From Tepidiformaceae bacterium (GTDB lineage Bacteria > Chloroflexota > Dehalococcoidia > Tepidiformales > Tepidiformaceae), in NCBI GenBank assembly GCA_958295975.1, contig OY282446.1, positions 1,217,289 to 1,281,288 of the forward strand: 64,000 nt of DNA, given 5' to 3'. The notes below the pieces were generated by a model. That model did not search any database and was not told where the DNA came from. It saw only the letters and a list, made by a program, of their open reading frames with translations. The translations under genes were made by a program, and so were the position numbers. Positions 1 to 64,000 of this stretch are shown piece after piece (position 1 is the first letter of the stretch; each line of letters begins with the position of its first letter).

Positions 1-2
1 AC

Positions 3-350
3 GAGCCCGTGGCCGACGGCGACACCGTGCGCGTGGGCGGGCTCTCCTTCGCCGTCATCGCCATCCCCGGGCACACGCCCGCCAGCACCGCCTTCCTCCA
101 CGGCGGGCACCTCTTCGCGGGCGACACGCTCTTCCCCGGCGGCCCCGGACACTCGCGCTCCAACGAGGCCCTGCAGCAGGAGATCGCCTCCATCGTCACG
201 CGCCTGCACGCGCTGCCCGACGGGACGGTGGTCTGGCCCGGCCACGGCGAGCGCACGACCATCGGCGAGAGCAAGGCGGAGTACGCCGTCTTCGCCGCGC
301 GCGACCACGCCCCCGACCTCCACGGCGACGTGCTCTGGCTCGAAAGCTGA
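3..350 (+). CDS. MBL-fold metallo-hydrolase, C-terminal part (5' end off window)
   Basis: The reading frame is open to the left edge, so only the last ~115 residues of a metallo-beta-lactamase-fold hydrolase are seen. Visible family motifs are GHTPAS (metal-binding His), GDTLFPGG (bridging Asp) and a late GHG with the final metal His. This arrangement is usual for glyoxalase II-like hydrolases, which bind two metal ions and cleave thioesters or related substrates. The substrate cannot be told from this part. The gene ends in TGA, 56 bases before a toxin-antitoxin pair on the same strand. Confidence 0.85.
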   Translation, partial: EPVADGDTVRVGGLSFAVIAIPGHTPASTAFLHGGHLFAGDTLFPGGPGHSRSNEALQQEIASIVTRLHALPDGTVVWPGHGERTTIGESKAEYAVFAARDHAPDLHGDVLWLES

Positions 351-406
351 CGCCGCCACGCGGCCCGCGCGCGGGCTGGCATACTGGCACGGCGGGGGGA
401 CGCCTC

Positions 407-1081
407 ATGGGGAACGACGGCCAGCGCGATACGCTTCCCGAACCGTGGCGGCGGCGCCTCTACCTGCCCGCCTACCGGATTTCCGCCGCCGCCAGGTACG
501 CCGAACTCTCCCGACAGACCGTCTCCCGCTGGCACCACGGGTCCGGCGCGGGCGCGGCGGGGATGCCGGAGCGGAAGGCGCGGGAGGCGCTCTCCTACCT
601 GCAGCTCATCGAGGTGGCGGTGGTGGCGGCCTTCCGCCGCAAGGGCGTGTCGTTGCAGGCCGTGCGCGTGGCGCGGGAGTACGCCGCGCAGCAGTTCGAG
701 CGCGAGTTCCCCTTCGCCGAGATGGAGTTCGCGCGCGCGGGCCGGGAACTGCTGCTGGAAGTGCGGGACATCCTGCCGGAGGGCGAGCGGGGCGCGATCG
801 TCGCCAGCCAGTGGGGCCAGCGCGCGTGGGAAGAGTTCCTGCCCGAATTCGATTACGGGGAGGATGGTCTGGCCACGCGCTGGTTCGTGCGCGGCAAGGA
901 CTGCCCGGTCCTGATCGACCCGCGCCTCTCCTTCGGCGCGCCCACGGTGCGGGGCGTGCCCACCTGGGCCATCAGGGGGCGCAGGGACGCGGGCGAGACA
1001 ATCGACGAAATCGTCGACGAATTCGACCTCGCGCCCGACGAGGTGCGCGCGGCCCTCGCCTTTGAGGACGCCGCCGCGTGA
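407..1081 (+). CDS. DUF433 antitoxin-like protein with N-terminal HTH
   Basis: A 224-residue protein. Residues ~20-50 (sequence YRISAAARYAELSRQTVSRW) look like a MerR-type helix-turn-helix. The last ~60 residues, with FGAPTVRGVPTWAI and EIVDEFDLAPDEVRAAL, match the DUF433 family, which forms the antitoxin half of DUF433/PIN-like pairs. The stop overlaps the start of the downstream PIN-like gene as GTGA, so the two are translationally coupled. The product probably binds the toxin and its own promoter. A G-rich Shine-Dalgarno (GGGGGGA) precedes the ATG. The antitoxin role rests on family knowledge and gene pairing. Confidence 0.75.
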   Translation: MGNDGQRDTLPEPWRRRLYLPAYRISAAARYAELSRQTVSRWHHGSGAGAAGMPERKAREALSYLQLIEVAVVAAFRRKGVSLQAVRVAREYAAQQFEREFPFAEMEFARAGRELLLEVRDILPEGERGAIVASQWGQRAWEEFLPEFDYGEDGLATRWFVRGKDCPVLIDPRLSFGAPTVRGVPTWAIRGRRDAGETIDEIVDEFDLAPDEVRAALAFEDAAA

Positions 1082-1461
1082 TCCTGTTCCTCGACCGCAG
1101 CATGGGGCAGGGAATCGGCTGCGCGCTGAAGTGCCTCAAGAGGTTTCCCGCCACAGTCGAGCTCCACGACGATCACTTCAAACAGGACACCAACGACGAT
1201 GTGTGGCTCGCCGAAGTTGGTCGGCGTGGCTGGATCGCAATGGGACGGGACTACCGCCACCACCTCGTGGACGTGGAGCGGGACGCCATCCGCGCGCATC
1301 GCGTGGGCGTGTTCTATCTCTGGGGCGCGAACGCCTCGCAGTGGGAGCAGCTGCGCGTCCTGGCGAAGGCGTGGGACCGCATCGAGGACGCTTGCCGCGG
1401 CCCCGCGCCCTTCATCTACCGCATCGGCAAGGACGGGCGGCTCGAGGCCGTCGCCGTCTGA
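1078..1461 (+). CDS. PIN-like domain toxin candidate (VapC45/DUF5615 type)
   Basis: A 127-residue protein with a GTG start inside the upstream antitoxin stop (GTGA). It opens with ILFLDRSMG, where the early Asp fits the first acidic residue of the PIN-like fold. It continues with a His/Asp-rich HDDHF segment and DDVWLAEVGRRGW, resembling the PIN-like toxins that accompany DUF433 proteins. Toxins of this class are metal-dependent RNases, usually cutting tRNA or rRNA. I assign the toxin role from partner and motif layout; the target is unknown. Confidence 0.7.
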   Translation: MILFLDRSMGQGIGCALKCLKRFPATVELHDDHFKQDTNDDVWLAEVGRRGWIAMGRDYRHHLVDVERDAIRAHRVGVFYLWGANASQWEQLRVLAKAWDRIEDACRGPAPFIYRIGKDGRLEAVAV

Positions 1462-1467
1462 CGCGCG

Positions 1468-2061
1468 CTAGGCGCCGCGCGCGGAGCCGTGCACCAGCGC
1501 CAGGAACTCCGCCCGCGTCACGCTCGAGCGCTTGAACTGGCCGCGCATGGCGCTCGTCACCATGCGGCTGCCCGGCTTGCGCACGCCGCGCATGGTCATG
1601 CACAGGTGCTCCGCCTCCACCACCACCGCCACGCCGTCCGCCGCCAGCGCGTCCATGACCGTCTCCGCCACCTGGCTGGTGAGCCGCTCCTGCAGCTGCG
1701 GGCGGCGCGCGTAGGCCTCCACCACGCGCGCCAGCTTGCTGATGCCCACCACGCGCCCCTCCGGCAGGTAGCCCACGTGCGCCTCCCCGTGGAAGGGCAG
1801 CAGGTGGTGCTCGCACATGCTGTAGAAGGGGATGTTGCGCAGGATCACCATCTCGTCGTGCGCGACCTCGAAGCCCACGCGCAGGTACTCGGCGGGGTCG
1901 AGGTCGAGCCCCTCGAAGATCTCGGCGTACATGCCGGCGATGCGCCGCGGCGTCTCCAGCAGCCCCTCGCGCGCGGGGTCGTCGCCCACCGCCTCCAGCA
2001 GCTCGACCACGGCGGCGCGGATGCGCGCCCCGTCCACGCCGCTCCCGTTCCCGTTCGCCAT
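1468..2061 (-). CDS. folE: GTP cyclohydrolase I
   Basis: A 197-residue GTP cyclohydrolase I, which converts GTP to 7,8-dihydroneopterin triphosphate, the first step of folate (and queuosine) synthesis. The zinc ligands are visible: C83 and H86 in MCEHHLLPF, and C154 in EHLCM. The substrate-loop sequences [20 protein letters not shown] and RGVRKPGS are also canonical, and the length is normal. It converges on the toxin gene with 6 bases between them. Upstream, TACCAT ends 9 bases before the ATG and may be the -10 box. Confidence 0.97.
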
Positions 2062-2106
2062 GCCGCCCCGATGGTACGGGACGCGCCCCCCGCTGTCGCG
2101 CCGCGC

Positions 2107-2841
2107 TCAGTCCAGCAGGCCGGCGCGCCGCATGCTGGTGAAGGCGTCGCCCGCGACGATCACGTGGTCGTTGAGGGCCACGTCCAGCTTCTTCCCCGTG
2201 GCCGCCAGATCGCGCGACATGGCGATGTCGCGGCGGCTGGGGTCGGGACGCCCGGAGGGGTGGTTGTGCGCCACCACGATGGAGGTGGCCTCCAGCAGGA
2301 TGGCGTCGCGGAAGACGTCGGCCTGGCGGAAATCGACGGAGTGGATGCTGCCGCGCAGGACCACGGGCTCGCCCAGCAGGCGCGCGCCCGAATCCAGGGC
2401 GAAGACGTGCAGCTCCTCGCGCGCGCGGTTCTGGAAGTGCCAGCGCAGGTGCGTGAACACGTCCTCCGGCCCGAGGAAGCGGGGGCGCGCGTCGGCCTCG
2501 CGGCCCGCGCGCGGCAGGCGGCGGGCGATCTCGACGGCGGCGGCCAGGCGCGCGGCCCTGGCCGGTCCCAGCCCGCGCGCCTGCCGCAGCGCCTTCGCGT
2601 CCGCGCGCAGCAGCCCGCCCAGCCCCCCGTGGCGCTCCAGCAGCCCGCGCGCGAGGTCGATCGCGTTCTCGCCGCGCGTGCCCGCCCCCGCGATGATGGC
2701 GATCAGCTCGGCGTCGCCCAGCGCCCCCGGGCCGTGGCGCAACAGCCGCTCGCGGGGGCGCTCGTCGTCGGCCAGGTCGTGGATGGTGCGGTAGCCGGAG
2801 CCCTCCTCCGGCTCGCCGTACTCCGCCGCCCCCTCCGGCAC
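2107..2841 (-). CDS. radC: RadC-family JAB/MPN-domain protein
   Basis: A 244-residue RadC protein with a GTG start. The N-terminal half carries the UPF0758/helix-hairpin-helix region (LLRHGPGALGDAELIAI, ARGLGPARAARL). The C-terminal half is the JAMM metalloprotease-like domain with HNHPSGRPDPSRRD. The family was named for DNA repair, but its biochemical role remains unsettled. It lies 3 bases after the membrane protein gene upstream, so it is the last gene of a LysM protein-membrane protein-radC operon. Confidence 0.93.
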   Translation of the reverse strand: MPEGAAEYGEPEEGSGYRTIHDLADDERPRERLLRHGPGALGDAELIAIIAGAGTRGENAIDLARGLLERHGGLGGLLRADAKALRQARGLGPARAARLAAAVEIARRLPRAGREADARPRFLGPEDVFTHLRWHFQNRAREELHVFALDSGARLLGEPVVLRGSIHSVDFRQADVFRDAILLEATSIVVAHNHPSGRPDPSRRDIAMSRDLAATGKKLDVALNDHVIVAGDAFTSMRRAGLLD

Positions 2842-2844
2842 GGC

Positions 2845-3384
2845 TCAGTCCTCGCGCTCGATGAGCAGCGGATCGGGCCGCGGCGGCTCCGGCGGCGGCT
2901 GGCGCGGCCCGCCGGGGCCCTCGTCGCCGTCCGGCCGCTCCCGCTTCTCCACCGTCACGGCGAGCATGGAGCCGGAGAAATACTCGACCTCCACGTAGTC
3001 GCCGCGCTTCACCAGCTGGTGCTGGACCTTGTCCACGCGCACGATCTGCCTGTTGTCGAGGCGCAGGTAGTGGCTGCGCGCCACGAACAGGTCGCCGCGC
3101 GACCAGTGGCGCGTGATGGTTCCGCCGATCAGGCGGGGCTGGCCGCGCAGGTCGCGCAGCGCCTGCAGCGCCTGGAAGCCGCAGAGCGAGGCCATGGCCA
3201 GCAGGATCACGGGCAGCACCCAGCCGCCCCCGCCTCCGCCCGCCACCTCGCTGAAGACGTACCAGAGCGCGCCCCCCGCCGTGGCCAGGAACAGCGGCGT
3301 CCAGATCATGGCCGTGCGCCGCAGCCCGGCGCGCGCCACGGCCAGCCTGCGGGCGCGCTCGTCGCCCGGCTGCGGTGCGCTCAC
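2845..3384 (-). CDS. Two-helix membrane protein of unknown function
   Basis: A 179-residue protein. A short basic N-terminus leads into two hydrophobic helices (residues ~26-45 and ~54-72) separated by a Gly run. A soluble part of ~70 residues follows (TRHWSRGDLFVARSHYLRL) and then a Pro-rich acidic tail. I recognise no family. The start is the GTG that forms a GTGA overlap with the stop of the upstream LysM gene, so the two are co-translated. A role at the envelope alongside the LysM protein is inference from the operon. Confidence 0.75.
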   Translation of the reverse strand: MSAPQPGDERARRLAVARAGLRRTAMIWTPLFLATAGGALWYVFSEVAGGGGGGWVLPVILLAMASLCGFQALQALRDLRGQPRLIGGTITRHWSRGDLFVARSHYLRLDNRQIVRVDKVQHQLVKRGDYVEVEYFSGSMLAVTVEKRERPDGDEGPGGPRQPPPEPPRPDPLLIERED

Positions 3385-3845
3385 GGGGCCCCTCCGGCGG
3401 GAATGAGGATGACCTGGCCGATGGCGAGCGCGGCGGCGTCGAGTCCGGGGTTCAGGGCCGTGATGGCGTCCACGGAAACGCCGTGCGCCTCGGCGATGTC
3501 CCACAGCGTGTCCCCCGCCGCGATCGCGTACTCGACGACCCCGGGCGCGGGTTCCGGCGTCGCCGTGGCGGTCGGCGCGGGCGTCGGCGTCGGGGCTGGC
3601 GTGGGCGCGGCGGTCGGGGTTGGCGCGGGCGTCGGCGTGGCGGTGGGCGCGACGGTCGGCGTGGGCGCGGGCGCGGAGCGCACCGGCTCCGCGCGGCTCT
3701 CCTCCGCGGGCGGGCGCAGCACGAGGAAGAGCGCCACGAAGGAGCCCAGCACCAGCGCCGCCAGCGATCCGCGGTAGGCCAGGGCCGAGGGCGCGATGCG
3801 TTCCGGCGCCGTCGGGCCCTCGCCGCTTCGGGGTGCGTCGCTCAC
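3381..3845 (-). CDS. LysM-domain cell-wall protein with membrane anchor
   Basis: A 154-residue protein: cytoplasmic N-terminus, one transmembrane helix (residues ~26-44), a Pro/Thr/Ala linker of ~50 residues, and one C-terminal LysM domain (YAIAAGDTLWDIAEAHGVS, then NPGLDAAALAIGQVILIP). LysM binds the glycan strand of peptidoglycan, so the domain is probably displayed outside the membrane on a flexible stalk. It is the first gene of a three-gene minus-strand operon. The linker DNA is an imperfect GC-rich tandem repeat and may vary in length. Confidence 0.88.
   Translation of the reverse strand: MSDAPRSGEGPTAPERIAPSALAYRGSLAALVLGSFVALFLVLRPPAEESRAEPVRSAPAPTPTVAPTATPTPAPTPTAAPTPAPTPTPAPTATATPEPAPGVVEYAIAAGDTLWDIAEAHGVSVDAITALNPGLDAAALAIGQVILIPAGGAP
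3540..3675 (-). repeat. Degenerate Pro-Thr-Ala coding repeat
   Basis: An imperfect tandem repeat of units like GGCGTGGGCGCGG encodes the PT(A)-rich stalk of the LysM protein. It is a low-complexity coding repeat, not a CRISPR or mobile element. Confidence 0.7.
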
Positions 3846-3896
3846 GGTGCGTCGCTCACGCCCGTGAGCCTACCACTCCGCGCGCCCGGCTTCCGC

Positions 3897-4496
3897 TCAG
3901 GCGGTCGGCGGCGTCAGCCTGCCCAGCCCCAGCGGGCGCGCCCGCCGCCGCTCGCGCAGCGCCTCGCGGAAGGCGCGCAGGCGGCCCTCGCCCCACGCGC
4001 GGAAGCGCCCCGCCGCGTCCTCGCCCGTGCCCAGCCGGTCGATGGCGTGGGCCGCGCGCGCGATGGCGGCGTGCCCCGCGGCCCCGCCCGCCAGCGCCCC
4101 CTCCAGCTCCGCCGGCACGGTCGAGCCGCTGGCGTCGAGCGTGTGCGCGGCCAGATAGCGGAAGCGCGCCCGCTCGCCCCGCGGCGGCGACGGCGTCTCC
4201 AGCGTGATCGTCCCCGCCCACACGCGGAAGGGCACGGTCGCGCGCGGGAAGGCGTCGATGGGCGTCTCCACCGCCTCCAGCGCGAGGAAGCCGGGCAGCG
4301 CGCTCGTCGCCACCTCGCGCGAGCCGCTGGCCGTGGCGAGCGTGGCGGAGGCCTCGCGGGGCAGCGCGCGGCTCAGCTCGGCGAGCGCCCGCGCGACGTG
4401 GCGGTCCAGTTCCGCGTCGCTCCAGCGGGCGTCCCCGGCGTCGAGATCGCGCAGGTCGGTGCGGACCAGCGTGCGGACGTCGGCGAGGGTGGTCAT
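3897..4496 (-). CDS. Phage head-tail adaptor-like protein
   Basis: A 199-residue protein. Its N-terminus (residues ~4-40: RTDLRDLDAGDARWSDAELD, then a helix ALAELSRALP) resembles gp6-like head-tail connector/adaptor proteins of tailed phages and gene transfer agents. The rest is less diagnostic, with a C-terminal Arg-rich helix. No other morphogenesis gene is adjacent, but two small unknown genes lie just upstream on the same strand, and a portal gene lies 43 kb away. The assignment is from motif pattern only. It could be a domesticated or relict phage gene. Confidence 0.55.
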   Translation of the reverse strand: MTTLADVRTLVRTDLRDLDAGDARWSDAELDRHVARALAELSRALPREASATLATASGSREVATSALPGFLALEAVETPIDAFPRATVPFRVWAGTITLETPSPPRGERARFRYLAAHTLDASGSTVPAELEGALAGGAAGHAAIARAAHAIDRLGTGEDAAGRFRAWGEGRLRAFREALRERRRARPLGLGRLTPPTA

Positions 4497-4541
4497 GCCC
4501 CCACCGTGGCGCGCGCCGTCGCCAGCGCGTAGCCCGCGCCG

Positions 4542-4853
4542 TCACTCCCGCCCCCGGCCGTCCTTCCGGCGGCCCAGCAGCCCGCCCATGAGAACGCCCG
4601 CGAGGGGCCGCAGCGGCCCCGGCAGGAAGCGCCAGGCGACGGCCTGCCCCGCCAGCGCGCCCGCCTGGCGCAGCTCCGGCTCGTGCTCGCGCGCGAAGCG
4701 CTCCGCGCGCAGGGTGGCGGGCCGCGCGGCGACGGCGGCGCGCCGCGCGAGGCGCTCCGCGTCCGGCTGGGCGTCGAGCGCCGCCAGGTGCGCCCCGCGG
4801 GCGAGACGGCCCAGCGCGCGCCCCGCTCCGGCGACGGCGTTCCCGCGCGCCAT
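4542..4853 (-). CDS. Small Ala/Arg-rich protein of unknown function
   Basis: A 103-residue protein, mostly helical, rich in Ala, Arg and Glu, with a Gly/Leu-rich C-terminal stretch (FLPGPLRPLAGVLMGGLLG) that could sit in or on a membrane. The ATG at 4853 is 4 bases from the stop of the upstream small gene, and the gene lies 45 bases before the head-tail adaptor-like gene on the same strand. I recognise no family. Residues could be phage-derived given the neighbour. Confidence 0.55.
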   Translation of the reverse strand: MARGNAVAGAGRALGRLARGAHLAALDAQPDAERLARRAAVAARPATLRAERFAREHEPELRQAGALAGQAVAWRFLPGPLRPLAGVLMGGLLGRRKDGRGRE

Positions 4854-4857
4854 GAGG

Positions 4858-5037
4858 CTAGTCCCCGCCGCCGCGGATGGCGCGCGCGAGGCGGCGCAGC
4901 AGCCCGAACCGCGGACGCTTCGGCGGGCGGTGGCGGCGGGCCGCGCGGCGGGCCTCCATCTCATCCATCCGCGCCCGCGCCAGCATCTCCAGCTCGGGGC
5001 CGGGGGGAGGGGTGAAGCCGCCGCCGAAATCCGCCAT
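4858..5037 (-). CDS. Small basic protein of unknown function
   Basis: A 59-residue protein. An acidic/Met-rich helix (ELEMLARARMDEMEARRAAR) is followed by a strongly basic C-terminus. The start at 5037 (MADFGGGF) is chosen over an ATG six codons earlier because TACAGT lies exactly 6 bases before it, the leaderless pattern seen repeatedly here; the earlier ATG lies upstream of that box. It is the first gene of a three-gene cluster ending in the phage adaptor-like gene. Confidence 0.55.
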   Translation of the reverse strand: MADFGGGFTPPPGPELEMLARARMDEMEARRAARRHRPPKRPRFGLLRRLARAIRGGGD

Positions 5038-5049
5038 GCCCCCACTGTA
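5038..5049 (-). promoter_or_regulatory. Leaderless-type -10 box for the small basic protein
   Basis: On the minus strand TACAGT (5049-5044) is followed by a 6-base spacer and the ATG at 5037, so transcription would begin at or next to the start codon. Confidence 0.5.
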
Positions 5050-5102
5050 GCGCATCGCGCGCGCGAAGGCGTAGCATCGGCGGGACGAACGGAGGAACGG
5101 TC

Positions 5103-6380
5103 ATGGTTCAGGAACGCATCGGCGCCCGCACGCCCACGGAGAAGGCCCACGAGCCCGCGCTGGGCACGGAGCTCATCCCCAAGGAGCGCTACACCTCGAA
5201 GGAGTTCATGCAGCTCGAGTGGGAGCGCATGTGGACGAAGGTCTGGAACATCGCCGGGCGCGAGTCCGACATCCCCAACGTGGGCGACTACTTCACCACC
5301 GAGCTGGGCCCGGAGTCGTTCCTCATCGTGCGCGAGACGCCGGACCGCGTGCGCGCGTTCTACAACGTGTGCCCCCACCGCGGGAACCAGATCAGGAACG
5401 CGGGCATGGGCCACGCGGAGTCGTTCCAGTGCGCCTACCACTTCTTCGAGTTCAACCTGGACGGCTCCAAGAAGTTCGTGCCGGACGAGGACACCTTCAC
5501 GCAGGGCGTGCCGCAGGAGACGGCGCTGGTGGAGGTGCCCTGCGACACGTGGGGCGGGTTCGTGTGGTTCAACATGAACCCCGACGCCGAACCCCTGCTG
5601 GAGTTCCTCGAGCCGGTGGCGCGCCACCTCGAACCGTACCGCTTCGAGGAATTCTCGATCATGGCCGACAAGACGATCGAGTGGGACTGCAACTGGAAGG
5701 CCTCGGTGGACGCCTTCAACGAGGTCTACCACGTGCAGGGCATCCATCCGCAGCTGCTGGAGGGGCTGGACGACATCCACGTGCAGATCGACCTGTACGA
5801 GCGTCACAACCGCTACCTCGTGCCCATGGGCATCGTCAGCCCGCGCTACCAGAACCCGGAAGAGGTGACGGACGGGCTGCGGGGGCGGCTGCGCAACGCG
5901 GGCGTCGACCCGGCCGAATTCGAGGGCCGCAGCGCCGAGGTGCGCCCCTTCCTGCAGCGCCGCGCGCGCGAGCTCGCGGAAGAGCAGGGGATGGACGTCT
6001 CCGCCCTCAACGACGACCAGATGTCGGACGACTACCACTACTACCTCTTCCCCAACATCACCCTGAACACGCATCACTTCAGCTTCGGCTTCTTCCGCCA
6101 GCGCCCGCACGCGACGGACCCGAACAAGATGTACTTCGACATCCAGAGCTACGCGCGCCTGCCCGCGGGCACGGAGGCGCCGCGGCCCGTGCACACGCAG
6201 CACCGGCACGGCGACATCTCGCTGGGGCTGGTCATGGATCAGGACTCCTACAACCTGCCGCGCGTGCAGAAGGGCATGAATTCGCGCGCCTACAAGGGGC
6301 TGCTGATCAACTACCGCGAACGCCGCATCCGCCACATGAACAAGACGATCGACGACTACCTCTTCGGGCCCGACCGCTAG
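5103..6380 (+). CDS. Rieske non-heme iron oxygenase, alpha subunit
   Basis: A 425-residue aromatic ring-hydroxylating-type oxygenase. The Rieske [2Fe-2S] site is C90-P-H92 with C110-AY-H113. The mononuclear iron site follows, with the candidate bridging Asp D203 and the ligands H210 and H215 in NEVYHVQGIHPQ. The length fits the family. It would need an external reductase, and no ferredoxin or reductase gene is adjacent. Start supported by GGAGGAACGGTC before the ATG, with TAGCAT further upstream as a likely -10. The substrate is unknown. It ends in a CTAG stop overlap with the convergent gene. Confidence 0.93.
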   Translation: MVQERIGARTPTEKAHEPALGTELIPKERYTSKEFMQLEWERMWTKVWNIAGRESDIPNVGDYFTTELGPESFLIVRETPDRVRAFYNVCPHRGNQIRNAGMGHAESFQCAYHFFEFNLDGSKKFVPDEDTFTQGVPQETALVEVPCDTWGGFVWFNMNPDAEPLLEFLEPVARHLEPYRFEEFSIMADKTIEWDCNWKASVDAFNEVYHVQGIHPQLLEGLDDIHVQIDLYERHNRYLVPMGIVSPRYQNPEEVTDGLRGRLRNAGVDPAEFEGRSAEVRPFLQRRARELAEEQGMDVSALNDDQMSDDYHYYLFPNITLNTHHFSFGFFRQRPHATDPNKMYFDIQSYARLPAGTEAPRPVHTQHRHGDISLGLVMDQDSYNLPRVQKGMNSRAYKGLLINYRERRIRHMNKTIDDYLFGPDR

Positions 6381-7978
6381 GGGGCGGGCGCGGCGATCAC
6401 GCGGAAGACGGCGCCGTCGGCGAACTCGCCCAGCGCCTCCAGCGCGGGCAGGGCGCGCAGGTCGGCGGGGCCGTAGTCCGGCGGCGGATCCCGCCAGGGT
6501 ATGTCGATCCAGACGACGAGCGTTCCGGGGGCGGCCCGCGCGATGGCCCCCTCCAGCTCGTCCGCGTCGTCGGGAAGGAAGCCGAGGGCGTCCTTGCCGA
6601 CGTCCGCGTGCAGGTAGAGCAGGGCCGCGTCGGTGCTGAGCACGGGGCCGCCGTCCGCGCTGTCGCGCGCGAAACGCAGCGTCGGCGAGTTCACCCAGCG
6701 CGAGTCCGTTGCGCCGAGGTAGAAGCCGCCGTCGTTGGCCTGGACGATCCCGCGCACGGTGAGCGGGAGCATGAGCGCGACCCAGAGGCAGAGCGCCGCC
6801 CCCACGGCCGCGGTGGGCCAGCGCCAGCGGTCGGGGAGGACGGCGCGCGCGAGCGGGATCGCGTTCACGAAGGCGGGCGCGGGGCGGCTCCGCCCGCTGG
6901 ATCGCAGCCCGTCCAGCGCCAGCAGCACGAGCAGGAGCAGGGGGACGTAGAGCGGGGAGAGGTGGCGGTCGCCCGGAAGTTCGTGCGTCAGCGAGCTAGC
7001 CGAGCTGGCGACGACGGCGGCGGCGTAGACGAATGAGAACGCGCCGCAGAGGGCGAGCGCGCTCCCGTGGGGCGGTCCGCCGCGCCGCCGCGCGAGCATG
7101 AGCGCGCCGCCGACGGCGACGAGCAGGAGCAGCGTCGCGGCGCTCAGGAGCCAGCCCAGCGGATCGGCGAAGTCCAGCCGCTCAACGGGGGCGATCCAGC
7201 CCCGCGGCACGGCGAGCAGTGGCCCCAGGACGTCCGGGAGCGCGCTCGTGCTGTAGGCGCGTTGGCCGGTGAGTTTGTCCGCGAGCAGGAGATTCCGCAG
7301 CACCCAGAAACCGATGGGGATGGCGGCGATGGCGCCGAAGAGGGCGATCCGCCGCGCGCGTTCGGGCAGGGCCGCGCCGCGCTGGAAGAGCAGGAGCAGA
7401 ACCACGGTCGCGATCAGCGCGCCCCCGACGTAGCGCGTGAGGCAGGCGAGCGCGGTGAAGAGCGCGGCCTGCACCAGCATCGCCCGCTTCCCCTCCTCCA
7501 GGAAGCGGTCCGTCCGCGTCAGGGCGAGCGTGGCGAACAGGATGAAGGAGGGTTCGGAGAGGCCGGACGAGCCGACCTCGATGAGGGGGACGGAGAGCGC
7601 CAGCGCCAGCCAGCCCCAGACCACGAGGAAGGCGGAGCGCAGGCGGCGGCGCAGCCAGCGTCCGGCGACGAACACGGTGAGCGCGAGGATGGCGGCGTTC
7701 AGCGGCCCCACGACGTCCAGCGGATCGGCGAGGGAGAGGCTGGTCCCGGCCAGCAGCAGCGGCCAGAGCGGGGGCCAGAGCGCGTAGGGCCCCCCCGCGT
7801 AGCCCGTGAAGCCCTCGCCCGCCAGCAGGTGGCGGGCCACGGCCACGTAGTTGACGGGATCGCCGGGGAGGGCGGGGCCCCACGTCGCCTCCCGCGCCAG
7901 CGCGATGCCCGCCGCCAGCAGCGAAAGCGCCGCCAGCAGCAGCGTCAGGCGGTCGGGCCGCGCGGGCCACGCCGGCAT
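6377..7978 (-). CDS. Multi-pass membrane glycosyltransferase, GT39/ArnT-like
   Basis: A 533-residue integral membrane protein with about ten hydrophobic helices. After the first helix, an acidic segment (LPGDPVNYVAVARHLLAGEG) resembles the first periplasmic loop of GT39/ArnT-family enzymes, in which acidic residues are catalytic. These enzymes move a sugar from a polyprenyl-phosphate carrier to protein or lipid. The C-terminal ~130 residues form an external soluble part. It is encoded just after an NTF2-like gene (6 bases) and overlaps the convergent Rieske gene by CTAG. The acceptor is unknown. Confidence 0.75.
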   Translation of the reverse strand: MPAWPARPDRLTLLLAALSLLAAGIALAREATWGPALPGDPVNYVAVARHLLAGEGFTGYAGGPYALWPPLWPLLLAGTSLSLADPLDVVGPLNAAILALTVFVAGRWLRRRLRSAFLVVWGWLALALSVPLIEVGSSGLSEPSFILFATLALTRTDRFLEEGKRAMLVQAALFTALACLTRYVGGALIATVVLLLLFQRGAALPERARRIALFGAIAAIPIGFWVLRNLLLADKLTGQRAYSTSALPDVLGPLLAVPRGWIAPVERLDFADPLGWLLSAATLLLLVAVGGALMLARRRGGPPHGSALALCGAFSFVYAAAVVASSASSLTHELPGDRHLSPLYVPLLLLVLLALDGLRSSGRSRPAPAFVNAIPLARAVLPDRWRWPTAAVGAALCLWVALMLPLTVRGIVQANDGGFYLGATDSRWVNSPTLRFARDSADGGPVLSTDAALLYLHADVGKDALGFLPDDADELEGAIARAAPGTLVVWIDIPWRDPPPDYGPADLRALPALEALGEFADGAVFRVIAAPAP

Positions 7979-7984
7979 CCGCGC

Positions 7985-8422
7985 TCAGGCGGGCGGCTGG
8001 TCCACCGTGCGCTGCGCGCCGCGGCGCACCAGTTCGTGGCGGCGGATGCGCCACTCGCCGTCGTCGCCGCGCGCCATCTCGTCCACGTAGGTGGCCCAGA
8101 GGGTCATGATCGCGTCCGGCTCGTCCTTCAGGAAGTGGGTGGCCTGCACCTCCGTGCGCGCCGTGGCGGCGTCGCCGCGCAGGTCCACCACCTGGTTCCC
8201 CATGAGGTGCTGCGTGCCCGCGAAGTTCTCCAGCGCCTCGATCACGTAGGCGAGGTAGGCGTCCGCGCCCTCCATCGCGCCGGGGCCGTAGCCGACCACG
8301 CTCACGTCGTCGGTGAAGCACGAGCGGTAGCGGTCCATCTCGCGCGCGTCCACGGACGTGCCGTAGCGGATCATCACGTCCATGATGGCGGCGCGGTCGG
8401 CGAGTTCCTGCAGGTCGGGCAT
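7985..8422 (-). CDS. SnoaL/NTF2-like domain protein
   Basis: A 145-residue protein of the SnoaL-like (NTF2 fold) superfamily: an N-terminal helix (ELADRAAIMDVMIRYGTSVD), then YRSCFTDDVSVVGYG, and C-terminal strands ending WRIRRHEL. The fold is a cone-shaped pocket used by small-molecule isomerases, hydratases or dehydratases, or for binding only. A Shine-Dalgarno (AGGGAG) precedes the ATG, and TAGAAT lies further upstream. A related protein is encoded at 53551. Its substrate is unknown. Confidence 0.82.
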   Translation of the reverse strand: MPDLQELADRAAIMDVMIRYGTSVDAREMDRYRSCFTDDVSVVGYGPGAMEGADAYLAYVIEALENFAGTQHLMGNQVVDLRGDAATARTEVQATHFLKDEPDAIMTLWATYVDEMARGDDGEWRIRRHELVRRGAQRTVDQPPA

Positions 8423-8475
8423 GGCGGGCTCCCTGGCGGTGGGCGCGATTCTAGCGCGTCCGCGCCCGCCATGGC

Positions 8476-8679
8476 TCAGCCCCCGCCCCCGCGCCCGCCG
8501 CCGCCGCCGCCGATGAGGCCGCGCTCCAGCGCCTCCAGCGCGAGCAGCAGGACGATGAAGACGACGGCGGGCGCGAAGACCTCCCAGTTGCGCCCGAGGA
8601 TGGCGCCGATGGCCATGGCCGTCAGCACCGCCAGCAGCAGCAGGCGGAAGGGGCGCAGCAGCCGTCGCAGCCGCCGCAC
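8476..8679 (-). CDS. Small two-helix membrane protein
   Basis: A 67-residue protein: basic N-terminus, two hydrophobic stretches (residues ~12-28 and ~35-50), and a Gly-rich tail. I recognise no family. It starts 5 bases after the htpX stop on the same strand, so it is probably co-transcribed with htpX and may be a small membrane partner; this last point is speculation. Confidence 0.55.
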   Translation of the reverse strand: MRRLRRLLRPFRLLLLAVLTAMAIGAILGRNWEVFAPAVVFIVLLLALEALERGLIGGGGGGRGGGG

Positions 8680-8684
8680 GCCGC

Positions 8685-9521
8685 CTAGCGCCCGTAGGCC
8701 ATGCGCCGCAGGCGGGCGACGCGCTCCTCCAGCGGCGGATGCGTGCTGAACAGCTTGGCCATGCCGCCGCCGCGGAAGGGATGCACGATGTAGAGGGCGG
8801 CCACCGCCTCCTGCTGGGGCGTCGGCTCCATGGGGCGCATGGCCACGCCGCGGTGCAGCTTCTCCAGCGCCGCGGCCAGCGCCTCCGGGTCGTGCACGAT
8901 GCGCGCCCCCGTCTCGTCCGCGGCGAACTCGCGCGTGCGGCTGATGGCGAACTGGATGATGGAGGCCGCGATGGGCGCGAGGATCATGATGGCGATGGCG
9001 GCGAAGGCGTTCCGCTGCCCCCCGAAGAAGATGAGCATGAAGGAGATCATCGAGATGGCCCCCGCGATGGTGGCCACGATCGAGCTGGTGAGCGTGTCGC
9101 GGTTCTTCACGTGCGCGATCTCGTGCCCGATCACGGCGCGCAGCTCGCGCTCGCTCAGCAGCTGGCGGATGCCCGTGGTGACGGCCACCGCCGCGCGCGC
9201 CGGGCTGCGGCCCGTGGCGAAGGCGTTGGGCGCCGGATTCTCGATCACGTAGAGCCGCGGCATGGGCATGCCCGCCAGGTTCGCCACCTCGTTCACCATG
9301 GCGAAGAGCCGCGGATCGACGTCCTCCGTGATCTCGCTCGCCCCCGCCATGCGCAGCGCGAAGCGGTCGCTGAACCAGAAGGCCGAGAAGTTCATCACGC
9401 CCGCGATCACGAGGAAGGCCGTCAGCCCGCCCACGCCCCCGATGATGTAGCCGATGAGCAGGAGCAGGCCCGTGAGGAGGGCCAGCAGGAAGCCCGTCTT
9501 GATGCCGTTCGTGCCGTGCAT
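8685..9521 (-). CDS. htpX: Membrane zinc metalloprotease HtpX
   Basis: A 278-residue M48 family protease of the cytoplasmic membrane that degrades misfolded membrane proteins. The zinc motif HEIAH is at residues 133-137, and the third ligand lies in the TREFAADETGAR segment. Hydrophobic helices occur at the N-terminus and around residues ~150-190, as usual for HtpX. The length is normal. Upstream on the minus strand, TATACT is followed by a ~36-base leader with a GGGAAGGG ribosome site. Confidence 0.96.
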   Translation of the reverse strand: MHGTNGIKTGFLLALLTGLLLLIGYIIGGVGGLTAFLVIAGVMNFSAFWFSDRFALRMAGASEITEDVDPRLFAMVNEVANLAGMPMPRLYVIENPAPNAFATGRSPARAAVAVTTGIRQLLSERELRAVIGHEIAHVKNRDTLTSSIVATIAGAISMISFMLIFFGGQRNAFAAIAIMILAPIAASIIQFAISRTREFAADETGARIVHDPEALAAALEKLHRGVAMRPMEPTPQQEAVAALYIVHPFRGGGMAKLFSTHPPLEERVARLRRMAYGR

Positions 9522-9597
9522 GGCGTTTTTGAAACCCTTCCCTGGTCGATGCGTCCGTCCAGTATAGGCGGGCGGCGCGGCGGGCGCGTCCGGCCCT

Positions 9598-10017
9598 TTA
9601 CCCGCCGGCGGCGACGGCGGCGGCCACCAGGCGGCGCGCGCGCTCCTGCGTCCCCGCCAGCGTCTCCCCGCCCGTCAGCGCGATCCAGCGGTACTCGAAG
9701 CGCAGGCCCTGCGCCCGCTCCGGTCCCCGCGGCTCGCAGCGCCACGAATCGGGCAGGGGCATGGCGGGCGCGACCGCGAAGCAATGCCAGCGGCGGGGGC
9801 CGTCGTCGAAGGCGGCGAGGGCGCGCCAGCCCTCCAGCGGCAGGCCGCTCTCCTCCAGCACCTCGCGCGCCACGGCCTCCAGCGGCGTCTCGCCCGCCTC
9901 CACCGTGCCGCCGGGCGCCTGCAGGCCCGCGTCGGGCAGGCCCGCGTGCTCGAACACGAGCAGCTCGCGCGCCGCCCCCTCGCCGCGCAGCACGAAGCCG
10001 TACGCCTTCTCGATCAC
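9598..10017 (-). CDS. NUDIX hydrolase
   Basis: A 139-residue NUDIX-fold protein. The Nudix box is visible as GGTVEAGETPLEAVAREVLEE, matching GX5EX7REUXEEXGU. These enzymes hydrolyse nucleoside diphosphates linked to another group, often damaged nucleotides or cofactors; the substrate cannot be named. The GTG start at 10017 forms a GTGA overlap with the stop of the upstream DM13-domain gene, so the two are coupled. A longer frame upstream has no support. Confidence 0.9.
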   Translation of the reverse strand: MIEKAYGFVLRGEGAARELLVFEHAGLPDAGLQAPGGTVEAGETPLEAVAREVLEESGLPLEGWRALAAFDDGPRRWHCFAVAPAMPLPDSWRCEPRGPERAQGLRFEYRWIALTGGETLAGTQERARRLVAAAVAAGG

Positions 10018-10769
10018 GGAACCGTGAGCGTGGCGTGGCCGAAGAGCACGGCGAAGCGACGGCACCAGACGACGGCGCTGCGGAACTCGGACACGTCCAG
10101 CTCCGGCGGGATCTCGTAGTTGAAGGCCCCGTCCGTCGCCTTCAGGTCGCCCAGGTTCACGGCCTCGTCCTCCCAGCCGTCGGGGTTGCGGGAGAGGTAG
10201 ACGAACAGGTCCGGGCCGTTGCGCACGGAAAAGTTCTCCACGCGCAGGATGTACACGCCCGGTTCGGTCTCGATGAGCAGGGCCTGGCCGCGGGCGAAGT
10301 GGAAGTCGTCCGAACCCTGCCATTCGCCCATCGCGGCCAGCCGTGCCGTCGCTTCGGGCGCGGCCGTCGCGGACGGCTGGGGCGAAGCCGTGGCGGCAGC
10401 CGTGGCGGTGGCAGCCGCCGTGGCCGCGGCGCTGGCTTCCGGCGGCGGCGTGGCGGCGGTTGTGGCGGCAGCCGTGGCCGTGGCCGCGACCGCCGGGCGC
10501 TCGAATGCGGGGGCGGCCTCCTCAAGGAAGCTGCGCTCCCACAGGGGCGAGAGCATGTACCAGCCCACGGGCAGGGCCACGGCCAGCAGGGGGATGGCCA
10601 CCGCCGCCGTCACGTACCGCCGCCGCCAGAGCAGGCGGTGCAGGCGGAAGCGCCAGGCCAGCGCCCCCGCCGCCGCCACGGCCACCGCGGCGAGCGCGAG
10701 GAAGAGCCAGCGGTAGGGGTAGATGACCTCGGAGCCGAAGCGCTCCAGCTCGCCGAAAATGGCTTCCAT
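10014..10769 (-). CDS. Membrane-anchored DM13-domain protein
   Basis: A 251-residue protein: two N-terminal transmembrane helices (residues ~20-40 and ~52-72), an Ala/Thr-rich spacer (~95-145), then a C-terminal DM13 domain (GEWQGSDDFHFARGQALLI, then SVRNGPDLFVYLS, ending VVWCRRFAVLFGHATL). DM13 domains have a conserved Cys (here in VVWCRRF) and are proposed to take part in electron transfer at the cell surface. The ATG follows a TACACT box by 6 bases, so the transcript is probably leaderless. Function unproven. Confidence 0.8.
   Translation of the reverse strand: MEAIFGELERFGSEVIYPYRWLFLALAAVAVAAAGALAWRFRLHRLLWRRRYVTAAVAIPLLAVALPVGWYMLSPLWERSFLEEAAPAFERPAVAATATAAATTAATPPPEASAAATAAATATAAATASPQPSATAAPEATARLAAMGEWQGSDDFHFARGQALLIETEPGVYILRVENFSVRNGPDLFVYLSRNPDGWEDEAVNLGDLKATDGAFNYEIPPELDVSEFRSAVVWCRRFAVLFGHATLTVP
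10345..10505 (-). repeat. Ala/Thr-rich low-complexity coding repeat
   Basis: Imperfect repeats such as GCCGTGGCGGCAG encode the Ala-Thr spacer of the DM13 protein. It explains the repetitive look here without any mobile element. Confidence 0.6.
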
Positions 10770-10781
10770 GCGGCCAGTGTA
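10770..10781 (-). promoter_or_regulatory. Leaderless-type -10 box for the DM13 gene
   Basis: TACACT on the minus strand (10781-10776), then 6 bases, then ATG. Thirty bases away TAGCAT (10804-10809) faces the other way toward the methyltransferase gene, so this is a divergent promoter region. Confidence 0.5.
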
Positions 10782-10843
10782 GCCCCCGCCCCCGCGGGGC
10801 GCCGTAGCATGGCGGAAGCGCGCGCGTGCGCGCGGGGGGCGAA

Positions 10844-12019
10844 GTGCCGGGATTCGCCGAGTTTTTCGCGGGCATCGGTCTCGTGCGGGAGGCCATTGAG
10901 CCGCTCGGCTGGAACTGCCGCTTCGCCAACGACATCGCGCCCGCCAAGGCCGCGATGTACGCCGCCCGCTTCGGGCGGGAGCACCTGCTCGTCGGCGACG
11001 TCAACGACGTGACGCTGGCGGACCTGCCCGACGGGCTCGACCTGCTGACCGCCTCGTTCCCGTGCATCGACCTCTCGCTGGCGGGCAACCGCAACGGCCT
11101 CGCCGGGCCGCACTCGGGCGCGATCTGGCCGTTCCTCGATCTGGTCGGGGAAATGGGGCGCTCCCGCGCGGCGCCCGCCGCCCTGCTGCTGGAGAACGTG
11201 ACCGGCCTGCTCACGTCGGAGGGGGGCCGCGACCTGCGCGCCATCTGCGAGCGGGCGGGCGCGCTCGGCTACCTGCTGGACCTGGTGGTGGTGGACGCGC
11301 GCTGGTTCACGCCCCAGAGCCGCCCGCGCCTCTTCGCCGTCGCCGTGCGGCGCGAGCTGCTGGAGGGGGCGGGGCGGGCGTTCCCGCCGACGGGCGAGGT
11401 CACGCCCCTGCGCCCGGCCAACGTGCGCCGCTTCCAGCGCGAGCACGCGGACCTGCCGCTGGTCGAAACGCCCCTGCCGCCGCCGCCGCGCGGAAGCCGC
11501 GCCACGCTCGCCTCGATTCTGGAGGACGCGCCCGCGGACGGCGCCCCGTGGTGGCCGCGCGAGCGCGTCGAGGCCCTGATCGCGGGCATGGCCCCCGCCC
11601 ACCGCGAGCGCGTGGACGCCCTGCTCGCGGGCGAGCGCGACGGCGTGGCCACCATGTTCCGCCGCGTGCGCGCGGGCCGCACCGTGGGCGAGGTGCGCGG
11701 CGACCGGCTGGCGGGCTGCCTGCGAACCCCCCACGGCGGCAGCAGCGTGCAGTTCCTCGTGGACTGCCGCGACGGCTCGGCGCGCATCCGGCCCCTGAGC
11801 GCGCGCGAGTACGCCCGCCTGCAGGGGGCGCCGCGCTTCCCCATCGAAACGGGCACGCGCCAGGCGTGGCTGGGCTTCGGCGATGCCGTGTGCGTGCCCG
11901 CCGTGCGCTGGCTGGTCGACCGCGCGCTGGGCTTCCTCCTGTGCGAGTCCGCCAACGCCGCCACCGGCGCCCAGGCGCGGATGCATGATCGCGAGGCCGC
12001 GTATGCCGCCAGCGACTGA
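10844..12019 (+). CDS. DNA (cytosine-5) methyltransferase
   Basis: A 391-residue C5-cytosine methyltransferase. Motif I (FAEFFAGIGL) binds AdoMet. Motif IV has the catalytic Cys in SFPCIDLSLAGNRNGL (C74), motif VI is ENV (117-119), and motif VIII is QSRPRLF. The target-recognition region lies at ~200-310. I choose the GTG at 10844 because GGGGGGCGAA precedes it; a GTG at 10826 is also possible. The gene overlaps vsr by 17 bases, and a candidate restriction endonuclease follows, so it is the modification part of a type II system. The recognition site is unknown. Confidence 0.93.
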   Translation: MPGFAEFFAGIGLVREAIEPLGWNCRFANDIAPAKAAMYAARFGREHLLVGDVNDVTLADLPDGLDLLTASFPCIDLSLAGNRNGLAGPHSGAIWPFLDLVGEMGRSRAAPAALLLENVTGLLTSEGGRDLRAICERAGALGYLLDLVVVDARWFTPQSRPRLFAVAVRRELLEGAGRAFPPTGEVTPLRPANVRRFQREHADLPLVETPLPPPPRGSRATLASILEDAPADGAPWWPRERVEALIAGMAPAHRERVDALLAGERDGVATMFRRVRAGRTVGEVRGDRLAGCLRTPHGGSSVQFLVDCRDGSARIRPLSAREYARLQGAPRFPIETGTRQAWLGFGDAVCVPAVRWLVDRALGFLLCESANAATGAQARMHDREAAYAASD

Positions 12020-12482
12020 GGCCCCCACGCGGCGCGACCCCCTCACGCCCGAACGGCGCTCGGCGGTGATGCGCCGCATCCGGCGCTCCGACACGGGCCC
12101 CGAGCTGGCCCTGCGGCGGGAGCTGACGCGCCGCGGCCTGCGCTACCGCGTGGACTACGCGCGCGCGCCCGGACGGCCCGACCTCGCCCTCGTCGGGCGC
12201 AGGCTGGCCGTCTTCGTGGACGGCGAGTTCTGGCACGGGAAGAAGCTGGGCGCGGAGCGGCTGGCGGAGATGTCCCCCTACTGGCGGCGCAAGATCGAGC
12301 GTAACGCCGCGCGCGATGTGCGCGTCAACATGGAGCTGCTGGCCGCGGGCTGGACCGTCGTGCGCGTCACCGATCGCGCCATCCGCGAGGACGTCGCGCG
12401 CATCGGCGCCTTCGTGGAGCGCGCCGCCGCCGGGCGCTTCCGCGGATTCCGCCCGCCCGGCGTCGAACTGCACCGGCCCTGA
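12003..12482 (+). CDS. vsr: Very short patch repair endonuclease Vsr
   Basis: A 159-residue Vsr homologue. Vsr nicks DNA 5' of a T:G mismatch that arises when 5-methylcytosine deaminates, and so protects methylated sites. Family signatures seen are RRSDTGPELALRREL (residues 27-41), GRPDLALVGRRLAVFVDGEF (catalytic Asp in PDL), the FWHG motif, and RDVRVNMELLAAGW. It overlaps the C5 methyltransferase, and 4 bases separate it from the next gene. The pairing supports a 5-methylcytosine system. Confidence 0.95.
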   Translation: MPPATEAPTRRDPLTPERRSAVMRRIRRSDTGPELALRRELTRRGLRYRVDYARAPGRPDLALVGRRLAVFVDGEFWHGKKLGAERLAEMSPYWRRKIERNAARDVRVNMELLAAGWTVVRVTDRAIREDVARIGAFVERAAAGRFRGFRPPGVELHRP

Positions 12483-12486
12483 CGCC

Positions 12487-13035
12487 ATGTCGCTCCCCCT
12501 CGACCTCGACATCGAGAAGGCGCTGCTCTTCTTCCACGCCTACATGTACGGGCCGCTGCGGGGAAAGACGCGCCTCTACGAGGCCCGCGGCGTCTCGCCC
12601 CGCGTGGCCATGTCCGAGGACTGGGAGCTGTTCGCCTCGATCCTCGTGCGCGACCGCGGCGTTCCCTCGCAGAGCGGCCTCGACCTCGAACGGTACGAAG
12701 TGAAGTCGGCCCTCCACGGCGGCGGCTTCGAGTACCAGTACCATCGCAACTCGTGGCGGGAGAAGCTGGCCGCCGACCGCATGGCGGGCCACCTCTTCAT
12801 CTCCCATCGCGACGGGCTGCGGCTCGTGGAGGTGCGGTATTGCGCCGGTGCGGAGCTGGCCGCGTTCTTCGACGACTGGGAGGCCGCTCGCCCCTACGCG
12901 GACCGCGCGCAGCGTTTCCGCCGGTCGATCCCGTTCGGCTGGGTGCGCGACCATGCGGCGCTCATCCTGCGGCTCGTGGACGGCGAGCAGGAATTCGAGG
13001 GCCTTCACGCGGCGGGCGGCAGCGCGCCCCGGTAG
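12487..13035 (+). CDS. Candidate type II restriction endonuclease
   Basis: A 182-residue protein that I cannot place in a named family. A PD-(D/E)xK-like core is visible: D66 in SGLDLERYEVKSAL, followed by E71-V-K73 at the end of a strand, and a basic/aromatic stretch GGGFEYQYHRNSWREKL. Position and size fit the cutting partner of the adjacent C5 methyltransferase and Vsr: same strand and a 4-base gap. The call is by catalytic motif and context. The alternative is a non-nuclease accessory protein. Confidence 0.6.
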   Translation: MSLPLDLDIEKALLFFHAYMYGPLRGKTRLYEARGVSPRVAMSEDWELFASILVRDRGVPSQSGLDLERYEVKSALHGGGFEYQYHRNSWREKLAADRMAGHLFISHRDGLRLVEVRYCAGAELAAFFDDWEAARPYADRAQRFRRSIPFGWVRDHAALILRLVDGEQEFEGLHAAGGSAPR

Positions 13036-13063
13036 CGGTCGCGCGTGGCCGCGCCGGGGGCGC

Positions 13064-13771
13064 TCACGGGTGGGCGGCGGGCGCGGGCGGGGACAGGGAG
13101 AAGCAGGACTGGAAGGCGCGCGCCAGCGCCTCGTCGCCGCGCAGCTCGCCGCAGTCGCACGGGTCGGCCCCGCGGAAGAAGCGGAAGAAGCCCTCGGTGG
13201 TGGTGCGCAGGCGCAGATCGGCGTCGTCGGCGGCCTCGCGGCGGGGCGTGAGGCGCCCGTCCGCGATGGCGAAGGTCCAGGCGCTGCAGCCCTCGCAGTC
13301 GTCCAGCTCGAGCACGAGCGTGGCGCGCACGTCCCGCGCGCATTCGGGGCGGAAGGCGAAGGTGGGGATCACGCGCACGGCGAAATCCGTCGGGACGGTG
13401 TCTCCGACGGATTGGCGGCTGAAGCGGTTGGCGTAGGCCATGCCCCATTCCACGAGCGAAAGCAGCACCGGGCGCACGGCCCAGCCCTTCTCCGTGAGCG
13501 AGTAGTCCACGCGCGGGGGCAGGGCGCGCTCGTAGCGGCGGCGCACGAGGCCCTCCCGCTCCAGCAGCCGCAGGCGGTCCGCGAGCACGTTCGGCGACAT
13601 GCCCGCGCAGTTCCGCAGGATTTCGCTGTAGCGCCGCAGCCCCGCCATCAGGTCGCGCAGCACGAGCAGCGTCCAGCGGTCCCCGAGCACGTCCAGCGAT
13701 TGCGCGATCAGGCAGGGATGCCCGTAGGACTTGCGGGAAGGGGAAGGTGAGCCGGAGGCGGTTTGAGCCAT
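13064..13771 (-). CDS. HxlR-family regulator with C-terminal SCP2-like domain
   Basis: A 235-residue protein. Residues ~15-105 form an HxlR winged helix (CLIAQSLDVLGDRWTLLVLR, GMSPNVLADRLRLLEREGLV, VDYSLTEKGW). The C-terminal half resembles a sterol-carrier/SCP2-like pocket with extra Cys pairs, as found in one subgroup of HxlR proteins, and could bind a lipid-like effector. The start at 13771 (MAQTASGS) is preferred to one 20 codons earlier because TACCAT lies 15 bases upstream of it. A perfect inverted repeat sits in the divergent gap and may be its operator. Confidence 0.85.
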   Translation of the reverse strand: MAQTASGSPSPSRKSYGHPCLIAQSLDVLGDRWTLLVLRDLMAGLRRYSEILRNCAGMSPNVLADRLRLLEREGLVRRRYERALPPRVDYSLTEKGWAVRPVLLSLVEWGMAYANRFSRQSVGDTVPTDFAVRVIPTFAFRPECARDVRATLVLELDDCEGCSAWTFAIADGRLTPRREAADDADLRLRTTTEGFFRFFRGADPCDCGELRGDEALARAFQSCFSLSPPAPAAHP

Positions 13772-13860
13772 GGAACCCCGCGCCCGATGGTAAAGGACGG
13801 AGAAAGCCCGCGCGCCGCTGGTTTGACGCATTCCGGCGCTCGTGCCAGACTATCTCCAGC

Positions 13861-13877
13861 GCTACGGATTTCGTAGC
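13861..13877. promoter_or_regulatory. Perfect inverted repeat, candidate HxlR operator
   Basis: GCTACG-GATTT-CGTAGC is a 6-bp perfect inverted repeat with a 5-base centre in the 174-base gap between the HxlR gene and a divergent small-protein gene. A dimeric regulator could bind here. No direct evidence links it to this HxlR protein. Confidence 0.4.
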
Positions 13878-13945
13878 AATGGAGGTACTCCTTCAGAAGC
13901 ATGGGGCCCCGGCCCCGGCGGGTCAACCCCCGCGGAGGTGGAATC

Positions 13946-14131
13946 ATGAACAAGCGCGCGACCGTCCAGCCGCAGGGGCGGCACTTCCACCGCTGGCGCA
14001 TCGCCGAGCCCAACGGCCCGGTGAGCGAGGGCCTCTGCCGCGAGTGCGGGGCCACGCGCGAGTTCCGCAACTGGCTCGCCGAGAGCGACTTCATCACGAA
14101 CGAGGAGCACCGCATGACGCGGGCCGCCTGA
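13946..14131 (+). CDS. Small CxxC protein of unknown function
   Basis: A 61-residue protein with a strong ribosome site (GGAGGTGGAATC) before its ATG. It holds a CRECGATREFRNW motif; two Cys form half of a zinc knuckle, perhaps completed by His residues in GRHFHRW or by dimerisation. It is followed by a clear intrinsic terminator, so it is probably a well-expressed single-gene transcript. It is divergent from the HxlR regulator, which may control it. No function is known to me. Confidence 0.75.
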   Translation: MNKRATVQPQGRHFHRWRIAEPNGPVSEGLCRECGATREFRNWLAESDFITNEEHRMTRAA

Positions 14132-14180
14132 CCATCCTTCCGCAGCCGCCCCCGGCGTGGCCTCCTTCGCCGGGGGGACA

Positions 14181-14210
14181 AGCCGCCCGCTGACCAGCGG
14201 GCGGCTTTCT
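14181..14210 (+). terminator. Intrinsic terminator after the CxxC protein gene
   Basis: AGCCGCCCGC and GCGGGCGGCT form a 10-bp perfect stem (11 with the inner T-A pair, loop GACC), followed by TTTCT. The T-run is on the plus strand only, so it serves the gene at 13946-14131. Confidence 0.85.
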
Positions 14211-14229
14211 GCGCGACCGCGGGCGGCGG

Positions 14230-14874
14230 CTAGCGCTGCATCTCGCGCAGGTGGTCGTCGCGCCCCGCCACGATCCAGAAATCGCCCGTCTGCACGATCT
14301 CGTTGAGCGCCGGGTTGAAGCTGACCGAATCCTCGCGCAGGCGCGCCAGCAGGAAGACGTTGTAGCGCCCCTCCACGTCGAGGTCGCCGATGGCCCAGCC
14401 CGTGGCCGAATGGGGCGCGCGCACGCGCGCGATGCCCTGCGCCCCGCCGAGCGCCATGTAGTCGCTGATCTCGCTGCTGCCCAGCGTGTGCGCCAGGCGC
14501 TGCGCCGATTCCAGCTCGGGGTTGACCACCGCGTCCGCGCCCGCCAGCTCCAGCGCGCGCGCGTGCTCGGCGGTGCTGGCCTTCGCCACCACGTGCCCCA
14601 GCCGCAGCCGCAGCTTGAGCGTCAGCGCCACCAGCACGCTCGTGGCCACGTCGCCGCCGATGGCCACCACCACCGAGTCGTAGTTGTGCAGGGAGAGCGA
14701 TTCGAGGAACTCGACGTCCTCGACGTTGCCCTCCGCGGCCAGCAGCACCGTCTCCACCACCGCGTTCACGCGCGTCCCCTCGCGGTCCACCGCCAGCACG
14801 TCGACGCGCAGGCGGGCGAGTTCGCGCGCGAGCTGCGAGCCGAAGCGTCCAAGCCCGAGGATGGCGACGTTCAC
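14230..14874 (-). CDS. TrkA/KtrA-type NAD-binding K+ channel regulator
   Basis: A 214-residue protein with an N-terminal RCK/TrkA-N Rossmann domain (NVAILGLGRFGSQLARELA with the GxGxxG motif, DVLAVDREG) and a C-terminal RCK_C domain from ~135. Such proteins form the cytoplasmic gating ring of Trk/Ktr potassium transporters, opening or closing the channel on nucleotide binding. The membrane subunit is not in the window next to it, so the partner must be elsewhere. The length is normal for a KtrA-type single-module protein. Confidence 0.9.
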   Translation of the reverse strand: MNVAILGLGRFGSQLARELARLRVDVLAVDREGTRVNAVVETVLLAAEGNVEDVEFLESLSLHNYDSVVVAIGGDVATSVLVALTLKLRLRLGHVVAKASTAEHARALELAGADAVVNPELESAQRLAHTLGSSEISDYMALGGAQGIARVRAPHSATGWAIGDLDVEGRYNVFLLARLREDSVSFNPALNEIVQTGDFWIVAGRDDHLREMQR

Positions 14875-14920
14875 GCGCGGATGCTAGCGGCGCGTACGGA
14901 CGCGCGCCAGACGCGCCCGC

Positions 14921-15241
14921 TCAGCCGTCGAGCCGCGCCAGCCCCGCGCGAATCTTGCCGAGGGCGTCGAGCGGCGCGGGCGGCAGCCTGCCGGGCGCTC
15001 CCGCGGACACCGTGGCGCGGCGCGCGCGGGCGGCGGCGTAGCGTTCGCGCACCTCGTCGGCGGTCCCGCCCGCCAGTTCGTCCGCGCGCAGGTCGGGGTC
15101 GGCGGCCAGCAGCGCCTCGCGCAGCCGCTCCGCCAGCTCGCGGCCAGCGTCGGGCGGGGGCGCATCTTCCTCCGCCGCGGCGTCCCCGCCGATGACCGTC
15201 TCCTCGCGCGCCTCGCCGCCGATCACGGATTCGTCGTCCAT
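14921..15241 (-). CDS. Small acidic protein of unknown function
   Basis: A 106-residue protein. It starts with two copies of an ESVIGGE/ETVIGGD motif, followed by an acidic Pro/Ala stretch and two predicted helices (AERLREALLA, ADEVRERYAAARARR). The start is chosen because GGGAGG lies 6 bases before the ATG. I recognise no family. It lies between the TrkA-type gene and two tRNA genes, on the opposite strand from the tRNAs. Confidence 0.6.
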   Translation of the reverse strand: MDDESVIGGEAREETVIGGDAAAEEDAPPPDAGRELAERLREALLAADPDLRADELAGGTADEVRERYAAARARRATVSAGAPGRLPPAPLDALGKIRAGLARLDG

Positions 15242-15408
15242 GCGTTGCCTCCCGCGGAATGCGTGTGCGGGGCAGGCTGGGAGGCGCGGCGGCGAGCGCC
15301 AAACCCCCGCTGGCGCGGTTTGCGGCTGGCGCGCGCGCGGGCAATACTGGAAAGGTCGCGGCCCTTGAGGGGTTGGCGATTCGCCTCGCCGAGCGGGGTC
15401 GAACCGCG

Positions 15409-15482
15409 GCCCGGGTGGCGCAGATGGCAAGCGCGGCTGATTTGTAATCAGCAGGGCGGGGGTTCGATTCCCCTCCCGGGCT
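15409..15482 (+). tRNA. tRNA-Thr (anticodon TGT)
   Basis: A 7-bp acceptor stem (GCCCGGG with CCCGGGC), anticodon stem GCTGA/TCAGC with loop TTTGTAA (anticodon TGT), and T-loop TTCGATT. The CCA end is not encoded. It is 11 bases upstream of tRNA-Tyr, and the two are probably co-transcribed. Confidence 0.95.
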
Positions 15483-15493
15483 CCGCAAACGCC

Positions 15494-15580
15494 GGAGGGG
15501 TGGCCGAGTGGTTAAAGGCAGCAGACTGTAAATCTGCCCCGCAGAGCGGTACGCAGGTTCGAATCCTGCCCCCTCCACCA
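15494..15580 (+). tRNA. tRNA-Tyr (anticodon GTA)
   Basis: Class II tRNA with a long variable arm. The acceptor stem is GGAGGGG with CCCCTCC, the anticodon stem GCAGA/TCTGC with loop CTGTAAA (GTA), and the T-loop TTCGAAT. The CCA end is encoded (15578-15580). Confidence 0.95.
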
Positions 15581-15602
15581 ACCTTTCCCGCCGCCCGCCC
15601 GC

Positions 15603-18125
15603 TCAGGGCGCGCACGCGGGCAGATCCTCGAACCAGTCGAGGTCCTGCTCCGGAAGCGCGAACAGGGCCGGCGGCACGCAGCCCTCGAGCGCATTCCCCG
15701 CCAGCAGCAACTCCCGCAGCTCGGGCAGGTCCGCCAGTGCGGGCGGAATGGCGCCCGTGAGCCGGTTGCCCGCCAGCCGCAGCCCCCGCAGCTCCCGCAG
15801 CCGCCCCAGCTCCGGCGGGATGGGGCCGCCCAGCTGGACGTTCCAGTCCAGGTACAGGGTTCGCAACGCCGTCAGGCCGCCCAGTTCCGGGGGGATGGTC
15901 CCGGCGAGGCCGAGCTCGGTCAGCCGCAGGGCCGTGACGCGCGCGACGCCGCCCGCGAGCGCGACGCCCAGCCAGCGCCGGATGTCGAGGTCGGCGTCCC
16001 AGTTGAGCTGGTCCGCGCCGCCCGTGAGCGCGTCGCGCGCGGCCAGCAGGATCTCGCAGTCGGTCACGAGGCCCGCGTTGAAGGCGGGGTTCGGCACGGC
16101 CACGCCGTTCTCGCAGGGGGACGGGGGCGGGGGCGCGCAGGGGGGCGGCGCGCCGCCGTCGCCGTCCGCGAGCGCCGCCAGGGCGGGCGGCAGGCAGCCG
16201 TCGAGCGCGTTCCCCGCGAGGCGCAGCGTCCGCAGCCCCGTCAGCGCCTCCAGTTCGGGCGGGACCGGCCCCCTGAGGCGGTTGCCGTCCAGCCGCAGCT
16301 CCCGCAATTCCGGCGCCAGGGAGAGTTCCGGGGGGATGGCGCCCTGCAGGCGGTTGCCGCCGAGGTCGAGCGTCCGCAGCTCCGGGAGCAGGCCCAGCGC
16401 GGCGGGCACGTTCCCCTCCAGCCCGCGGTCGCGCAGGCGCAGGGCGGCGACGCGCGGCGGCGACCCCGCCAGCGTCACGCCCTCCCACTCGCGCAGGGGG
16501 CGGTCGAAGGCCCAGTCGAGCGTGACGATGCCCCCCAGCACGGCCCGCGCCTCCATCAGGATGCGGCAATCCTCGACCAGCCCCGGGGCGCGGCGCGGGT
16601 TGGCCGTCACCTCGTTGTCGCACGAACGCGGCGGCGGCGCGCCCCCGTGCGGATCGATCTGGAAGGGGCCGCGCAGGAGGCGGCGCTCCATGAGCCGCGC
16701 GCGCTCCGCGGGCGTGATCTGCTGGTACCAGCCGTCGGACGGGTAGCGGTCGGCGCGGTTCTCCCAGTTCCAGTCGTTCCAGAGGCGGACGAGGCGCGCG
16801 GACGTCTCCGGCTCCGCGGCGGACAGGTCGCGCGTCTCGCCCGGATCGGCGTGCAGGTCGTAGAGGCCGCCCTCGCCCGAGGCGGCGTCGCGCACGAGCT
16901 TCCAGCGGCCCGCGCGCACCGCCCAGGCGTACCCCTCCGCGTCGGCGCTCCATTGCCGCCAGAAGAGCGCCTCGTGCGGTTCGCCCGCCGCCTGCCCGCG
17001 CAGGAAGGGGTCGAGGTCCACGCCGTCCGGGGGGCGCTCCGCGTCGGGCGCGACGCCCGCCTGCGCGAGCGCCGTGGCGGCGATGTCGAGGCTGATCACG
17101 GGCGGCTCGTAGCGCAGCCCCCGCGGCCAGCGCGCGGGCCAGGAGGCGATGAAGGGCACGCGCACGCCGCCCTCGTGCAGGCTCGTCTTGCCGTCCCGCA
17201 GCGCGCCGTTGTCGGCCCAGTCCCGCCCCCCCAGCAGCGGGGCCACGCCGCCGTTGTCGGAGAGGAAGAAGACGATCGTGTTCTCGCGCTTGCCCGCCGC
17301 CTCCAGCGCCGCCAGCACGCGCCCCACGTTCTCATCCAGCGACTCCACCATGGCCAGGTAGGCGCGCCGCTCCTCGTCCTCGACGTGGGAGTACTTGCGG
17401 ATCAGGGCGGCGGGCGCCTGCAGCGGTTCGTGCGGGGCGTTGTAGGCGAGGTAGAGGAAGAAGGGGGCGTCGTCGCGCGCGCCGATGAAGGCCGTCGCCC
17501 GCTCCGTGAGCGCGTCCGTGAGGTAGCCGTCGAACTCGACCGCCTCGCCGTTCTCCTCGAGGGGCAGGAGGTAGGGATCGCCGTCCGCGTCCCCGCCGCT
17601 CTCGTAGTAGTCGTGCCCGCCCGCGAGGAAGCCGTAGAAGGAGTCGAAGCCGCGGTTGCGGGGGTGGAAGGGCTCGGCCGCGCCCAGCTGCCACTTGCCC
17701 ACCAGCCCCGTGCGGTAGCCCGCACCCTGCAGGCGGGCGGCGAAGGTCGTCTCCTCCACGGGCAACCCGTGCTCGGGATCGTCGGGCGCGTAGGCGAAGT
17801 TCTGGTCGTTGCCGAAGCGCGCCGCGTAGCGCCCCGTGAGCAGGCCCGCGCGCGAGGGGCCGCAGAAGGGATGCGTCGCGTAGCCGTTGGCGAAGACCAC
17901 GCCCTCCGCCGCCAGCCGGTCGAGGTTCGGCGTCTCCGCCTCCGTGCCGCCCGTGAATCCGGCGTCGCGGTAGCCCAGGTCGTCCACGAAGACGAGCACG
18001 ACGTTGGGCCGCTGGTCGGTGCGCAGCTCCGGCGCGGCCCGCTCCGCCGGGGCGGCGCAGGCCGCCGCCAGGCAGGCGAGCGCGAGCGCGGCGGCGAGCC
18101 CCGGCGCGCGGGGCAGGCGGATCAT
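15603..18125 (-). CDS. Sulfatase fused to plant-type leucine-rich repeats (lipoprotein)
   Basis: An 840-residue exported protein. A signal peptide with a Cys at 23 (CLAAACAAP) suggests a lipoprotein. The sulfatase domain (residues ~38-480) has the metal pair DD at 48-49 and the formylglycine motif C88-GPSR followed by AGLLTGR, and keeps the rest of the arylsulfatase layout. The last ~340 residues hold two leucine-rich-repeat blocks (each opening with a Cys pair and NAGLVTDCEILLAARDAL-like cap, then GxIPPELGxLxxLRxLxL repeats). Its start overlaps the stop of an LRR-protein gene as ATGA. A sulfated-glycan substrate is likely; the LRRs may bind it or a partner. Confidence 0.9.
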   Translation of the reverse strand: MIRLPRAPGLAAALALACLAAACAAPAERAAPELRTDQRPNVVLVFVDDLGYRDAGFTGGTEAETPNLDRLAAEGVVFANGYATHPFCGPSRAGLLTGRYAARFGNDQNFAYAPDDPEHGLPVEETTFAARLQGAGYRTGLVGKWQLGAAEPFHPRNRGFDSFYGFLAGGHDYYESGGDADGDPYLLPLEENGEAVEFDGYLTDALTERATAFIGARDDAPFFLYLAYNAPHEPLQAPAALIRKYSHVEDEERRAYLAMVESLDENVGRVLAALEAAGKRENTIVFFLSDNGGVAPLLGGRDWADNGALRDGKTSLHEGGVRVPFIASWPARWPRGLRYEPPVISLDIAATALAQAGVAPDAERPPDGVDLDPFLRGQAAGEPHEALFWRQWSADAEGYAWAVRAGRWKLVRDAASGEGGLYDLHADPGETRDLSAAEPETSARLVRLWNDWNWENRADRYPSDGWYQQITPAERARLMERRLLRGPFQIDPHGGAPPPRSCDNEVTANPRRAPGLVEDCRILMEARAVLGGIVTLDWAFDRPLREWEGVTLAGSPPRVAALRLRDRGLEGNVPAALGLLPELRTLDLGGNRLQGAIPPELSLAPELRELRLDGNRLRGPVPPELEALTGLRTLRLAGNALDGCLPPALAALADGDGGAPPPCAPPPPSPCENGVAVPNPAFNAGLVTDCEILLAARDALTGGADQLNWDADLDIRRWLGVALAGGVARVTALRLTELGLAGTIPPELGGLTALRTLYLDWNVQLGGPIPPELGRLRELRGLRLAGNRLTGAIPPALADLPELRELLLAGNALEGCVPPALFALPEQDLDWFEDLPACAP

Positions 18126-18862
18126 CGCGGCGGGCAGTCGGGCAGTTCCAGCAGATCGACGTCGTTGTCGTCCACCCCGGCGAGCCCGGCCGGAACGCAG
18201 CCGGTGAATTCGTTCTCCCGCAGCCGCACCAGCGCCAGCGCCGGCAGGGCGCCCAGCGCCTGCGGAATCCGCCCCTCCAGCCGGTTCTCATGCAGGCGCA
18301 GCTCCCGCAGCTCCGTGAGCCGCCCCAGCGTGGACGGCACCGGGCCGCTGAGCTCGTTGGCCCTGAGGTTGAGGACGCGCAGGCGCTTGAGCCCCTCCAG
18401 CGCGGACGGAAGCGGGCCGCCGAGCAGGTTCCACTGCAGCTGCAGGCTCTCCAGCTCGCCCAGCTGGCCCAGCTCCGGCGGAATCGAACCCGTCAGCAGG
18501 TTCGACCGGAGGTTGAGGTAGCGCAGGCGCTCGAGCCGCCCCAGCTCCGGCGGCAGGATGCCGTTGAGGTTGCGCGCGGCCAGCCGCAGGCCGACGACGC
18601 GCTTCGGCTCGCCGTCGAGGAGCACCCCCTGCCAGTGCGTGATCGAGCGGTCGTAGCCCCAGTCGAGGCGCACGCCGCCCCGGAGCGCGTCCCGCGCCGC
18701 CAGCAGCGCCTCGCAGTCGGCCACGAGCCCCGGGTTGGCGTCGGGATCGGGCACGGCCAGCCCGTTGTCGCACTCGGCCGCGCGGTCCAGCCGTCGCTCC
18801 ACGGCGTACACGCTCCCCGCCGTGATGGCGCAGACGATGGCGATCATGACGGCGTACCGCAT
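18122..18862 (-). CDS. Exported leucine-rich-repeat protein
   Basis: A 246-residue protein with an N-terminal hydrophobic signal/anchor (residues ~3-20). It then has the same cap as the LRR blocks of the sulfatase downstream (NPGLVADCEALLAARDAL, W-rich segment, WQGV), five or so GxIPPELGxL repeats, and a C-terminal Cys pair. The ATG at 18862 is preferred because the ATG at 18874 overlaps a TAGCAT -10 box. It is coupled to the sulfatase gene by an ATGA overlap. Probably extracellular and protein- or glycan-binding. Confidence 0.85.
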   Translation of the reverse strand: MRYAVMIAIVCAITAGSVYAVERRLDRAAECDNGLAVPDPDANPGLVADCEALLAARDALRGGVRLDWGYDRSITHWQGVLLDGEPKRVVGLRLAARNLNGILPPELGRLERLRYLNLRSNLLTGSIPPELGQLGELESLQLQWNLLGGPLPSALEGLKRLRVLNLRANELSGPVPSTLGRLTELRELRLHENRLEGRIPQALGALPALALVRLRENEFTGCVPAGLAGVDDNDVDLLELPDCPPR

Positions 18863-18950
18863 CGGCCCGATCATGCTACCGCGCGCGGGGCTATGGACTT
18901 GCCCGCGCCGCGACGGCGGGAGGCGTCCGTCGCGGCGCGGCGCGGGGCCG

Positions 18951-20984
18951 CTAGCGGCTGTAGCCGGAGTCCCCCGGGGACGCCAGCGCGGCGGCGGAGT
19001 CCGCCAGCGACCCCAGCAGGAAGGACAGGTCGCGCCACGCCGCCAGCCCGCCGAGCGCGGGTTCCAGCGCGGCCAGCTCGTCGCGCAGGCGCGCGAGGCC
19101 GTCGCGCACGGCGGCGGGCTCCAGCCCCGCGCCCTCGCCCGCGGCGAGCCCGGCGTAGCGGTCCGCGGCCAGCGCCGCGATGGCCCCCAGCCGCAGGCGC
19201 GCGTTGGCCTCCGCGAAGGCGGCGTCCGCGCGGCCCGTCACGTCCGCGAGTTGGGCGCGCGACCCGCCGTCGCCGGGGTCCACCCAGCGCAGCTCCACCT
19301 CGCCCAGCCGCGTCCCTGCGCCGCCGCCCGCGCCCTCGCGCAGCTCCAGCTCGTAGAACACGGTGGTGGCCGTGCCCGCGGGAATCTCGGCGAACTCCCG
19401 GCGGTTCTGCTCGAAGGCGTGGTCGGGCGTCACGCGGTTCTCGTAGCCGAGGATGCGCCACGCCTTCACCACGGCCGGGTCCCAGCGCACCTGCGCCCGC
19501 GTCTGGTCGGCGAAGGGCGTGGACAGGGCGAGCCAGTTCGCGCGGCTGAAGGTGCGCGCCGCCTGCCCGGCGTCGTTCAGGTAGCGGTACCAGCCGTCGC
19601 CGTGCTGCGCCAGCTGCTCCAGCAGGTAGTCGTTGTAGTTGTGGATGCCCACGCCGATGGCGATCAGCCGCAGGGGGTTCCCGCGCTCGCCGCCGCCCAT
19701 GCGCTCGAGGATGGCGAAGGGATCGGTGGCGTCCACGTTGGCCACGCCGTCCGACATGAGGATGACGTAGTTGTGGGCGTCGGGGCGCTCGCGGCGGGCG
19801 CGATCCGCCAGCTGCGCGCCGAGGTCGAGCCCGGCCTGCACGTTGGTGGAATCGTGCGGCGCGAGCCGCGCGATGGAGCGCCGCACCGCCTCGTCCGAGG
19901 GCGGGCTGTGCCCGACCGTGTAGTGGTAAATGACGTCGGTCGTGAAATGGACGACGGCGATGCGGTCGCGCTCCGTGAGGCTGCCGCGGATGGCCTCGGC
20001 GGCGGCGCGCGCGATGGCCACGCGGTTCCCCTCCCCCATCGAGCCGGAGGCGTCGAGCACCAGCGTCACGTTCAGGGGCGCGTCGTCGCGCGCGTCCGGG
20101 GCCTGGAAGGCGATGCGCGCCAGCCGCTTGCCCGCGTCCAGCGGATGCGCCGTCAGCTCGCTCGTGATGGCGAAGCCGTCCCCGGCGGGCCGCGCGTAGC
20201 CGTAGTCGAAGGCGTTGACCCACTCCTCCGCGCGCACCGAGTCGGGGTTCACCACGTACCCGGCCCGCACCCAGGTGAGCGCCAGCTGGTACGAGGTGCG
20301 GTCCACGTCGAGGCTGAAGGTGGAGACGGGATCGCTGGCGGCGTCCACGAAGGGCTGCCGCCCGTAGTCGCGGAAGGTGGTGTCGGCGGGCGCGCCGGGG
20401 TTCTCCCGCTCGAAGGAGATGTCGCCGCCGCCCTTGCTGGCCGCGCCGACGGCGGCGGGAGACACGGCGTCCGGCAGCATCCCGGACCCAACGGCATCCG
20501 CGTCCTCCCCGGTCATGCCATCGGGGGCGGCCATGTCGTCGGGCGCTTCCGGCATGGCGTTGGCGGTGGCGTCATCGCCCGCGTTCGCATCCTCCGCGTA
20601 GGCAGCGGCGGTCGCCGCCGCCACGGGAGCCTCGCCGCCGGCCATGCTGCTGGCGGCGCTCGCGCCCGACTCATGGGAGGCGGGAATGGCGTCGCTGTCG
20701 TCTCCGGCGGTCCGCGGCCCGGAGGTCGCCCAGATGGCCGTGGCCACGCCGATGCCAATGACGGCGATCACCGCGGCGGCGGCCAGGGGCGTCCGCGCCC
20801 GCGCGAGGGCCCTCCCCGCGCCGCCGCGCAGCGCCGCCAGCCGCGACGGCGCGTCCTGTTCGCCCAGGCGGCCCTCCAGCCGCTCCCACAGATCGGCGGG
20901 GGCGCGAAGGCCCTCGCCCTCCGCCGCGAAGTGCTCCCGCAGGAGGCGTTCCATGTCCGTGTCGAAGGAGTCGTTACGCGCCAT
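18951..20984 (-). CDS. VWA-domain membrane protein (YfbK-like) in an ECF sigma operon
   Basis: A 677-residue protein. A ~60-residue cytoplasmic N-terminus (MERLLREHFAAEGEGL, APADLWERLEGRL) is followed by one transmembrane helix (~62-85), a Ser/Ala/Asp-rich linker, and a von Willebrand A domain with the MIDAS motif LVLDASGSMGEG (DxSxS). A DUF3520-type C-terminus follows. The N-terminus has the length and position of an anti-sigma domain, and the gene overlaps an ECF sigma gene by 11 bases. It may thus be both the anti-sigma factor and an external sensor. The anti-sigma role is inference. Confidence 0.85.
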   Translation of the reverse strand: MARNDSFDTDMERLLREHFAAEGEGLRAPADLWERLEGRLGEQDAPSRLAALRGGAGRALARARTPLAAAAVIAVIGIGVATAIWATSGPRTAGDDSDAIPASHESGASAASSMAGGEAPVAAATAAAYAEDANAGDDATANAMPEAPDDMAAPDGMTGEDADAVGSGMLPDAVSPAAVGAASKGGGDISFERENPGAPADTTFRDYGRQPFVDAASDPVSTFSLDVDRTSYQLALTWVRAGYVVNPDSVRAEEWVNAFDYGYARPAGDGFAITSELTAHPLDAGKRLARIAFQAPDARDDAPLNVTLVLDASGSMGEGNRVAIARAAAEAIRGSLTERDRIAVVHFTTDVIYHYTVGHSPPSDEAVRRSIARLAPHDSTNVQAGLDLGAQLADRARRERPDAHNYVILMSDGVANVDATDPFAILERMGGGERGNPLRLIAIGVGIHNYNDYLLEQLAQHGDGWYRYLNDAGQAARTFSRANWLALSTPFADQTRAQVRWDPAVVKAWRILGYENRVTPDHAFEQNRREFAEIPAGTATTVFYELELREGAGGGAGTRLGEVELRWVDPGDGGSRAQLADVTGRADAAFAEANARLRLGAIAALAADRYAGLAAGEGAGLEPAAVRDGLARLRDELAALEPALGGLAAWRDLSFLLGSLADSAAALASPGDSGYSR

Positions 20985-21555
20985 GTTCCGCGACCTCCCG
21001 CGCGCGGGATTCCTCCAGCAGCTCCCGCAGCTGGCGCAGCGCCCGATGGAGCCGCGACTTGACCGTGCCCTCCCGCACGCGGACGGAACGGGCGATCTGG
21101 GGGACCGTCAGCCCGGCGAAATAGCGCAGCACGACGACCTGGCGGTGTTCGGCGGTGAGGCGCGCGAGGGCGCGGCGCACGTCCGCCCGCTCCTCGCGCG
21201 CCTCGATCGTTTCCAGCTGGGACGGCTCGTCCGCGGCGGGGGCGTCGCCCTCGCCCTCCGGCGCGCGCGTCCCCTCCAGCGGCACGGTGGCGAGCGCCCG
21301 CCGCCGCCGCTGCGCGAGCACGGCGTTGACGAGGATGCGCACCAGCCAGGGCTTCACGGGACGGCCCCGCCGGAAGCCCCCGATGCCCCGCCACGCGAGC
21401 AGCAGCGCCTCCTGCACCTGCTCCTCCGCGAGGGCGCGGTCGCCCGTCATGAGGAAGGCCGTGCCGTAGAGCGGGTCCCGGTAGCGCTCCACGAGGTGGC
21501 GGAAGGCGTCGCGGTCGCCGTGCTGGCAGCGCCGCACGGCCTCGTCGTCGGTCAT
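20974..21555 (-). CDS. ECF RNA polymerase sigma factor (SigE-like)
   Basis: A 193-residue sigma-70 family ECF factor. Region 2 is visible (GDRDAFRHLVERYRDPLYGTAFLMTGDRALAEEQVQEA) and region 4 follows (LARLTAEHRQVVVLRYFAGL with IARSVRVREGTVKSRLHRAL). It directs RNA polymerase to a dedicated regulon, often an envelope-stress set. The start at 21555 is chosen for GGAGGAGGCGCGC before the ATG rather than one 25 codons upstream. Its downstream partner is the VWA membrane protein. Confidence 0.93.
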   Translation of the reverse strand: MTDDEAVRRCQHGDRDAFRHLVERYRDPLYGTAFLMTGDRALAEEQVQEALLLAWRGIGGFRRGRPVKPWLVRILVNAVLAQRRRRALATVPLEGTRAPEGEGDAPAADEPSQLETIEAREERADVRRALARLTAEHRQVVVLRYFAGLTVPQIARSVRVREGTVKSRLHRALRQLRELLEESRAREVAEHGA

Positions 21556-21686
21556 GCGCGCCTCCTCCGTCGCGGGCGCGGCGGGCCGAAGGCGCTCCGG
21601 CCATGCCCGCGGTCGAACCACTCCCGCCATATGGAGTACTTATGCGCCCGCGCGCCCGATCGTTCCCCCGAAGCGGCGAATTGGCG

Positions 21687-23525
21687 TCAATGATGGCGGC
21701 GGAGGTAGCGGACCAGCTCCATCATGGCCTTGCAATCGACCTCGTTGTAACTGCGGATGCCCTTCATGAGGTCGACGTCGATGAGGCGCGTGCCCGCGCG
21801 CGCGGCCTCGCGCTCGCAGTGCCAGGCCCCCACCATCGCGCCGAGGCCGTCGCCCGGCCCCTCGTCCCAGCGCGTCTCCACCAGCCCGAGGGCGTACATG
21901 GCATTGGCGACCGCCTTCAGCCCGAAGCCGTGCGCGCCCCGCACGACCAGCGGCTCCTCGCGCACCACGCGCTTGAGGAAGTCGAACCACGACCAGTCGG
22001 GGTGGCGCCAGTCCTTCTCCGGATGGCGCTTCATGGCGGCGTCGAAGGCGTCCTCCAGCGTGAAGCGCTCGTGCGGCGACCAGTGGATGACCTTCACGTT
22101 CGAGCCCGGCGCGAGCCGCGCGCGCACGGCGGCCATGTGCGCGAACCAGTCGTCGATGGCGCGCGCCTCGGACGGCTCGTCGAGCCGGTCGGCGATGAAG
22201 CACTTGAAGCGCCATTTCCCCGCCTCCATGTGGCCGCAGCCGACCATGAAGATGAGAGTCTGGCCGCCGCGTTCGGGGAAGCGCGCGAAATCGTCGTCGA
22301 GGTCGCCGACGGTCTCGAAGTCCACGTAGAACTCGAGCGGGGGCTCGTCGATCCATTCCCCGCGCGCGGCGGCGATGCGCTCGGGGCGCACGGGCGGGTC
22401 CGCGCGGTCGCGGTTCACCTCGAGCAGCGCGCGCAGTTTCGGCGCCGTCCCCGATCCCGCGACGCCGACCGCCTCGGGCGTCACGCGCGGGTCCGTCCAG
22501 CGCGCCAGCCCTTGCGCGTTCGCCTCCCGCCGTCTGCGCACGCCCACGTTCCACAGCTGCGTCAGGTCCTCGCCCTCGGTCAGGATGCGGCGCACGGCGC
22601 TCTTCCAGACGCCGGGATCGGCCTTGCCGTTGGGCCGCAGCTCCTCGACGGACGGCTCCGGCAGCGCCTGCCAGCCGTGGCCCTCGCGGCGCATGCGGCG
22701 GAGCCAGTCCACGGCGTCGGCGGCCTGATCGGCGAGCCGCCCTCCGACGTAGGAGGCGTAGCCGTTTGCGACGGGGGCGAGGCGATCAAGCGCGTTGCCG
22801 CTCCGCGTGGTCTTGCCCCGCCGCGTCTGCATCCAGCCGCGGCCCAGCAGGAAAGCATCGGGGGGCAGGTAGCCTTGGAGCCGTCCGAGCGCGCGGTTGT
22901 AGAGGTACGTCTGCACCTTGTAGGCGGGCGCGGAGCCGGAATTGCCGAGTTCGCCGCCCGCCGCCAGCCCCAGCGTGGAGTACTTGACGTCGACCACGCG
23001 GTAGTGGCGCGCGCCGATGCCGAGGTCGGGCGCGGGGATGGCGGCATCCTCCGCGGAGAGGGAATCGGGGAAGAGGTCGGCGAGCACGTCGCTTCGCACG
23101 AGCAGGTCGGGCGCGCCCCAGGTGCGCGTTTCGGCGTCGCGCAGCACGCCCTGGCAGACGATGGGAACGCCCTCGGCGAGGGCCGCGAAGGTGGCCTCGG
23201 CGGCGGCGGGATCGCGGCGCTCCGCGCGGCTGGCGCCCTCCGGCAGGATGGTCCGCACGTCCGTCAGCCCGCGCAGGTGGTCGACCACGGCGCGCTCGAA
23301 CTTCCGCCCCTTGTCCATGATGAAGGCGCCGAAGTCGGTGCGTTCGTCCACCGGATCGGGCGTGAACCCGTGCGCCTCGCCGTGGCGGTCGAGCCAGTCG
23401 AGCAGCGGATGGTCGAGCGCATGGTTGCGCGTCTGCGACGCCGACACCCACTCGTCCCACTGCGTGTCCGTTTCGGGGACGGCGAGCGCGCCACGGTCGT
23501 CGCGGAAGAGCGCCTCGACGGGCAT
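21687..23525 (-). CDS. DUF2779 protein: RecB-like and RNase H-like nuclease
   Basis: A 612-residue protein. The N-terminal half resembles Cas4/RecB-type PD-(D/E)xK regions (GAPDLLVRSD, then YRVVDVKYSTL with D-x-K). The C-terminal ~220 residues are DUF2779, a DEDD/RNase H-like domain: EFYVDFETVGDLDDD (DxE) and a late YNEVDCKAMMELVRYL (Asp). It looks like a dual-nuclease protein. It is the last gene of an operon with a DUF4325 protein (9-base gap) and a STAS-GHKL ATPase. Such nucleases are found in defence-like contexts, but its role here is unknown. Confidence 0.8.
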   Translation of the reverse strand: MPVEALFRDDRGALAVPETDTQWDEWVSASQTRNHALDHPLLDWLDRHGEAHGFTPDPVDERTDFGAFIMDKGRKFERAVVDHLRGLTDVRTILPEGASRAERRDPAAAEATFAALAEGVPIVCQGVLRDAETRTWGAPDLLVRSDVLADLFPDSLSAEDAAIPAPDLGIGARHYRVVDVKYSTLGLAAGGELGNSGSAPAYKVQTYLYNRALGRLQGYLPPDAFLLGRGWMQTRRGKTTRSGNALDRLAPVANGYASYVGGRLADQAADAVDWLRRMRREGHGWQALPEPSVEELRPNGKADPGVWKSAVRRILTEGEDLTQLWNVGVRRRREANAQGLARWTDPRVTPEAVGVAGSGTAPKLRALLEVNRDRADPPVRPERIAAARGEWIDEPPLEFYVDFETVGDLDDDFARFPERGGQTLIFMVGCGHMEAGKWRFKCFIADRLDEPSEARAIDDWFAHMAAVRARLAPGSNVKVIHWSPHERFTLEDAFDAAMKRHPEKDWRHPDWSWFDFLKRVVREEPLVVRGAHGFGLKAVANAMYALGLVETRWDEGPGDGLGAMVGAWHCEREAARAGTRLIDVDLMKGIRSYNEVDCKAMMELVRYLRRHH

Positions 23526-23534
23526 GGAGCGCGG

Positions 23535-23840
23535 CTAGCCCGCGGGCACGGCGGGCTGTTCCACCTCGACGCGGTCGCCGAAGCCGAACGCGTCGGCGAG
23601 ATGCCGCGCCACCTTCGCGGGGTGTTCCCGCGCCCCCCGCACGCACACGCGCTCATAGCCGCGCTTCTCCACCAGCGTGACGAGGAGTTCGGCGATGAAG
23701 GACGGGCTCATGTAGACGTCGCTGGCATTGATCACGAAGGAGGAGCCCCCCGCCACGCTCGCCGACGTGCCGATCACCGTACGGGCAAGCGAGCGGGTCG
23801 TGAACACAGAGCCGTGATCGGAAAGGACGACCTTCTCCAC
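23535..23840 (-). CDS. DUF4325 STAS-like protein
   Basis: A 101-residue protein with the DUF4325 pattern: F-TRSLAR near the N-terminus, then a strand-loop-helix NASDVYMSPSFIAELLVTL equivalent to the phosphorylatable-Ser/helix region of STAS domains, and a C-terminal helix. DUF4325 proteins often sit beside GHKL ATP-binding proteins and may act like an anti-anti-sigma antagonist. Here the neighbour upstream (12-base gap) is exactly such a protein. The gene is in the middle of a three-gene operon. Confidence 0.75.
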   Translation of the reverse strand: MEKVVLSDHGSVFTTRSLARTVIGTSASVAGGSSFVINASDVYMSPSFIAELLVTLVEKRGYERVCVRGAREHPAKVARHLADAFGFGDRVEVEQPAVPAG

Positions 23841-23852
23841 GGGAACCTCCCT

Positions 23853-24707
23853 TCACGGACGGAGTATAGCGGGTGGGACGGGGATGTAGGCGGATGCGAG
23901 CGTTCCCCGAAACAGCGGGGACTCGCGTTCGGTGGTCCGGAAGCGCCCGGCCTTCCGCTCAACATGCCCCGACCACGAGACGATGTGCAGGACGTTCCCC
24001 GCCTTCTTGTCCAGGAAACTGGCTATCTGACTCAGGCCGAAGCCCCGGTAGGGGTGTCCGGTTCCGCTGACCTGTTCCTCGAACGCACGGACGATGGCCT
24101 CGCTGTCGGTCATCGGGCCGTAGCGCCTTCGCAGCGTGCGCGCGAATCCCGCTCCGAAGTCCGCCACCGCGAGGTAGACACCGGGCGTGCCGCTCCGACC
24201 TCCCGTGTAGATCTGGGCCACGGCGTAGCACTCCGAACCATGCTCGTGCGCGTTCCCCGCCAGTTCGGCCAGAACGTCAATCAGGTCGTCGGACAGCCCT
24301 CCGACGAGCCTCGCTTCGCGGAGCGCCCCAAGCAGCCGGTCCGAGGCGTCGTCCACTTCACGCTCAGTCGTGACCGGCATGATGGGCAGGTGCGGGCCGA
24401 TGACAGCGTCCGGGTCGAGATCGGGATCGCTGTCGCCTGCCCAGCCTTTGCGCTCCAGCTCCGCGAGGAAGCCGATCTGCGCCAGGTACGTGCGTGCCTC
24501 GCGGCTCTCCGGAAGGTGAACGGTGGCTTCAAGAGCGGGACGGGCGCTGGCCCCGAGGCAGGCCGCGAGCAGCGCCACCACGCCCGCCGGGGAGACCCAC
24601 TCGACCCCGCCGAGGTCGATCTCCAGCCGCTTCCGCGCGCGGGCGGCGCGGCCCAGGAAGGCCAGGTCGCGCGGCTCGCGGATGTGCGCGGGGGCGGTCA
24701 GCCTCAC
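23853..24707 (-). CDS. STAS-GHKL ATPase fusion, switch-type regulator
   Basis: A 284-residue protein. Residues ~1-80 form a STAS-like domain (LEIDLGGVEWVSPAGVVALLAA). Residues ~135-250 form a GHKL ATPase: N-box ELAGNAHEHG (N152), G1 VADFGAGF (181-188), G2 YRGFGLSQI. This joins an anti-sigma-kinase-like domain with its usual substrate domain in one chain. The GTG at 24707 is chosen because TATGCT lies 6 bases before it. It heads an operon with DUF4325 and DUF2779 genes and may gate the nuclease. Codon GC is a little lower than in neighbours. Confidence 0.75.
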   Translation of the reverse strand: MRLTAPAHIREPRDLAFLGRAARARKRLEIDLGGVEWVSPAGVVALLAACLGASARPALEATVHLPESREARTYLAQIGFLAELERKGWAGDSDPDLDPDAVIGPHLPIMPVTTEREVDDASDRLLGALREARLVGGLSDDLIDVLAELAGNAHEHGSECYAVAQIYTGGRSGTPGVYLAVADFGAGFARTLRRRYGPMTDSEAIVRAFEEQVSGTGHPYRGFGLSQIASFLDKKAGNVLHIVSWSGHVERKAGRFRTTERESPLFRGTLASAYIPVPPAILRP

Positions 24708-24719
24708 CGAACCAGCATA
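24708..24719 (-). promoter_or_regulatory. Leaderless-type -10 box for the STAS-GHKL operon
   Basis: TATGCT on the minus strand (24719-24714), a 6-base spacer, then GTG. It sets the start of the first gene of the STAS-GHKL/DUF4325/DUF2779 operon. Confidence 0.55.
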
Positions 24720-24759
24720 GCGCCCCCAGCCCCCCACTCCCCCACAACGGCAAACCCGC

Positions 24760-24765
24760 TACTAT
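24760..24765 (+). promoter_or_regulatory. Likely -10 box of the tRNA-Thr/tuf transcript
   Basis: TACTAT lies 22 bases before the tRNA-Thr 5' end. No convincing -35 box is seen. Confidence 0.4.
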
Positions 24766-24787
24766 CTGGGGGAGACACGCGGGCGCC

Positions 24788-24863
24788 GCCCTCATAGCTC
24801 AGTTGGCAGAGCGCGTTCTTGGTAAGAACGAGGTCTCCAGTTCAAATCTGGATGAGGGCTCCA
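24788..24863 (+). tRNA. tRNA-Thr (anticodon GGT)
   Basis: The acceptor stem is GCCCTCA with TGAGGGC, the anticodon stem CGTTC/GAACG with loop TTGGTAA (GGT), and the T-loop TTCAAAT. The CCA end is encoded (24861-24863). It lies 43 bases upstream of tuf, a common bacterial arrangement in which tRNA and tuf share a transcript. Confidence 0.95.
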
Positions 24864-24906
24864 GGGCCTCTGGCCGATCCACTCACCGCCCGCGCGGAGG
24901 CTGACC

Positions 24907-26106
<1,200 letters not shown>

Positions 26107-26116
26107 GAGACGGAAC

Positions 26117-26284
26117 ATGCCGAAGGCGAAGGGCGACCGGCTGGTGATCACGCTCGGCTGCATGGAGTGCCGCGAGCGCTCCTACACCAGCCAGAAGAAC
26201 CGGCGCAACGATCCGGAGCGGCTGGAGCTGCGCAAGTACTGCCGCCGCTGCCGCTCCCACCGCATGCATCGGGAGACGAGGTAG
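26117..26284 (+). CDS. rpmG: Ribosomal protein L33, zinc-binding form
   Basis: A 55-residue L33 of the large ribosomal subunit. It has the zinc ribbon CMEC...CRRC and the typical [20 protein letters not shown] segment. Because the four Cys are present it is the zinc-dependent (C+) type. It sits between tuf and secE with 10- and 3-base gaps, so all are co-transcribed. Confidence 0.96.
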
Positions 26285-26287
26285 GCC

Positions 26288-26644
26288 ATGGCGCGCCAGC
26301 GGCGGCGGGGACGCCGCGGGGGCCGCGAACGCCGCCAGGACGGCGCGCCCGCCCCCCCGTCGCTGCCGCGCGCGTCCGCCGAGAGCGCCCCGTCGTCGGT
26401 CGCCGTGGCCGCGCCCCGCGTCGTGCGCGAGCGCCGCGGCTGGCGGCCCTTCGGATTCCTGCGCCGCCTGCAGCCCCGCGCCGTCGCCGACGTCATCTCC
26501 GAGCTGCGCAAGGTCACCTGGCCCACCTTCGCGGAGACGCGCTACCTCACCTTCGTGGTGGCCATCGTGGCCGTGGCCGTGGGCATCGTGCTCGGCCTCT
26601 TCGACCTGCTGTTCGGCTGGCTCGTCGAACGGCTCTTCTTCTAG
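26288..26644 (+). CDS. secE: Preprotein translocase subunit SecE
   Basis: A 118-residue SecE, the small essential part of the SecYEG protein-export channel. After a ~65-residue basic and low-complexity N-terminus comes the conserved amphipathic helix VISELRKVTWPTFAET and one transmembrane helix (FVVAIVAVAVGIVLGLFDLLF). The extended N-terminus is longer than usual for single-helix SecE. It follows rpmG by 3 bases and precedes nusG by 14. Confidence 0.96.
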   Translation: MARQRRRGRRGGRERRQDGAPAPPSLPRASAESAPSSVAVAAPRVVRERRGWRPFGFLRRLQPRAVADVISELRKVTWPTFAETRYLTFVVAIVAVAVGIVLGLFDLLFGWLVERLFF

Positions 26645-26658
26645 GGAAGGGGGACCCC

Positions 26659-27363
26659 GTGGAGCTTGAGGAACGCGCCGTCCACGAATCGCTGCCCGAG
26701 GCGGGCCCCGGCGAGGTGGGCGTGGCCCCGTCCCGCCGCCGCTCGCGCCGCGAGGAGCACGAGGAGCAGGACCAGATCAGCGACGGGGAGATCGGCGCCG
26801 AGGGCCGCTCCTGGTACTTCCTCAACACCTACAGCGGCCACGAGTACAAGGTGCGCCACGCCATCGCCGCCACCGTCGAGCGCCTGGACGCCGGCGACCG
26901 CGTCTTCCACGTGATCGTGCCCACCGAGGACGAAATCGAGATCCGCGAGGGCCAGCGCCGCACCGTCAAGCGCAAGCTCTACCCGGGCTACGTGCTCATC
27001 CAGACCATCTCCCTGAAGGAGGGGGACCCCGAATCGGACGACCTCTGGCACCTCATCCGCAACACCAGCGGCGTCACCGGCTTCGTCAGCGCCGCCCCCG
27101 ACATGGGCGACACGCCGCGCCCCGTGCCCCTCACCCAGGACGAGGTGAACAACATCCTGCGCGCCATGCGCATGGAGCAGCCGCGCGTGCGCGTCGGCTT
27201 CCAGGTGGGCGAAAGCGTGCGCATCGCCTCCGGCCCCTTTGAGGACCTCGTGGGCTCCGTGGACGAAATCAACACGGAGAAGGGCAAGGTGCGCGTGCTC
27301 GTGAGTATGTTGGGGCGGGAAACGCCCGTGGAGCTCGACTTCCTGCAGGTGGCGAAGCTCTAG
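26659..27363 (+). CDS. nusG: Transcription termination/antitermination protein NusG
   Basis: A 234-residue NusG that binds RNA polymerase and couples it to Rho or the ribosome. A ~50-residue charged N-terminal extension precedes the NGN domain (SWYFLNTYSGHEYKVRHAI; KRKLYPGYVLIQ; VRNTSGVTGFV-like). A C-terminal KOW domain follows (GESVRIASGPFEDLVGSVDEI). The GTG at 26659 has GGAAGGGGGACCCC before it. Unlike most bacteria, no rplK follows; the next gene is a lipoprotein with its own promoter. Confidence 0.97.
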   Translation: MELEERAVHESLPEAGPGEVGVAPSRRRSRREEHEEQDQISDGEIGAEGRSWYFLNTYSGHEYKVRHAIAATVERLDAGDRVFHVIVPTEDEIEIREGQRRTVKRKLYPGYVLIQTISLKEGDPESDDLWHLIRNTSGVTGFVSAAPDMGDTPRPVPLTQDEVNNILRAMRMEQPRVRVGFQVGESVRIASGPFEDLVGSVDEINTEKGKVRVLVSMLGRETPVELDFLQVAKL

Positions 27364-27375
27364 GCCCGCGCCTGC

Positions 27376-27387
27376 TACGCTGAAGCC
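27376..27387 (+). promoter_or_regulatory. Leaderless-type -10 box for the lipoprotein gene
   Basis: TACGCT, a 6-base spacer, then ATG at 27388. Confidence 0.5.
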
Positions 27388-28020
27388 ATGCGAACCATGC
27401 TTGCCCGCCGCTTCCTGCTCGCGCTGACGCCCCTGCTCGCGCTCGTCGCGCTGGCCTGCAGCGGCGACGACGGCGCGTCCACCGACGAGACCTACCTGCG
27501 CGACCTCTGCACCGCCAACCGCGCCCTCGAGGGCGCCGTGCTGGGCGGCCTGATCGGGAACGCGCTGGAGGGCGGCGACTCCCCCGCCGATGATCCCGCG
27601 GACGCGCTCGCCTCGTTCGTCGACCCCCTGCGCGACTGGGTCGCGGCCCTGCACGAGGCCGCCCCGCCCGACGACATGGCCGAATTCCACGCCGCCGCGC
27701 TCGACGCCGTGGAAGGACTCCTCGCGCTCTTCGCCGATGCGGGCGGGGAAGCGGACGCGGATGGCGGCGACGCGGAGGGCGAGGGCATGGACGCCCTGTT
27801 CGGCCTGTTCGCGGGCTTCACCGCCCTGGCCGAAATCCCCGACCCGCCGCAGGAGGCGCTGGACCGCCTCTCCGAGGCCGTCGCCGAGGTGTCCGAGTGC
27901 GACCGCGGCCTGCTGGCGGGCCAGCTGCTCGACCAGTTCCTCAGCGGCTTCGCGGACGGCTTCGCCATCACGGACGGCGGGGGCGCGATGGACGGCGACG
28001 GCGCGGGCGCGACCGGCTAG
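27388..28020 (+). CDS. Acidic lipoprotein of unknown function
   Basis: A 210-residue protein. The signal peptide ends in a lipobox (LVALACSGDD, Cys 24), so it should be lipid-anchored outside the membrane. The mature part is acidic, with helices and two more Cys (in LRDLCTAN and VSECDRG) that could form a disulfide, plus an Asp/Gly-rich linker. I recognise no family. TACGCT 6 bases before the ATG makes it a separate leaderless transcript. It ends with a CTAG stop overlap with the convergent gene. Confidence 0.7.
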   Translation: MRTMLARRFLLALTPLLALVALACSGDDGASTDETYLRDLCTANRALEGAVLGGLIGNALEGGDSPADDPADALASFVDPLRDWVAALHEAAPPDDMAEFHAAALDAVEGLLALFADAGGEADADGGDAEGEGMDALFGLFAGFTALAEIPDPPQEALDRLSEAVAEVSECDRGLLAGQLLDQFLSGFADGFAITDGGGAMDGDGAGATG

Positions 28021-28688
28021 CTGCAGGTTCCCCCGCCCGCGCAGCCCTCGTCGGGGATGCCCCCCTCGGGCACGCGCTCCACGCAGAGCAGGGAGAGGAT
28101 GCAGGCCTCGTCCGTCACCTGTCCGTACTGCCCCCACAGCTCGTCCGCGCTTTCGCCGCCGAAGGAGATGAGCGCGCGGTCGATGTCGGTGATGTCCTGG
28201 AAGGCGAGCGCATCGACGCGCACGCCGTTGAGGATGTAGGAGAGGCGCTCCGTCTCCGAGGCGCAGAGCGGCTCCCCCTCCGGCGGCGTCAGGCATTCGC
28301 CATCCAGCGTGAAGCCGAGCGAGGCGAGGAACTCCCGCCAGGTCGTGCCCTCGCGGTGCACGTGCACCACGTTCGCGTAGGGCCGGTGGAGGTGCACGTT
28401 CTCGCCGTGCTCGTCCCCGTCCCCGGTGAAGAAGCGGTCGTCGTCGAAGTCGTAGCGCTCGCCGCGGATGAAGAGGGCGAAGTCGGCGTGCCAGTGCACC
28501 TCCTGGCGCAGCTCGCAGCCGGGCGTCCCCGGTTCGCAGACGAGCGTGACGTGCTCGTCCCCGCCGTCGCGCGTGATGGCGATGACGGTGAGCGCGACCA
28601 CGGCGGCGGCAAGCGCGGCCATGGCGGGGGCCCAGAGGCGCGGTCCCGGCGCGCCCCGATGCGACGGCGCGGGATCAGCCGCCGTCAT
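28017..28688 (-). CDS. Membrane-anchored His-rich protein of unknown function
   Basis: A 223-residue protein: a short N-terminus, one transmembrane helix (~20-40), then an external part. The external part is notable for HWHADFALFIRG, a GENVHLHRPYANVVHVHREG cluster and several Cys (CEPGTPGCEL, CILSLLCVE, CAGGGTC). The His clusters could bind a metal such as copper or zinc; this is inference. It starts inside the end of the DsbA-like gene (14-base overlap), so it may be a substrate or partner of that thiol oxidoreductase. Confidence 0.65.
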   Translation of the reverse strand: MTAADPAPSHRGAPGPRLWAPAMAALAAAVVALTVIAITRDGGDEHVTLVCEPGTPGCELRQEVHWHADFALFIRGERYDFDDDRFFTGDGDEHGENVHLHRPYANVVHVHREGTTWREFLASLGFTLDGECLTPPEGEPLCASETERLSYILNGVRVDALAFQDITDIDRALISFGGESADELWGQYGQVTDEACILSLLCVERVPEGGIPDEGCAGGGTCS

Positions 28689-29670
28689 CGCCGCTGGCGT
28701 CCGCCTCCGCCCCGTTCCCGGCGTCTTCGCCGCTGCCGCCGTCCGCTTCGCCAGCCTCGCCCCCGGCGTCGTCCGCTTCGGCCTCGGCGCCACCGGCCTC
28801 GCCCCCGTCGCCGTCCGCATCGCCAGCCTCGCCCCCGACGCCGGCCTCGGCAAGGGCGGCGTCGATGAGCGTGCGCCAGGTGTCCTCCGTGCCCGGCGCG
28901 GCCTGTAGGGGCGCGCCGTTGAGCGTGAAGCTGGGCGTGCCGCGGAAGCCGATGGCGCGCGCCGCCGCGTCGTTGGCGGAGACCGTGCTGAGCGTGTCCG
29001 GATCGGCCAGACAGGCGGCGAAGGCGGCCTCGTCCAGCCCCAGCCCCCCCGCCAGCGCGGTCAGCGCCGGTTCGTCGAAGATCCCGCGGTCGGGGCGGAA
29101 GTCCTCGCCCGCCTGGATGACGAAGAGGCGGTTGGCGTACTCCCAGAAGCGGTCCTGCGCCCCCGCGCACACGGCCCCGCGCGCGGCGGTCGCGGACTCC
29201 GTGCCCACCACCGGGAAGTGGCGGAACTCGATGCGCATGAGGCCGGGCCGCACGTACTCCTCGATGAGGAAGGACTCGTGGTCGACCGTGTAGCGCAGGC
29301 AGGAGGGGCACTGGAAGTCCTCGTACTGGACGAGCGTCACGGGGGCGTCCGCCGCGCCCAGCACGTTCCCCGCCTGCGGAATGCCCGCGAGGTCGGCGCG
29401 CGCGCGGTCGAGGGCGGCCACGTCGGGGTTGCGCGACTCGCCGTTCCCGCCGTCGCCGCCCCCGTCGCGCAGGGCGAGGAAGATGACGAAGCCGAAGAGG
29501 GCGGCGGCGAACAGGCCCACGCCCACGAGGTAGGGCCAGCTGAGGAAGTTCGAGCCGCGCCCGCCCCCGCCTCCGCCCGCGCGCGGAGCGCCGGACGAGC
29601 GCCCCCGCTGCGGGGAAGCCTGCCTGCGCGCCTGGCGGCTCTGTTGCCGTCGTGCCTGCCGGTTGGACAT
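28675..29670 (-). CDS. DsbA-like membrane-anchored thiol oxidoreductase
   Basis: A 331-residue protein: a basic, Gly-rich cytoplasmic N-terminus, one transmembrane helix (~46-67), then a thioredoxin/DsbA fold with active site C121-PSC (in YEDFQCPSCLRYT). The helical insert contains Cys residues (AVCAG, ACLAD), and the cis-Pro region is FRGTPSFTLNG. The last ~50 residues are a low-complexity Gly/Ala/Glu/Asp tail. It likely forms disulfides in exported proteins. Its stop overlaps the His-rich gene. Confidence 0.9.
   Translation of the reverse strand: MSNRQARRQQSRQARRQASPQRGRSSGAPRAGGGGGGRGSNFLSWPYLVGVGLFAAALFGFVIFLALRDGGGDGGNGESRNPDVAALDRARADLAGIPQAGNVLGAADAPVTLVQYEDFQCPSCLRYTVDHESFLIEEYVRPGLMRIEFRHFPVVGTESATAARGAVCAGAQDRFWEYANRLFVIQAGEDFRPDRGIFDEPALTALAGGLGLDEAAFAACLADPDTLSTVSANDAAARAIGFRGTPSFTLNGAPLQAAPGTEDTWRTLIDAALAEAGVGGEAGDADGDGGEAGGAEAEADDAGGEAGEADGGSGEDAGNGAEADASGDDGG
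28690..28850 (-). repeat. Low-complexity acidic tail repeat of the DsbA-like gene
   Basis: Imperfect GC-rich repeats encode a Gly-Glu-Ala-Asp tail. The opposite strand is also open and looks Pro/Arg-rich, which is a shadow of this repeat. Confidence 0.55.
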
Positions 29671-29774
29671 CGTGCGGGAAGCGGTTCCGGTCTCAGGATT
29701 GCGGGGCCGGAACGCGCGCTCCGGCTCGCCCCCTCAGCCTACACCGGCGGCGCCATTCGCCATAGCGCGCCCCT

Positions 29775-31736
29775 TTACCAGCGCGCCCGGATGCGCGCGT
29801 CGGATTCGAGGCAGAGGCGGCCCCCCTCGTCCATGCGCCCGCCCTCGATGGCGAGGCTGGCGGGCGGCGCGCCCTCGCGCGTGATGGCCAGCTCGAGGCA
29901 GATGCCCGCCGTTCCCGCCTGCTTCTGCAGGTAGAGGTCGTAGGTCCGCCCGTCCCCGCTGGCGGCGCGGGGCACGGCCCAGCGTAGTGCCACCGTGCGC
30001 CGTTCCCCCGCCTCCACGGGCAGGAACGCGCCGAACCAGCGCTTGCCGCGCCCGTCGCCGCGATCCTCGATCTCCGCGGGCGCGCCGTCGATGGCGACCG
30101 ACGGCGTGATCAGCCGTTCGGGCCCGAACACGCGCAGGTAGCCCCCGTAGCGCCCGCCCAGCATCATCTGCTGCACCAGCGCCGGGTCCTTGCCCGCGCT
30201 CCATTCCGGCAGCGCGTTGCGGTAGGTCAGGATCAGCTCGTGGCGGGCCCCGCCGAAGCGGTCGAGCGCCACGGACCAGGTCCCCTCCGGCCTGATCACG
30301 AAGTTGAGCTTGGTGCTGCGCACGCTGGCCTCGCTGAAATGGAGGTAGTCGCCGCCGTTGGGCGTTTCGAGCCGTCCGTCCCAGCGCACGGCGCGCAGGA
30401 GCGTCTGCTCGCGCTCGTCGAGGGAGAGGACCTGCACGTGCCGCCCCTCGCCGAGGCGGCGGACGGTGGCGAGCGCCTCCTCCCAGCGCTCCGGCGGCAG
30501 CGCCAGCAGGCGCTCCACGAGCACGGGGCCGACCTCGCCGAGGAAGGACTTGCGCCCCAGGATGACGCCGCCCTCGAGGGGGCGCGCCAGCCGCGAAATC
30601 TCGAGGATGGCGTTCTCCGCCGTGAACGTGACCTCCTCCGTGCGCTCCACCGGGGGCCTCGCCCAGTCCTCGACGAACAGGCGCGAGACCTCGACGGTGA
30701 TGGGGCCCGTGAGCGCGAGCACGTCCACCAGCGCGCGGAAGTCGACGGTGAGAACGCCGTCCACGTCCCCTTCGCCGTAGCCCAGCTCCGCGAATTCGAG
30801 GGCCTGCCGCGCCCAGGCGGGGAAGTGCGGATCCCAGCCGGAGAGCGCGAGGTGCCAGGGAAAGTCGCGCAGCAGGTACCGCGCCAGCGGCGGCGGCGGC
30901 TCGATGTGCGAACCGTCGCGCTCGTCCCAGCTGGCGCGCCACCAGCCGGTGTCGGTGATGCCCTCGAAGGAGACCGCCCCCTCCCGCAGGACGAGCTCGC
31001 CCGAGGCCGTCACCAGCCCGCCCCCGGGCATCAGCTCGCCCTCGTTCAGCAGCAGCAGCAGGTAGCGCCGTTCGCCATCCAGCCCCAGCAGCCCGGGGAT
31101 GAGCGGACGCCACTGGTTGAGCGTCTCCACGCGCTCCGCGATCAGCGGCAGGCTCTCGTCGAGGCGGCGGCGCAGGGCGTCGAGCGGCGGCAGCAGGGGC
31201 GCGTCCCCCAGCTCGAGGCGCTGCGCCGTCAGCTCGCCCGCGAGCGCCGCCAGCCGTTCGCTCTCCGGCGTCACGGAGGCGATCAGGGCGGCGATGGCGG
31301 CGGGCAGCCGCTCGCCGTCGGGCGGGTCGTCGCGCAGGGGCAGCGCCTTCTCCGCCGCGGGCGCCGCCGTCAGCCCCGCCTCCAGCAGCGTCCCGCCCAT
31401 GTCCAGGAGGCCGTAGGCGGCGCGCAGCTGGTCGCCCGGCGCGCCCGGCGCGAGCGCCCCCAGCCGCAACAGGGGGTTGCGGCGCAGGTGGACGCGCGTC
31501 CGCTCCAGCCCCTCGCGCGCGCCCAGCAGCCGCTCCCGCGTGAAGGCCAGGTCCTCCGCCGTCACCGTCCGCCAGTCGGCGTCCGCCAGCCGCTCCTCCA
31601 GCGCGCGCAGCTCGTCGCGTGCGTCCAGCAGGCCGGAAGCGGCGCTCCGCACGTGCCACGCGGCGAGCAGGCACAGGAGGAGGACGGCGATGGGGATCGC
31701 GCCCCAGCGCCAGTGGCGAAGCATCCAGCGGAACAC
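29775..31736 (-). CDS. DUF4012 membrane-anchored protein
   Basis: A 653-residue protein with one N-terminal membrane helix (~12-30), then a coiled region (LLDARDELRALEERLADADW), and a large external DUF4012 domain recognisable by RYLLLLLNEGELMPGGGLVT. DUF4012 proteins are found in actinobacteria and Chloroflexota at exopolysaccharide or surface loci, but have no assigned activity. The GTG at 31736 is preceded by GATACT with an 8-base spacer, which faces another GATACT for the divergent small gene. Confidence 0.82.
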   Translation of the reverse strand: MFRWMLRHWRWGAIPIAVLLLCLLAAWHVRSAASGLLDARDELRALEERLADADWRTVTAEDLAFTRERLLGAREGLERTRVHLRRNPLLRLGALAPGAPGDQLRAAYGLLDMGGTLLEAGLTAAPAAEKALPLRDDPPDGERLPAAIAALIASVTPESERLAALAGELTAQRLELGDAPLLPPLDALRRRLDESLPLIAERVETLNQWRPLIPGLLGLDGERRYLLLLLNEGELMPGGGLVTASGELVLREGAVSFEGITDTGWWRASWDERDGSHIEPPPPLARYLLRDFPWHLALSGWDPHFPAWARQALEFAELGYGEGDVDGVLTVDFRALVDVLALTGPITVEVSRLFVEDWARPPVERTEEVTFTAENAILEISRLARPLEGGVILGRKSFLGEVGPVLVERLLALPPERWEEALATVRRLGEGRHVQVLSLDEREQTLLRAVRWDGRLETPNGGDYLHFSEASVRSTKLNFVIRPEGTWSVALDRFGGARHELILTYRNALPEWSAGKDPALVQQMMLGGRYGGYLRVFGPERLITPSVAIDGAPAEIEDRGDGRGKRWFGAFLPVEAGERRTVALRWAVPRAASGDGRTYDLYLQKQAGTAGICLELAITREGAPPASLAIEGGRMDEGGRLCLESDARIRARW

Positions 31737-31783
31737 GCCCGGCCAGTATCGCCCCTTGCCGCCGCCCGCGCGATACTGCCCCC
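31737..31783. promoter_or_regulatory. Divergent pair of GATACT promoters
   Basis: GATACT occurs on the minus strand (31750-31745, 8 bases before GTG 31736) and on the plus strand (31772-31777, 6 bases before GTG 31784). The 47-base gap therefore holds two back-to-back leaderless-type promoters. Confidence 0.55.
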
Positions 31784-32011
31784 GTGAGCCCGCGCATCCG
31801 CCCGCGCCGCCGTACCGTGGTTGGGACGATGCTCGTCCTGCTGGCCGCGCTGGCGGTGGCGGCCTGGGGGCTGGCGGGGGAATACCTGCCGCTGCGCGAG
31901 GGCGAGCCCGTGGCCGAAACGTACGCCGACCTGCTGGCGGGCCGCGAGCTGCGCGCCGACGTGCGCGCCGAACCCGCCCCGCCCTCCGTGCTCGACCAGT
32001 ACGCCGACTAG
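31784..32011 (+). CDS. Small single-pass membrane protein
   Basis: A 75-residue protein: an Arg-rich N-terminus, one transmembrane helix (VVGTMLVLLAALAVAAWGLAG), and a short acidic external part (PLREGEPVAETYADLLAG). The GTG start follows GATACT by exactly 6 bases. It is transcribed away from the DUF4012 gene and may act with it, but nothing in the sequence proves that. Confidence 0.6.
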   Translation: MSPRIRPRRRTVVGTMLVLLAALAVAAWGLAGEYLPLREGEPVAETYADLLAGRELRADVRAEPAPPSVLDQYAD

Positions 32012-32023
32012 CCCGCGCGGCGC

Positions 32024-32860
32024 TCAGGAGAAGGCGGGGCCGCCCGGCTGGCAGACGCGGCAGAAGCTCGTCACGCGGCGGCCAGCCTCAATGTCCGTGA
32101 TGCGCGCGCCGTCGCGGGGGCAGCGCGCCTCGCCGCCGAGGCGGTGCACGCGGAAGAAATCGCGCCGCTCCGCGTAGTCGAGCGTCTCGCCGCGCGTCAT
32201 GCGCTCGCGCGCCAGCGGCGTGGCCCACGCCATCACCGCCCGCGCGCTGGCGAAGAGGCGGCGCAGGTCGCCGTCGTCGAGCGCGGTGCGCGGCGTGAAG
32301 GGGTTGATGCGCGCCTCCCACAGGATCTCGTCGCTGTAGGCGTTGCCCACGCCCTGCACGAATTCGGCCTTCGTGAGCACGTTCTTGATGCGCCCGCGGT
32401 ACGCGCGGACGCGCTCCAGCCAGACCTCCTCCGTGAGCGCCGGATCGAGCAGGTCGGGGCCGCCCGCCGTCCAGTTGGGGATGGCGTCGAGGCCGTCCGC
32501 GGGCAGCAGGTAGAGGCGGCCCATGAGGCGCAGGTCGGAGTAGCGCAGCTCCGCGCCGCCGGAGAGGGCGAGGCGCAGGCAGGTGCGCCCGCGGCCCTTC
32601 GCCCCCGCCGGGCCGTAGTGGAAGCGGCCCGTGAGCATGGGGTTGACGGCCAGCACGCGCGCGGAGGCGAGCGCGAACAGCAGGAACTTGCCGCGCCGCC
32701 CCGTCTCCGCGAAGGCGTCGCCCGGCAGCGACTCGGCCAGCGCCGCCGCGCCCGTGCGCACCACGTGCGGGACCTTGACCTCAACGGCGGCGACGGTCTG
32801 GCCGGGCAGGCGCTCGTTGAGGAAGCCGCGGATGGCCTCCAGGTCGGGGATTTCGGGCAC
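32024..32860 (-). CDS. Fpg/Nei-family DNA glycosylase
   Basis: A 278-residue DNA glycosylase/AP lyase of the formamidopyrimidine (MutM/Nei) family. The mature N-terminus Pro-Glu (MPEIPDLEAI) carries the catalytic proline. The helix-two-turn-helix (NAYSDEILWEARINPF) and the C-terminal zinc finger (CPRDG...FCRVC) are present. The GRRGKFLLF segment has the conserved Lys. It removes oxidised bases. The MPEIPDLE opening differs from classical MPELPEVE MutM, so this may be a variant subfamily. GTG start, 3 bases after the sufE-like gene. Confidence 0.88.
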   Translation of the reverse strand: MPEIPDLEAIRGFLNERLPGQTVAAVEVKVPHVVRTGAAALAESLPGDAFAETGRRGKFLLFALASARVLAVNPMLTGRFHYGPAGAKGRGRTCLRLALSGGAELRYSDLRLMGRLYLLPADGLDAIPNWTAGGPDLLDPALTEEVWLERVRAYRGRIKNVLTKAEFVQGVGNAYSDEILWEARINPFTPRTALDDGDLRRLFASARAVMAWATPLARERMTRGETLDYAERRDFFRVHRLGGEARCPRDGARITDIEAGRRVTSFCRVCQPGGPAFS

Positions 32861-32863
32861 GGG

Positions 32864-33306
32864 TCAGCGTCCGCGCGCGGCGGCCTCGCGGGCGAAGCCC
32901 TGCACCGCCTCGAGGATGCCGAGCAGGCCCTCGCCCTTGCCCATGGACAGTTCGCGCCCGTAGATGGCGAAGACGGCGTCGCCGGGGATGGCCGCGACCT
33001 GCGCCAGGGGCGCGCCCGACACCGTCTCGTCGAGGATGGCGCAGAACGATTTGGCGGAGATGCCCTGCGGGTTCTCCACGGCGAAGTGGTAGCGCTGCGC
33101 GTCCGGCCCGGCGTCCTCCGCCCACACGTAGGCCTGCGACTCGCAGCGTTTCACGCGGCGCTCCTCCGGGTAGGGGCGCGCGGCGATGCGTTCGGGCACG
33201 CTCACGAAGCGGTCGGCGTACTCGATCAGGTACTCGATGCGCTCCGCGCGGTCGAGGAAGGCCATCTCCTCCAGCAGCTCCGCGAGCGCGGGGGGAGGGG
33301 CGGCGC

Positions 33307-33310
<4 letters not shown>
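32864..33310 (-). CDS. SufE-like sulfur acceptor protein
   Basis: A 148-residue SufE-family protein. SufE takes persulfide sulfur from a cysteine desulfurase and passes it to the Fe-S scaffold. The catalytic Cys is in [13 protein letters not shown], and later family motifs ([32 protein letters not shown]) are present. The GTG start overlaps the rhodanese stop as GTGA. The pairing with a rhodanese suggests a shared sulfur-transfer role; no desulfurase is nearby. Confidence 0.9.
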
Positions 33311-34170
<860 letters not shown>

Positions 34171-34285
34171 GGCGTACTCCTGGCGTGGTGCCCGCGGGTG
34201 CGGGGAAGGTTAAGCCTACAGCAGCGGGCGCGCGTCCGCCCGCGGGGGCGACAGGCGCGGCTGTGCGCTGGGGCGGCGCGCGCCC

Positions 34286-34771
34286 ATGCTCGCCCCCATG
34301 CCCGAACCCGCCTGCGGCGCGCCCACGCGGGGCGGCGCGCCCTGCCGCTATCCCGCCGGGCGCTGCCCCCACGAGGGGCACGCGCGCCACCGCGAAGGCC
34401 GCGCCGGACGCGATCCCGCGCCCGCGTCCGCGCCGCCCGCCGAGCCCCTGCGGGCCGTGCGCGAGCGCGATCTGCGCGCCCTCGGCTGGTGGCTCATCGA
34501 GCAGACGCTGGCGGGGCGCGTGTCGCCGCCGGAGGCCTCCGCCGTGAACCGCATGATGCACACGCTGCAGCAGCTCGGCCCCGATTCGGAGGCGGGCGAG
34601 CGCGCCCTGCGCGAGGTGGCCCTGCGCGGCCTGCTCATGCACGGCGTGCCGCCCCGCACGCCCGAGGAGTGGGGCCACGCCGCCGAACTCTTCGACGACG
34701 AGGCGCTGGCCGAGTTCCGCCGCTGGGCCGAAGCGGACGGCGGCGCGGGCGCGGACCCGGAACCGGATTAG
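34286..34771 (+). CDS. Cys/His-cluster protein, possibly terminase-related
   Basis: A 161-residue protein. An N-terminal Cys/His cluster (ACGAPTRGGAPCRYPAGRCP, then HEGHARH) could bind zinc. A helical part follows (LRALGWWLIEQTLAGRVSPP, ASAVNRMMHTLQQLG), then an acidic C-terminus. The cluster resembles those of some phage small-terminase-type proteins and short zinc modules, but I cannot assign it. It stands alone among chromosomal genes. Its stop overlaps the convergent DUF5667 gene stop (TTAG). Confidence 0.45.
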   Translation: MLAPMPEPACGAPTRGGAPCRYPAGRCPHEGHARHREGRAGRDPAPASAPPAEPLRAVRERDLRALGWWLIEQTLAGRVSPPEASAVNRMMHTLQQLGPDSEAGERALREVALRGLLMHGVPPRTPEEWGHAAELFDDEALAEFRRWAEADGGAGADPEPD

Positions 34772-35967
34772 GGCGCGAAGGCCGCGGCCTCGACCTCGGA
34801 TTCGGGCGTGGCCGCGGGTTCCGGGGGCTCCGGCGTGGCCGTGGCGGGGGCGGGCCTGACCGTGGGCGTGGCCGAAGGCTCCGGCGCGGCCGTGGCGGAC
34901 GGCAGCTCCGGCGCGGCCGTGGGCGACGGCTCCGGCGTGGCCGTGGGCGTGGCCGAAGGCTCCGGCGTGGGCGTCGGTTCCGGCGCGGGCAACGGCTGCG
35001 TCGAGCCCTCCGTGTCGAGCCCGATCGCGCCAGCGCCGCCGTCGGGGACGGGCGTGGCCGAAGGCTCCGGCGTTTCCGTGGCCGCGGGTTCGGGCGTTTC
35101 CGTGGCCGCGGGTTCGGGCGTGGGCGTGGCCGTCGGCTCCGGCGTGGGCGTGGCCGTCGGTTCGGGCGCGACGGTGGCCGTGGCGGTGGGTTCGGGCACC
35201 GGCTCGACGACGCCGCCGCTCACCGCCGCCGCCACCTCGTGGGCGCGGTCGATGGCCTCCTCGGCGGCGGGGGCCAGCTCCTCGTCCGTCTCCGTCAGCA
35301 CGGCCACGGCGCTCTCGCTGAGGCCGCGCACGCGCGCCTGCTGCAGGGGATCGAAGGGCGCTTCCTCGGCCAGCTCGCGCAGGTCGGCCAGCTCGCTGGT
35401 GAAGCGGCTGATGTGCCCGCGGTTGAGGTCGCCGCGCACCGCCAGCCGCTGGATTTCGTCGATGCGCGCCTGAGCCTGGCGGATGTTCACGTTGATGCGC
35501 TCATCGCCGCGCGCGAAACGGACCTGCGCCCCCTCGGTGGCGCGCTTGAAGCCGTAGTTCCACTCGCCGGGCACGGCGTCGCCCGCGGTGATGAAGCCGA
35601 AGCCGACCACGCCGATGGCGACGGCGGCGGCCAGCGCGGACACGCCCGCGAGGGCCCCGCCCATACGCCGCGGGGCAGCCAGCGGCGGCGCGGGCGCGGG
35701 CTCGCCCCCGCCGATGACGGGCGCGCCCGCCTCCAGCACCTTCGCCTTGAGCGAGCCCTCGAAGTAGAAGCTGGACTCCTCGTCGCCGAGGGCGTTGGAC
35801 ACGATCTGGCCGGTGGAGAGCAGGGGCCGCAGCCAGCGCTGGTCTTCCTCCGGGTAGAGGGCGAGGATGGCGGCGATCTCCAGCCCGTCCTCGTAGAGGG
35901 CGAGCGCCTCGGCCAGCAGGCCGGCCCGCGGATCGGGCGCGCGGCGGAAGATCGCGGACAGGCGCAT
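34768..35967 (-). CDS. DUF5667 anti-sigma-type membrane protein
   Basis: A 399-residue protein. A ~90-residue cytoplasmic N-terminus (LLAEALALYEDGLEIAAILA) is followed by one transmembrane helix (~105-125), a helical DUF5667 domain (GEWNYGFKRATEGAQVRFA; DEINVNIRQAQARIDEIQRLA-like), and a long Pro/Thr/Glu/Ala-rich external tail of ~150 residues. DUF5667 proteins pair with ECF sigma factors. Its ATG shares one base with the sigma stop (TGATG), so it is the likely anti-sigma factor. Confidence 0.85.
   Translation of the reverse strand: MRLSAIFRRAPDPRAGLLAEALALYEDGLEIAAILALYPEEDQRWLRPLLSTGQIVSNALGDEESSFYFEGSLKAKVLEAGAPVIGGGEPAPAPPLAAPRRMGGALAGVSALAAAVAIGVVGFGFITAGDAVPGEWNYGFKRATEGAQVRFARGDERINVNIRQAQARIDEIQRLAVRGDLNRGHISRFTSELADLRELAEEAPFDPLQQARVRGLSESAVAVLTETDEELAPAAEEAIDRAHEVAAAVSGGVVEPVPEPTATATVAPEPTATPTPEPTATPTPEPAATETPEPAATETPEPSATPVPDGGAGAIGLDTEGSTQPLPAPEPTPTPEPSATPTATPEPSPTAAPELPSATAAPEPSATPTVRPAPATATPEPPEPAATPESEVEAAAFAP
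34795..35195 (-). repeat. Tandem PTPEP-type coding repeat
   Basis: Repeats of GGCGTGGCCGAAGGCTCC and GGTTCGGGCGTGGGCGTGGCC type encode the Pro-Thr-Glu-Ala tail of the DUF5667 protein. Their near identity over short units suggests slippage-prone length. Confidence 0.7.
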
Positions 35968-36536
35968 CACTCCCGCCGCACCATCCCGCGCAGTTTCGCG
36001 ATCGCCCGGTGCTGCAGCACCTTCACGTTGTTCTCCGTCTTGGCCAGCGCGCGCGCGGTTTCGGCCACGGAGAGGCCCGCGCCGAAGCGCAGCGCGATCA
36101 CGTCCGCCTGCGCCTCCGGCAGCCGCTCCGAGGCCAGCCGCACCTGCCGCAGCAGGTCGTGCTGTTCGAAGGCGGCGGCGTGGTCCTGGCGCGCGTCGCC
36201 CAGCTCCTCCGGGAGCGGGGCCCGCGCGCCGCGCCGCCGCTGCCGCCGCACGTGCGAGATGACCTCGTTGCGGGCGATGCGGAAGACCCACGCCCCGAAG
36301 GGCGCGCCGCGCCACTGGAACCGCCGCAGATGCGTGACCATGCGCAGGAACGTCTCCTCCGTCACGTCCTCGGCGTCCTGGGTGGAGCGCACGCGCCCCG
36401 CCACGTAGCGGTAGACGCGGGGGAAGTAGAACGAGTAGAGGTCGCCGAGCGCCTCACGGTCTCCCCCCTGGGCGCGCTCGACGAGACGCCGCTCGTCGAA
36501 TTCGGGCGCCAGTTCGCTGCGAACCTTCGTCTGCAC
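35967..36536 (-). CDS. ECF RNA polymerase sigma factor
   Basis: A 189-residue ECF sigma factor: region 2 (LGDLYSFYFPRVYRYVAGRV, DAEDVTEETFLRMV) and region 4 (LPEAQADVIALRFGAGLSVA, ALAKTENNVKVLQHRAIAKLR). The GTG at 36536 is chosen because GGAGGGAACGCGC precedes it. A TATGCT box on the minus strand (36594-36589) gives a ~50-base leader. It is coupled to the DUF5667 gene downstream, which is presumably its anti-sigma factor. Confidence 0.92.
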   Translation of the reverse strand: MQTKVRSELAPEFDERRLVERAQGGDREALGDLYSFYFPRVYRYVAGRVRSTQDAEDVTEETFLRMVTHLRRFQWRGAPFGAWVFRIARNEVISHVRRQRRRGARAPLPEELGDARQDHAAAFEQHDLLRQVRLASERLPEAQADVIALRFGAGLSVAETARALAKTENNVKVLQHRAIAKLRGMVRRE

Positions 36537-36720
36537 GCGCGTTCCCTCCGCGTCCGCCGGGGAGCGGGCGCATCCGCCACACGGTGGGAGCATAGGGAGC
36601 GCGGGCGGCTATGCGCAACACACTCCCCATAACGCCCCCCGCGGCCAAAGGTTACCCGCCGCCGTTTGCGCGCCGCCGCCGCCGCCCGTAGCATGGCGCG
36701 GAGACCCCGTCGGGAGCGGC

Positions 36721-38361
36721 ATGGCCAGATTCATCTTCGTCACCGGCGGCGTGGTGAGTTCCGTGGGCAAGGGCATCACCACCGCCAGCATCGGGCGCCT
36801 GCTCAAGTCCCGCGGCCTCTCCGTCACCATCCAGAAGCTGGACCCCTACCTCAACGTCGACCCCGGCACCATGTCCCCCTACCAGCACGGCGAGGTGTTC
36901 GTCACCGCCGACGGGGCGGAGACGGACCTCGACCTCGGCCACTACGAGCGCTTTCTCGACCAGGACCTCTCCGCCGCCTGCTCCGTGACCAGCGGGCAGG
37001 TGTACCGCTCCGTGCTGGACCGCGAGCGGCGGGGCGACTACCTGGGCGGCACCATTCAGGCCGTGCCCCACCTCACGAACGAGATCAAGGGGCGCATCCG
37101 CGCCGCCGTGGACGCCAGCGGGGCGGACGCCATCATCTGCGAGGTGGGCGGCACGGTGGGCGACATCGAGGGGCAGACCTTCATCGAGGCCATGCGCCAG
37201 ATCCGCCACGACGCCCCCCGCGACGAGTTCCTCAGCGTGCACGTCACCTTCCTGCCCCACATCGGGGCCACGGGCGAACTGAAGACGAAGCCCACGCAGC
37301 ACTCCGTGAGCCAGCTGCGTTCCATGGGCATCCAGCCGGACGTCATCATCGCGCGCAGCGACCACCCCGTGTCCGCCGGCCTCTGCCGCAAGATCGCCGA
37401 TTTCTGCGACGTCGACGCGCGCGCCGTCATCCCCCTCGAAACGGTGGACACCATCTACGCCGTGCCTCTCATCCTCGAACGGCGCGGGCTGGGCGACTTC
37501 CTGCTGGAGCGGCTGGGGCTGGACGCCGCCGCCCACGGCCTGGAGGCGTGGACGGCCATGGTCGAGCGCCACCGCCATCCCGCCCGCACGGTGGAGGTGG
37601 CCGTGGTGGGCAAGTACGTGGAGCTGGCCGACGCCTACCTCTCCGTGAAGGAAGCGCTCGTGCACGCGGGCGTGGAGCGCGACGCCGAGGTGGCCATCCG
37701 CTGGGTGCACGCCGAGGACCTGGAGCGGCGGCCCGCCGCCGAGGCGCTGGCGGGCGTGGACGGCGTGGTCGTGCCCGGCGGCTTCGGCGAGCGCGGCTGG
37801 GAAGGCAAGATCGCCGCCGCCCGCCACGCCCGCGAACGCGGCCTGCCCTACCTCGGCCTCTGCCTCGGCCTGCAGGCCATGATCGTCGAGTTCGCCCGCG
37901 ACGTGTGCGGCTGGGAGGGGGCCAACTCCACCGAGTTCGACCCCGAAACCGCCTGGCCCGTGGTCAGCCTGCTGGAGGAGCAGGAAGGGCTGGAGGCGAA
38001 GGGCGGCACCATGCGCCTGGGCTGGTATCCCTGCCGCCTGCGCCCCGGCAGCCGCGCCGCCGAGGCCTACGGCGCGGCCGTCGTGAACGAACGCCACCGC
38101 CACCGCTGGGAGCTGAACAACCGCTACCGCGAACGGCTGGAGGCGGCGGGGCTGACCATCGCCGGGCTTTCGCCCGACGGCGCGCTGGCCGAGATCGCGG
38201 AGGTGGCCGGGCATCCCTTCATGGCCGGGGTGCAGTTCCACCCCGAGCTGCAGAGCCGCCCCAACCGCCCCCATCCCCTCTTCCGCGCCTTCGTGGGGGC
38301 CGCCCTCGAACGCTCCCGCGAACCGCTCCCCGCCGCCGCCCCCGCGCCCGCCGCCCGCTAG
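36721..38361 (+). CDS. pyrG: CTP synthase
   Basis: A 546-residue CTP synthase that makes CTP from UTP, ATP and glutamine. The N-terminal synthetase domain is canonical (FVTGGVVSSVGKGITTASIG, KLDPYLNVDPGTMSPYQHGE). The C-terminal glutamine amidotransferase has the nucleophile in LGLCLGLQ and the His/Glu in VQFHPELQSRP. The length is normal. TAGCAT lies 30 bases upstream and a GGGAGCGGC ribosome site precedes the ATG. Confidence 0.99.
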   Translation: MARFIFVTGGVVSSVGKGITTASIGRLLKSRGLSVTIQKLDPYLNVDPGTMSPYQHGEVFVTADGAETDLDLGHYERFLDQDLSAACSVTSGQVYRSVLDRERRGDYLGGTIQAVPHLTNEIKGRIRAAVDASGADAIICEVGGTVGDIEGQTFIEAMRQIRHDAPRDEFLSVHVTFLPHIGATGELKTKPTQHSVSQLRSMGIQPDVIIARSDHPVSAGLCRKIADFCDVDARAVIPLETVDTIYAVPLILERRGLGDFLLERLGLDAAAHGLEAWTAMVERHRHPARTVEVAVVGKYVELADAYLSVKEALVHAGVERDAEVAIRWVHAEDLERRPAAEALAGVDGVVVPGGFGERGWEGKIAAARHARERGLPYLGLCLGLQAMIVEFARDVCGWEGANSTEFDPETAWPVVSLLEEQEGLEAKGGTMRLGWYPCRLRPGSRAAEAYGAAVVNERHRHRWELNNRYRERLEAAGLTIAGLSPDGALAEIAEVAGHPFMAGVQFHPELQSRPNRPHPLFRAFVGAALERSREPLPAAAPAPAAR

Positions 38362-38363
38362 CC

Positions 38364-38828
38364 GTGGACGGCTGGCGCATCGCCCACACGCTCGCCCTCA
38401 TCTGGATGGGCGCGGGCCTGGGCGCGACCTACCCCCTGATCGTGCGCGCCTGGCTCTCCACGGACGTGCGCTTCCAGATGTACGCGCTCACGGAGGCGGC
38501 CCGCAACGAGACGCGCGTGCTCCTGCCCGGGGCCATGCTCAGCGGGGCCACCGGCTTCTTCTGGGGCGCGGCGCACCACGATTTCCTGCGCGATGGCTGG
38601 CTGGCGGCGCTGGCGGGCCTGTTCGTCTTCTTCTGGCTGCTCTGCCTGCCGCTGCTGGGCTTCGGCCTGCGGCGCGCGCGCAACGCCTCCCTCGTGGCGG
38701 CCAAGCGCGACGAGATCACGGACGAGCTGCGCGAGCTGCTGGCCGACCGCGTGCCGCTGGTCTTCGGCACGGCGCTGGCGCTGAGCGTGCCGCTCATGGC
38801 CTGGCTGGCCGTCTTCAAACCGTTCTAG
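38364..38828 (+). CDS. Four-helix membrane protein of unknown function
   Basis: A 154-residue membrane protein with about four hydrophobic helices (residues ~8-25, 50-65, 75-100, 130-150) and a charged loop (AAKRDEITDELRELLADRV). It begins with GTG 3 bases after the pyrG stop and is probably translated from the same mRNA. The layout recalls DUF2269-type small integral membrane proteins, but I cannot confirm a family. Confidence 0.65.
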   Translation: MDGWRIAHTLALIWMGAGLGATYPLIVRAWLSTDVRFQMYALTEAARNETRVLLPGAMLSGATGFFWGAAHHDFLRDGWLAALAGLFVFFWLLCLPLLGFGLRRARNASLVAAKRDEITDELRELLADRVPLVFGTALALSVPLMAWLAVFKPF

Positions 38829-38844
38829 AGGGGCGCGGCGCGCG

Positions 38845-39648
38845 TCAGACCGTGTTCGTGCCGCCGTCCACGCCCAGCGTCTTGCCCGTGATGTAGCTCG
38901 ATTCGTCGCTGGTCAGGAAGAGGACCGCGTTCGAGACCTCCTCCGGTTTGGCCATGCGCCCCAGCGGCAGCGCGCCGCCCTGCGCCTGCAGCGCGCCCGT
39001 TTCGCGCAGCGACTGCGTCATGGGGGTGTCGATGGGGCCGGGGGCGACGGAGTTGACGCGGATGCCGTGGGGGCCGAATTCGGCGGCCATGCAGCGCGTC
39101 AGCATGATGACGCCGACCTTCGAGACGCAGTAGTCCATGATGCCCGGCGAGGGGCCGTAGGCGGCGATGGAGGAGAAGGTGACGATGGTCCCGCCGTGCT
39201 CCTCGGCGATCATCTGGCGGGCGGCCTCGCGCGCGCAGAGCATGACGCCGGTGAGGTTCACGTCGAGCACGCGCTGCCAGCGCTCCGTGGGCTTGGTGAG
39301 GATGCCCGCGGCGGCGGGGTTGAGGAAGGGGTCGGTCTCGCGGTCGCCCTCCACGTAGTTGGCGAAGGAGATGCCGGCGGCGGCGACCATCGAATCGACG
39401 CGCCCGTAGGCGCGCGCGGTCTCGGCCACGAGGGAGACGACGGCGGCCTCGTCGGAGGTGTCGGTGTGGATGAAGGAGGCGCGCCCGCCGAGGTCCTCGA
39501 CGAGGGCGACGGTGGCGCGCCCGCCCTCGTCGTTCACGTCGGCGACGGCCACGGCGGCTCCCTCGGCGGCGAAGCGCAGGGCGGTGGAGCGGCCCATGCC
39601 GGAGCCGCCGCCGGTGATGATGGAGACCTTGCCGTCGAGTGCGCCCAT
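38845..39648 (-). CDS. Short-chain dehydrogenase/reductase
   Basis: A 267-residue SDR-family NAD(P)-dependent oxidoreductase: cofactor motif TGGGSGMGRS (TGxxxGxG), a D after strand 3 (ADVND), NAG-like VAAAGIS, and catalytic Ser (FSSIAAYG) with YCVSK (YxxxK). It oxidises or reduces a hydroxyl/keto group on an unknown substrate. The ATG at 39648 follows GGGAGGAACCC. No linked pathway genes; convergent with the pyrG transcript. Confidence 0.93.
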   Translation of the reverse strand: MGALDGKVSIITGGGSGMGRSTALRFAAEGAAVAVADVNDEGGRATVALVEDLGGRASFIHTDTSDEAAVVSLVAETARAYGRVDSMVAAAGISFANYVEGDRETDPFLNPAAAGILTKPTERWQRVLDVNLTGVMLCAREAARQMIAEEHGGTIVTFSSIAAYGPSPGIMDYCVSKVGVIMLTRCMAAEFGPHGIRVNSVAPGPIDTPMTQSLRETGALQAQGGALPLGRMAKPEEVSNAVLFLTSDESSYITGKTLGVDGGTNTV

Positions 39649-39851
39649 GGGTTCCTCCCGGGTTCGTGGTGATGCCGAGCCTACGCCTTCGGGACGCGCT
39701 GCGCGGCCCCCGCGCGACGAAAGCGGAACGTGATCGCGCTCACCGACGCGCGGCCCGCCAGCGACGATGATGCGCGGAACGCGCTTGCCAAGCGCCGTCG
39801 GGGCGCTAGAATGCGGGCGAACGGCCGGACGCGGGCCGCGGAGGTGACGGA

Positions 39852-40568
39852 ATGAGCAGAACGGCATCAGCCTTAACAAAGCCCCAGCGCGATGAGCTCC
39901 TGCAGGTCGCGGAGCGCATCGTCGGGGAAAGCCTGCAACAGACCACACGGGAACGGGACGACGAGCGCGGGCACGCGCGCGAGCTGCAGAGTCAGCTCGC
40001 GGAGGCGCAGCGGGAGATAGAGCAGCTCCGGCGCGAGAACGAGGACATCCGCGAGCAGCTGCGCGTGGTGGCCGCCGCCGCCGAGGCCGCCACCGCCGAG
40101 GGCGGGGACGCCGCGGGCGGGGAGGCGGGCGAGGAGTTCCGCTCCGTGGGGGAGGCGGTGGAGCAGGCGGGCAAGCTGCGCGGGCTGCGCTTCCTGCAGG
40201 AGGCCGTGCAATCGGCCAACGAGTCGCCCTTCGAGCGCCCGGGCGAGCTGTACGGGGCCTTCGTGCTGCTCTCGCAGCTGGCCAGCCTGCGGCTCACGGG
40301 GAGCGTGGGCATGTCCGTGGAGGAGTGGCTGCAGGCGGCGGGCGTGGAGTACGCGCGCCACCTCGGGCAGGCCAAGGAGATGGCCAAGTTCCGCTCGCAG
40401 TACACCTTCCGCGTGGACGGCGAGCGCACGGTGTTCGAGGAGCACCTGAAGTTCGGGAACGGGCGCGACCCGCACCACAGCCTGCGCGTGTACATGAAGT
40501 GGCACGCGGACGAGGGCGAGTGGATCATCGGCCACGTGGGGCGCCACCTGAAGAACGCGAACACGTAG
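39852..40568 (+). CDS. Coiled-coil protein with conserved basic C-terminal domain
   Basis: A 238-residue protein. Residues ~8-85 form a coiled coil (HARELQSQLAEAQREIEQLR) and an Ala/Glu linker follows. The C-terminal half is compact, with FRSQYTFRVDGERTVFEEHL, then GRDPHHSLRVYMKWH and GEWIIGHVGRHL. This end resembles small toxin- or effector-like domains attached to varied N-termini, but I cannot name a family. It has its own promoter-like TAGAAT and a GGAGGTGACGG ribosome site. It stands alone. Confidence 0.7.
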   Translation: MSRTASALTKPQRDELLQVAERIVGESLQQTTRERDDERGHARELQSQLAEAQREIEQLRRENEDIREQLRVVAAAAEAATAEGGDAAGGEAGEEFRSVGEAVEQAGKLRGLRFLQEAVQSANESPFERPGELYGAFVLLSQLASLRLTGSVGMSVEEWLQAAGVEYARHLGQAKEMAKFRSQYTFRVDGERTVFEEHLKFGNGRDPHHSLRVYMKWHADEGEWIIGHVGRHLKNANT

Positions 40569-40670
40569 GCGGTGTGGGATAACGTCCTCACCCCACCCCA
40601 AACTGCGACGGCGGATCCTGCTGGCTTCGCCGCCGGAGTGGCTCAAGCCGACGGTGCGCGGGATGGCGAC

Positions 40671-41054
40671 CTAGCGCGGGCCGCGCGCCATGATCTCGTC
40701 GAGCGCGAGCAGGGCCTCCAGCGTGTCCTGCACGCGCAGGGGGATGGCGAATTCGCGCGGGATGAGGGGGCGGTTGATGGCGGCGAAGAAGAATTCGCGG
40801 GCGCGCCGCGGCGCCTCCTCCTCGCGCAGCAGGCGCAGGCCCTCGTTGGCCTGCCGCACGAGGCGGTCGGCCACCTGCTCGTGGCTGGGGCCGGGGGGCC
40901 GCGGGGAGCCGTCGTCCAGCCCCAGGGCGATGGGGCGCGCGCTTTCGTGGAACGGCCCCTCGCCCTCGTAGGACACGCGCATGTAGGTGATGGCGTGGCC
41001 GTCGGCGCTGGTCTCCGTGAGCAGCCCGCCGATTCGCTCGAAGCGTCCGCGCAT
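40671..41054 (-). CDS. Conserved-looking 127-residue protein, unknown function
   Basis: A 127-residue soluble protein: N-terminal strands (FERIGGLLTETSADGHAITY, MRVSYEGEGPFHES) and C-terminal helices (EQVADRLVRQANEGLRLLRE; RVQDTLEALLALDEIMARG). The strand bias and codon use are normal for this genome, so it is a real gene. On the minus strand TACGAT precedes the ATG by 18 bases, with a G-run ribosome site. No family recognised. Confidence 0.6.
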   Translation of the reverse strand: MRGRFERIGGLLTETSADGHAITYMRVSYEGEGPFHESARPIALGLDDGSPRPPGPSHEQVADRLVRQANEGLRLLREEEAPRRAREFFFAAINRPLIPREFAIPLRVQDTLEALLALDEIMARGPR

Positions 41055-41129
41055 GGCGCCCCCCCGCGCACCATCGTACGCCGCCGCTGACGGGGCGGGG
41101 GCCGCCGTGCTAGGCTGATGGCGGCGGTT

Positions 41130-41203
41130 TGGGGACTCGTCTAATGGTAGGACAGCGGATTCTGGATCCGTATGTGGGGGTTCGACTCCTCCGTCCCCAG
41201 CCA
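41130..41203 (+). tRNA. tRNA-Gln (anticodon CTG)
   Basis: The acceptor stem is TGGGGAC with GTCCCCA, the anticodon stem GCGGA/TCCGT with loop TTCTGGA (CTG), and the T-loop TTCGACT. The CCA end is encoded (41201-41203). Confidence 0.95.
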
Positions 41204-41239
41204 ATTTCCCCCTCCCGCCCCCGCGGCGGTCGCGCGCGC

Positions 41240-42490
41240 TCACTCGACGGGGATGGCGGCGGGGTCGACGCCCAGCCGCGCGAGCAGGGCGTCGAGGTCG
41301 GGCACGCTCCGCACCTCGCGGATGAGGGCCAGGAAGCGGCCCAGCTCGCCGGTCTCCTCCCACACGCGCTGGACCCTGGGGCCGATGGGGTCGGACGACT
41401 GGGGCAGGTCGGCGTAGGAGCCGTAGAAGGCGAAGTAGGCCTGGTTGATCTTGCGGATGGCGATGCCGTGGTCGGCCAGGTGGAGGCGGCGCTCCTCCAT
41501 GAGCGTCTCGGCTGCGGCCACGCGCCCGTCCGCGAGGAGGGCGTCCACCTCGAGCCGCAGGGCGTGCATTTCGGTGCGGAAGTCGAGCGTGCGCTCGCGC
41601 GGGGGGGCGCGTCCGTCCGCGTGCGGCGGCAGCGTGACGGGGTGGCGCGCGCGGGCGATGCGGGCCAGCTCGCGCCCGGCGACGTTCGCCACGGTCTCGT
41701 TGAGCGTGGTCCCGTCGCCGCGCCCCCAGGCCAGCCCCAGCGGGTAGAAGGCGAGGTAGTGGTGGATCCATTCGTGGGCGGCCAGCCGCAGGATGCCATC
41801 GTAGGAGCGGTCCTCGCGGATGATGGCGGGCCAGGCGGCCAGCCCCCCGATGGCGACCACGAGGGAGACGGTGTCCCCGTCGTCGGCGCGGGCCTCGATG
41901 GCCGCGATGGCGTCCAGCCCGAGGTCGGGGCGGAGCAGCGTGTCCCCCGCGCGCTCGATGCGGTCGCGGGGCGAGCGCACGAGCAGTTGCGGCGGGTTGG
42001 CGAGCTCGATGCGGACGGGCGGCCAGAGCGTCTCGACGCCCGCGAAGAGGGGCAGGGGGCGGGTCAGCCCGGCCGCTCTGGCCGCGTCCGCCACGTAGCC
42101 CTCGACGATGCGCTCCACGTCGTTCTCGAGGAGGGCGCGCTCGCTGGCCAGCGCCTCGATGAGGGCCGCGTCCGGCGCGGGCGAGGCGCGTTCGGCGCGG
42201 ATGGCGCTGGTCAGGCGGAAGTACGTGGCGAGGCGCCCGGCTTCGGTGGCGGCGTCGAGCCCGCCGCCCGCGCCCGGCAGCGTGAGGAGGGCGGGGGCGA
42301 GGCGCCCGGCTTCCCAGCGCCAGAGCGAGTAGCCGTCGTCCGCGCCGCGATTCCAGAGGACGCCCGGGACGAGGCCCAGCACAAGGCCCAGCGCGATCGC
42401 GCCCATCAGGCCCAGCGCCAGCCAGTGGGGACGCCAGGGGCGCGGCTCCGGCGGCGGCGGGTTGATTCCGGCGAGGCGCGGGCGCTTCAC
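41240..42490 (-). CDS. Membrane-anchored HExxH metallopeptidase-like protein
   Basis: A 416-residue protein with one N-terminal transmembrane helix (~25-45) and a large external domain. A zinc-protease motif HEWIHH is visible (GILRLAAHEWIHHYLAFYPL), followed ~25 residues later by LNETVANVAG, whose Glu could be the third ligand of a gluzincin. I know no close named family. A surface protease is the best reading; the substrate is unknown. It stands beside tRNA-Gln with no operon partner. Confidence 0.7.
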   Translation of the reverse strand: MKRPRLAGINPPPPEPRPWRPHWLALGLMGAIALGLVLGLVPGVLWNRGADDGYSLWRWEAGRLAPALLTLPGAGGGLDAATEAGRLATYFRLTSAIRAERASPAPDAALIEALASERALLENDVERIVEGYVADAARAAGLTRPLPLFAGVETLWPPVRIELANPPQLLVRSPRDRIERAGDTLLRPDLGLDAIAAIEARADDGDTVSLVVAIGGLAAWPAIIREDRSYDGILRLAAHEWIHHYLAFYPLGLAWGRGDGTTLNETVANVAGRELARIARARHPVTLPPHADGRAPPRERTLDFRTEMHALRLEVDALLADGRVAAAETLMEERRLHLADHGIAIRKINQAYFAFYGSYADLPQSSDPIGPRVQRVWEETGELGRFLALIREVRSVPDLDALLARLGVDPAAIPVE

Positions 42491-42540
42491 GCGGCCAGTC
42501 TAGCCCGCCGCCCCCCGCGCGCCCGTTGCGGCGCGGGCGA

Positions 42541-42552
42541 TACAATCGCGTC
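42541..42552 (+). promoter_or_regulatory. Leaderless-type -10 box for the RDD gene
   Basis: TACAAT, a 6-base spacer, then ATG at 42553. It rules out the earlier in-frame ATG at 42526, which lies upstream of the box. Confidence 0.6.
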
Positions 42553-43143
42553 ATGGCGGCGGGAGCGGCGGCGGTCACGCGGACGGCGAACGCGCCGCTG
42601 GCGTCCGATCCCCCGCGCCTCGCCTCCTTCGAGGCGCGCGTGGCGGCGGCGGCCATCGACGCGCTCGTCGTCCTGCTGGCGGCGGCGCTGCTCATGGGGG
42701 CAGGGGCGCTCAACCTGCTCCTCTCCTCCGACTTCGAGCGCGTCAACGCCTCCGGCGGGGCCATCGCCCTGTTCTGGGCGCTGACCGGCGCGGCGGCGCC
42801 CGTGTGCCTGCTCTACTTCTTCGTCTGCCTCGCCATGTGGGGGAAGACCGCGGGCGGGGCGGTCATGGGCATCATCGTGACGCGCCCGGACGGCGAGCCG
42901 CTCGGCGCGGCGGGGGCGCTAGCGCGCGTGGCCGGGATGCTCGCCTACGCGCTCATGCCGGGCGCGTGCGCGGCGCTCGCGTGGACCCTGCGGGGGACGC
43001 CCGCCGTGGCCGCGCTCACGCTGGGGCTGGGGCTGCTCGGCTGCGTGGCGGGGCTCCTGTGGGCCGTGGCCGACGCGGAGCGGCGCGCCCTCCACGACCG
43101 CCTCGCGGACACGATCGTGGTATGGCGGGAGGCGCGCCCGTGA
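42553..43143 (+). CDS. RDD-family membrane protein
   Basis: A 196-residue membrane protein. It has the RDD pattern: R in FEARVAAAAIDALVV (the first helix carries the Asp), a second helix, then the loop GKTAGGAVMGIIVTRPDGEP, further helices, and the C-terminal ALHDRLADTIVV. RDD proteins are thought to be ion or small-molecule transport-related, without a proven general role. Its stop overlaps the next gene as GTGA, so they are coupled. Confidence 0.87.
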   Translation: MAAGAAAVTRTANAPLASDPPRLASFEARVAAAAIDALVVLLAAALLMGAGALNLLLSSDFERVNASGGAIALFWALTGAAAPVCLLYFFVCLAMWGKTAGGAVMGIIVTRPDGEPLGAAGALARVAGMLAYALMPGACAALAWTLRGTPAVAALTLGLGLLGCVAGLLWAVADAERRALHDRLADTIVVWREARP

Positions 43144-44114
43144 CCATGCCGCCCGCCCGCTACGCGCGCCGCTTCGCCCCCTCCTACGCGAGCGCCGAAC
43201 GGGGCGGGGCCTCGCTCGCCCCGGGGCTGTTCGCCATCGCCCTGTTCCTGCTGCTGGCCTCGTTCAGCGTGTACGAGATCACGCGCCCCGACCGCGCCGT
43301 CACCATCCTCGCGGCGGGCGTGGCCGCGCTCACGGACGTGGACCAGGCGCTGGCGGAGAACCTGCCGCTGCTGCGCGAACGGGCCGCCGCCGCCGAGGGG
43401 GACGAGGTCGAGCCGCCGGGCTTTCCCCTGCCCGCGGCCATCCCGCGCGAGGCCGCGCTCACCGCCGACGTTCCCGTGCTGCGCGCCCTCATCGCGCGGC
43501 GCGCGGCGCTGGCCATCTACGAGCAGGGGTTGGGGAGCCTCGACCGCACGGGGGAGCAGTCCGCCGACGTGGTCTCGCTCAATTCGGTGCTGGGGGGCTT
43601 CGCCAGCTTCCTCACGGGGGACACGCACGCGCGCGCGCGCTGGCTGGCGCTGGGGGCGCTCGCGGCGGCCACGCTGCTGGGGGCGGCCACGCTGGCGCTC
43701 AACCGCGGCTTCGCGCGCTTCCGCGTCTTCGGAGGGGCGGTGCTGCTGGCCGCCGCGCCCGGCTACCTGGCCGCGCGCGGGGCTTCATGGCTGCTCGACC
43801 GCTTCGCCTCCGACGACGCCTTCGTGGCCGACCTGCAGGCGGCGGTGCAGGCCATGCTCGCCGTGCCCGCGCGCAACTTCCTGATCGCGGGCGCGCTGGG
43901 GCTGGCCCTCGTGGCGGCGGGATGGCTGCTCGGCTTCCTCGCCGGGCGCCTCTGGCCCGACGACGACGCGCCCATGTTCCGCGAAGAGGGCGGTCCGGCG
44001 GTGCCCTTCGACGCCGTGCCCGGCCCCGTCATCCAATTCCCCGGCGGCGATGCGCGGTCGGAGCGCTCGCCCTGGCGCGCGCTGCGGGACCGCGTCCGCC
44101 CTCCGCGCGCCTAG
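43140..44114 (+). CDS. Membrane protein of unknown function, coupled to RDD protein
   Basis: A 324-residue protein: one helix near the N-terminus (~22-40), an external helical region (~60-160), then three more membrane helices (~168-188, 195-212, 248-270), and a charged Pro-rich C-terminus. The GTG start lies in the stop of the RDD gene (GTGA). I recognise no family. It ends with a CTAG stop overlap with nth. Confidence 0.65.
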   Translation: MTMPPARYARRFAPSYASAERGGASLAPGLFAIALFLLLASFSVYEITRPDRAVTILAAGVAALTDVDQALAENLPLLRERAAAAEGDEVEPPGFPLPAAIPREAALTADVPVLRALIARRAALAIYEQGLGSLDRTGEQSADVVSLNSVLGGFASFLTGDTHARARWLALGALAAATLLGAATLALNRGFARFRVFGGAVLLAAAPGYLAARGASWLLDRFASDDAFVADLQAAVQAMLAVPARNFLIAGALGLALVAAGWLLGFLAGRLWPDDDAPMFREEGGPAVPFDAVPGPVIQFPGGDARSERSPWRALRDRVRPPRA

Positions 44115-44761
44115 ACGCCCGTCTCCGCGGCGGGGCAGCCAGCCGCCAGCGGGCAGCCGCCGCAGCGCGGGGCGCGCGCCGCGCAGGTCCGCCGCCCGTG
44201 TTTGATGAGCAGCATGTGGAAGCGGTAGTAGCGTTCCGGCGGCACGAGCGCCTCCAGCCGTTCGTGCGCGCGCTCCGCCGTGGTTCCGGGGGGGACCAGC
44301 CCCAGCCGTTTGGCCACGCGCTCGACGTGCGTGTCCACGGGCAGGGCGGGGCGGCCCAGCGCGAAGAGCAGCACGCAAGCCGCCGTCTTGGGGCCCACGC
44401 CGGGCAGCCCCCGCAGCCAGGCGCGCGCCTCCTCCAGCGGCTCCTCGGCGAGGAAGGAGAGGCGCCAGTCGGGGGCGCGCGCGCGCACGGCCTCGAGGAT
44501 GCGCTGGATGCGCGGCCCCTTCTGTTGCGCCAGCCCGCCGCCGCGGATGGTCTCGATCAGCTCGTCGGCGGGCGCGTCGGCCACCGCCGCCCAGTCGGGG
44601 TAGCGCCGCATGAGCTGGACGAAGGCGCGCCCGCTGTTGCGGTCGGAGGTGTTCTGGGAGAGGACGGTGAGCACCAGTTCGGCCACGGCGTCGCCATGGG
44701 GACGGGCGCGCGGCTCGCCGTAGAGGCCAGCGAGCGCGGCCATGACGGTTTCGGCGTCCAT
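44111..44761 (-). CDS. nth: Endonuclease III-like DNA glycosylase
   Basis: A 216-residue HhH-GPD DNA glycosylase. The helix-hairpin-helix is LRGLPGVGPKTAACVLLF with its catalytic Lys, the catalytic Asp is in LPVDTHVERVAKRLGL, and the [4Fe-4S] cluster ligands are CAARAPRCGGCPLAAGC. It removes oxidised pyrimidines. It is nth-type by these features; a closely related specificity cannot be excluded. TAGGAT precedes the ATG by 6 bases. Confidence 0.92.
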   Translation of the reverse strand: MDAETVMAALAGLYGEPRARPHGDAVAELVLTVLSQNTSDRNSGRAFVQLMRRYPDWAAVADAPADELIETIRGGGLAQQKGPRIQRILEAVRARAPDWRLSFLAEEPLEEARAWLRGLPGVGPKTAACVLLFALGRPALPVDTHVERVAKRLGLVPPGTTAERAHERLEALVPPERYYRFHMLLIKHGRRTCAARAPRCGGCPLAAGCPAAETGV

Positions 44762-44773
44762 GCCGCCATCCTA
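44762..44773 (-). promoter_or_regulatory. Leaderless-type -10 box for nth
   Basis: TAGGAT on the minus strand (44773-44768), a 6-base spacer, then ATG. It lies back to back with the selD promoter. Confidence 0.5.
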
Positions 44774-44803
44774 CCGCCGCGCGCCCGGGGGCCGTCCATC
44801 CGC

Positions 44804-44815
44804 TACGATGCCCCC
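44804..44815 (+). promoter_or_regulatory. Leaderless-type -10 box for selD
   Basis: TACGAT, a 6-base spacer, then ATG at 44816. It places the selD start upstream of the in-frame TGA. Confidence 0.6.
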
Positions 44816-45862
44816 ATGACCGCGCGCGAGATCAGGCTCACCGATCTGACCAGCTGCGGCGGCTGAGCGTCGAAGGCGGGGCCCGGGGCCCTGGCGCAGG
44901 TGCTGTCGCCGCTCGTCCGTTCCTTCGATCCGGCCCGCCATCCCCAACTGCTCGCGGGGCTGGGGACGCCGGACGACGCCGCCGTCTACCGCCTGAACGC
45001 GCGCACCGCGGTGGTCGCCACGGTCGATTTCTTCGCGCCGCTCGTGGACGACCCGTGGCGGTACGGGGCCATCGCCGCGGCCAACGCCATGTCCGACGTC
45101 TACGCCATGGGGGGCGAGGTGGCGCTGGCCCTGAACGTGGCCGCCTTCCCCGAGGACCTGCCGCCCGAAACGGCGGCGGAGATCATCCGCGGGGGCGCGG
45201 AGAAGGTGGCGGAGGCGGGCGGCGTGGTGGCGGGGGGGCACACCATCTGGGACGCCGAGCCCAAGTACGGCCTGAGCGTGCTCGGCATCGCCCACCCCGC
45301 GCGCCTGCTGCGGAAGGACGCCCTGCGCGCGGGCGACCGCCTCTACCTGACCAAGCCGCTGGGCACGGGCGTCATCCTCGCGGCCACGGGCGGCGGCGGC
45401 GATTCCCCCTGGCTGGAGGGGGCGGTGGACTCGATGCTGCGGCTCAACCGCCACGCCGCCCACCTGGCGGTGAGCCACCGCCTGCGCGCGGCCACGGACG
45501 TGACCGGCTTCGGGCTGGCGGGCCACCTGTGGGAGATGGTCGAGCGCTCCGGCGTGGCGGCTCGGCTCGACGCCGCGGCGCTGCCGCTCCTGCCCGGCGC
45601 GCGCGAGGCCGCCGCCAACGGCGCGCACACCGGCGGCGAGGGGCGCAACCGCGATTGGGTGGGCGATCGCTTCTCCGCGGACGCGGACGCGCCCGCCGAG
45701 CTGGCGGCCATCGCCTTCGACCCGCAGACCTCGGGCGGGCTGCTGCTGGCCTGCCCGGCGCGCAGGGCGGCGGCGCTGGAGGAGGCCTTCGCCGCCGCCG
45801 GCGAGCCCCTCTGGCCCATCGGGCGCGTGACGCGGGGCGAACCCCGCATCGAGCTGCGCTAG
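44816..45862 (+). CDS. selD: Selenide, water dikinase SelD, itself a selenoprotein
   Basis: SelD makes selenophosphate from selenide and ATP, the selenium donor for selenocysteine and selenouridine. Read from the ATG at 44816, codon 17 is TGA (44864-44866) in TSCGG-Sec-ASK, the site of the catalytic Cys17 of E. coli SelD, with the conserved Lys three residues on. After the TGA the frame stays open through 348 codons in total and carries SelD motifs: PDDAAVY, VDFFAPLVDDPWRYGAIAAA, AMGG, VAGGHT, DVTGFGLAGH, FDPQTSGGLL. TACGAT lies 6 bases before the ATG. Automatic calling would truncate it at the TGA. A GC hairpin follows the TGA, but a standard bacterial SECIS is not obvious. Confidence 0.92.
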
Positions 45863-45909
45863 CCCTCGTGTCCCACGCACGGCGCTCCCGTACACTGCGC
45901 CCGCGCGCC

Positions 45910-46566
45910 TCAGGCGGCGGGGACCAGCCGGTAGCCCACGTTGCGCACGGTCTCGATGAAGGTGTGGCCGCGCGTCTCGATCTTGGCGCGGATGCGGCGG
46001 ATGTGAACGTCGACCGTGCGCGCGCCCCCGAAGTAGTCGTAGCCCCAGACGCGGTTGAGCAGCTGTTCGCGGCTGGAGACGCGGCCCGCGTTCATGGCCA
46101 GGTAGCGCAGCAGCTCGTACTCCTTGTAGGTGAGCGCCACGGGCTCGTCCGCCACCGTCACGCGGTAGTTGGCGAGGTCGATGGTGAGCGCCCCGCGGCG
46201 CACGAAGCGCTCGTCGTCGATGCCGCGGCGGCGGTGGAGGGCGCGCTCCACGCGGCGGCGCAGCTCGCCCGGCGGCGCGGGCAGCACGAGGAAATCGTCG
46301 GCGGCGTCGTCGGGCGGCACGCGCCCGATCTGCTCCGGCCCGCAGGCGTGCAGCACGATCAGGTCGTGCCCGTCGCGCGCCGCCTCCAGCGCGCGCACGG
46401 CGGCGGCGGAGAGGTCGCGCAGGTCCAGCAGGAGCACGTCCGCGGGCTCGTCCCGGATGGCGTCGCGCGCCGCTCCGGCCACCGTCACGCGCAGCCCGGC
46501 CTCCTCCAGCTCGGGCGCGAGCGCGAGCAGGTCGGGGCGGGCGCTGACGACGAGGACGGCCTGCAT
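45910..46566 (-). CDS. OmpR-type response regulator with degenerate receiver
   Basis: A 218-residue protein. The C-terminal winged helix (~130-215) is normal: ALTYKEYELLRYLAMNAGRV, SREQLLNRVWGYDYFGGART, VDVHIRRIRAKIE. The receiver domain keeps a central Asp (ADVLLLDLRDL). It lacks the acidic pair near the N-terminus (it has VVSARPD), and the conserved Lys is replaced (LVLPAPP). It may therefore not be switched by phosphorylation. No histidine kinase is adjacent. TATAAT precedes the ATG by 8 bases. Confidence 0.88.
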   Translation of the reverse strand: MQAVLVVSARPDLLALAPELEEAGLRVTVAGAARDAIRDEPADVLLLDLRDLSAAAVRALEAARDGHDLIVLHACGPEQIGRVPPDDAADDFLVLPAPPGELRRRVERALHRRRGIDDERFVRRGALTIDLANYRVTVADEPVALTYKEYELLRYLAMNAGRVSSREQLLNRVWGYDYFGGARTVDVHIRRIRAKIETRGHTFIETVRNVGYRLVPAA

Positions 46567-46580
46567 GGCGGCGGATTATA
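46567..46580 (-). promoter_or_regulatory. TATAAT -10 box for the response regulator
   Basis: On the minus strand TATAAT (46580-46575), then 8 bases, then ATG. This is the closest match to the consensus -10 in the window. Confidence 0.55.
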
Positions 46581-46598
46581 GGGGAGCGCGGCGGCCCC

Positions 46599-46922
46599 TC
46601 AGGCGGCCGGCTCGACCACGGCGGACATGCCCCCGCGGCTGCGCTCCATGAGCGGGTCGGGGCCGTAGGCGTGGATCTGCTCCTGCTTGCGAAGGCACTC
46701 GTCGCGCGGGCCCGTCATGACGATGCCGCGGCCCTCGCGGTCCACCACGCAGGCGATGCCGAAGCCCTTCTCGCGCGAATAGCCGAAGAGGTCGCCCAAC
46801 ATGCGGATCACGTACTGGTAGGTGTGGCTGTCGTCGTCGAGCAGCACGAGGTGGCAGGGCGGCTCGACGCGCTCTTCCACGTCGGGGCGATCGGCGACGC
46901 CGGGGCGGACGGTGGGGGCCAC
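46599..46922 (-). CDS. clpS: ATP-dependent Clp protease adaptor ClpS
   Basis: A 107-residue ClpS. The core is clear: CHLVLLDDDSHTYQYVIRML, LFGYSREKGF, GRGIVMTGPRDECLRKQEQI. ClpS delivers N-degron substrates to ClpA/ClpC. The acidic DDDSHTY segment holds the N-end residue pocket. The GTG at 46922 is preceded by TACAGT with a 6-base spacer and, further up, TTGCCC 17 bases from the -10. No clp ATPase is adjacent. Confidence 0.93.
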   Translation of the reverse strand: MAPTVRPGVADRPDVEERVEPPCHLVLLDDDSHTYQYVIRMLGDLFGYSREKGFGIACVVDREGRGIVMTGPRDECLRKQEQIHAYGPDPLMERSRGGMSAVVEPAA

Positions 46923-46934
46923 GGGGGCACTGTA
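46923..46934 (-). promoter_or_regulatory. Leaderless-type promoter for clpS
   Basis: TACAGT on the minus strand (46934-46929) lies 6 bases before GTG. TTGCCC at a 17-base spacing upstream could be a -35 box. Confidence 0.55.
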
Positions 46935-47041
46935 GGAGCGGCGGCGGCGCGGGGCAAGGCGGCCCGACGCTGACGGCGGCCCCTTGCCGCTCGCGGGCGC
47001 GCCGCGGCAGGGTCGCGCCAGCCCGCCGCCGGAGGTTCGCC

Positions 47042-48349
47042 GTGCTCCCCGTGGACCCGACCGCCCCCCTGCCCCTGCGCCTGCGCGCGCTCGACCAGGA
47101 GCGCCAGCGCCGCTACCGCCGCCACCTCGCCTTCTACGAGGGGGAGCAGTGGACGGGGCGGGCGCGCCGTGGCGAGCGCCGCCTCGTGCTCAACTACGCG
47201 CGCGCCTTCGTCGAGAAGATCACCAGCTACCTGTTCGAGGGGCGCGCCCTGCGCGTGCGCCCGCGCGACCCGCTGGACGCGGCGGCGGCGGAACGGGCGC
47301 GCGTGGCGGAGCGCGCCTGGCGCGAGGTGGAGGAGACGAACGGCCTCGCGCGGCTCGATTTCGAGACGGAGATCGACTGCGCCGTGCTCGGCGACGCCGT
47401 CTGGAAGGTCGTGTGGGACGCGGAGGAGGGCTGCGTGCGCGTCTCCGCGCCCGACGTGCAGGGCATCCACGTGTGGCGCCGCCCCGACGACGCGGCGCGC
47501 ATCACGGCCCTCGCCTCGCAGTACGAAGTGGGGCGGGAAGCGCCGGACGCGGCGCGCGCGGGCGTCTCCGACGCGCTCGTGACCGAATACTGGACCGACG
47601 CCGCGTTCGAGCTGTGGCGCGGGAACGAGCTGGCGCGGCGCGGGCCGAACCCGTACGGCTTCATCCCCTTCGTGGTCTTCCCCAACCTGAGCGAGCCGAA
47701 GCGTCCGTGGGGATCGAGCGACCTCGCCGCCATCGCCGAATCGAACCGCGAGCTGAACCGCGCCTTCAGCCAGCTGAGCCAGATTCTGGAGCTGTCGGGC
47801 AACCCCATCGCGGTGCTGGAGGGGGTGGCCGGGGCGCGCGACATCGCCGTGGAGCCGGGGGCCGTGTGGGAGGTGCCGGAGCGCGCCCGCGCCTACCTGC
47901 TGGACCTGCTGGAGGGGGGCGGCGCGGCCCTGCACCGCGACTACATCGACCTCGTCTACCGCACGCTGCACGACCTCGGCGAATCGCCGCGCACGGCCTT
48001 CGGGCAGAACCCCGCGGGGCTGAGCGGCGTGGCCCTGAACGTGGAGCTGGACCCGGTGGCGCGCAAGGTGGCGCGCAAGCGGCTCATCCGCACGCCCGCC
48101 TACGAGCGCCGCGCCACGCTGGCCCTGCGGCTGCTGGCGCGGCACGCCGGGCTGGCCATCGAGGGGCTGCGCGCGGAGGCGCTCTGGGGCCCGGTGCTGC
48201 CCGCCGACCGCTCGCGCCAGGTGGCGGACGAGCGCGCGCTGGTGGAGGCGGGCATCCGCTCGCGGCGCACGGCGGCGGAGCGGCTGGGCGAGGAGGACGC
48301 GGCGGCGGAGTGGGCGCGCGTGCGCGAGGAGCGCGCCGCCCTGGGCTGA
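47042..48349 (+). CDS. Phage portal protein (SPP1 gp6-like)
   Basis: A 435-residue portal protein of tailed phages, the dodecameric ring through which DNA enters the capsid. Typical features are an N-terminal YRRHLAFYEGEQW segment, LVLNYARAFVEKITSYLFEG, a middle wing region (YGFIPFVVFPNLSEPKRPWG), AIAESNRELNRAFSQLSQIL, and a C-terminal coil ending EWARVREERAAL. The GTG start has GGAGGTTCGCC before it. No terminase, protease or capsid gene is next to it. It is full length and in good frame, so it may be kept for a function. Confidence 0.85.
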   Translation: MLPVDPTAPLPLRLRALDQERQRRYRRHLAFYEGEQWTGRARRGERRLVLNYARAFVEKITSYLFEGRALRVRPRDPLDAAAAERARVAERAWREVEETNGLARLDFETEIDCAVLGDAVWKVVWDAEEGCVRVSAPDVQGIHVWRRPDDAARITALASQYEVGREAPDAARAGVSDALVTEYWTDAAFELWRGNELARRGPNPYGFIPFVVFPNLSEPKRPWGSSDLAAIAESNRELNRAFSQLSQILELSGNPIAVLEGVAGARDIAVEPGAVWEVPERARAYLLDLLEGGGAALHRDYIDLVYRTLHDLGESPRTAFGQNPAGLSGVALNVELDPVARKVARKRLIRTPAYERRATLALRLLARHAGLAIEGLRAEALWGPVLPADRSRQVADERALVEAGIRSRRTAAERLGEEDAAAEWARVREERAALG

Positions 48350-48384
48350 GCGCACGCGGCATGAGCGCCCTCCGCCTGTAGCCC

Positions 48385-49608
48385 TCAGCGCAGCGTGCGG
48401 AAGAAGGCGCGCACGTCCTCCACGAACAGCTCCGGCTCCTCCGACGGCGCGAAATGCCCGCCCCGCGGATGCTCCGTCCAGTGCGCCACGTTCACCGCCG
48501 CCTCCGCCGCCGCCCGCGGCACGAACACCATCTCCTTCGGATAGACCGGCAGCGCGAAGGGCACGCGCCGCGCCGCCTCCGGGTCCGGCGCGGGCGGCGG
48601 CGGCGTGCGGAACGTGTGCCAGTACCAGCGCGCCGTCGTCACGAAACTCTCCGTGAACCAGTAGATGCTCACCGTGTCCAAAAGGAAGCGGCGCGAAAAC
48701 GCCTGCTCCACGTCCCCCTCGTTGTCGCTCCAGTTGCGGCGGCGCTCCACCAGCCACGCCGCCAGCCCCGCGGGCGAATCGTGCAGCGCGAAGGCCAGCG
48801 TCTGCGGGTCCGTCGTGTGCGTCGCGATGTGCGCCAGCGCCGTCGTCCAGCGCCGCTCCATGAGGTCGTAGCGGTCACGCTCGTCGGGCGCGAACGCCTC
48901 GCGCGGCGTGCGCGCGGCGGGACCGCTGAGCGTCCCCACCAGCTGCCGCGTGCTCCCCGGCTCCGGCGCCTCCGCGGGCGCGGACATGGCCGGCAGCGAC
49001 GGCAGCGTCAGGTAGACGCCGCGCACGCGCCGCGGGTAGCGCGCCGCCAGCCCGCTCGACAGCATCGCCCCGAAATCGCCGCCGCCCGCCGCGAAGCGCT
49101 CGTACCCCAGCACGTCCGTCATCAGCCGCGCCCACAGGTCGACCGTCGCGCTCGTCTGCAGGCCGTCCACGCGCAGCGGCGTGGAGAAGCCGAAGCCCGG
49201 CAGGGAGGGCACGACCACGTCGAAGGCGTCGGCGGCATCGCCCCCGTGCGCCTCCGGGTCCGTCAGCGGGCCGATGACCTCGCCGTAGTCCCAGAAGGTC
49301 CAGGGCCAGCCGTGCGAGAGCACGAGGGGCACGGGGTTCGGCCCCTTGCCGCGCTCGTGGATGAAATGCACGGGCACGCCCTCGAACTCCACCTTGTAGT
49401 TGGCGAAGGCGTTGATGCGCGCCTCCGCCTCGCGCCAGTCGTACTCGTGGCGCCACGAATGGAGGAAGGACTCGAGGTACTCGCGGTTCATGCCGAAGCG
49501 CCAGTCCTCGTTGGCGAAATCGGCGGGCAGGCGGGAGCGGTCGAGGCGCGCGTGCAGGTCCGCGATGGCCTCGTCGGGAACGGCGACGGTGAACGGTTCG
49601 GGCTGCAT
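48385..49608 (-). CDS. Epoxide hydrolase (EHN plus alpha/beta-hydrolase)
   Basis: A 407-residue epoxide hydrolase that opens epoxides to diols. It has the N-terminal EHN domain (FTVAVPDEAIADLHARLDRS, WRFGMNREYLESF), the oxyanion-hole motif HGWPWTFW, the nucleophile Asp in GGGDFGAMLSS, and the late catalytic His in HPRGGHFAPSEEP. The length is normal for microsomal-type bacterial enzymes. Single gene on the minus strand; the substrate could be an aromatic or juvenile-hormone-like epoxide. Confidence 0.92.
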   Translation of the reverse strand: MQPEPFTVAVPDEAIADLHARLDRSRLPADFANEDWRFGMNREYLESFLHSWRHEYDWREAEARINAFANYKVEFEGVPVHFIHERGKGPNPVPLVLSHGWPWTFWDYGEVIGPLTDPEAHGGDAADAFDVVVPSLPGFGFSTPLRVDGLQTSATVDLWARLMTDVLGYERFAAGGGDFGAMLSSGLAARYPRRVRGVYLTLPSLPAMSAPAEAPEPGSTRQLVGTLSGPAARTPREAFAPDERDRYDLMERRWTTALAHIATHTTDPQTLAFALHDSPAGLAAWLVERRRNWSDNEGDVEQAFSRRFLLDTVSIYWFTESFVTTARWYWHTFRTPPPPAPDPEAARRVPFALPVYPKEMVFVPRAAAEAAVNVAHWTEHPRGGHFAPSEEPELFVEDVRAFFRTLR

Positions 49609-49698
49609 GGCGGAGCCTCCGCGCGGGGATGCGCGAACCTTACGGGATCGCGACGGGATCGCGCGCGAGGGAACCCCGTGCGTTAGCGGTCGTCGCGA

Positions 49699-50775
49699 CT
49701 AACCGCGAGGCCAGTTCGCAGGGACGCCGAGGATGTCCTTGAGTGGCTGCGACAGGCGGAGGGTAGGATTCGATAGGGGGGATATAGCCTGATGATTATA
49801 GCAAATATAGACCTCATCTGGTTCAGGAATATGCGAAGGGCTTGCATGTAGAAAGGCGATGATCGCACTCACTCTTGTATTCTCTTGCATCAGTACACCT
49901 CCATCTTCCCATAGAGCAGAGTTCATCAGTCGGTCCAACGGAAAAGCTGCTGCGGTATCAGACATTATATTGAGAGCAACAACATAAGGTGCAAGTATCT
50001 TCCCGTGTTGGCGAACCTTTTTCCTGACAGTTTTTCGAATAGAAGAAATCTCGTTTTCTTTCAACACGGACTCATTCCAAGCTTTTTGTGCAACTATAGC
50101 GACGTTTTTAATGCCACTATTACCGCGCGTATCTCCTTTGGCGATAAGAGAAACCGTGATCATCCACCCCTCACAACTGATCGTTTCTTCCATATCTCTG
50201 TGGAAGATACGGAGATCCTGCATTTCCTTGACTGTCTCCCAGCTTGCTTTCTTCAAGAATTCAGCAACTTTTCTTTTAAATTTTCGGAGCTTCGGTGGGT
50301 TAGGCCCAATTTTTATAGTATGAAAACTTAAGGCAAAGTCTGGAGAATGAATGGTATTAATGAAGTCTTGGATTTCCGCTTCAAATTTCCGGAAATTCCT
50401 ATCTTCTTTTGATTCACCATGAACAACCGCAGCTTCGACATAGAAAGGCAGTGTCTCTTTGGATTCCAACAGGAAGTCAGGGTTCCCTTTCCCGATGGGA
50501 GGATTAGGATGAATCGTGATGGCGAAACCCAACCGGCTAAACACCGTGTAAAGGAAGAGTTCAAAGTAAGCCGCGTTATGCTGCGTATCATCGTCACGGA
50601 TACGTCCCAGAAGATCGCGCTGATGATCGAGAGGGTATTCAGCAAACCAGCCATCCAGCAACGTCCGCACCTTGGCCCACTCCGGACGCGCGGACCGGTT
50701 GAGATAGTGAAAGTGGCCCTCGGCATTCTCCGCATGCCCTTCGTACGTCCGCTCGAAATCGTCGAAGATTCGCAT
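49699..50775 (-). CDS. AT-rich PD-(D/E)xK-like nuclease candidate
   Basis: A 358-residue protein. The stretch GNPDFLLESKETLPFYVEAA has the PD...E layout of a PD-(D/E)xK nuclease, with E-A-A where E-x-K is usual. A C-terminal region follows (NPTLRLSQPLKDILG). It resembles the stand-alone endonuclease-like proteins seen near restriction systems. GC content is far lower than in the rest of the window, so it was likely acquired recently. The ATG at 50775 is chosen because TACCCT lies 6 bases before it. A broken methyltransferase end lies directly upstream. Confidence 0.6.
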   Translation of the reverse strand: MRIFDDFERTYEGHAENAEGHFHYLNRSARPEWAKVRTLLDGWFAEYPLDHQRDLLGRIRDDDTQHNAAYFELFLYTVFSRLGFAITIHPNPPIGKGNPDFLLESKETLPFYVEAAVVHGESKEDRNFRKFEAEIQDFINTIHSPDFALSFHTIKIGPNPPKLRKFKRKVAEFLKKASWETVKEMQDLRIFHRDMEETISCEGWMITVSLIAKGDTRGNSGIKNVAIVAQKAWNESVLKENEISSIRKTVRKKVRQHGKILAPYVVALNIMSDTAAAFPLDRLMNSALWEDGGVLMQENTRVSAIIAFLHASPSHIPEPDEVYICYNHQAISPLSNPTLRLSQPLKDILGVPANWPRG

Positions 50776-50787
50776 GGGCACAGGGTA
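50776..50787 (-). promoter_or_regulatory. Leaderless-type -10 box for the nuclease candidate
   Basis: TACCCT on the minus strand (50787-50782), a 6-base spacer, then ATG at 50775. The spacing matches native genes even though the coding sequence is AT-rich. Confidence 0.5.
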
Positions 50788-50802
50788 GCACACCTCGCGG
50801 CG

Positions 50803-50950
50803 TTAGAGAATGCGGGGCTCGACCGGCTTGCCCGTGTACGGGTCGGTGAGCACGGGCAGATGCGCGCGACGGCCCTCGAAGTAGTCCGCATCGACCAGAG
50901 CTGGACGCGCGGGTAGCGCTCAGCGCCCACCGTGACCTCGCCAGCCTCGG
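50803..50950 (-). pseudogene. Frameshifted 3' remnant of a DNA methyltransferase-type gene
   Basis: Read on the minus strand, one frame gives AGEVTVGAERYPRVQLWS, and after a one-base shift the next frame gives DADYFEGRRAHLP and VEPRIL then a stop. Joined, this matches the end of the methyltransferase-nuclease at 54983 (IQIHTIEDYFEGRAPRIPRP). So it looks like the last ~50 codons of a related gene, with one frameshift and no 5' part. The fragment is short, so the match is suggestive rather than proven. Confidence 0.5.
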
Positions 50951-50983
50951 CGCAGCGCCCGCCCGCGCCCGTCGCGTGAGGCC

Positions 50984-51607
50984 CTACCAGCGGTCCCAGT
51001 GCACCGTGTCCCTCACGGGCAGGCGCGTCACCGGGCCGAAATTGCCCATCGGGTAGCCCACCGGCATCAGGCAGTAGGCCTCCACCGTCTCCGGCAGGCC
51101 CAGAATCTCCTTCACAGCCGCGCGGTCGCGCAGCCCCAGCGTCGTGGGCGCCGCCCCCAGCCCCAGCGCGCGCGCCGCCAGCAGCACGTTCTGCACCGCG
51201 GGCCACGCGTAGCCGCCGCCCCCCGCGCGCGCGGCGTCGGCCTGCGGCTCCGCGAATTCGAGACAGGCGATGATCAGCGCCGGAATCTCGTGCATGTGCT
51301 CCATCTGCCAGACCACCGCCTCGCGCATGCGGTCGCGCTTCGCCTGCGGATGGTGGGGCAGCTCCACCACCGGGTCCGCCGCCATGTAGGCGGTGATGTA
51401 CTTGCGGTTCTGCTCGGCCAGCAGCCGCTTGCGCTCGGCGTCGCGCACGATCACCCAGCGCACGTTCTGCACGTTCGAGCCGGTGGGGCCGTGGTTGCCC
51501 GCGTCCGCCAGCTTCAGCAGCAGCTCCTCCGGCACGGGGTCCGGCTTGATGCGCCGCATGGCGCGACAGGTGTACATGACCTCGAACAGGCCCGGCTCTT
51601 CCGGCAT
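50984..51607 (-). CDS. Nitroreductase-family flavoprotein
   Basis: A 207-residue FMN-dependent nitroreductase-family protein. Signatures are MYTCRAMRRIKPDPVPEE near the N-terminus (FMN-binding Arg), NHGPTGSNVQNVRWVIV, and the C-terminal GLGAAPTTLG and MPVGYPMGNFGPVTR. These enzymes reduce nitro groups, quinones or flavins with NAD(P)H. A GGAGGACGCC ribosome site precedes the ATG. It is divergent from a crotonase gene. Confidence 0.93.
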   Translation of the reverse strand: MPEEPGLFEVMYTCRAMRRIKPDPVPEELLLKLADAGNHGPTGSNVQNVRWVIVRDAERKRLLAEQNRKYITAYMAADPVVELPHHPQAKRDRMREAVVWQMEHMHEIPALIIACLEFAEPQADAARAGGGGYAWPAVQNVLLAARALGLGAAPTTLGLRDRAAVKEILGLPETVEAYCLMPVGYPMGNFGPVTRLPVRDTVHWDRW

Positions 51608-51671
51608 GGCGTCCTCCTGCGAACGGTGCGTGTCCGTGCGAGACTACGCCCCCAGGCGCTGGAGGCCAGCC

Positions 51672-52451
51672 ATGCCCGACCTGCTCTACGAAAAACGCGA
51701 GCGCCACGCCCTCTTCACCATGAACCGCCCCGAACGGCTCAACGCCCTCGGCGGGACCATGATGGCGGACCTCGCCGCCGCGCTGGCCGACTTCGAGGCC
51801 GACCCGGCCATGCGCGCGGGCATCCTCACGGGCGCGGGCCGCGCCTTCAGCGCCGGCGCCGACCTGAGGGAGATGGACCGGCGCAACGCCGACCGCGGCG
51901 AGGCCCCGGCCCCGCGCCGCGCCTTCGACCCCGCCGCCATGCTGCCCTTCTCCCGCTCGCGCAAGCCCTTCATCGCCGCCGTCAACGGCCTCTGCGTCGC
52001 GGGCGGGCTGGAACGCGCCCTCGATTGCGACATCCGCATCTGCTCCACGGAAGCGTGGTTCGGCCTGTTCGAGGTCAAACGCGGCATCCTCGCGGGCTAC
52101 GCCATCCACCACCTCGCGCGGCTCGTGCCCTTCGGCGACGCCATGTACCTGCTGCTCACGGGCGACCGCGTGGAGGCCGCCGAGGCGCTTCGCATGGGCC
52201 TCGTGCGCGAGGTGCTGCCGCCCGACGACCTGCTGCCGCGCGCGGAGGCCATCGCCGCCATGATCGCCGCCAACGCGCCCCTCTCCGTCGAGGGCAGCAA
52301 GTTCATCGCCCAGCAGTGGCGGCAGCTGCAGATCGACGAGTCCTACCGCACCGGCGAATGGGTGAGCCGCGCCGTGCTCGACTCCGAGGACGCCAGGGAA
52401 GGCCCGCGCGCCTTCGCCGAAAAGCGCGAGCCCCATTGGCGGGGCCGCTGA
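51672..52451 (+). CDS. Enoyl-CoA hydratase/isomerase family protein
   Basis: A 259-residue crotonase-fold protein: FTMNRPERLNAL, the oxyanion-hole GAGRAFSAGADLREM and AAVNGLCVAGGLERALDCDI segments. It has G-L-E in the second oxyanion segment; the usual acidic positions are partly changed, so the exact reaction (hydratase, isomerase or hydrolase) is open. A ribosome site GGAGGCCAGCC precedes the ATG. It starts a plus-strand run with Gfo/Idh/MocA, NTF2-like and dehydrogenase genes. Confidence 0.93.
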   Translation: MPDLLYEKRERHALFTMNRPERLNALGGTMMADLAAALADFEADPAMRAGILTGAGRAFSAGADLREMDRRNADRGEAPAPRRAFDPAAMLPFSRSRKPFIAAVNGLCVAGGLERALDCDIRICSTEAWFGLFEVKRGILAGYAIHHLARLVPFGDAMYLLLTGDRVEAAEALRMGLVREVLPPDDLLPRAEAIAAMIAANAPLSVEGSKFIAQQWRQLQIDESYRTGEWVSRAVLDSEDAREGPRAFAEKREPHWRGR

Positions 52452-52464
52452 GAAGGAGCGCCCC

Positions 52465-53517
52465 ATGCCCGCGAACGAAGCCCCCCTGCGCGTCGGCCTC
52501 ATCGGCGCTGGCGGCAACATGAAGCTGCGCCACATCCCCGGCTTCCGCGCCACCGGCGAGGTCGAGCTGGTGGCCGTGTGCAACCGCAGCGAGGCCAGCG
52601 CGCGGCGCGTGGCGGACGAATTCGGCATCCCCCGCGTGGCGCCGAACCCCGCCGCCCTGCTCGCCGACCCCGACGTCGACGCCGTCTGCATCGGCACCTG
52701 GCCCTACCGCCACCGCGAGTTCACCGTGGCCGCGCTGGAGGCGGGCAAGCACGTGCTCTGCGAGGCGCGCATGGCCCTGGACGCCGCCGGGGCCCGCGCC
52801 ATGCTGGCCGCCGCCCGCGCCCATCCCGACCTCGTCGCCCAGCTCGTGCCCGCCCCCTTCGACCTCGCCAGCTGGCGCACCGTGCGGCGGCTGCTCGCCG
52901 ACGGCGCCATCGGCGAGGTGCGCGAGGTGCACGTCACCGCCCTCGGCGGCGGCGCGCTCGACCCCGACGCGCCCCTGCACTGGCGCGAACGCACCGACCT
53001 CTCCGGCATGAACGTCATGCAGTTCGGCATCTACGTCGAGATCGTCTCGCGCTGGCTGGGCCCCACGCGCGCCGTGCTCGCCGACGGCGAAACCTTCGTG
53101 CGCGAGCGCGTGGACGCCGAAACCGGCGAGCGCGCCGCCATCGCCGTGCCCGACAGCCTCGGCGTCTTCGCCGAACTCGAACGCGGCGGGCGCGCCGTCT
53201 ACCGCCTCGGCGCCCTCCTCCACGCCGTCCCCGCCGGAACCAACGGCATCTCCGTCTATGGCTCGGCGGGCACGCTCCACTGGCGCCCGGACGACGCCCT
53301 GGCCTTCGCGCCCCTCGGCGAACCGCCCGCGCCGCTGCCCCCCGACCCCGGCACGGCGGGCGAATGGCGCGTCGAGCGGGACTTCGTGGACTCCATCCGC
53401 CGCGGCGCGCCCGTGACCCTCACCAGCTTCGCCGACGGCGTGCACTACATGCGCGTCATCGAGGCGGCCCACCGCAGCCGCCTCGAGGGCCGCCGCGTCC
53501 CCCTCTCCGAGGTGTGA
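52465..53517 (+). CDS. Gfo/Idh/MocA-family oxidoreductase
   Basis: A 350-residue NAD(P)-dependent oxidoreductase. The N-terminal Rossmann motif is VGLIGAGGNMKLRHIPGF, followed by DVDAVCIGTWPYRHREF and EAGKHVLCEARMALD (the place of the usual EKP has EAR). The C-terminal alpha/beta domain follows. Members oxidise sugars, inositols or related alcohols. The changed EKP motif is worth note, since its Lys is normally catalytic. 13 bases after the crotonase gene. Confidence 0.92.
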   Translation: MPANEAPLRVGLIGAGGNMKLRHIPGFRATGEVELVAVCNRSEASARRVADEFGIPRVAPNPAALLADPDVDAVCIGTWPYRHREFTVAALEAGKHVLCEARMALDAAGARAMLAAARAHPDLVAQLVPAPFDLASWRTVRRLLADGAIGEVREVHVTALGGGALDPDAPLHWRERTDLSGMNVMQFGIYVEIVSRWLGPTRAVLADGETFVRERVDAETGERAAIAVPDSLGVFAELERGGRAVYRLGALLHAVPAGTNGISVYGSAGTLHWRPDDALAFAPLGEPPAPLPPDPGTAGEWRVERDFVDSIRRGAPVTLTSFADGVHYMRVIEAAHRSRLEGRRVPLSEV

Positions 53518-53536
53518 CCGGCGCGCGCCCGCCCCG

Positions 53537-53550
53537 TATACTGCGCCGCC
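53537..53550 (+). promoter_or_regulatory. TATACT -10 box for the NTF2-like gene
   Basis: TATACT (53537-53542), an 8-base spacer, then ATG at 53551. Confidence 0.5.
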
Positions 53551-54069
53551 ATGCCCGAGGAAACGCCGCGCCCGCTGCGAACCGCCGGAGGCGGCGACCG
53601 CCCCGACTGGCCCGCCGTCGAAAGCGCCGTCCGCCAGCTCGCCGTGAACTACGCCCTCGGCACGGACGCCATTGGGCGCGACGATCCCGAAACCGGCCTC
53701 GCCCTCTACCGCCGCACCTTCACCCCCGACGCCGACATCTCCATCGCGGGCGCCGCCGACACGCGCCGCACTGGTCCCGAGCAGTGGGCCGCCTTCGTCG
53801 AGGGAACCTTCCGCGGGGCGGGCCACGTCCGCACGCAGCACCTCATCGGCACGGTCAACGTGGTCCCCGGCGCGGACGGGGCGCACGCCGACATGTCCAC
53901 CTACATGCACGCCTCCCACTTCAACCCCTCGGGCGACGTGCTGGTCGTGCTCCTCACCTACGTCGACGAGGCCGCGCGCACGGCGGACGGCTGGCGCATC
54001 GTCAAACGCACGCTCCACCCCTTCGCCAGCTGGACGCAGCGCCCCGAAACGGCGGCCCCCGATGCCTGA
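53551..54069 (+). CDS. SnoaL/NTF2-like domain protein
   Basis: A 172-residue NTF2-fold protein: RQLAVNYALGTDAIGRDDPE, YRRTFTPDADISIAG, THMSTYMHASH-like strands, and a C-terminal GWRIVKRTLHPFASW. Probably a small-molecule isomerase/hydratase or binding protein. TATACT lies 8 bases before the ATG. Its end overlaps the start of the dehydrogenase gene by 8 bases. A shorter relative is at 7985. Confidence 0.85.
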   Translation: MPEETPRPLRTAGGGDRPDWPAVESAVRQLAVNYALGTDAIGRDDPETGLALYRRTFTPDADISIAGAADTRRTGPEQWAAFVEGTFRGAGHVRTQHLIGTVNVVPGADGAHADMSTYMHASHFNPSGDVLVVLLTYVDEAARTADGWRIVKRTLHPFASWTQRPETAAPDA

Positions 54070-54958
54070 GGACGCCCCCGCCCGCGTCGGCTTCGTCGGC
54101 CTGGGCCGCATGGGCTGGCCCATGGCGAGCCTGCTCGCCCCCCACTGCGCGCTCACCGTGCTCGACGCCCGCGCGGACGTGGCCGATGCCTTCGCGGCGG
54201 AACACGGCGCGACCGCCGCCGTGGCCCCGCGCATGGTGGGCGTGGCCAGCGACGTGGCCATCACCATGCTGCCCGACGGCAGGGCCGTGCGCGAGGTCGC
54301 GCTCGGCGGGCTGGGCGAGGGGCTGGGGCCCGGCGGCCTCCTCATCGACATGAGCAGCTCCGCCCCCGCGGGCACGCGCGCGCTGGCGGACGAACTGGCC
54401 GCGTACGGCGTCGCCCTCGTGGACGCCCCCGTCTCCGGCGGCGTGGTCCGCGCGCGGGACGGCTCGCTCTCCGTCATGGCCGGCGGCGCCCCCGACGACG
54501 TCGCCCGCGCCCGCCCCCTGCTGGAACGCCTCGGCCGCGTCATCTACGAAGTCGGCGGCGTGGGCGCGGGACACGCCGTCAAGGCGCTCAACAACTACCT
54601 CTCCGCCACGGGCCTGGCCGCGGCCTGCGAGGCCCTGCTCGTGGGCCAGCGCTTCGGGCTCGACCCGGAGCGCCTGCTCGAGGTCGTCAACGCCTCCTCC
54701 GGGCGCAACGCCGCCACCGAGGGCGTCGCCCGCGAAGTGATCTCGCGCCGCTTCGGCGGCGGCTTCACCGTCGGCCTCATGGCCAAGGACGTGGCCACGG
54801 CGGCGGACATGGCCGAAACGCTGGAGATGGATGCGCCCCTGCTGGCGCGCGTCCGCGACCTCTGGCGCGAGGCCGAGGCCCTGCTCGGCGGCGACGTCGG
54901 CACCACCGAGGTCGTGCGCCTCTGGGAAGCCCGCAACCCCGCCCCCGACGCCGACTAG
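54062..54958 (+). CDS. 3-hydroxyisobutyrate dehydrogenase-like oxidoreductase
   Basis: A 298-residue beta-hydroxyacid dehydrogenase. The Rossmann start is VGFVGLGRMGWPMAS, then LIDMSSSAPAGTR, DAPVSGGVVRARDG (substrate-binding signature), and the catalytic Lys in GAGHAVKALNNYLSA. The enzyme oxidises a beta-hydroxyacid with NAD(P). The ATG is inside the end of the NTF2-like gene, so translation is coupled and the two may act on the same compound. Confidence 0.92.
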   Translation: MPEDAPARVGFVGLGRMGWPMASLLAPHCALTVLDARADVADAFAAEHGATAAVAPRMVGVASDVAITMLPDGRAVREVALGGLGEGLGPGGLLIDMSSSAPAGTRALADELAAYGVALVDAPVSGGVVRARDGSLSVMAGGAPDDVARARPLLERLGRVIYEVGGVGAGHAVKALNNYLSATGLAAACEALLVGQRFGLDPERLLEVVNASSGRNAATEGVAREVISRRFGGGFTVGLMAKDVATAADMAETLEMDAPLLARVRDLWREAEALLGGDVGTTEVVRLWEARNPAPDAD

Positions 54959-54982
54959 CGCGGGCCGCGCTGCTGGAAAGCG

Positions 54983-56302
54983 CTAGAGCGGGCGGGGTAT
55001 CCGGGGGGCGCGTCCCTCGAAGTAATCCTCGATCGTGTGAATCTGGATGACGGGAACGTCCATGAAGCGTCCCGCGTTGGCGGCGGCGTCCCGCATCCGC
55101 GGCGTCACGCGGTCCGCGAAACAGGTGAAGACGCCCAGGTCCGCGCCCGCCTCCTGACGCGCGCCGTTGAACGCCTGCACATCGCCGGGACCCGTGTGCC
55201 CGCCCTTCACCTGCGAGACGATGTCGACGAACTCGCCCTTGCGGACGGGGATGCGCCCGCGCCCGTCGATGCCCCGGTCGCCGCGCTGCTTCCGGTTCGC
55301 CTCCATGCCGTCCACGAGGGAAGCGGCCCAGCGTTCGAAACGGAACGAGTCGATTTCGGCGAGCGTGCGCGCATCTTCGGCGGTCTTGGGCATCCCGATG
55401 AATTCCACATCCGACCAGATGATGTCAAAGTGCGAGCGTAATCGGGTTTCGATGACCTTGCAGGCGTTCACGCAGATATCGATGCCGGTCCACTGACGGT
55501 CGAGCGCCTGGGCGGCATGCAGCGTCGTGCCGCAGCCGCAGAAGGGATCCATCACGCTATCGCCCTCGTTCGAGGATGTCGTGATGATGCGTTCCAGGAG
55601 CGACAGAGGTTTCTGGGTTGGATAGCCGACGCGTTCCTTTGCCATCGCATTCAGCGACGGCATCTCAACGACGTCATCGGGAGTCTTGCCAGTGGGCATG
55701 GGCTGTCCCCGTTGGCCTCCTCGCGTATAGCGCCACTCGGTCATTCCACTCTCGAAGGGGACAAGTATTCGCTCTCTGTGAAATTGGTAATCGTCGGACA
55801 TCGAGTACCAGAAGATGATATCGTGCGCCTTCGCCAGCTGCCTCTTTCCCCTGCTCGCATTCTTGTAGTACCACACAATCTCGTTCCGGAAGTTCTTGCG
55901 CCCGAAAATTGCGTCCATGACCACCTTCAGGTAATGGCTCATCGTCGGATCGCAATGCAGGTAGATGCTGCCCCGTTCCGTCAGCACGCGACGGCACTCC
56001 CGCAGCCGGTTCGCCATATAGGAGAGGTAGGCCAGGTTCGGCCCCTCGCCGAGGATGCGCCGCATCCCCTCCATCATGCCCGCCAGCTCCACGGTCCCGG
56101 CGACGTCGTCGAAATCGTCGATGGCCTCGTGCCAGCGCCAAGTGTCGTCGAACGCCACCCACTGCGCGCCGCCCATGTAGGCGTTGTAGAGGCGCTTCGA
56201 GTTGAAGGGCGGGTCGAGGTAGATGAGGTCCACGGAGCCGTCGGGGACATCCTCGCGCATCACATCAAGGCAGTCGCCGAAATACAGCCGGTTCGGGGGC
56301 AT
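54983..56302 (-). CDS. Adenine/N4-cytosine DNA methyltransferase fused to Mrr-like nuclease
   Basis: A 439-residue protein. An N6-adenine/N4-cytosine methyltransferase domain (residues ~1-310) has motif IV LIYLDPPFNSKRLYNAYM and motif I VMDPFCGCGTTLHAAQ in the beta-class order (IV before I). The C-terminal ~120 residues look like an Mrr-type PD-(D/E)xK domain (GIDGRGRIPVR, FVDIVSQVKGG with QxK, ARQEAGADLGVFTCF). The middle has lower GC, suggesting transfer. TAGGCT precedes the ATG by 7 bases, with TTGCGG 17 bases further. It may modify and restrict, or be an orphan methylase. Confidence 0.88.
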   Translation of the reverse strand: MPPNRLYFGDCLDVMREDVPDGSVDLIYLDPPFNSKRLYNAYMGGAQWVAFDDTWRWHEAIDDFDDVAGTVELAGMMEGMRRILGEGPNLAYLSYMANRLRECRRVLTERGSIYLHCDPTMSHYLKVVMDAIFGRKNFRNEIVWYYKNASRGKRQLAKAHDIIFWYSMSDDYQFHRERILVPFESGMTEWRYTRGGQRGQPMPTGKTPDDVVEMPSLNAMAKERVGYPTQKPLSLLERIITTSSNEGDSVMDPFCGCGTTLHAAQALDRQWTGIDICVNACKVIETRLRSHFDIIWSDVEFIGMPKTAEDARTLAEIDSFRFERWAASLVDGMEANRKQRGDRGIDGRGRIPVRKGEFVDIVSQVKGGHTGPGDVQAFNGARQEAGADLGVFTCFADRVTPRMRDAAANAGRFMDVPVIQIHTIEDYFEGRAPRIPRPL

Positions 56303-56315
56303 CGCGGAGAGCCTA
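56303..56315 (-). promoter_or_regulatory. Leaderless-type promoter for the methyltransferase-nuclease
   Basis: TAGGCT on the minus strand (56315-56310), 7 bases, then ATG at 56302. TTGCGG lies 17 bases upstream of the -10 and could be the -35 box. Confidence 0.55.
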
Positions 56316-56384
56316 CGCCCCGCGCCTGGAGGCCGCAACGCATCGGGGCCGATGCTGGCGCGCCAGCGGCCCGAAGCCCCGCTC

Positions 56385-58448
56385 CTAGGCCCCCGACAGC
56401 GCGTTCGCGGGCGGCGACGGCGGACGCCCCGTCGCGCGCGCCCCCTCCGCGCCGCCGCCCACGCGCAGGGCCGCGTAATGCCCGTCGTGGACGGCGCGCT
56501 CCATGGGCCGCGGCGCGAGCGCGTCCCCCACCACAAGCACCTCGCCCCCGTAGCCGTCGAGCGCCTCCGCGAGGGCGCGATCGGCGGCGTTGCCGGAGAC
56601 GACCACCGCGCTGTCCGCCGCCCAGTCGCGGTCCACCCCCGAATCGAGGTTCCGCAGCGTCACGCTCCCCTCCCCCACGCGCAGCAGCTGCGCGCGCGGG
56701 ATGAGCGTGAAGCCGCTGCGGTGGTCGGTCAGGCGGCGCAGGGCCGGATCGCGCATGAGCGCCCCCACCGTCTGCGGCCCGATGCCCGTGTGCGGCGTGG
56801 CGAACAGCACCGCCACGCCCCCCTCCAGCAGGTACTCCGCCACCGCGATGGCCTCGTAGTGCCCCACGTCGTCGAACACCAGCGCCGTCGCGCCCGTCTC
56901 CGCCGCGTCGCCCATCACCTCCCAGCTGGTGAAGACGTTGGCGCGGTCGATGCCCTCCACGGGGCTGGCCGGGCGCGCCGCCTGAAAGCCGTCGCGGCGG
57001 GGGACCGAGCCCGTGGCCACGATCACCGCGTCCGGCGCCTCGGCCTCCACCAGCGCGCGGTCCACGCGCGTATTGAGGCGAACCTCGACCTCCAGCTTCC
57101 GCAGCTGCGCCGCGCACCAGTCCACGTCCCTGCCGAACTCGTCGCGCGTGGGGGCCTTGCGCGCGAGCCGCACCTGCCCGCCGAGCGCCTCGCCCGCCTC
57201 GCACAGCGTCACGTGGTGGCCGCGCAGCGCCGCCACGCGCGCCGCCTCCAGCCCGGCGGGGCCGCCCCCCGCCACCAGCACGCGCCTGCTCTCCCCCGCC
57301 GTGGCGATGCGGTCCTCCCCGAAGCGCAGCTCCTGCCCCGCGCCCACGTTCACCACGCAGCCGAAGCGCATGAGCGGCCCCGTGCTCCCGCCGATGCAGC
57401 CCTGGTTGCAGCCAAGACAGGGGCGCACGTCCTCCGCGCGGCCCTCCTGCGTCTTGCGCACGATGTCGGGGTCGGCCAGCGTCGCGCGGATCATGGAGAC
57501 CATGTCCGCGTCGCCGCGCGCGATGATGGCGTCCGCCTCCGCCAGCGTGAGGATGCGCCCCACCACGAAGCTGGGCGTGGACAGGGCGCGGCTGGCGGGC
57601 GCGCTCCAGGGCAGCTCGTAGCCGTGCTCCTCGTGCATGCCCCCGATGAGCCGGTCGAAATCGAGGTAGCCCGCCGTCGAGATGCTGAACAGATCGATCA
57701 GCCCCGTGGCCTCCAGGTCCAGCGCGATCTCGCGGCAATCCTCCGGCCCCAGCCCCCCGGGAACCCCCTCCCGCCCGCTCAGCCGCACGCCGATGATGAA
57801 CTCCGGATCCGTGGCCTCGCGGATGGCCGCCGCCACCTCCTTGCCGAAGCGGCGGCGGTTCTCCGCGCTGCCCCCGTAGCGGTCCGTGCGCCGGTTCATG
57901 GTTGGCGAGAGGAACTGCATGATCAGGAAGCTGTGGCCGTAGTGAATCTCCACGCCGTCGAGGCCGCCCTCGCGCGCCCGCCGCGCCGCCGCCGCGAAGG
58001 CCGCCACCACCTCGTCGATCATCCCCTGCGTCATCTCCACGGGCACGTCCCCCTGCCCCTCGGAGGCGCGCAGGTGGCGCACGCTGGGAATGGCCGACGG
58101 CGCCCACGGAGGCCCCCCGTCCAGCCCGCCCGCGTGCGCCCCCATGTGGATCAGCTGCTGCATCATCGCCATGCCGTGGCCGTGCGCCGCCGCCGCCAGC
58201 CGCGCGTAGCCCGGAATCATGGCGTCCGCGTACGCCGCCACGCCCCCCGTGCCCGACGAGGGGTGCACCGACGAGGCCTCCAGGATGCTCATGGCCACGC
58301 CCCCCCGCGCGCGCGCCTCGTGGTAGGCGATGAGGTCGTCGCTCACCTCCCCGCGCCCCAGCCCCGTGCCGTGCGCCGAGCGCACCACGCGGTTGCGGAA
58401 CTCCGTGCGGTTCACCGTGATCGGGCGGAAGACGTGATCCAGCGCCAT
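56385..58448 (-). CDS. NADH:flavin oxidoreductase, 2,4-dienoyl-CoA reductase type
   Basis: A 687-residue two-part flavoprotein. The N-terminal Old-Yellow-Enzyme barrel (~1-360) has HGTGLGRG, QQLIHMGAH and EIHYGHSFL (H-Y-G-H). A [4Fe-4S] site is C-x2-C-x3-C in CLGCNQGCIGG plus a later Cys. The C-terminal FAD/NAD-binding part starts RRVLVAGGGPAGLEAARVA. This domain layout is shared by FadH-type, trimethylamine dehydrogenase-type and related enzymes; the substrate is unknown. An AGGAGG ribosome site precedes the ATG. It is divergent from a TetR-family gene. Confidence 0.93.
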   Translation of the reverse strand: MALDHVFRPITVNRTEFRNRVVRSAHGTGLGRGEVSDDLIAYHEARARGGVAMSILEASSVHPSSGTGGVAAYADAMIPGYARLAAAAHGHGMAMMQQLIHMGAHAGGLDGGPPWAPSAIPSVRHLRASEGQGDVPVEMTQGMIDEVVAAFAAAARRAREGGLDGVEIHYGHSFLIMQFLSPTMNRRTDRYGGSAENRRRFGKEVAAAIREATDPEFIIGVRLSGREGVPGGLGPEDCREIALDLEATGLIDLFSISTAGYLDFDRLIGGMHEEHGYELPWSAPASRALSTPSFVVGRILTLAEADAIIARGDADMVSMIRATLADPDIVRKTQEGRAEDVRPCLGCNQGCIGGSTGPLMRFGCVVNVGAGQELRFGEDRIATAGESRRVLVAGGGPAGLEAARVAALRGHHVTLCEAGEALGGQVRLARKAPTRDEFGRDVDWCAAQLRKLEVEVRLNTRVDRALVEAEAPDAVIVATGSVPRRDGFQAARPASPVEGIDRANVFTSWEVMGDAAETGATALVFDDVGHYEAIAVAEYLLEGGVAVLFATPHTGIGPQTVGALMRDPALRRLTDHRSGFTLIPRAQLLRVGEGSVTLRNLDSGVDRDWAADSAVVVSGNAADRALAEALDGYGGEVLVVGDALAPRPMERAVHDGHYAALRVGGGAEGARATGRPPSPPANALSGA

Positions 58449-58507
58449 GGTAAATTTTCCTCCTGCGCGCGGCCATGCTACGCCCCACGCCCTTGCGGCG
58501 CGTGTGC

Positions 58508-58519
58508 TAGACTCTCCCC
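58508..58519 (+). promoter_or_regulatory. Leaderless-type -10 box for the TetR-family gene
   Basis: TAGACT, a 6-base spacer, then ATG at 58520. In the divergent gap of ~70 bases shared with the flavin oxidoreductase gene. Confidence 0.55.
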
Positions 58520-59203
58520 ATGCCGCTCGGTGAGGCAAGGCGGGCCCAGCGACGCGCGAGCATCCTGCAGCACACGCGCGAGGTGCTCACGCGCGAGGGC
58601 TACGACGGCCTCACGATGGACCGCCTCGCCGACGCCTGCGGCGTCACCAAGCCCACCCTCTACAACGCCTTCGGCAGCAAGGACGCACTGCTGGCCGCGG
58701 CCGTGCAGGACGTCTACGGGCGCATCCTCGCCCGCGCCGCGACCCCCGAGGGCGTGCGCGGCCTCGACCACGTCATCGCCATCCTCACCGTCACGGCCAA
58801 GGTCATCCTGCGCGAGCAGGAGCGCGGCCAGGCCCTGCTCACCGCGATCCGCTCGCACTCCCACGGCCCCTTCGGCAAGGCCGTGCACAACACCGTCCGC
58901 GAGGCCCTCGAGGGCGCGGTGGAGGAAATGCGCGAGGACGGCGAACTGCAGCCCTGGGTCGATCCCCACCTGCTCGCGACGCGCGTCGCCGGCATCGAAC
59001 GCAACGCGAACACCGAGTACGGCGTGGGCGACCTCGCGGGCGAGCAGCTGGTGGACATGACCATCTACGCCGTCTGCATCCTGCTCGCGGGCGTCACGCG
59101 GGGCGCGGCCGCCGAACGCTGCCAGCGCCTCGCCCGCGAGCGTCAGGCCATCCTCATCGCCGCCCCGGACGCGGACGCCGTCGAGGCGGCGGGCGCGGGC
59201 TAG
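58520..59203 (+). CDS. TetR/AcrR-family transcriptional regulator
   Basis: A 227-residue regulator with an N-terminal HTH (LTREGYDGLTMDRLADACGV, TKPTLYNAFGSKDALLAAAV) and a helical ligand-binding C-terminus. Probably represses itself and the divergent NADH:flavin oxidoreductase gene, and perhaps the PPOx gene downstream, in response to a small molecule; this is inferred from position. Leaderless start from TAGACT. No obvious palindromic operator was seen in the short gap. Confidence 0.92.
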   Translation: MPLGEARRAQRRASILQHTREVLTREGYDGLTMDRLADACGVTKPTLYNAFGSKDALLAAAVQDVYGRILARAATPEGVRGLDHVIAILTVTAKVILREQERGQALLTAIRSHSHGPFGKAVHNTVREALEGAVEEMREDGELQPWVDPHLLATRVAGIERNANTEYGVGDLAGEQLVDMTIYAVCILLAGVTRGAAAERCQRLARERQAILIAAPDADAVEAAGAG

Positions 59204-59241
59204 CCCCGCGCAGGCCATCAGCCTGGCGGAGGAGTAACGCC

Positions 59242-59670
59242 GTGGCCATCGCCCTGCCCGAGGCCGTGCGCCGCGACGTGGACAACGCCTTCGCCGAGGA
59301 CCACCCCATCATCGTGGCGGGCGTCACGCCCGACTGCGAGCCCACCGTCAGCTTCCGCGGCACGGCGCAGACGCTGGGCGAGGGCGCCATCGCCTTCTGG
59401 TCGCGCGACCCGGCGGGCAGCACGCTCGTGGCCTCGCTGGCGGTCAACCCCGTCGTCACGCTGGTCTACTCCAACCTGGCCGAGCATCGCTTCTACCAGT
59501 TCACGGGCCGCGCGCGCCTCAACGACGACCCCGACGTCGACCGCGCCGTCTACGACAACTCGCACGAGCTGGAGCGCCAGCGCGACCCCGACCGCCGCGG
59601 CAAGGCCGTCGTGGTCGCGCTGACCTCGGCGCGGGGCCGCAGCGCGGACGGCCCCTTCCTGCTCGAATAG
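59242..59670 (+). CDS. Pyridoxamine 5'-phosphate oxidase-like flavoprotein
   Basis: A 142-residue split-barrel FMN-binding family protein: DNAFAEDHPIIVAGV, SFRGTAQTLGEGAIAFWSRD, NPVVTLVYSNLAEHRFYQFT, and a conserved RARLNDDPDVDR segment. Members bind FMN, F420 or heme; the substrate is unknown. The GTG start has GGAGGAGTAACGCC before it. The convergent dual-OB gene currently reads 121 bases into its 3' end. Confidence 0.85.
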   Translation: MAIALPEAVRRDVDNAFAEDHPIIVAGVTPDCEPTVSFRGTAQTLGEGAIAFWSRDPAGSTLVASLAVNPVVTLVYSNLAEHRFYQFTGRARLNDDPDVDRAVYDNSHELERQRDPDRRGKAVVVALTSARGRSADGPFLLE

Positions 59671-60362
59671 GCGAACGATCCACTCGGGCGCGGGCTAGCC
59701 GTGCGCCGCGCGGGGCAGGGCATGGCGGCGGCGACCAGCTTGTAGCAGTACCCTTCAAACGCCCCGCCCAGGCTGATGGTCAGGAGCAGGCGGTGGTCAT
59801 CGGGGATGCCAGCGGCGCTCCGGTGGTATGTGCCCAATGCCGCGTCCCGGAGCAGCTCCTCGATTTCGGGATCGGTAACCCGAAGCCCGAAGTGCCGCCT
59901 GCCCAGATCGAATTGACACCGCACACGCGGCTGGTCGCGCCTGTCAGTCTCCACGCTCCAGTGCACTGTTGCGGGCTCCACGAGCGCAAGGGATTGCCCG
60001 ATGTCCCCGGACTGCACCTCGGCGAATGGAATGCGGGTGGGGCCGCCCAGTTCCAGAAGCGGGGGGCGTTCCTCGATCAACGCCTCCATCTCCTCGCGCA
60101 GCCGCGCCGGATCGTGCGCTTGCACCTTCGAGAACCCCTCGGGACCGAGGAGCACGTTCTCCCGCTGCCCCGGAATTGGAACCGGAGATCCCAGATCAAC
60201 GTCCACCAGATCGAGCAGGCCGAAGTGCCACGCCCCCCGCAATGGCACGGCGCTGCCGGACCGGTCGGGCACGGGACGCACCCAGCCGCGGCCGGGAACC
60301 AGTCCGGCCACGCAGCGCCCCCCTTCCCGGCGAGAGTTCGCGAGACAGAGAAACTCCGCCAT
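59550..60362 (-). CDS. Dual OB-domain-like protein, C-terminus probably frame-altered
   Basis: A 270-residue frame. The N-terminus matches proteins with two OB-like parts found near DUF488 genes: MAEFLCLANSRREGGRCVAG, then GWVRPVPDR. The core ends GAFEGYCYKLVAAAM, after which a low-complexity Arg/Ser tail continues on the opposite strand of the PPOx gene. A stop (TAG at 59697-59695) lies one frame away just after the core, so a single-base change may have lengthened the protein. The ATG at 60362 shares a base with the DUF488 stop (TGATG). Slightly lower GC. Confidence 0.65.
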   Translation of the reverse strand: MAEFLCLANSRREGGRCVAGLVPGRGWVRPVPDRSGSAVPLRGAWHFGLLDLVDVDLGSPVPIPGQRENVLLGPEGFSKVQAHDPARLREEMEALIEERPPLLELGGPTRIPFAEVQSGDIGQSLALVEPATVHWSVETDRRDQPRVRCQFDLGRRHFGLRVTDPEIEELLRDAALGTYHRSAAGIPDDHRLLLTISLGGAFEGYCYKLVAAAMPCPARRTASPRPSGSFAYSSRKGPSALRPRAEVSATTTALPRRSGSRWRSSSCELS

Positions 60363-60805
60363 CACAGGTGCTCAATGACGAGGCCGTTCCGCGCCATCGC
60401 CCGCAGCCCCTCGGCCACGAGCCTGCGGTGGCAGCGTTCGGGCGTGGCCTCGCTGCAGAGGAAACAGGTCCCTTCCTCCAGCAGCCGCCGGTCGAAGCGC
60501 GCGTAGGCGGCGCGCTCCTCCATGAGCCGCGAGAACCCGACCTCGTACTCCTCCCACGGACCGCCGTGCTTTTTGAAGGCGTCGAGCAACTCCCGCGTGG
60601 GGGCGAGTTCGGGCAGGTAAAGGTAATCCGCCCCCGCCAGCTCGCGGGTGAAGAACGCGAGGTCCTTCCGCTTGGCGAAGCCCGCGAGCTGCGACTGGTT
60701 GTTGAGGCGAATGTCGATCAGATGCCGCACGCCCGCCCCGCGCAGCAGGGTGAAGAACTCTTCCGCCGGCTTCTTCGTGAACCCAATCGTGTAGATCGCG
60801 GTCAT
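60362..60805 (-). CDS. DUF488-family protein (first copy)
   Basis: A 147-residue DUF488 protein: IYTIGFTKKPAEEFFTLLRG, HLIDIRLNNQSQLAGFAKR, and the Cys-rich end CFLCSEATPERCHRRLVAE. These conserved CxxC/ERCHR residues are typical of DUF488 and suggest a metal site or catalytic thiols; no activity is established that I know of. It overlaps the second DUF488 gene as ATGA and the dual-OB gene as TGATG, so all three are coupled. Confidence 0.88.
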   Translation of the reverse strand: MTAIYTIGFTKKPAEEFFTLLRGAGVRHLIDIRLNNQSQLAGFAKRKDLAFFTRELAGADYLYLPELAPTRELLDAFKKHGGPWEEYEVGFSRLMEERAAYARFDRRLLEEGTCFLCSEATPERCHRRLVAEGLRAMARNGLVIEHL

Positions 60806-61329
60806 GCCAGCTCCAACCGTCCCTGCAGCATTTGGGGGCGCTCGCGTTCGAATCGCGTCCGCACCTGCGCCTCCGACTCGATGGTACCGTCACGCCGGAG
60901 GTGGCGCACCGTGACGCCGCGCTCCCGCAACGTTCCCGCGAGCAGCCGCCAGCGGTGGCACCGGACGGGATCCTCCTCGGCGCACAGCAGGCACGCCAGC
61001 CCTTCCCCGGCGATTTCGAGCAGCAGCCCGATGCCGTCGAGGTAGAACGGCTGCCGCGCGATCGCCTCGTAGTCGGCGGCGCCGTCCGCGTGGTAGAGGT
61101 CGCGCCGTTCCGGTTTGCCGCCAAGCGAGTCGCCCATGAAGCGGTACCCGAACGGCTGACCCGCCGCCGCCTCCCGCAGCGATTCCCGCGAAAAGTGGGG
61201 AACCCAGCGGCTGTACGGATGCGAGCGGGTATCGACGAGCGTTCGCACGCCCGCCCCGGCGACGAGATCGAGAAACGCATCCAGCGCCAGATTGCTGTGG
61301 CCCACCGTGAGCGCGACCGGCCCGGGCAT
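60802..61329 (-). CDS. DUF488-family protein (second copy)
   Basis: A 175-residue DUF488 protein: LTVGHSNLALDAFLDLVAGA, TLVDTRSHPYSRWVPHFS, GYRFMGDSLGGKPERRDLY, and the end CLLCAEEDPVRCHRWRLLA. It is the longer type with a central GDSLGGKP segment, clearly distinct from the copy downstream (LIDIRLNNQSQLAGF), so the pair is divergent rather than a recent duplication. It heads the three-gene DUF488-DUF488-dual-OB operon. Confidence 0.9.
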   Translation of the reverse strand: MPGPVALTVGHSNLALDAFLDLVAGAGVRTLVDTRSHPYSRWVPHFSRESLREAAAGQPFGYRFMGDSLGGKPERRDLYHADGAADYEAIARQPFYLDGIGLLLEIAGEGLACLLCAEEDPVRCHRWRLLAGTLRERGVTVRHLRRDGTIESEAQVRTRFERERPQMLQGRLELA

Positions 61330-61343
61330 CGGTCCGCCGCCGC

Positions 61344-62546
61344 CTACCCCGTCGGGGGGCGCACGCGCGCGCCCAGAATCGTCTCCGGCGCCTCGCCGCC
61401 GACGGCGCGCACCGCCTCCGCGATGGCCTCCGCCTCCCCCAGGTTGAGCCCCTCGCGCGCCGCCACCGCCCGCGCGTGCGAACGCATGGGGCGCTCCAGC
61501 TCGCCGCGGAAGCGCGGCATCACGTAGCGCGCCAGCAGCTCGTGGCTCTCGCGCGTGCGGTCGGGCGGCGCGAACTCGTTGCCCATGAACAGGATGCCCC
61601 CGAAGCCGCCCCCGCTCTGCTCCCACAGCCGCCCGATGCCGGCGGCCACCTCGTCCGGCGACCCGAACAGCGCCCCCGCATGCTCCACGCACCACTCCGC
61701 GTAGTCCTCCGGCGCGCCCTCGTAGGCGAAGGGCCGCCCCAGCGTCCCCCCGATGTAGTGGCAATCGAACTCGAACAGGAGGTCGTTGACGTCGCGGCAG
61801 GCCTGCGCGCGGCTCTCGGCCACGTGGATGCGCGTCATCACGCGCCACTCGCGCCGGTCCATCGTCCCCCCGCGCGCGGCGGCGGCGTCCTCCGCCGTGC
61901 CCCACGTGCTCTTCAGCCCCGGGCCCAGCGGGCGGAAGTTGGCGCCGCTGAGCACGCCCGTGCCGTGCTTGCCCGCGATGGTCGCGCCCGCGGGCGAGGA
62001 GGTGGTGGCGATGTAGACGGGCACGCCTTCCTCGCGCCAGGGCTGCAGCTGGCAGGAGGCGTTCACGAGCTTGAACCAGCCCGGGCTCTCGTGCGTCACC
62101 TCCTCGCCCCGCAGCAGCCGCAGCACCACCCCCAGCCCCTCGTCCAGCCGCGGGCGCAGCTGCGTCGCCGTCAGCCCCAGCTGCGCGGTGTCCGGCGGCG
62201 TCGCCCCCGGCCCCACGCCCAGCATCACGCGCCCGCGCGTCAGCTGGTCCAGCAGCAGGATGCGCTCCGCCAGCATGTAGGGATGGTGGTAGGGCAGCGA
62301 AACCACGCCCGTGCCCAGCCGGATCGATTCCGTCTCGCGCGCCACGTGCGCGATGAACAGCTCCGGGCTGGAGATCGGCTCCCAGCCCGCCGAGTGGTGC
62401 TCGCCGATGAAGGCCTCGTCGTAGCCCAGCTCGTCCAGCCACTGCAGCGTGCGCACGTCGCGCCGGATGGTCAGCCCCATGCTCTCGCGCACGGGGTGGT
62501 AGGGGGCCATGAAGATGCCGAACCTGAGCCGCCAGGGGAGGTCCAT
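61344..62546 (-). CDS. LLM-class (luciferase-like) flavin-dependent oxidoreductase
   Basis: A 400-residue bacterial-luciferase-like monooxygenase with the TIM-barrel signatures FGIFMAPYHPVRES, DELGYDEAFIGEHHSAGWEP, LGTGVVSLPYHHPYMLAERI and DQLTRGRVMLGVGPGA. Uses FMN or F420 to oxidise an unknown substrate. The full length is normal. It precedes the DUF488 operon by 14 bases, but functional linkage is not evident. Confidence 0.93.
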   Translation of the reverse strand: MDLPWRLRFGIFMAPYHPVRESMGLTIRRDVRTLQWLDELGYDEAFIGEHHSAGWEPISSPELFIAHVARETESIRLGTGVVSLPYHHPYMLAERILLLDQLTRGRVMLGVGPGATPPDTAQLGLTATQLRPRLDEGLGVVLRLLRGEEVTHESPGWFKLVNASCQLQPWREEGVPVYIATTSSPAGATIAGKHGTGVLSGANFRPLGPGLKSTWGTAEDAAAARGGTMDRREWRVMTRIHVAESRAQACRDVNDLLFEFDCHYIGGTLGRPFAYEGAPEDYAEWCVEHAGALFGSPDEVAAGIGRLWEQSGGGFGGILFMGNEFAPPDRTRESHELLARYVMPRFRGELERPMRSHARAVAAREGLNLGEAEAIAEAVRAVGGEAPETILGARVRPPTG

Positions 62547-62608
62547 CGCGCGCCCAGTCTACGCGCCCGCGCTTGCCGTCGCGCCCCGCGCCCGCCATGA
62601 TCGCGGCC

Positions 62609-63097
62609 ATGCCCGACTTCGCCGCCGCCGCCCCCGTCGAGCCCGCGAAGCGCGACGCCGTGCACGAACGCGGGACGCGCCCGCCCGCCCCCGCCGACCG
62701 CCATGGCGTCGCGCGGCTGCTCCTGCTCGTGGCCGTGGGGGCGCTCCTCGGCGCGGCCCTGCTCGCGCTCGCCTTCCAGTCGCGCGCCAGCTGGGCGGAG
62801 GCGCGCGATTGGGTCGTGCCCGTGACCGTGCCCCTTTACGCCCTCGGCGGCGTCGCCCTCGCCTCGCTCGCACTGCGCCGCGCCTGGATGGCGGCGTCGG
62901 GGGGCCTCGTCTTCCTCGGCCTCGCCGTCGCCCTCACCGGCTTCAACCTCTGGCGCGCGGCCCTCACGAGCGGCCCCGACGGCCTGCGTGACGGCCTCTC
63001 CATCGCCGCCGCCGTCTGTCTGACGCTCGCCATCGCCGCCTTCCTCGGGGCCGCGGCCTGGGTGGAGACGCGCCGCCCCGCGCCTCCGCCCGCGTAG
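62609..63097 (+). CDS. Four-helix membrane protein of unknown function
   Basis: A 162-residue protein: a polar N-terminus of ~35 residues, then four hydrophobic helices (LLLLVAVGALLGAALLALAF; VPVTVPLYALGGVALASLAL; GLVFLGLAVALTGFNLW; LSIAAAVCLTLAIAAFLGAA). ATGs at 62573 and 62597 are alternative starts; 62609 is a guess. No family recognised. It is 2 bases before the DUF2277 gene, so the two may be co-transcribed. Confidence 0.6.
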   Translation: MPDFAAAAPVEPAKRDAVHERGTRPPAPADRHGVARLLLLVAVGALLGAALLALAFQSRASWAEARDWVVPVTVPLYALGGVALASLALRRAWMAASGGLVFLGLAVALTGFNLWRAALTSGPDGLRDGLSIAAAVCLTLAIAAFLGAAAWVETRRPAPPPA

Positions 63098-63099
63098 CC

Positions 63100-63309
63100 G
63101 TGTGCCGCAGCATCAAGCGCCTGCGCGGCCCCGACGGCATCGCCGGGGACGACGCCGTGCGCGAGGCCGCGCTCCAGTACGTGCGCAAGGTGAGCGGCTT
63201 CCGTGCCCCCGCGCGCCGCAACGCCGACGCCTTCGAGCAGGCCGTCGCGGAGGTGGCCGGGACGACGCGCCGCCTGCTGGAGGCCGTCAGCCCCCCGCCC
63301 CGCCCGTAG
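63100..63309 (+). CDS. DUF2277-family protein
   Basis: A 69-residue protein with the DUF2277 start MCRSIKRLRGPDG and the following helices EAALQYVRKVSGFRAPARRN. GTG start. DUF2277 has no known function. Its last 23 bases overlap the end of lipB on the other strand. Confidence 0.85.
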   Translation: MCRSIKRLRGPDGIAGDDAVREAALQYVRKVSGFRAPARRNADAFEQAVAEVAGTTRRLLEAVSPPPRP

Positions 63310-63973
63310 CGGGGACCGTCTCGCAGTCCAGCGCGCGCGCGAACTGGCGCGTGAACGCCTCCGCCGCCTGCGCCACCGTCACGGGCCGGCCCGCCTCCGC
63401 CGACAGGCTCGTCATCTCCGCGTCCGCCAGCCCGCAGGGGTTCATGAGCGCGATGTGCCCCATGTCCGGGGCCACGTTCAGGGCGGCCCCGTGCATGGAG
63501 ACGAAGCGCCGCACGTGCAGCCCCACGGAGCCGATCTTGCGCCCGCCCGTCCACACGCCGCGCGCGCACTCGTGCCGCCCCCCTTCCACCCCCCACTCCG
63601 CCAGCGCCCCGATCATCGTCTCCTCCAGCGCCGCCACGTAATCCACCACGCCCACGCCCCAGGCGCGCAGGTCGATGATGCCGTAGGCCACCAGCTGCCC
63701 GGGCCCGTGGTAGGTGATGTCGCCCCCGCGCTCCGTGCGCGCCAGCGCGATGCCGCGCGCCCGCACCTGCTCCACCGGCGCGCGCAGGCTCGGCTCGGGG
63801 CGGTTCCGTCCCAGCGTGAACACGGGCCGGTGCTCCGTGAGCAGCAGCGTATCGGCGCCCTCGCCGCGGACGCGCTCCGCCTGCAGCCGCCGCTGCAGCG
63901 CGTGGACCTCGTCGTAGTCGGTGAGCCCCAGGTCGCGCACCACGACGCGGCGGCGGGAAGGCGCGGACGGCAT
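63287..63973 (-). CDS. lipB: Octanoyl-[acyl-carrier-protein]:protein transferase LipB
   Basis: A 228-residue lipoyl(octanoyl) transferase. It moves octanoyl from acyl carrier protein to lipoyl domains, the first step of lipoate synthesis. Motifs are EHRPVFTLGRN, TERGGDITYHGPGQLVAYGI, GRKIGSVGLHV (catalytic Lys) and LMNPCGL (catalytic Cys). The ATG follows TACGCT by 7 bases. It converges on DUF2277 with a 23-base overlap. No lipA is seen before the window edge. Confidence 0.96.
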   Translation of the reverse strand: MPSAPSRRRVVVRDLGLTDYDEVHALQRRLQAERVRGEGADTLLLTEHRPVFTLGRNRPEPSLRAPVEQVRARGIALARTERGGDITYHGPGQLVAYGIIDLRAWGVGVVDYVAALEETMIGALAEWGVEGGRHECARGVWTGGRKIGSVGLHVRRFVSMHGAALNVAPDMGHIALMNPCGLADAEMTSLSAEAGRPVTVAQAAEAFTRQFARALDCETVPATGGAGG

Positions 63974-63986
63974 GGCTCCAAGCGTA
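63974..63986 (-). promoter_or_regulatory. Leaderless-type -10 box for lipB
   Basis: TACGCT on the minus strand (63986-63981), a 7-base spacer, then ATG at 63973. Confidence 0.5.
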
Positions 63987-64000
63987 CCGAATGCGCCCGC

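What the first reader, a model, noticed from the sequence alone, without database searches (positions are those of the whole stretch)
44816..45862. SelD is itself a selenoprotein (in-frame TGA at codon 17)
The frame from ATG 44816 has TGA at 44864-44866, exactly where E. coli SelD has its catalytic Cys17, with the conserved Lys three residues on. The SelD sequence continues unbroken downstream, and a -10 box sits 6 bases before the ATG. Standard gene calling would lose the catalytic N-terminus. It implies that the genome has selA/selB/selC and other selenoproteins. A canonical bacterial SECIS hairpin is not clear after the TGA, which is odd; there is only a GGGCC/GGCCC hairpin.
Basis: partly seen in the sequence, partly recalled or inferred. 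Interest (0 to 1): 0.8.

Follow-up and report, generated by a model that had tools for sequence, protein, structure and literature searches.

The report
SelD enzyme carrying selenocysteine itself
This Chloroflexota bacterium makes its selenium-activating enzyme (SelD) with selenocysteine at the active site, read from an in-frame UGA; the arrangement is known from other microbes, but a gene finder would lose the catalytic N-terminus here, and the RNA signal looks like two neighbouring hairpins.

Summary
The frame from ATG 44816 has TGA at 44864-44866 in the catalytic position of SelD (SCGG-U-ASK), and the 348-aa product passes the NCBIfam SelD cut-off. Of 108 SelD loci covering the site, 101 have TGA and 7 Cys codons. 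In the same order, nine genomes lack SelD and also SelA, with no convincing tRNA-Sec. At least two more selenoproteins occur in this genome and all eight congeners searched: a SelW-like CVPU protein and a TGGU peroxiredoxin. The signal is probably a tandem hairpin. A TANNNT box 6 nt before the start suggests a leaderless mRNA. Sec-SelD is a long-known kind; this is a well-supported new member.

The parts
44804..44809 (+). -10-like box TACGAT ending 6 nt before the start codon; probable promoter of a leaderless mRNA
   Evidence: Conserved TAnnnT next to the start in most family members; the same spacing recurs at other coding-like starts in the window, peak at 6 nt
44816..45862 (+). selD, selenide water dikinase, 348 aa with Sec at residue 17
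   Evidence: TIGR00476 353 bits, NF002098 314 bits; Pfam AIRS and AIRS_C
44864..44866 (+). UGA read as selenocysteine (catalytic residue)
   Evidence: Aligned TGA in 101 of 108 SelD loci, Cys codon in 7; complete Sec machinery
44877..44893 (+). SECIS hairpin 1: CGGGGCC-CGG-GGCCCUG, loop 17 nt after the UGA, G in second loop position
   Evidence: 7 bp, -11.4 kcal/mol, meets the published bSECIS model; across Sec-type genes stems are longer than synonymous recoding gives, 5.21 vs 3.72 +/- 0.19
44893..44910 (+). SECIS hairpin 2: GGCGCAG-GUG-CUG(U)CGCC with one bulged U, loop 33 nt after the UGA
   Evidence: Codons +9, +10, +13 are the three most synonymously constrained of 125 conserved columns; CAGGUnCUG resembles the fdhF CAGGUCUG apex; -7.5 kcal/mol

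Best explanation
The gene encodes selenophosphate synthetase SelD as a selenoprotein. The mRNA, probably leaderless, is translated from ATG 44816. At codon 17 the ribosome meets UGA; SelB carrying Sec-tRNA-Sec recognises an RNA signal that starts about 10 nt downstream and inserts selenocysteine, which acts with the neighbouring Lys in making selenophosphate from selenide and ATP. Selenophosphate feeds SelA, which makes Sec-tRNA-Sec, so the enzyme depends on its own product. Shown here: the frame, the Sec/Cys site, the complete machinery, the co-loss, other selenoproteins, and selection on the RNA. Inferred: Sec insertion itself, the catalytic role (from the known family), which hairpin SelB binds, and the leaderless start.
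For: Frame and family match. tRNA-Sec UCA, SelB with its C-terminal SelB-wing_3 domain, SelA. TGA at the same codon in 101 of 108 loci, Cys in 7. In 38 genomes of the order, the nine without SelD also lack SelA; for tRNA-Sec four of the nine had no hit and five only weak hits, of which the three checked are tRNA-Ser(GCU). SelW-like CVPU and peroxiredoxin TGGU in this genome and all eight congeners searched. Synonymous constraint and hairpins after the UGA, weaker in Cys homologues.
Against: No protein or mRNA data. In the window sequence alone the fold of the whole region is no better than shuffles (z -0.17; synonymous null z -0.03); the signal shows only per hairpin and across relatives. Rfam has no match here.
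Confidence: 0.96

Rival explanations
1. The UGA is a true stop and a shorter SelD starts at a downstream codon such as GTG 44900 (320 aa), giving a SelD-like protein without the catalytic residue.
For: This is what mechanical ORF calling gives.
Against: Residues before the UGA are conserved and belong to the SelD profile; the start codon and -10 box are conserved upstream; Cys homologues read straight through the same site; GTG 44900 is the loop of hairpin 2 and its Val wobble base is free, so it is not kept as a start codon.
Confidence: 0.02
2. UGA is read through by a near-cognate tRNA or by general reassignment of UGA (for example to Trp), not as Sec.
For: None specific.
Against: A dedicated tRNA-Sec, SelB and SelA are present; the UGA positions found align with the catalytic Cys in three unrelated families, not with Trp.
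Confidence: 0.01
3. Sec-SelD is right, but only one of the two hairpins is the SECIS; the other is incidental or serves some other purpose. This is a rival to the tandem-SECIS detail, not to the Sec-SelD reading.
For: A single hairpin suffices in fdhF (from established knowledge; sequence) and seems to in the SelW-like gene here; hairpin 1 has the fdhF position, hairpin 2 the fdhF-like apex, so either could serve alone.
Against: Both are kept beyond synonymous expectation across Sec-type genes; both are weaker in Cys homologues.
Confidence: 0.45

Closest known systems
Sec-containing SelD of other bacteria and archaea (Zhang 2006 PMC1794560; Mariotti 2015 PMC4561486)
   Same: Same enzyme, same Sec position, Cys homologues in related lineages; SelD is described as one of the two most widespread bacterial selenoproteins
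   Different: Here in a Dehalococcoidia (Chloroflexota) lineage that the passages read do not discuss; the motif is CxxU, reported in about 5.6% of single-domain Sec-SelDs in the ocean survey (PMC2398784)
Bacterial SECIS of E. coli fdhF and the bSECIS consensus (PMC13188914)
   Same: Stem-loop just after the UGA, G in the first two loop positions, 16-37 nt spacing; CAGGUnCUG apex resembles CAGGUCUG of fdhF
   Different: Two consecutive hairpins; the fdhF-like apex has its loop 33 nt after the UGA, against about 18 nt in fdhF

Membership tests
Selenophosphate synthetase SelD | Full-length match above the curated cut-off | tested here: met
   TIGR00476 353 bits vs 125; NF002098 314 vs 299
Selenophosphate synthetase SelD | Cys or Sec in the N-terminal loop followed by Lys three residues on | tested here: met
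   CGGU-ASK, aligned with Cys in seven homologues
Selenophosphate synthetase SelD | Selenide-dependent ATP hydrolysis to selenophosphate | not testable with these tools
   Needs an enzyme assay
Bacterial selenoprotein | In-frame UGA aligned with Cys of homologues | tested here: met
   101 TGA, 7 Cys codons of 108
Bacterial selenoprotein | SelA, SelB and tRNA-Sec in the genome | tested here: met
Bacterial selenoprotein | Sec physically present in the protein | not testable with these tools
   Needs mass spectrometry or 75Se labelling
Bacterial SECIS (bSECIS model) | 3-9 nt loop with G in first two positions, 4-16 bp stem, 16-37 nt spacing, MFE at most -7.5 kcal/mol | tested here: met
   Hairpin 1 meets all; hairpin 2 meets them only with one bulged U, MFE exactly -7.5. 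My strict bulge-free version of the model is met by 57 of 77 Sec genes and 3 of 7 Cys genes, and E. coli fdhF fails it, so this test alone discriminates poorly
Bacterial SECIS (bSECIS model) | SelB binding | not testable with these tools
   Needs a binding assay

The most novel reading that the evidence does not exclude
The selD mRNA of Chloroflexota and several other phyla carries a two-part SECIS: a variable, length-compacting first hairpin and a near-invariant second hairpin with an fdhF-like GGU apex that SelB reads at about 33 nt from the UGA, here on a leaderless message.
Probability: 0.35. Interest if true: 0.5.

Novelty: new member of a known kind. Interest (0 to 1): 0.3.

Why it matters
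It shows that selenium-dependent translation machinery is complete in a Dehalococcoidia lineage, and that automatic annotation of these genomes would cut SelD just after its catalytic residue. The natural Sec and Cys versions in one family, with and without the RNA signal, give a clean comparative set for working out what bacterial SECIS elements need. The tandem hairpin, if confirmed, would add a variant to a signal whose diversity is poorly understood.

Tried and rejected
Molybdopterin oxidoreductase (formate dehydrogenase family) hits have no in-frame TGA; no selenouridine synthase SelU. Single-sequence folding and dinucleotide shuffles gave no signal; Rfam none; RNAalifold on the mixed 77-sequence set gave no structure, probably because the hairpin 1 stem exists in two registers and one lineage group uses a different hairpin. 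General read-through and the truncated-start reading were considered and rejected.

Full report
Observation. The frame from ATG 44816 to TAG 45862 contains one in-frame TGA at 44864-44866 and otherwise reads through as a 348-residue SelD...RLTDLTSCGG-U-ASKAGP.... The protein with Cys at that site scores 353 bits against TIGR00476 (cut-off 125), matching from residue 7 of the protein and position 1 of the model, and 314 bits against NF002098 (cut-off 299); Pfam gives AIRS and AIRS_C. Mechanical ORF calling gives a 320-aa product from GTG 44900 that lacks the catalytic site.

Machinery. The window lies in a single-contig genome of 2.40 Mb (estimated 96% complete). It holds one tRNA-Sec above the Rfam cut-off (69.6 bits vs 47), called tRNA-SeC with anticodon TCA by ARAGORN; one SelB above the cut-off, with EF-Tu-like domains and the C-terminal SelB-wing_3 domain; and one SelA (512.7 bits vs 267.9). 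The three genes and selD are scattered around the chromosome, not in an operon (positions).

Comparative evidence. A scan of 84,980 species gave 80 named SelD loci; the closest, at about 80% identity, come from Dehalococcoidia/Chloroflexi metagenome bins. Some bin names (IRC, APA) hint at sponge samples, but this is only my guess from the names. A search of the 38 held genomes of the order found SelD in 29. Together 108 loci cover the site: 101 TGA, 6 TGC, 1 TGT. Some loci are the same genome seen through both collections; there are 77 distinct Sec-type and 7 distinct Cys-type sequences. The nine genomes without SelD (G002, G010, G013, G022-G027) also lack SelA. For tRNA-Sec, four of them gave no hit and five gave only 49-50 bit hits; the three fetched are tRNA-Ser(GCU) by ARAGORN. 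The one Cys-type member of the order, G012, keeps SelA and a tRNA-Sec(UCA) next to its selD, so there the residue differs without loss of the system.

Other selenoproteins. A SelW-like protein with CVPU, and a peroxiredoxin with TGGU in the place of the peroxidatic Cys, carry TGA in this genome and in all eight congeners. Molybdopterin oxidoreductases have no in-frame TGA, and SelU is absent. The congeners have further TGA-containing thioredoxin-fold hits not found in this genome.

SECIS. Folding the window sequence alone is uninformative. Across relatives it is not. In 62 Sec-type genes (13 sequences, mainly Rokubacteria, with a different single hairpin were set aside) I compared codon choice in 125 columns with a conserved amino acid; all columns share the same tree, so relatedness is controlled. 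The three most constrained are codons +9 (Leu CTG 93%, expected 43%), +10 (Ala GCG 97%, expected 37%) and +13 (Leu CTG 90%, expected 43%); Gln +11 is also raised, while Val +12 between them is not constrained. This is what a hairpin CAG-GUN-CUG demands: fixed stem, free third loop base. The paired fraction of this 6-bp hairpin is 0.860 vs 0.640 +/- 0.019 under synonymous recoding with each gene's own codon usage, and the longest stem of the upstream hairpin is 5.21 vs 3.72 +/- 0.19 bp; none of 300 recodings reached either value. These last two nulls ignore shared ancestry, so they should be weighed less than the column comparison. In the seven Cys-type genes the two hairpins are weak or absent (mean z 0.29 and -0.75, against -1.88 and -2.64 in Sec-type). 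An exception is L067 (Armatimonadetes bin), TGT with the hairpin sequence largely kept and selB present, which looks like a recent Sec-to-Cys change; such remnants are reported (PMC1794560).

In the window, hairpin 1 is 44877-44893 (loop 17 nt after the UGA, -11.4 kcal/mol) and hairpin 2 is 44893-44910 (loop 33 nt after the UGA, -7.5 kcal/mol, one bulged U). They share base 44893 at their outermost pairs, so not every pair can form at once. Both fit the consensus quoted in PMC13188914, hairpin 2 only at its limits. By position hairpin 1 matches the fdhF hairpin; by sequence hairpin 2 does (CAGGUnCUG vs CAGGUCUG; fdhF sequence checked). An alternative pairing, CCUG with CAGG around GCG, would also use several of the conserved bases and was not tested apart. 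In the same genus the SelW-like gene has one 6-bp hairpin with its loop 19 nt after the UGA, and the peroxiredoxin one long hairpin with its loop about 29 nt away. Which hairpin SelB binds in selD is open; my inference is that both contribute.

Start and promoter. TACGAT lies 6 nt before ATG 44816 and the same arrangement is kept in most family members. In the window, TANNNT boxes before candidate starts peak at exactly 6 nt (7 cases against 0-4 at other distances), and 11 coding-like frames have such a box 4-8 nt before a start, including the divergent neighbour at 44761. This suggests that leaderless transcripts are common here; it is inference from sequence.

Known or new. SelD as a selenoprotein is long established (PMC1794560, PMC4561486). 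The motif is CxxU, as in 63 of the 77 distinct Sec-type sequences here, whereas an ocean survey found CxxU in about 5.6% of single-domain Sec-SelDs (PMC2398784). The paper search gave no study devoted to Chloroflexota selenoproteins; that search covers only open-licence papers. I file this as a new member of a known kind, with a possibly new SECIS layout.

Noticed in passing
window, e.g. 44761 (-), 46566 (-), 42490 (-), 10769 (-), 27388 (+), 58520 (+): TANNNT boxes 6 nt before start codons recur, suggesting that leaderless mRNAs are common in this organism.
   Followed up: partly
L067: An Armatimonadetes-bin SelD has TGT (Cys) but keeps most of the SECIS sequence, and its genome has selB: a likely recent Sec-to-Cys change with a fossil signal.
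   Followed up: partly
L051, L065, L086, L087, L097 (Rokubacteria bins): Sec-SelD genes with a different, single long palindromic hairpin after the UGA (CUCCUGGAGAUCUCCAGGAG) in place of the tandem hairpins.
   Followed up: no
47042-48349 (+): A phage portal-like protein (SPP1_portal, 42.8 bits) stands between a ClpS-like and an epoxide hydrolase-like gene; whether other phage genes surround it was not checked.
   Followed up: no
L122 (G012): In this relative selA, Cys-type selD and selC are neighbours, while in the window's genome they are scattered.
   Followed up: no
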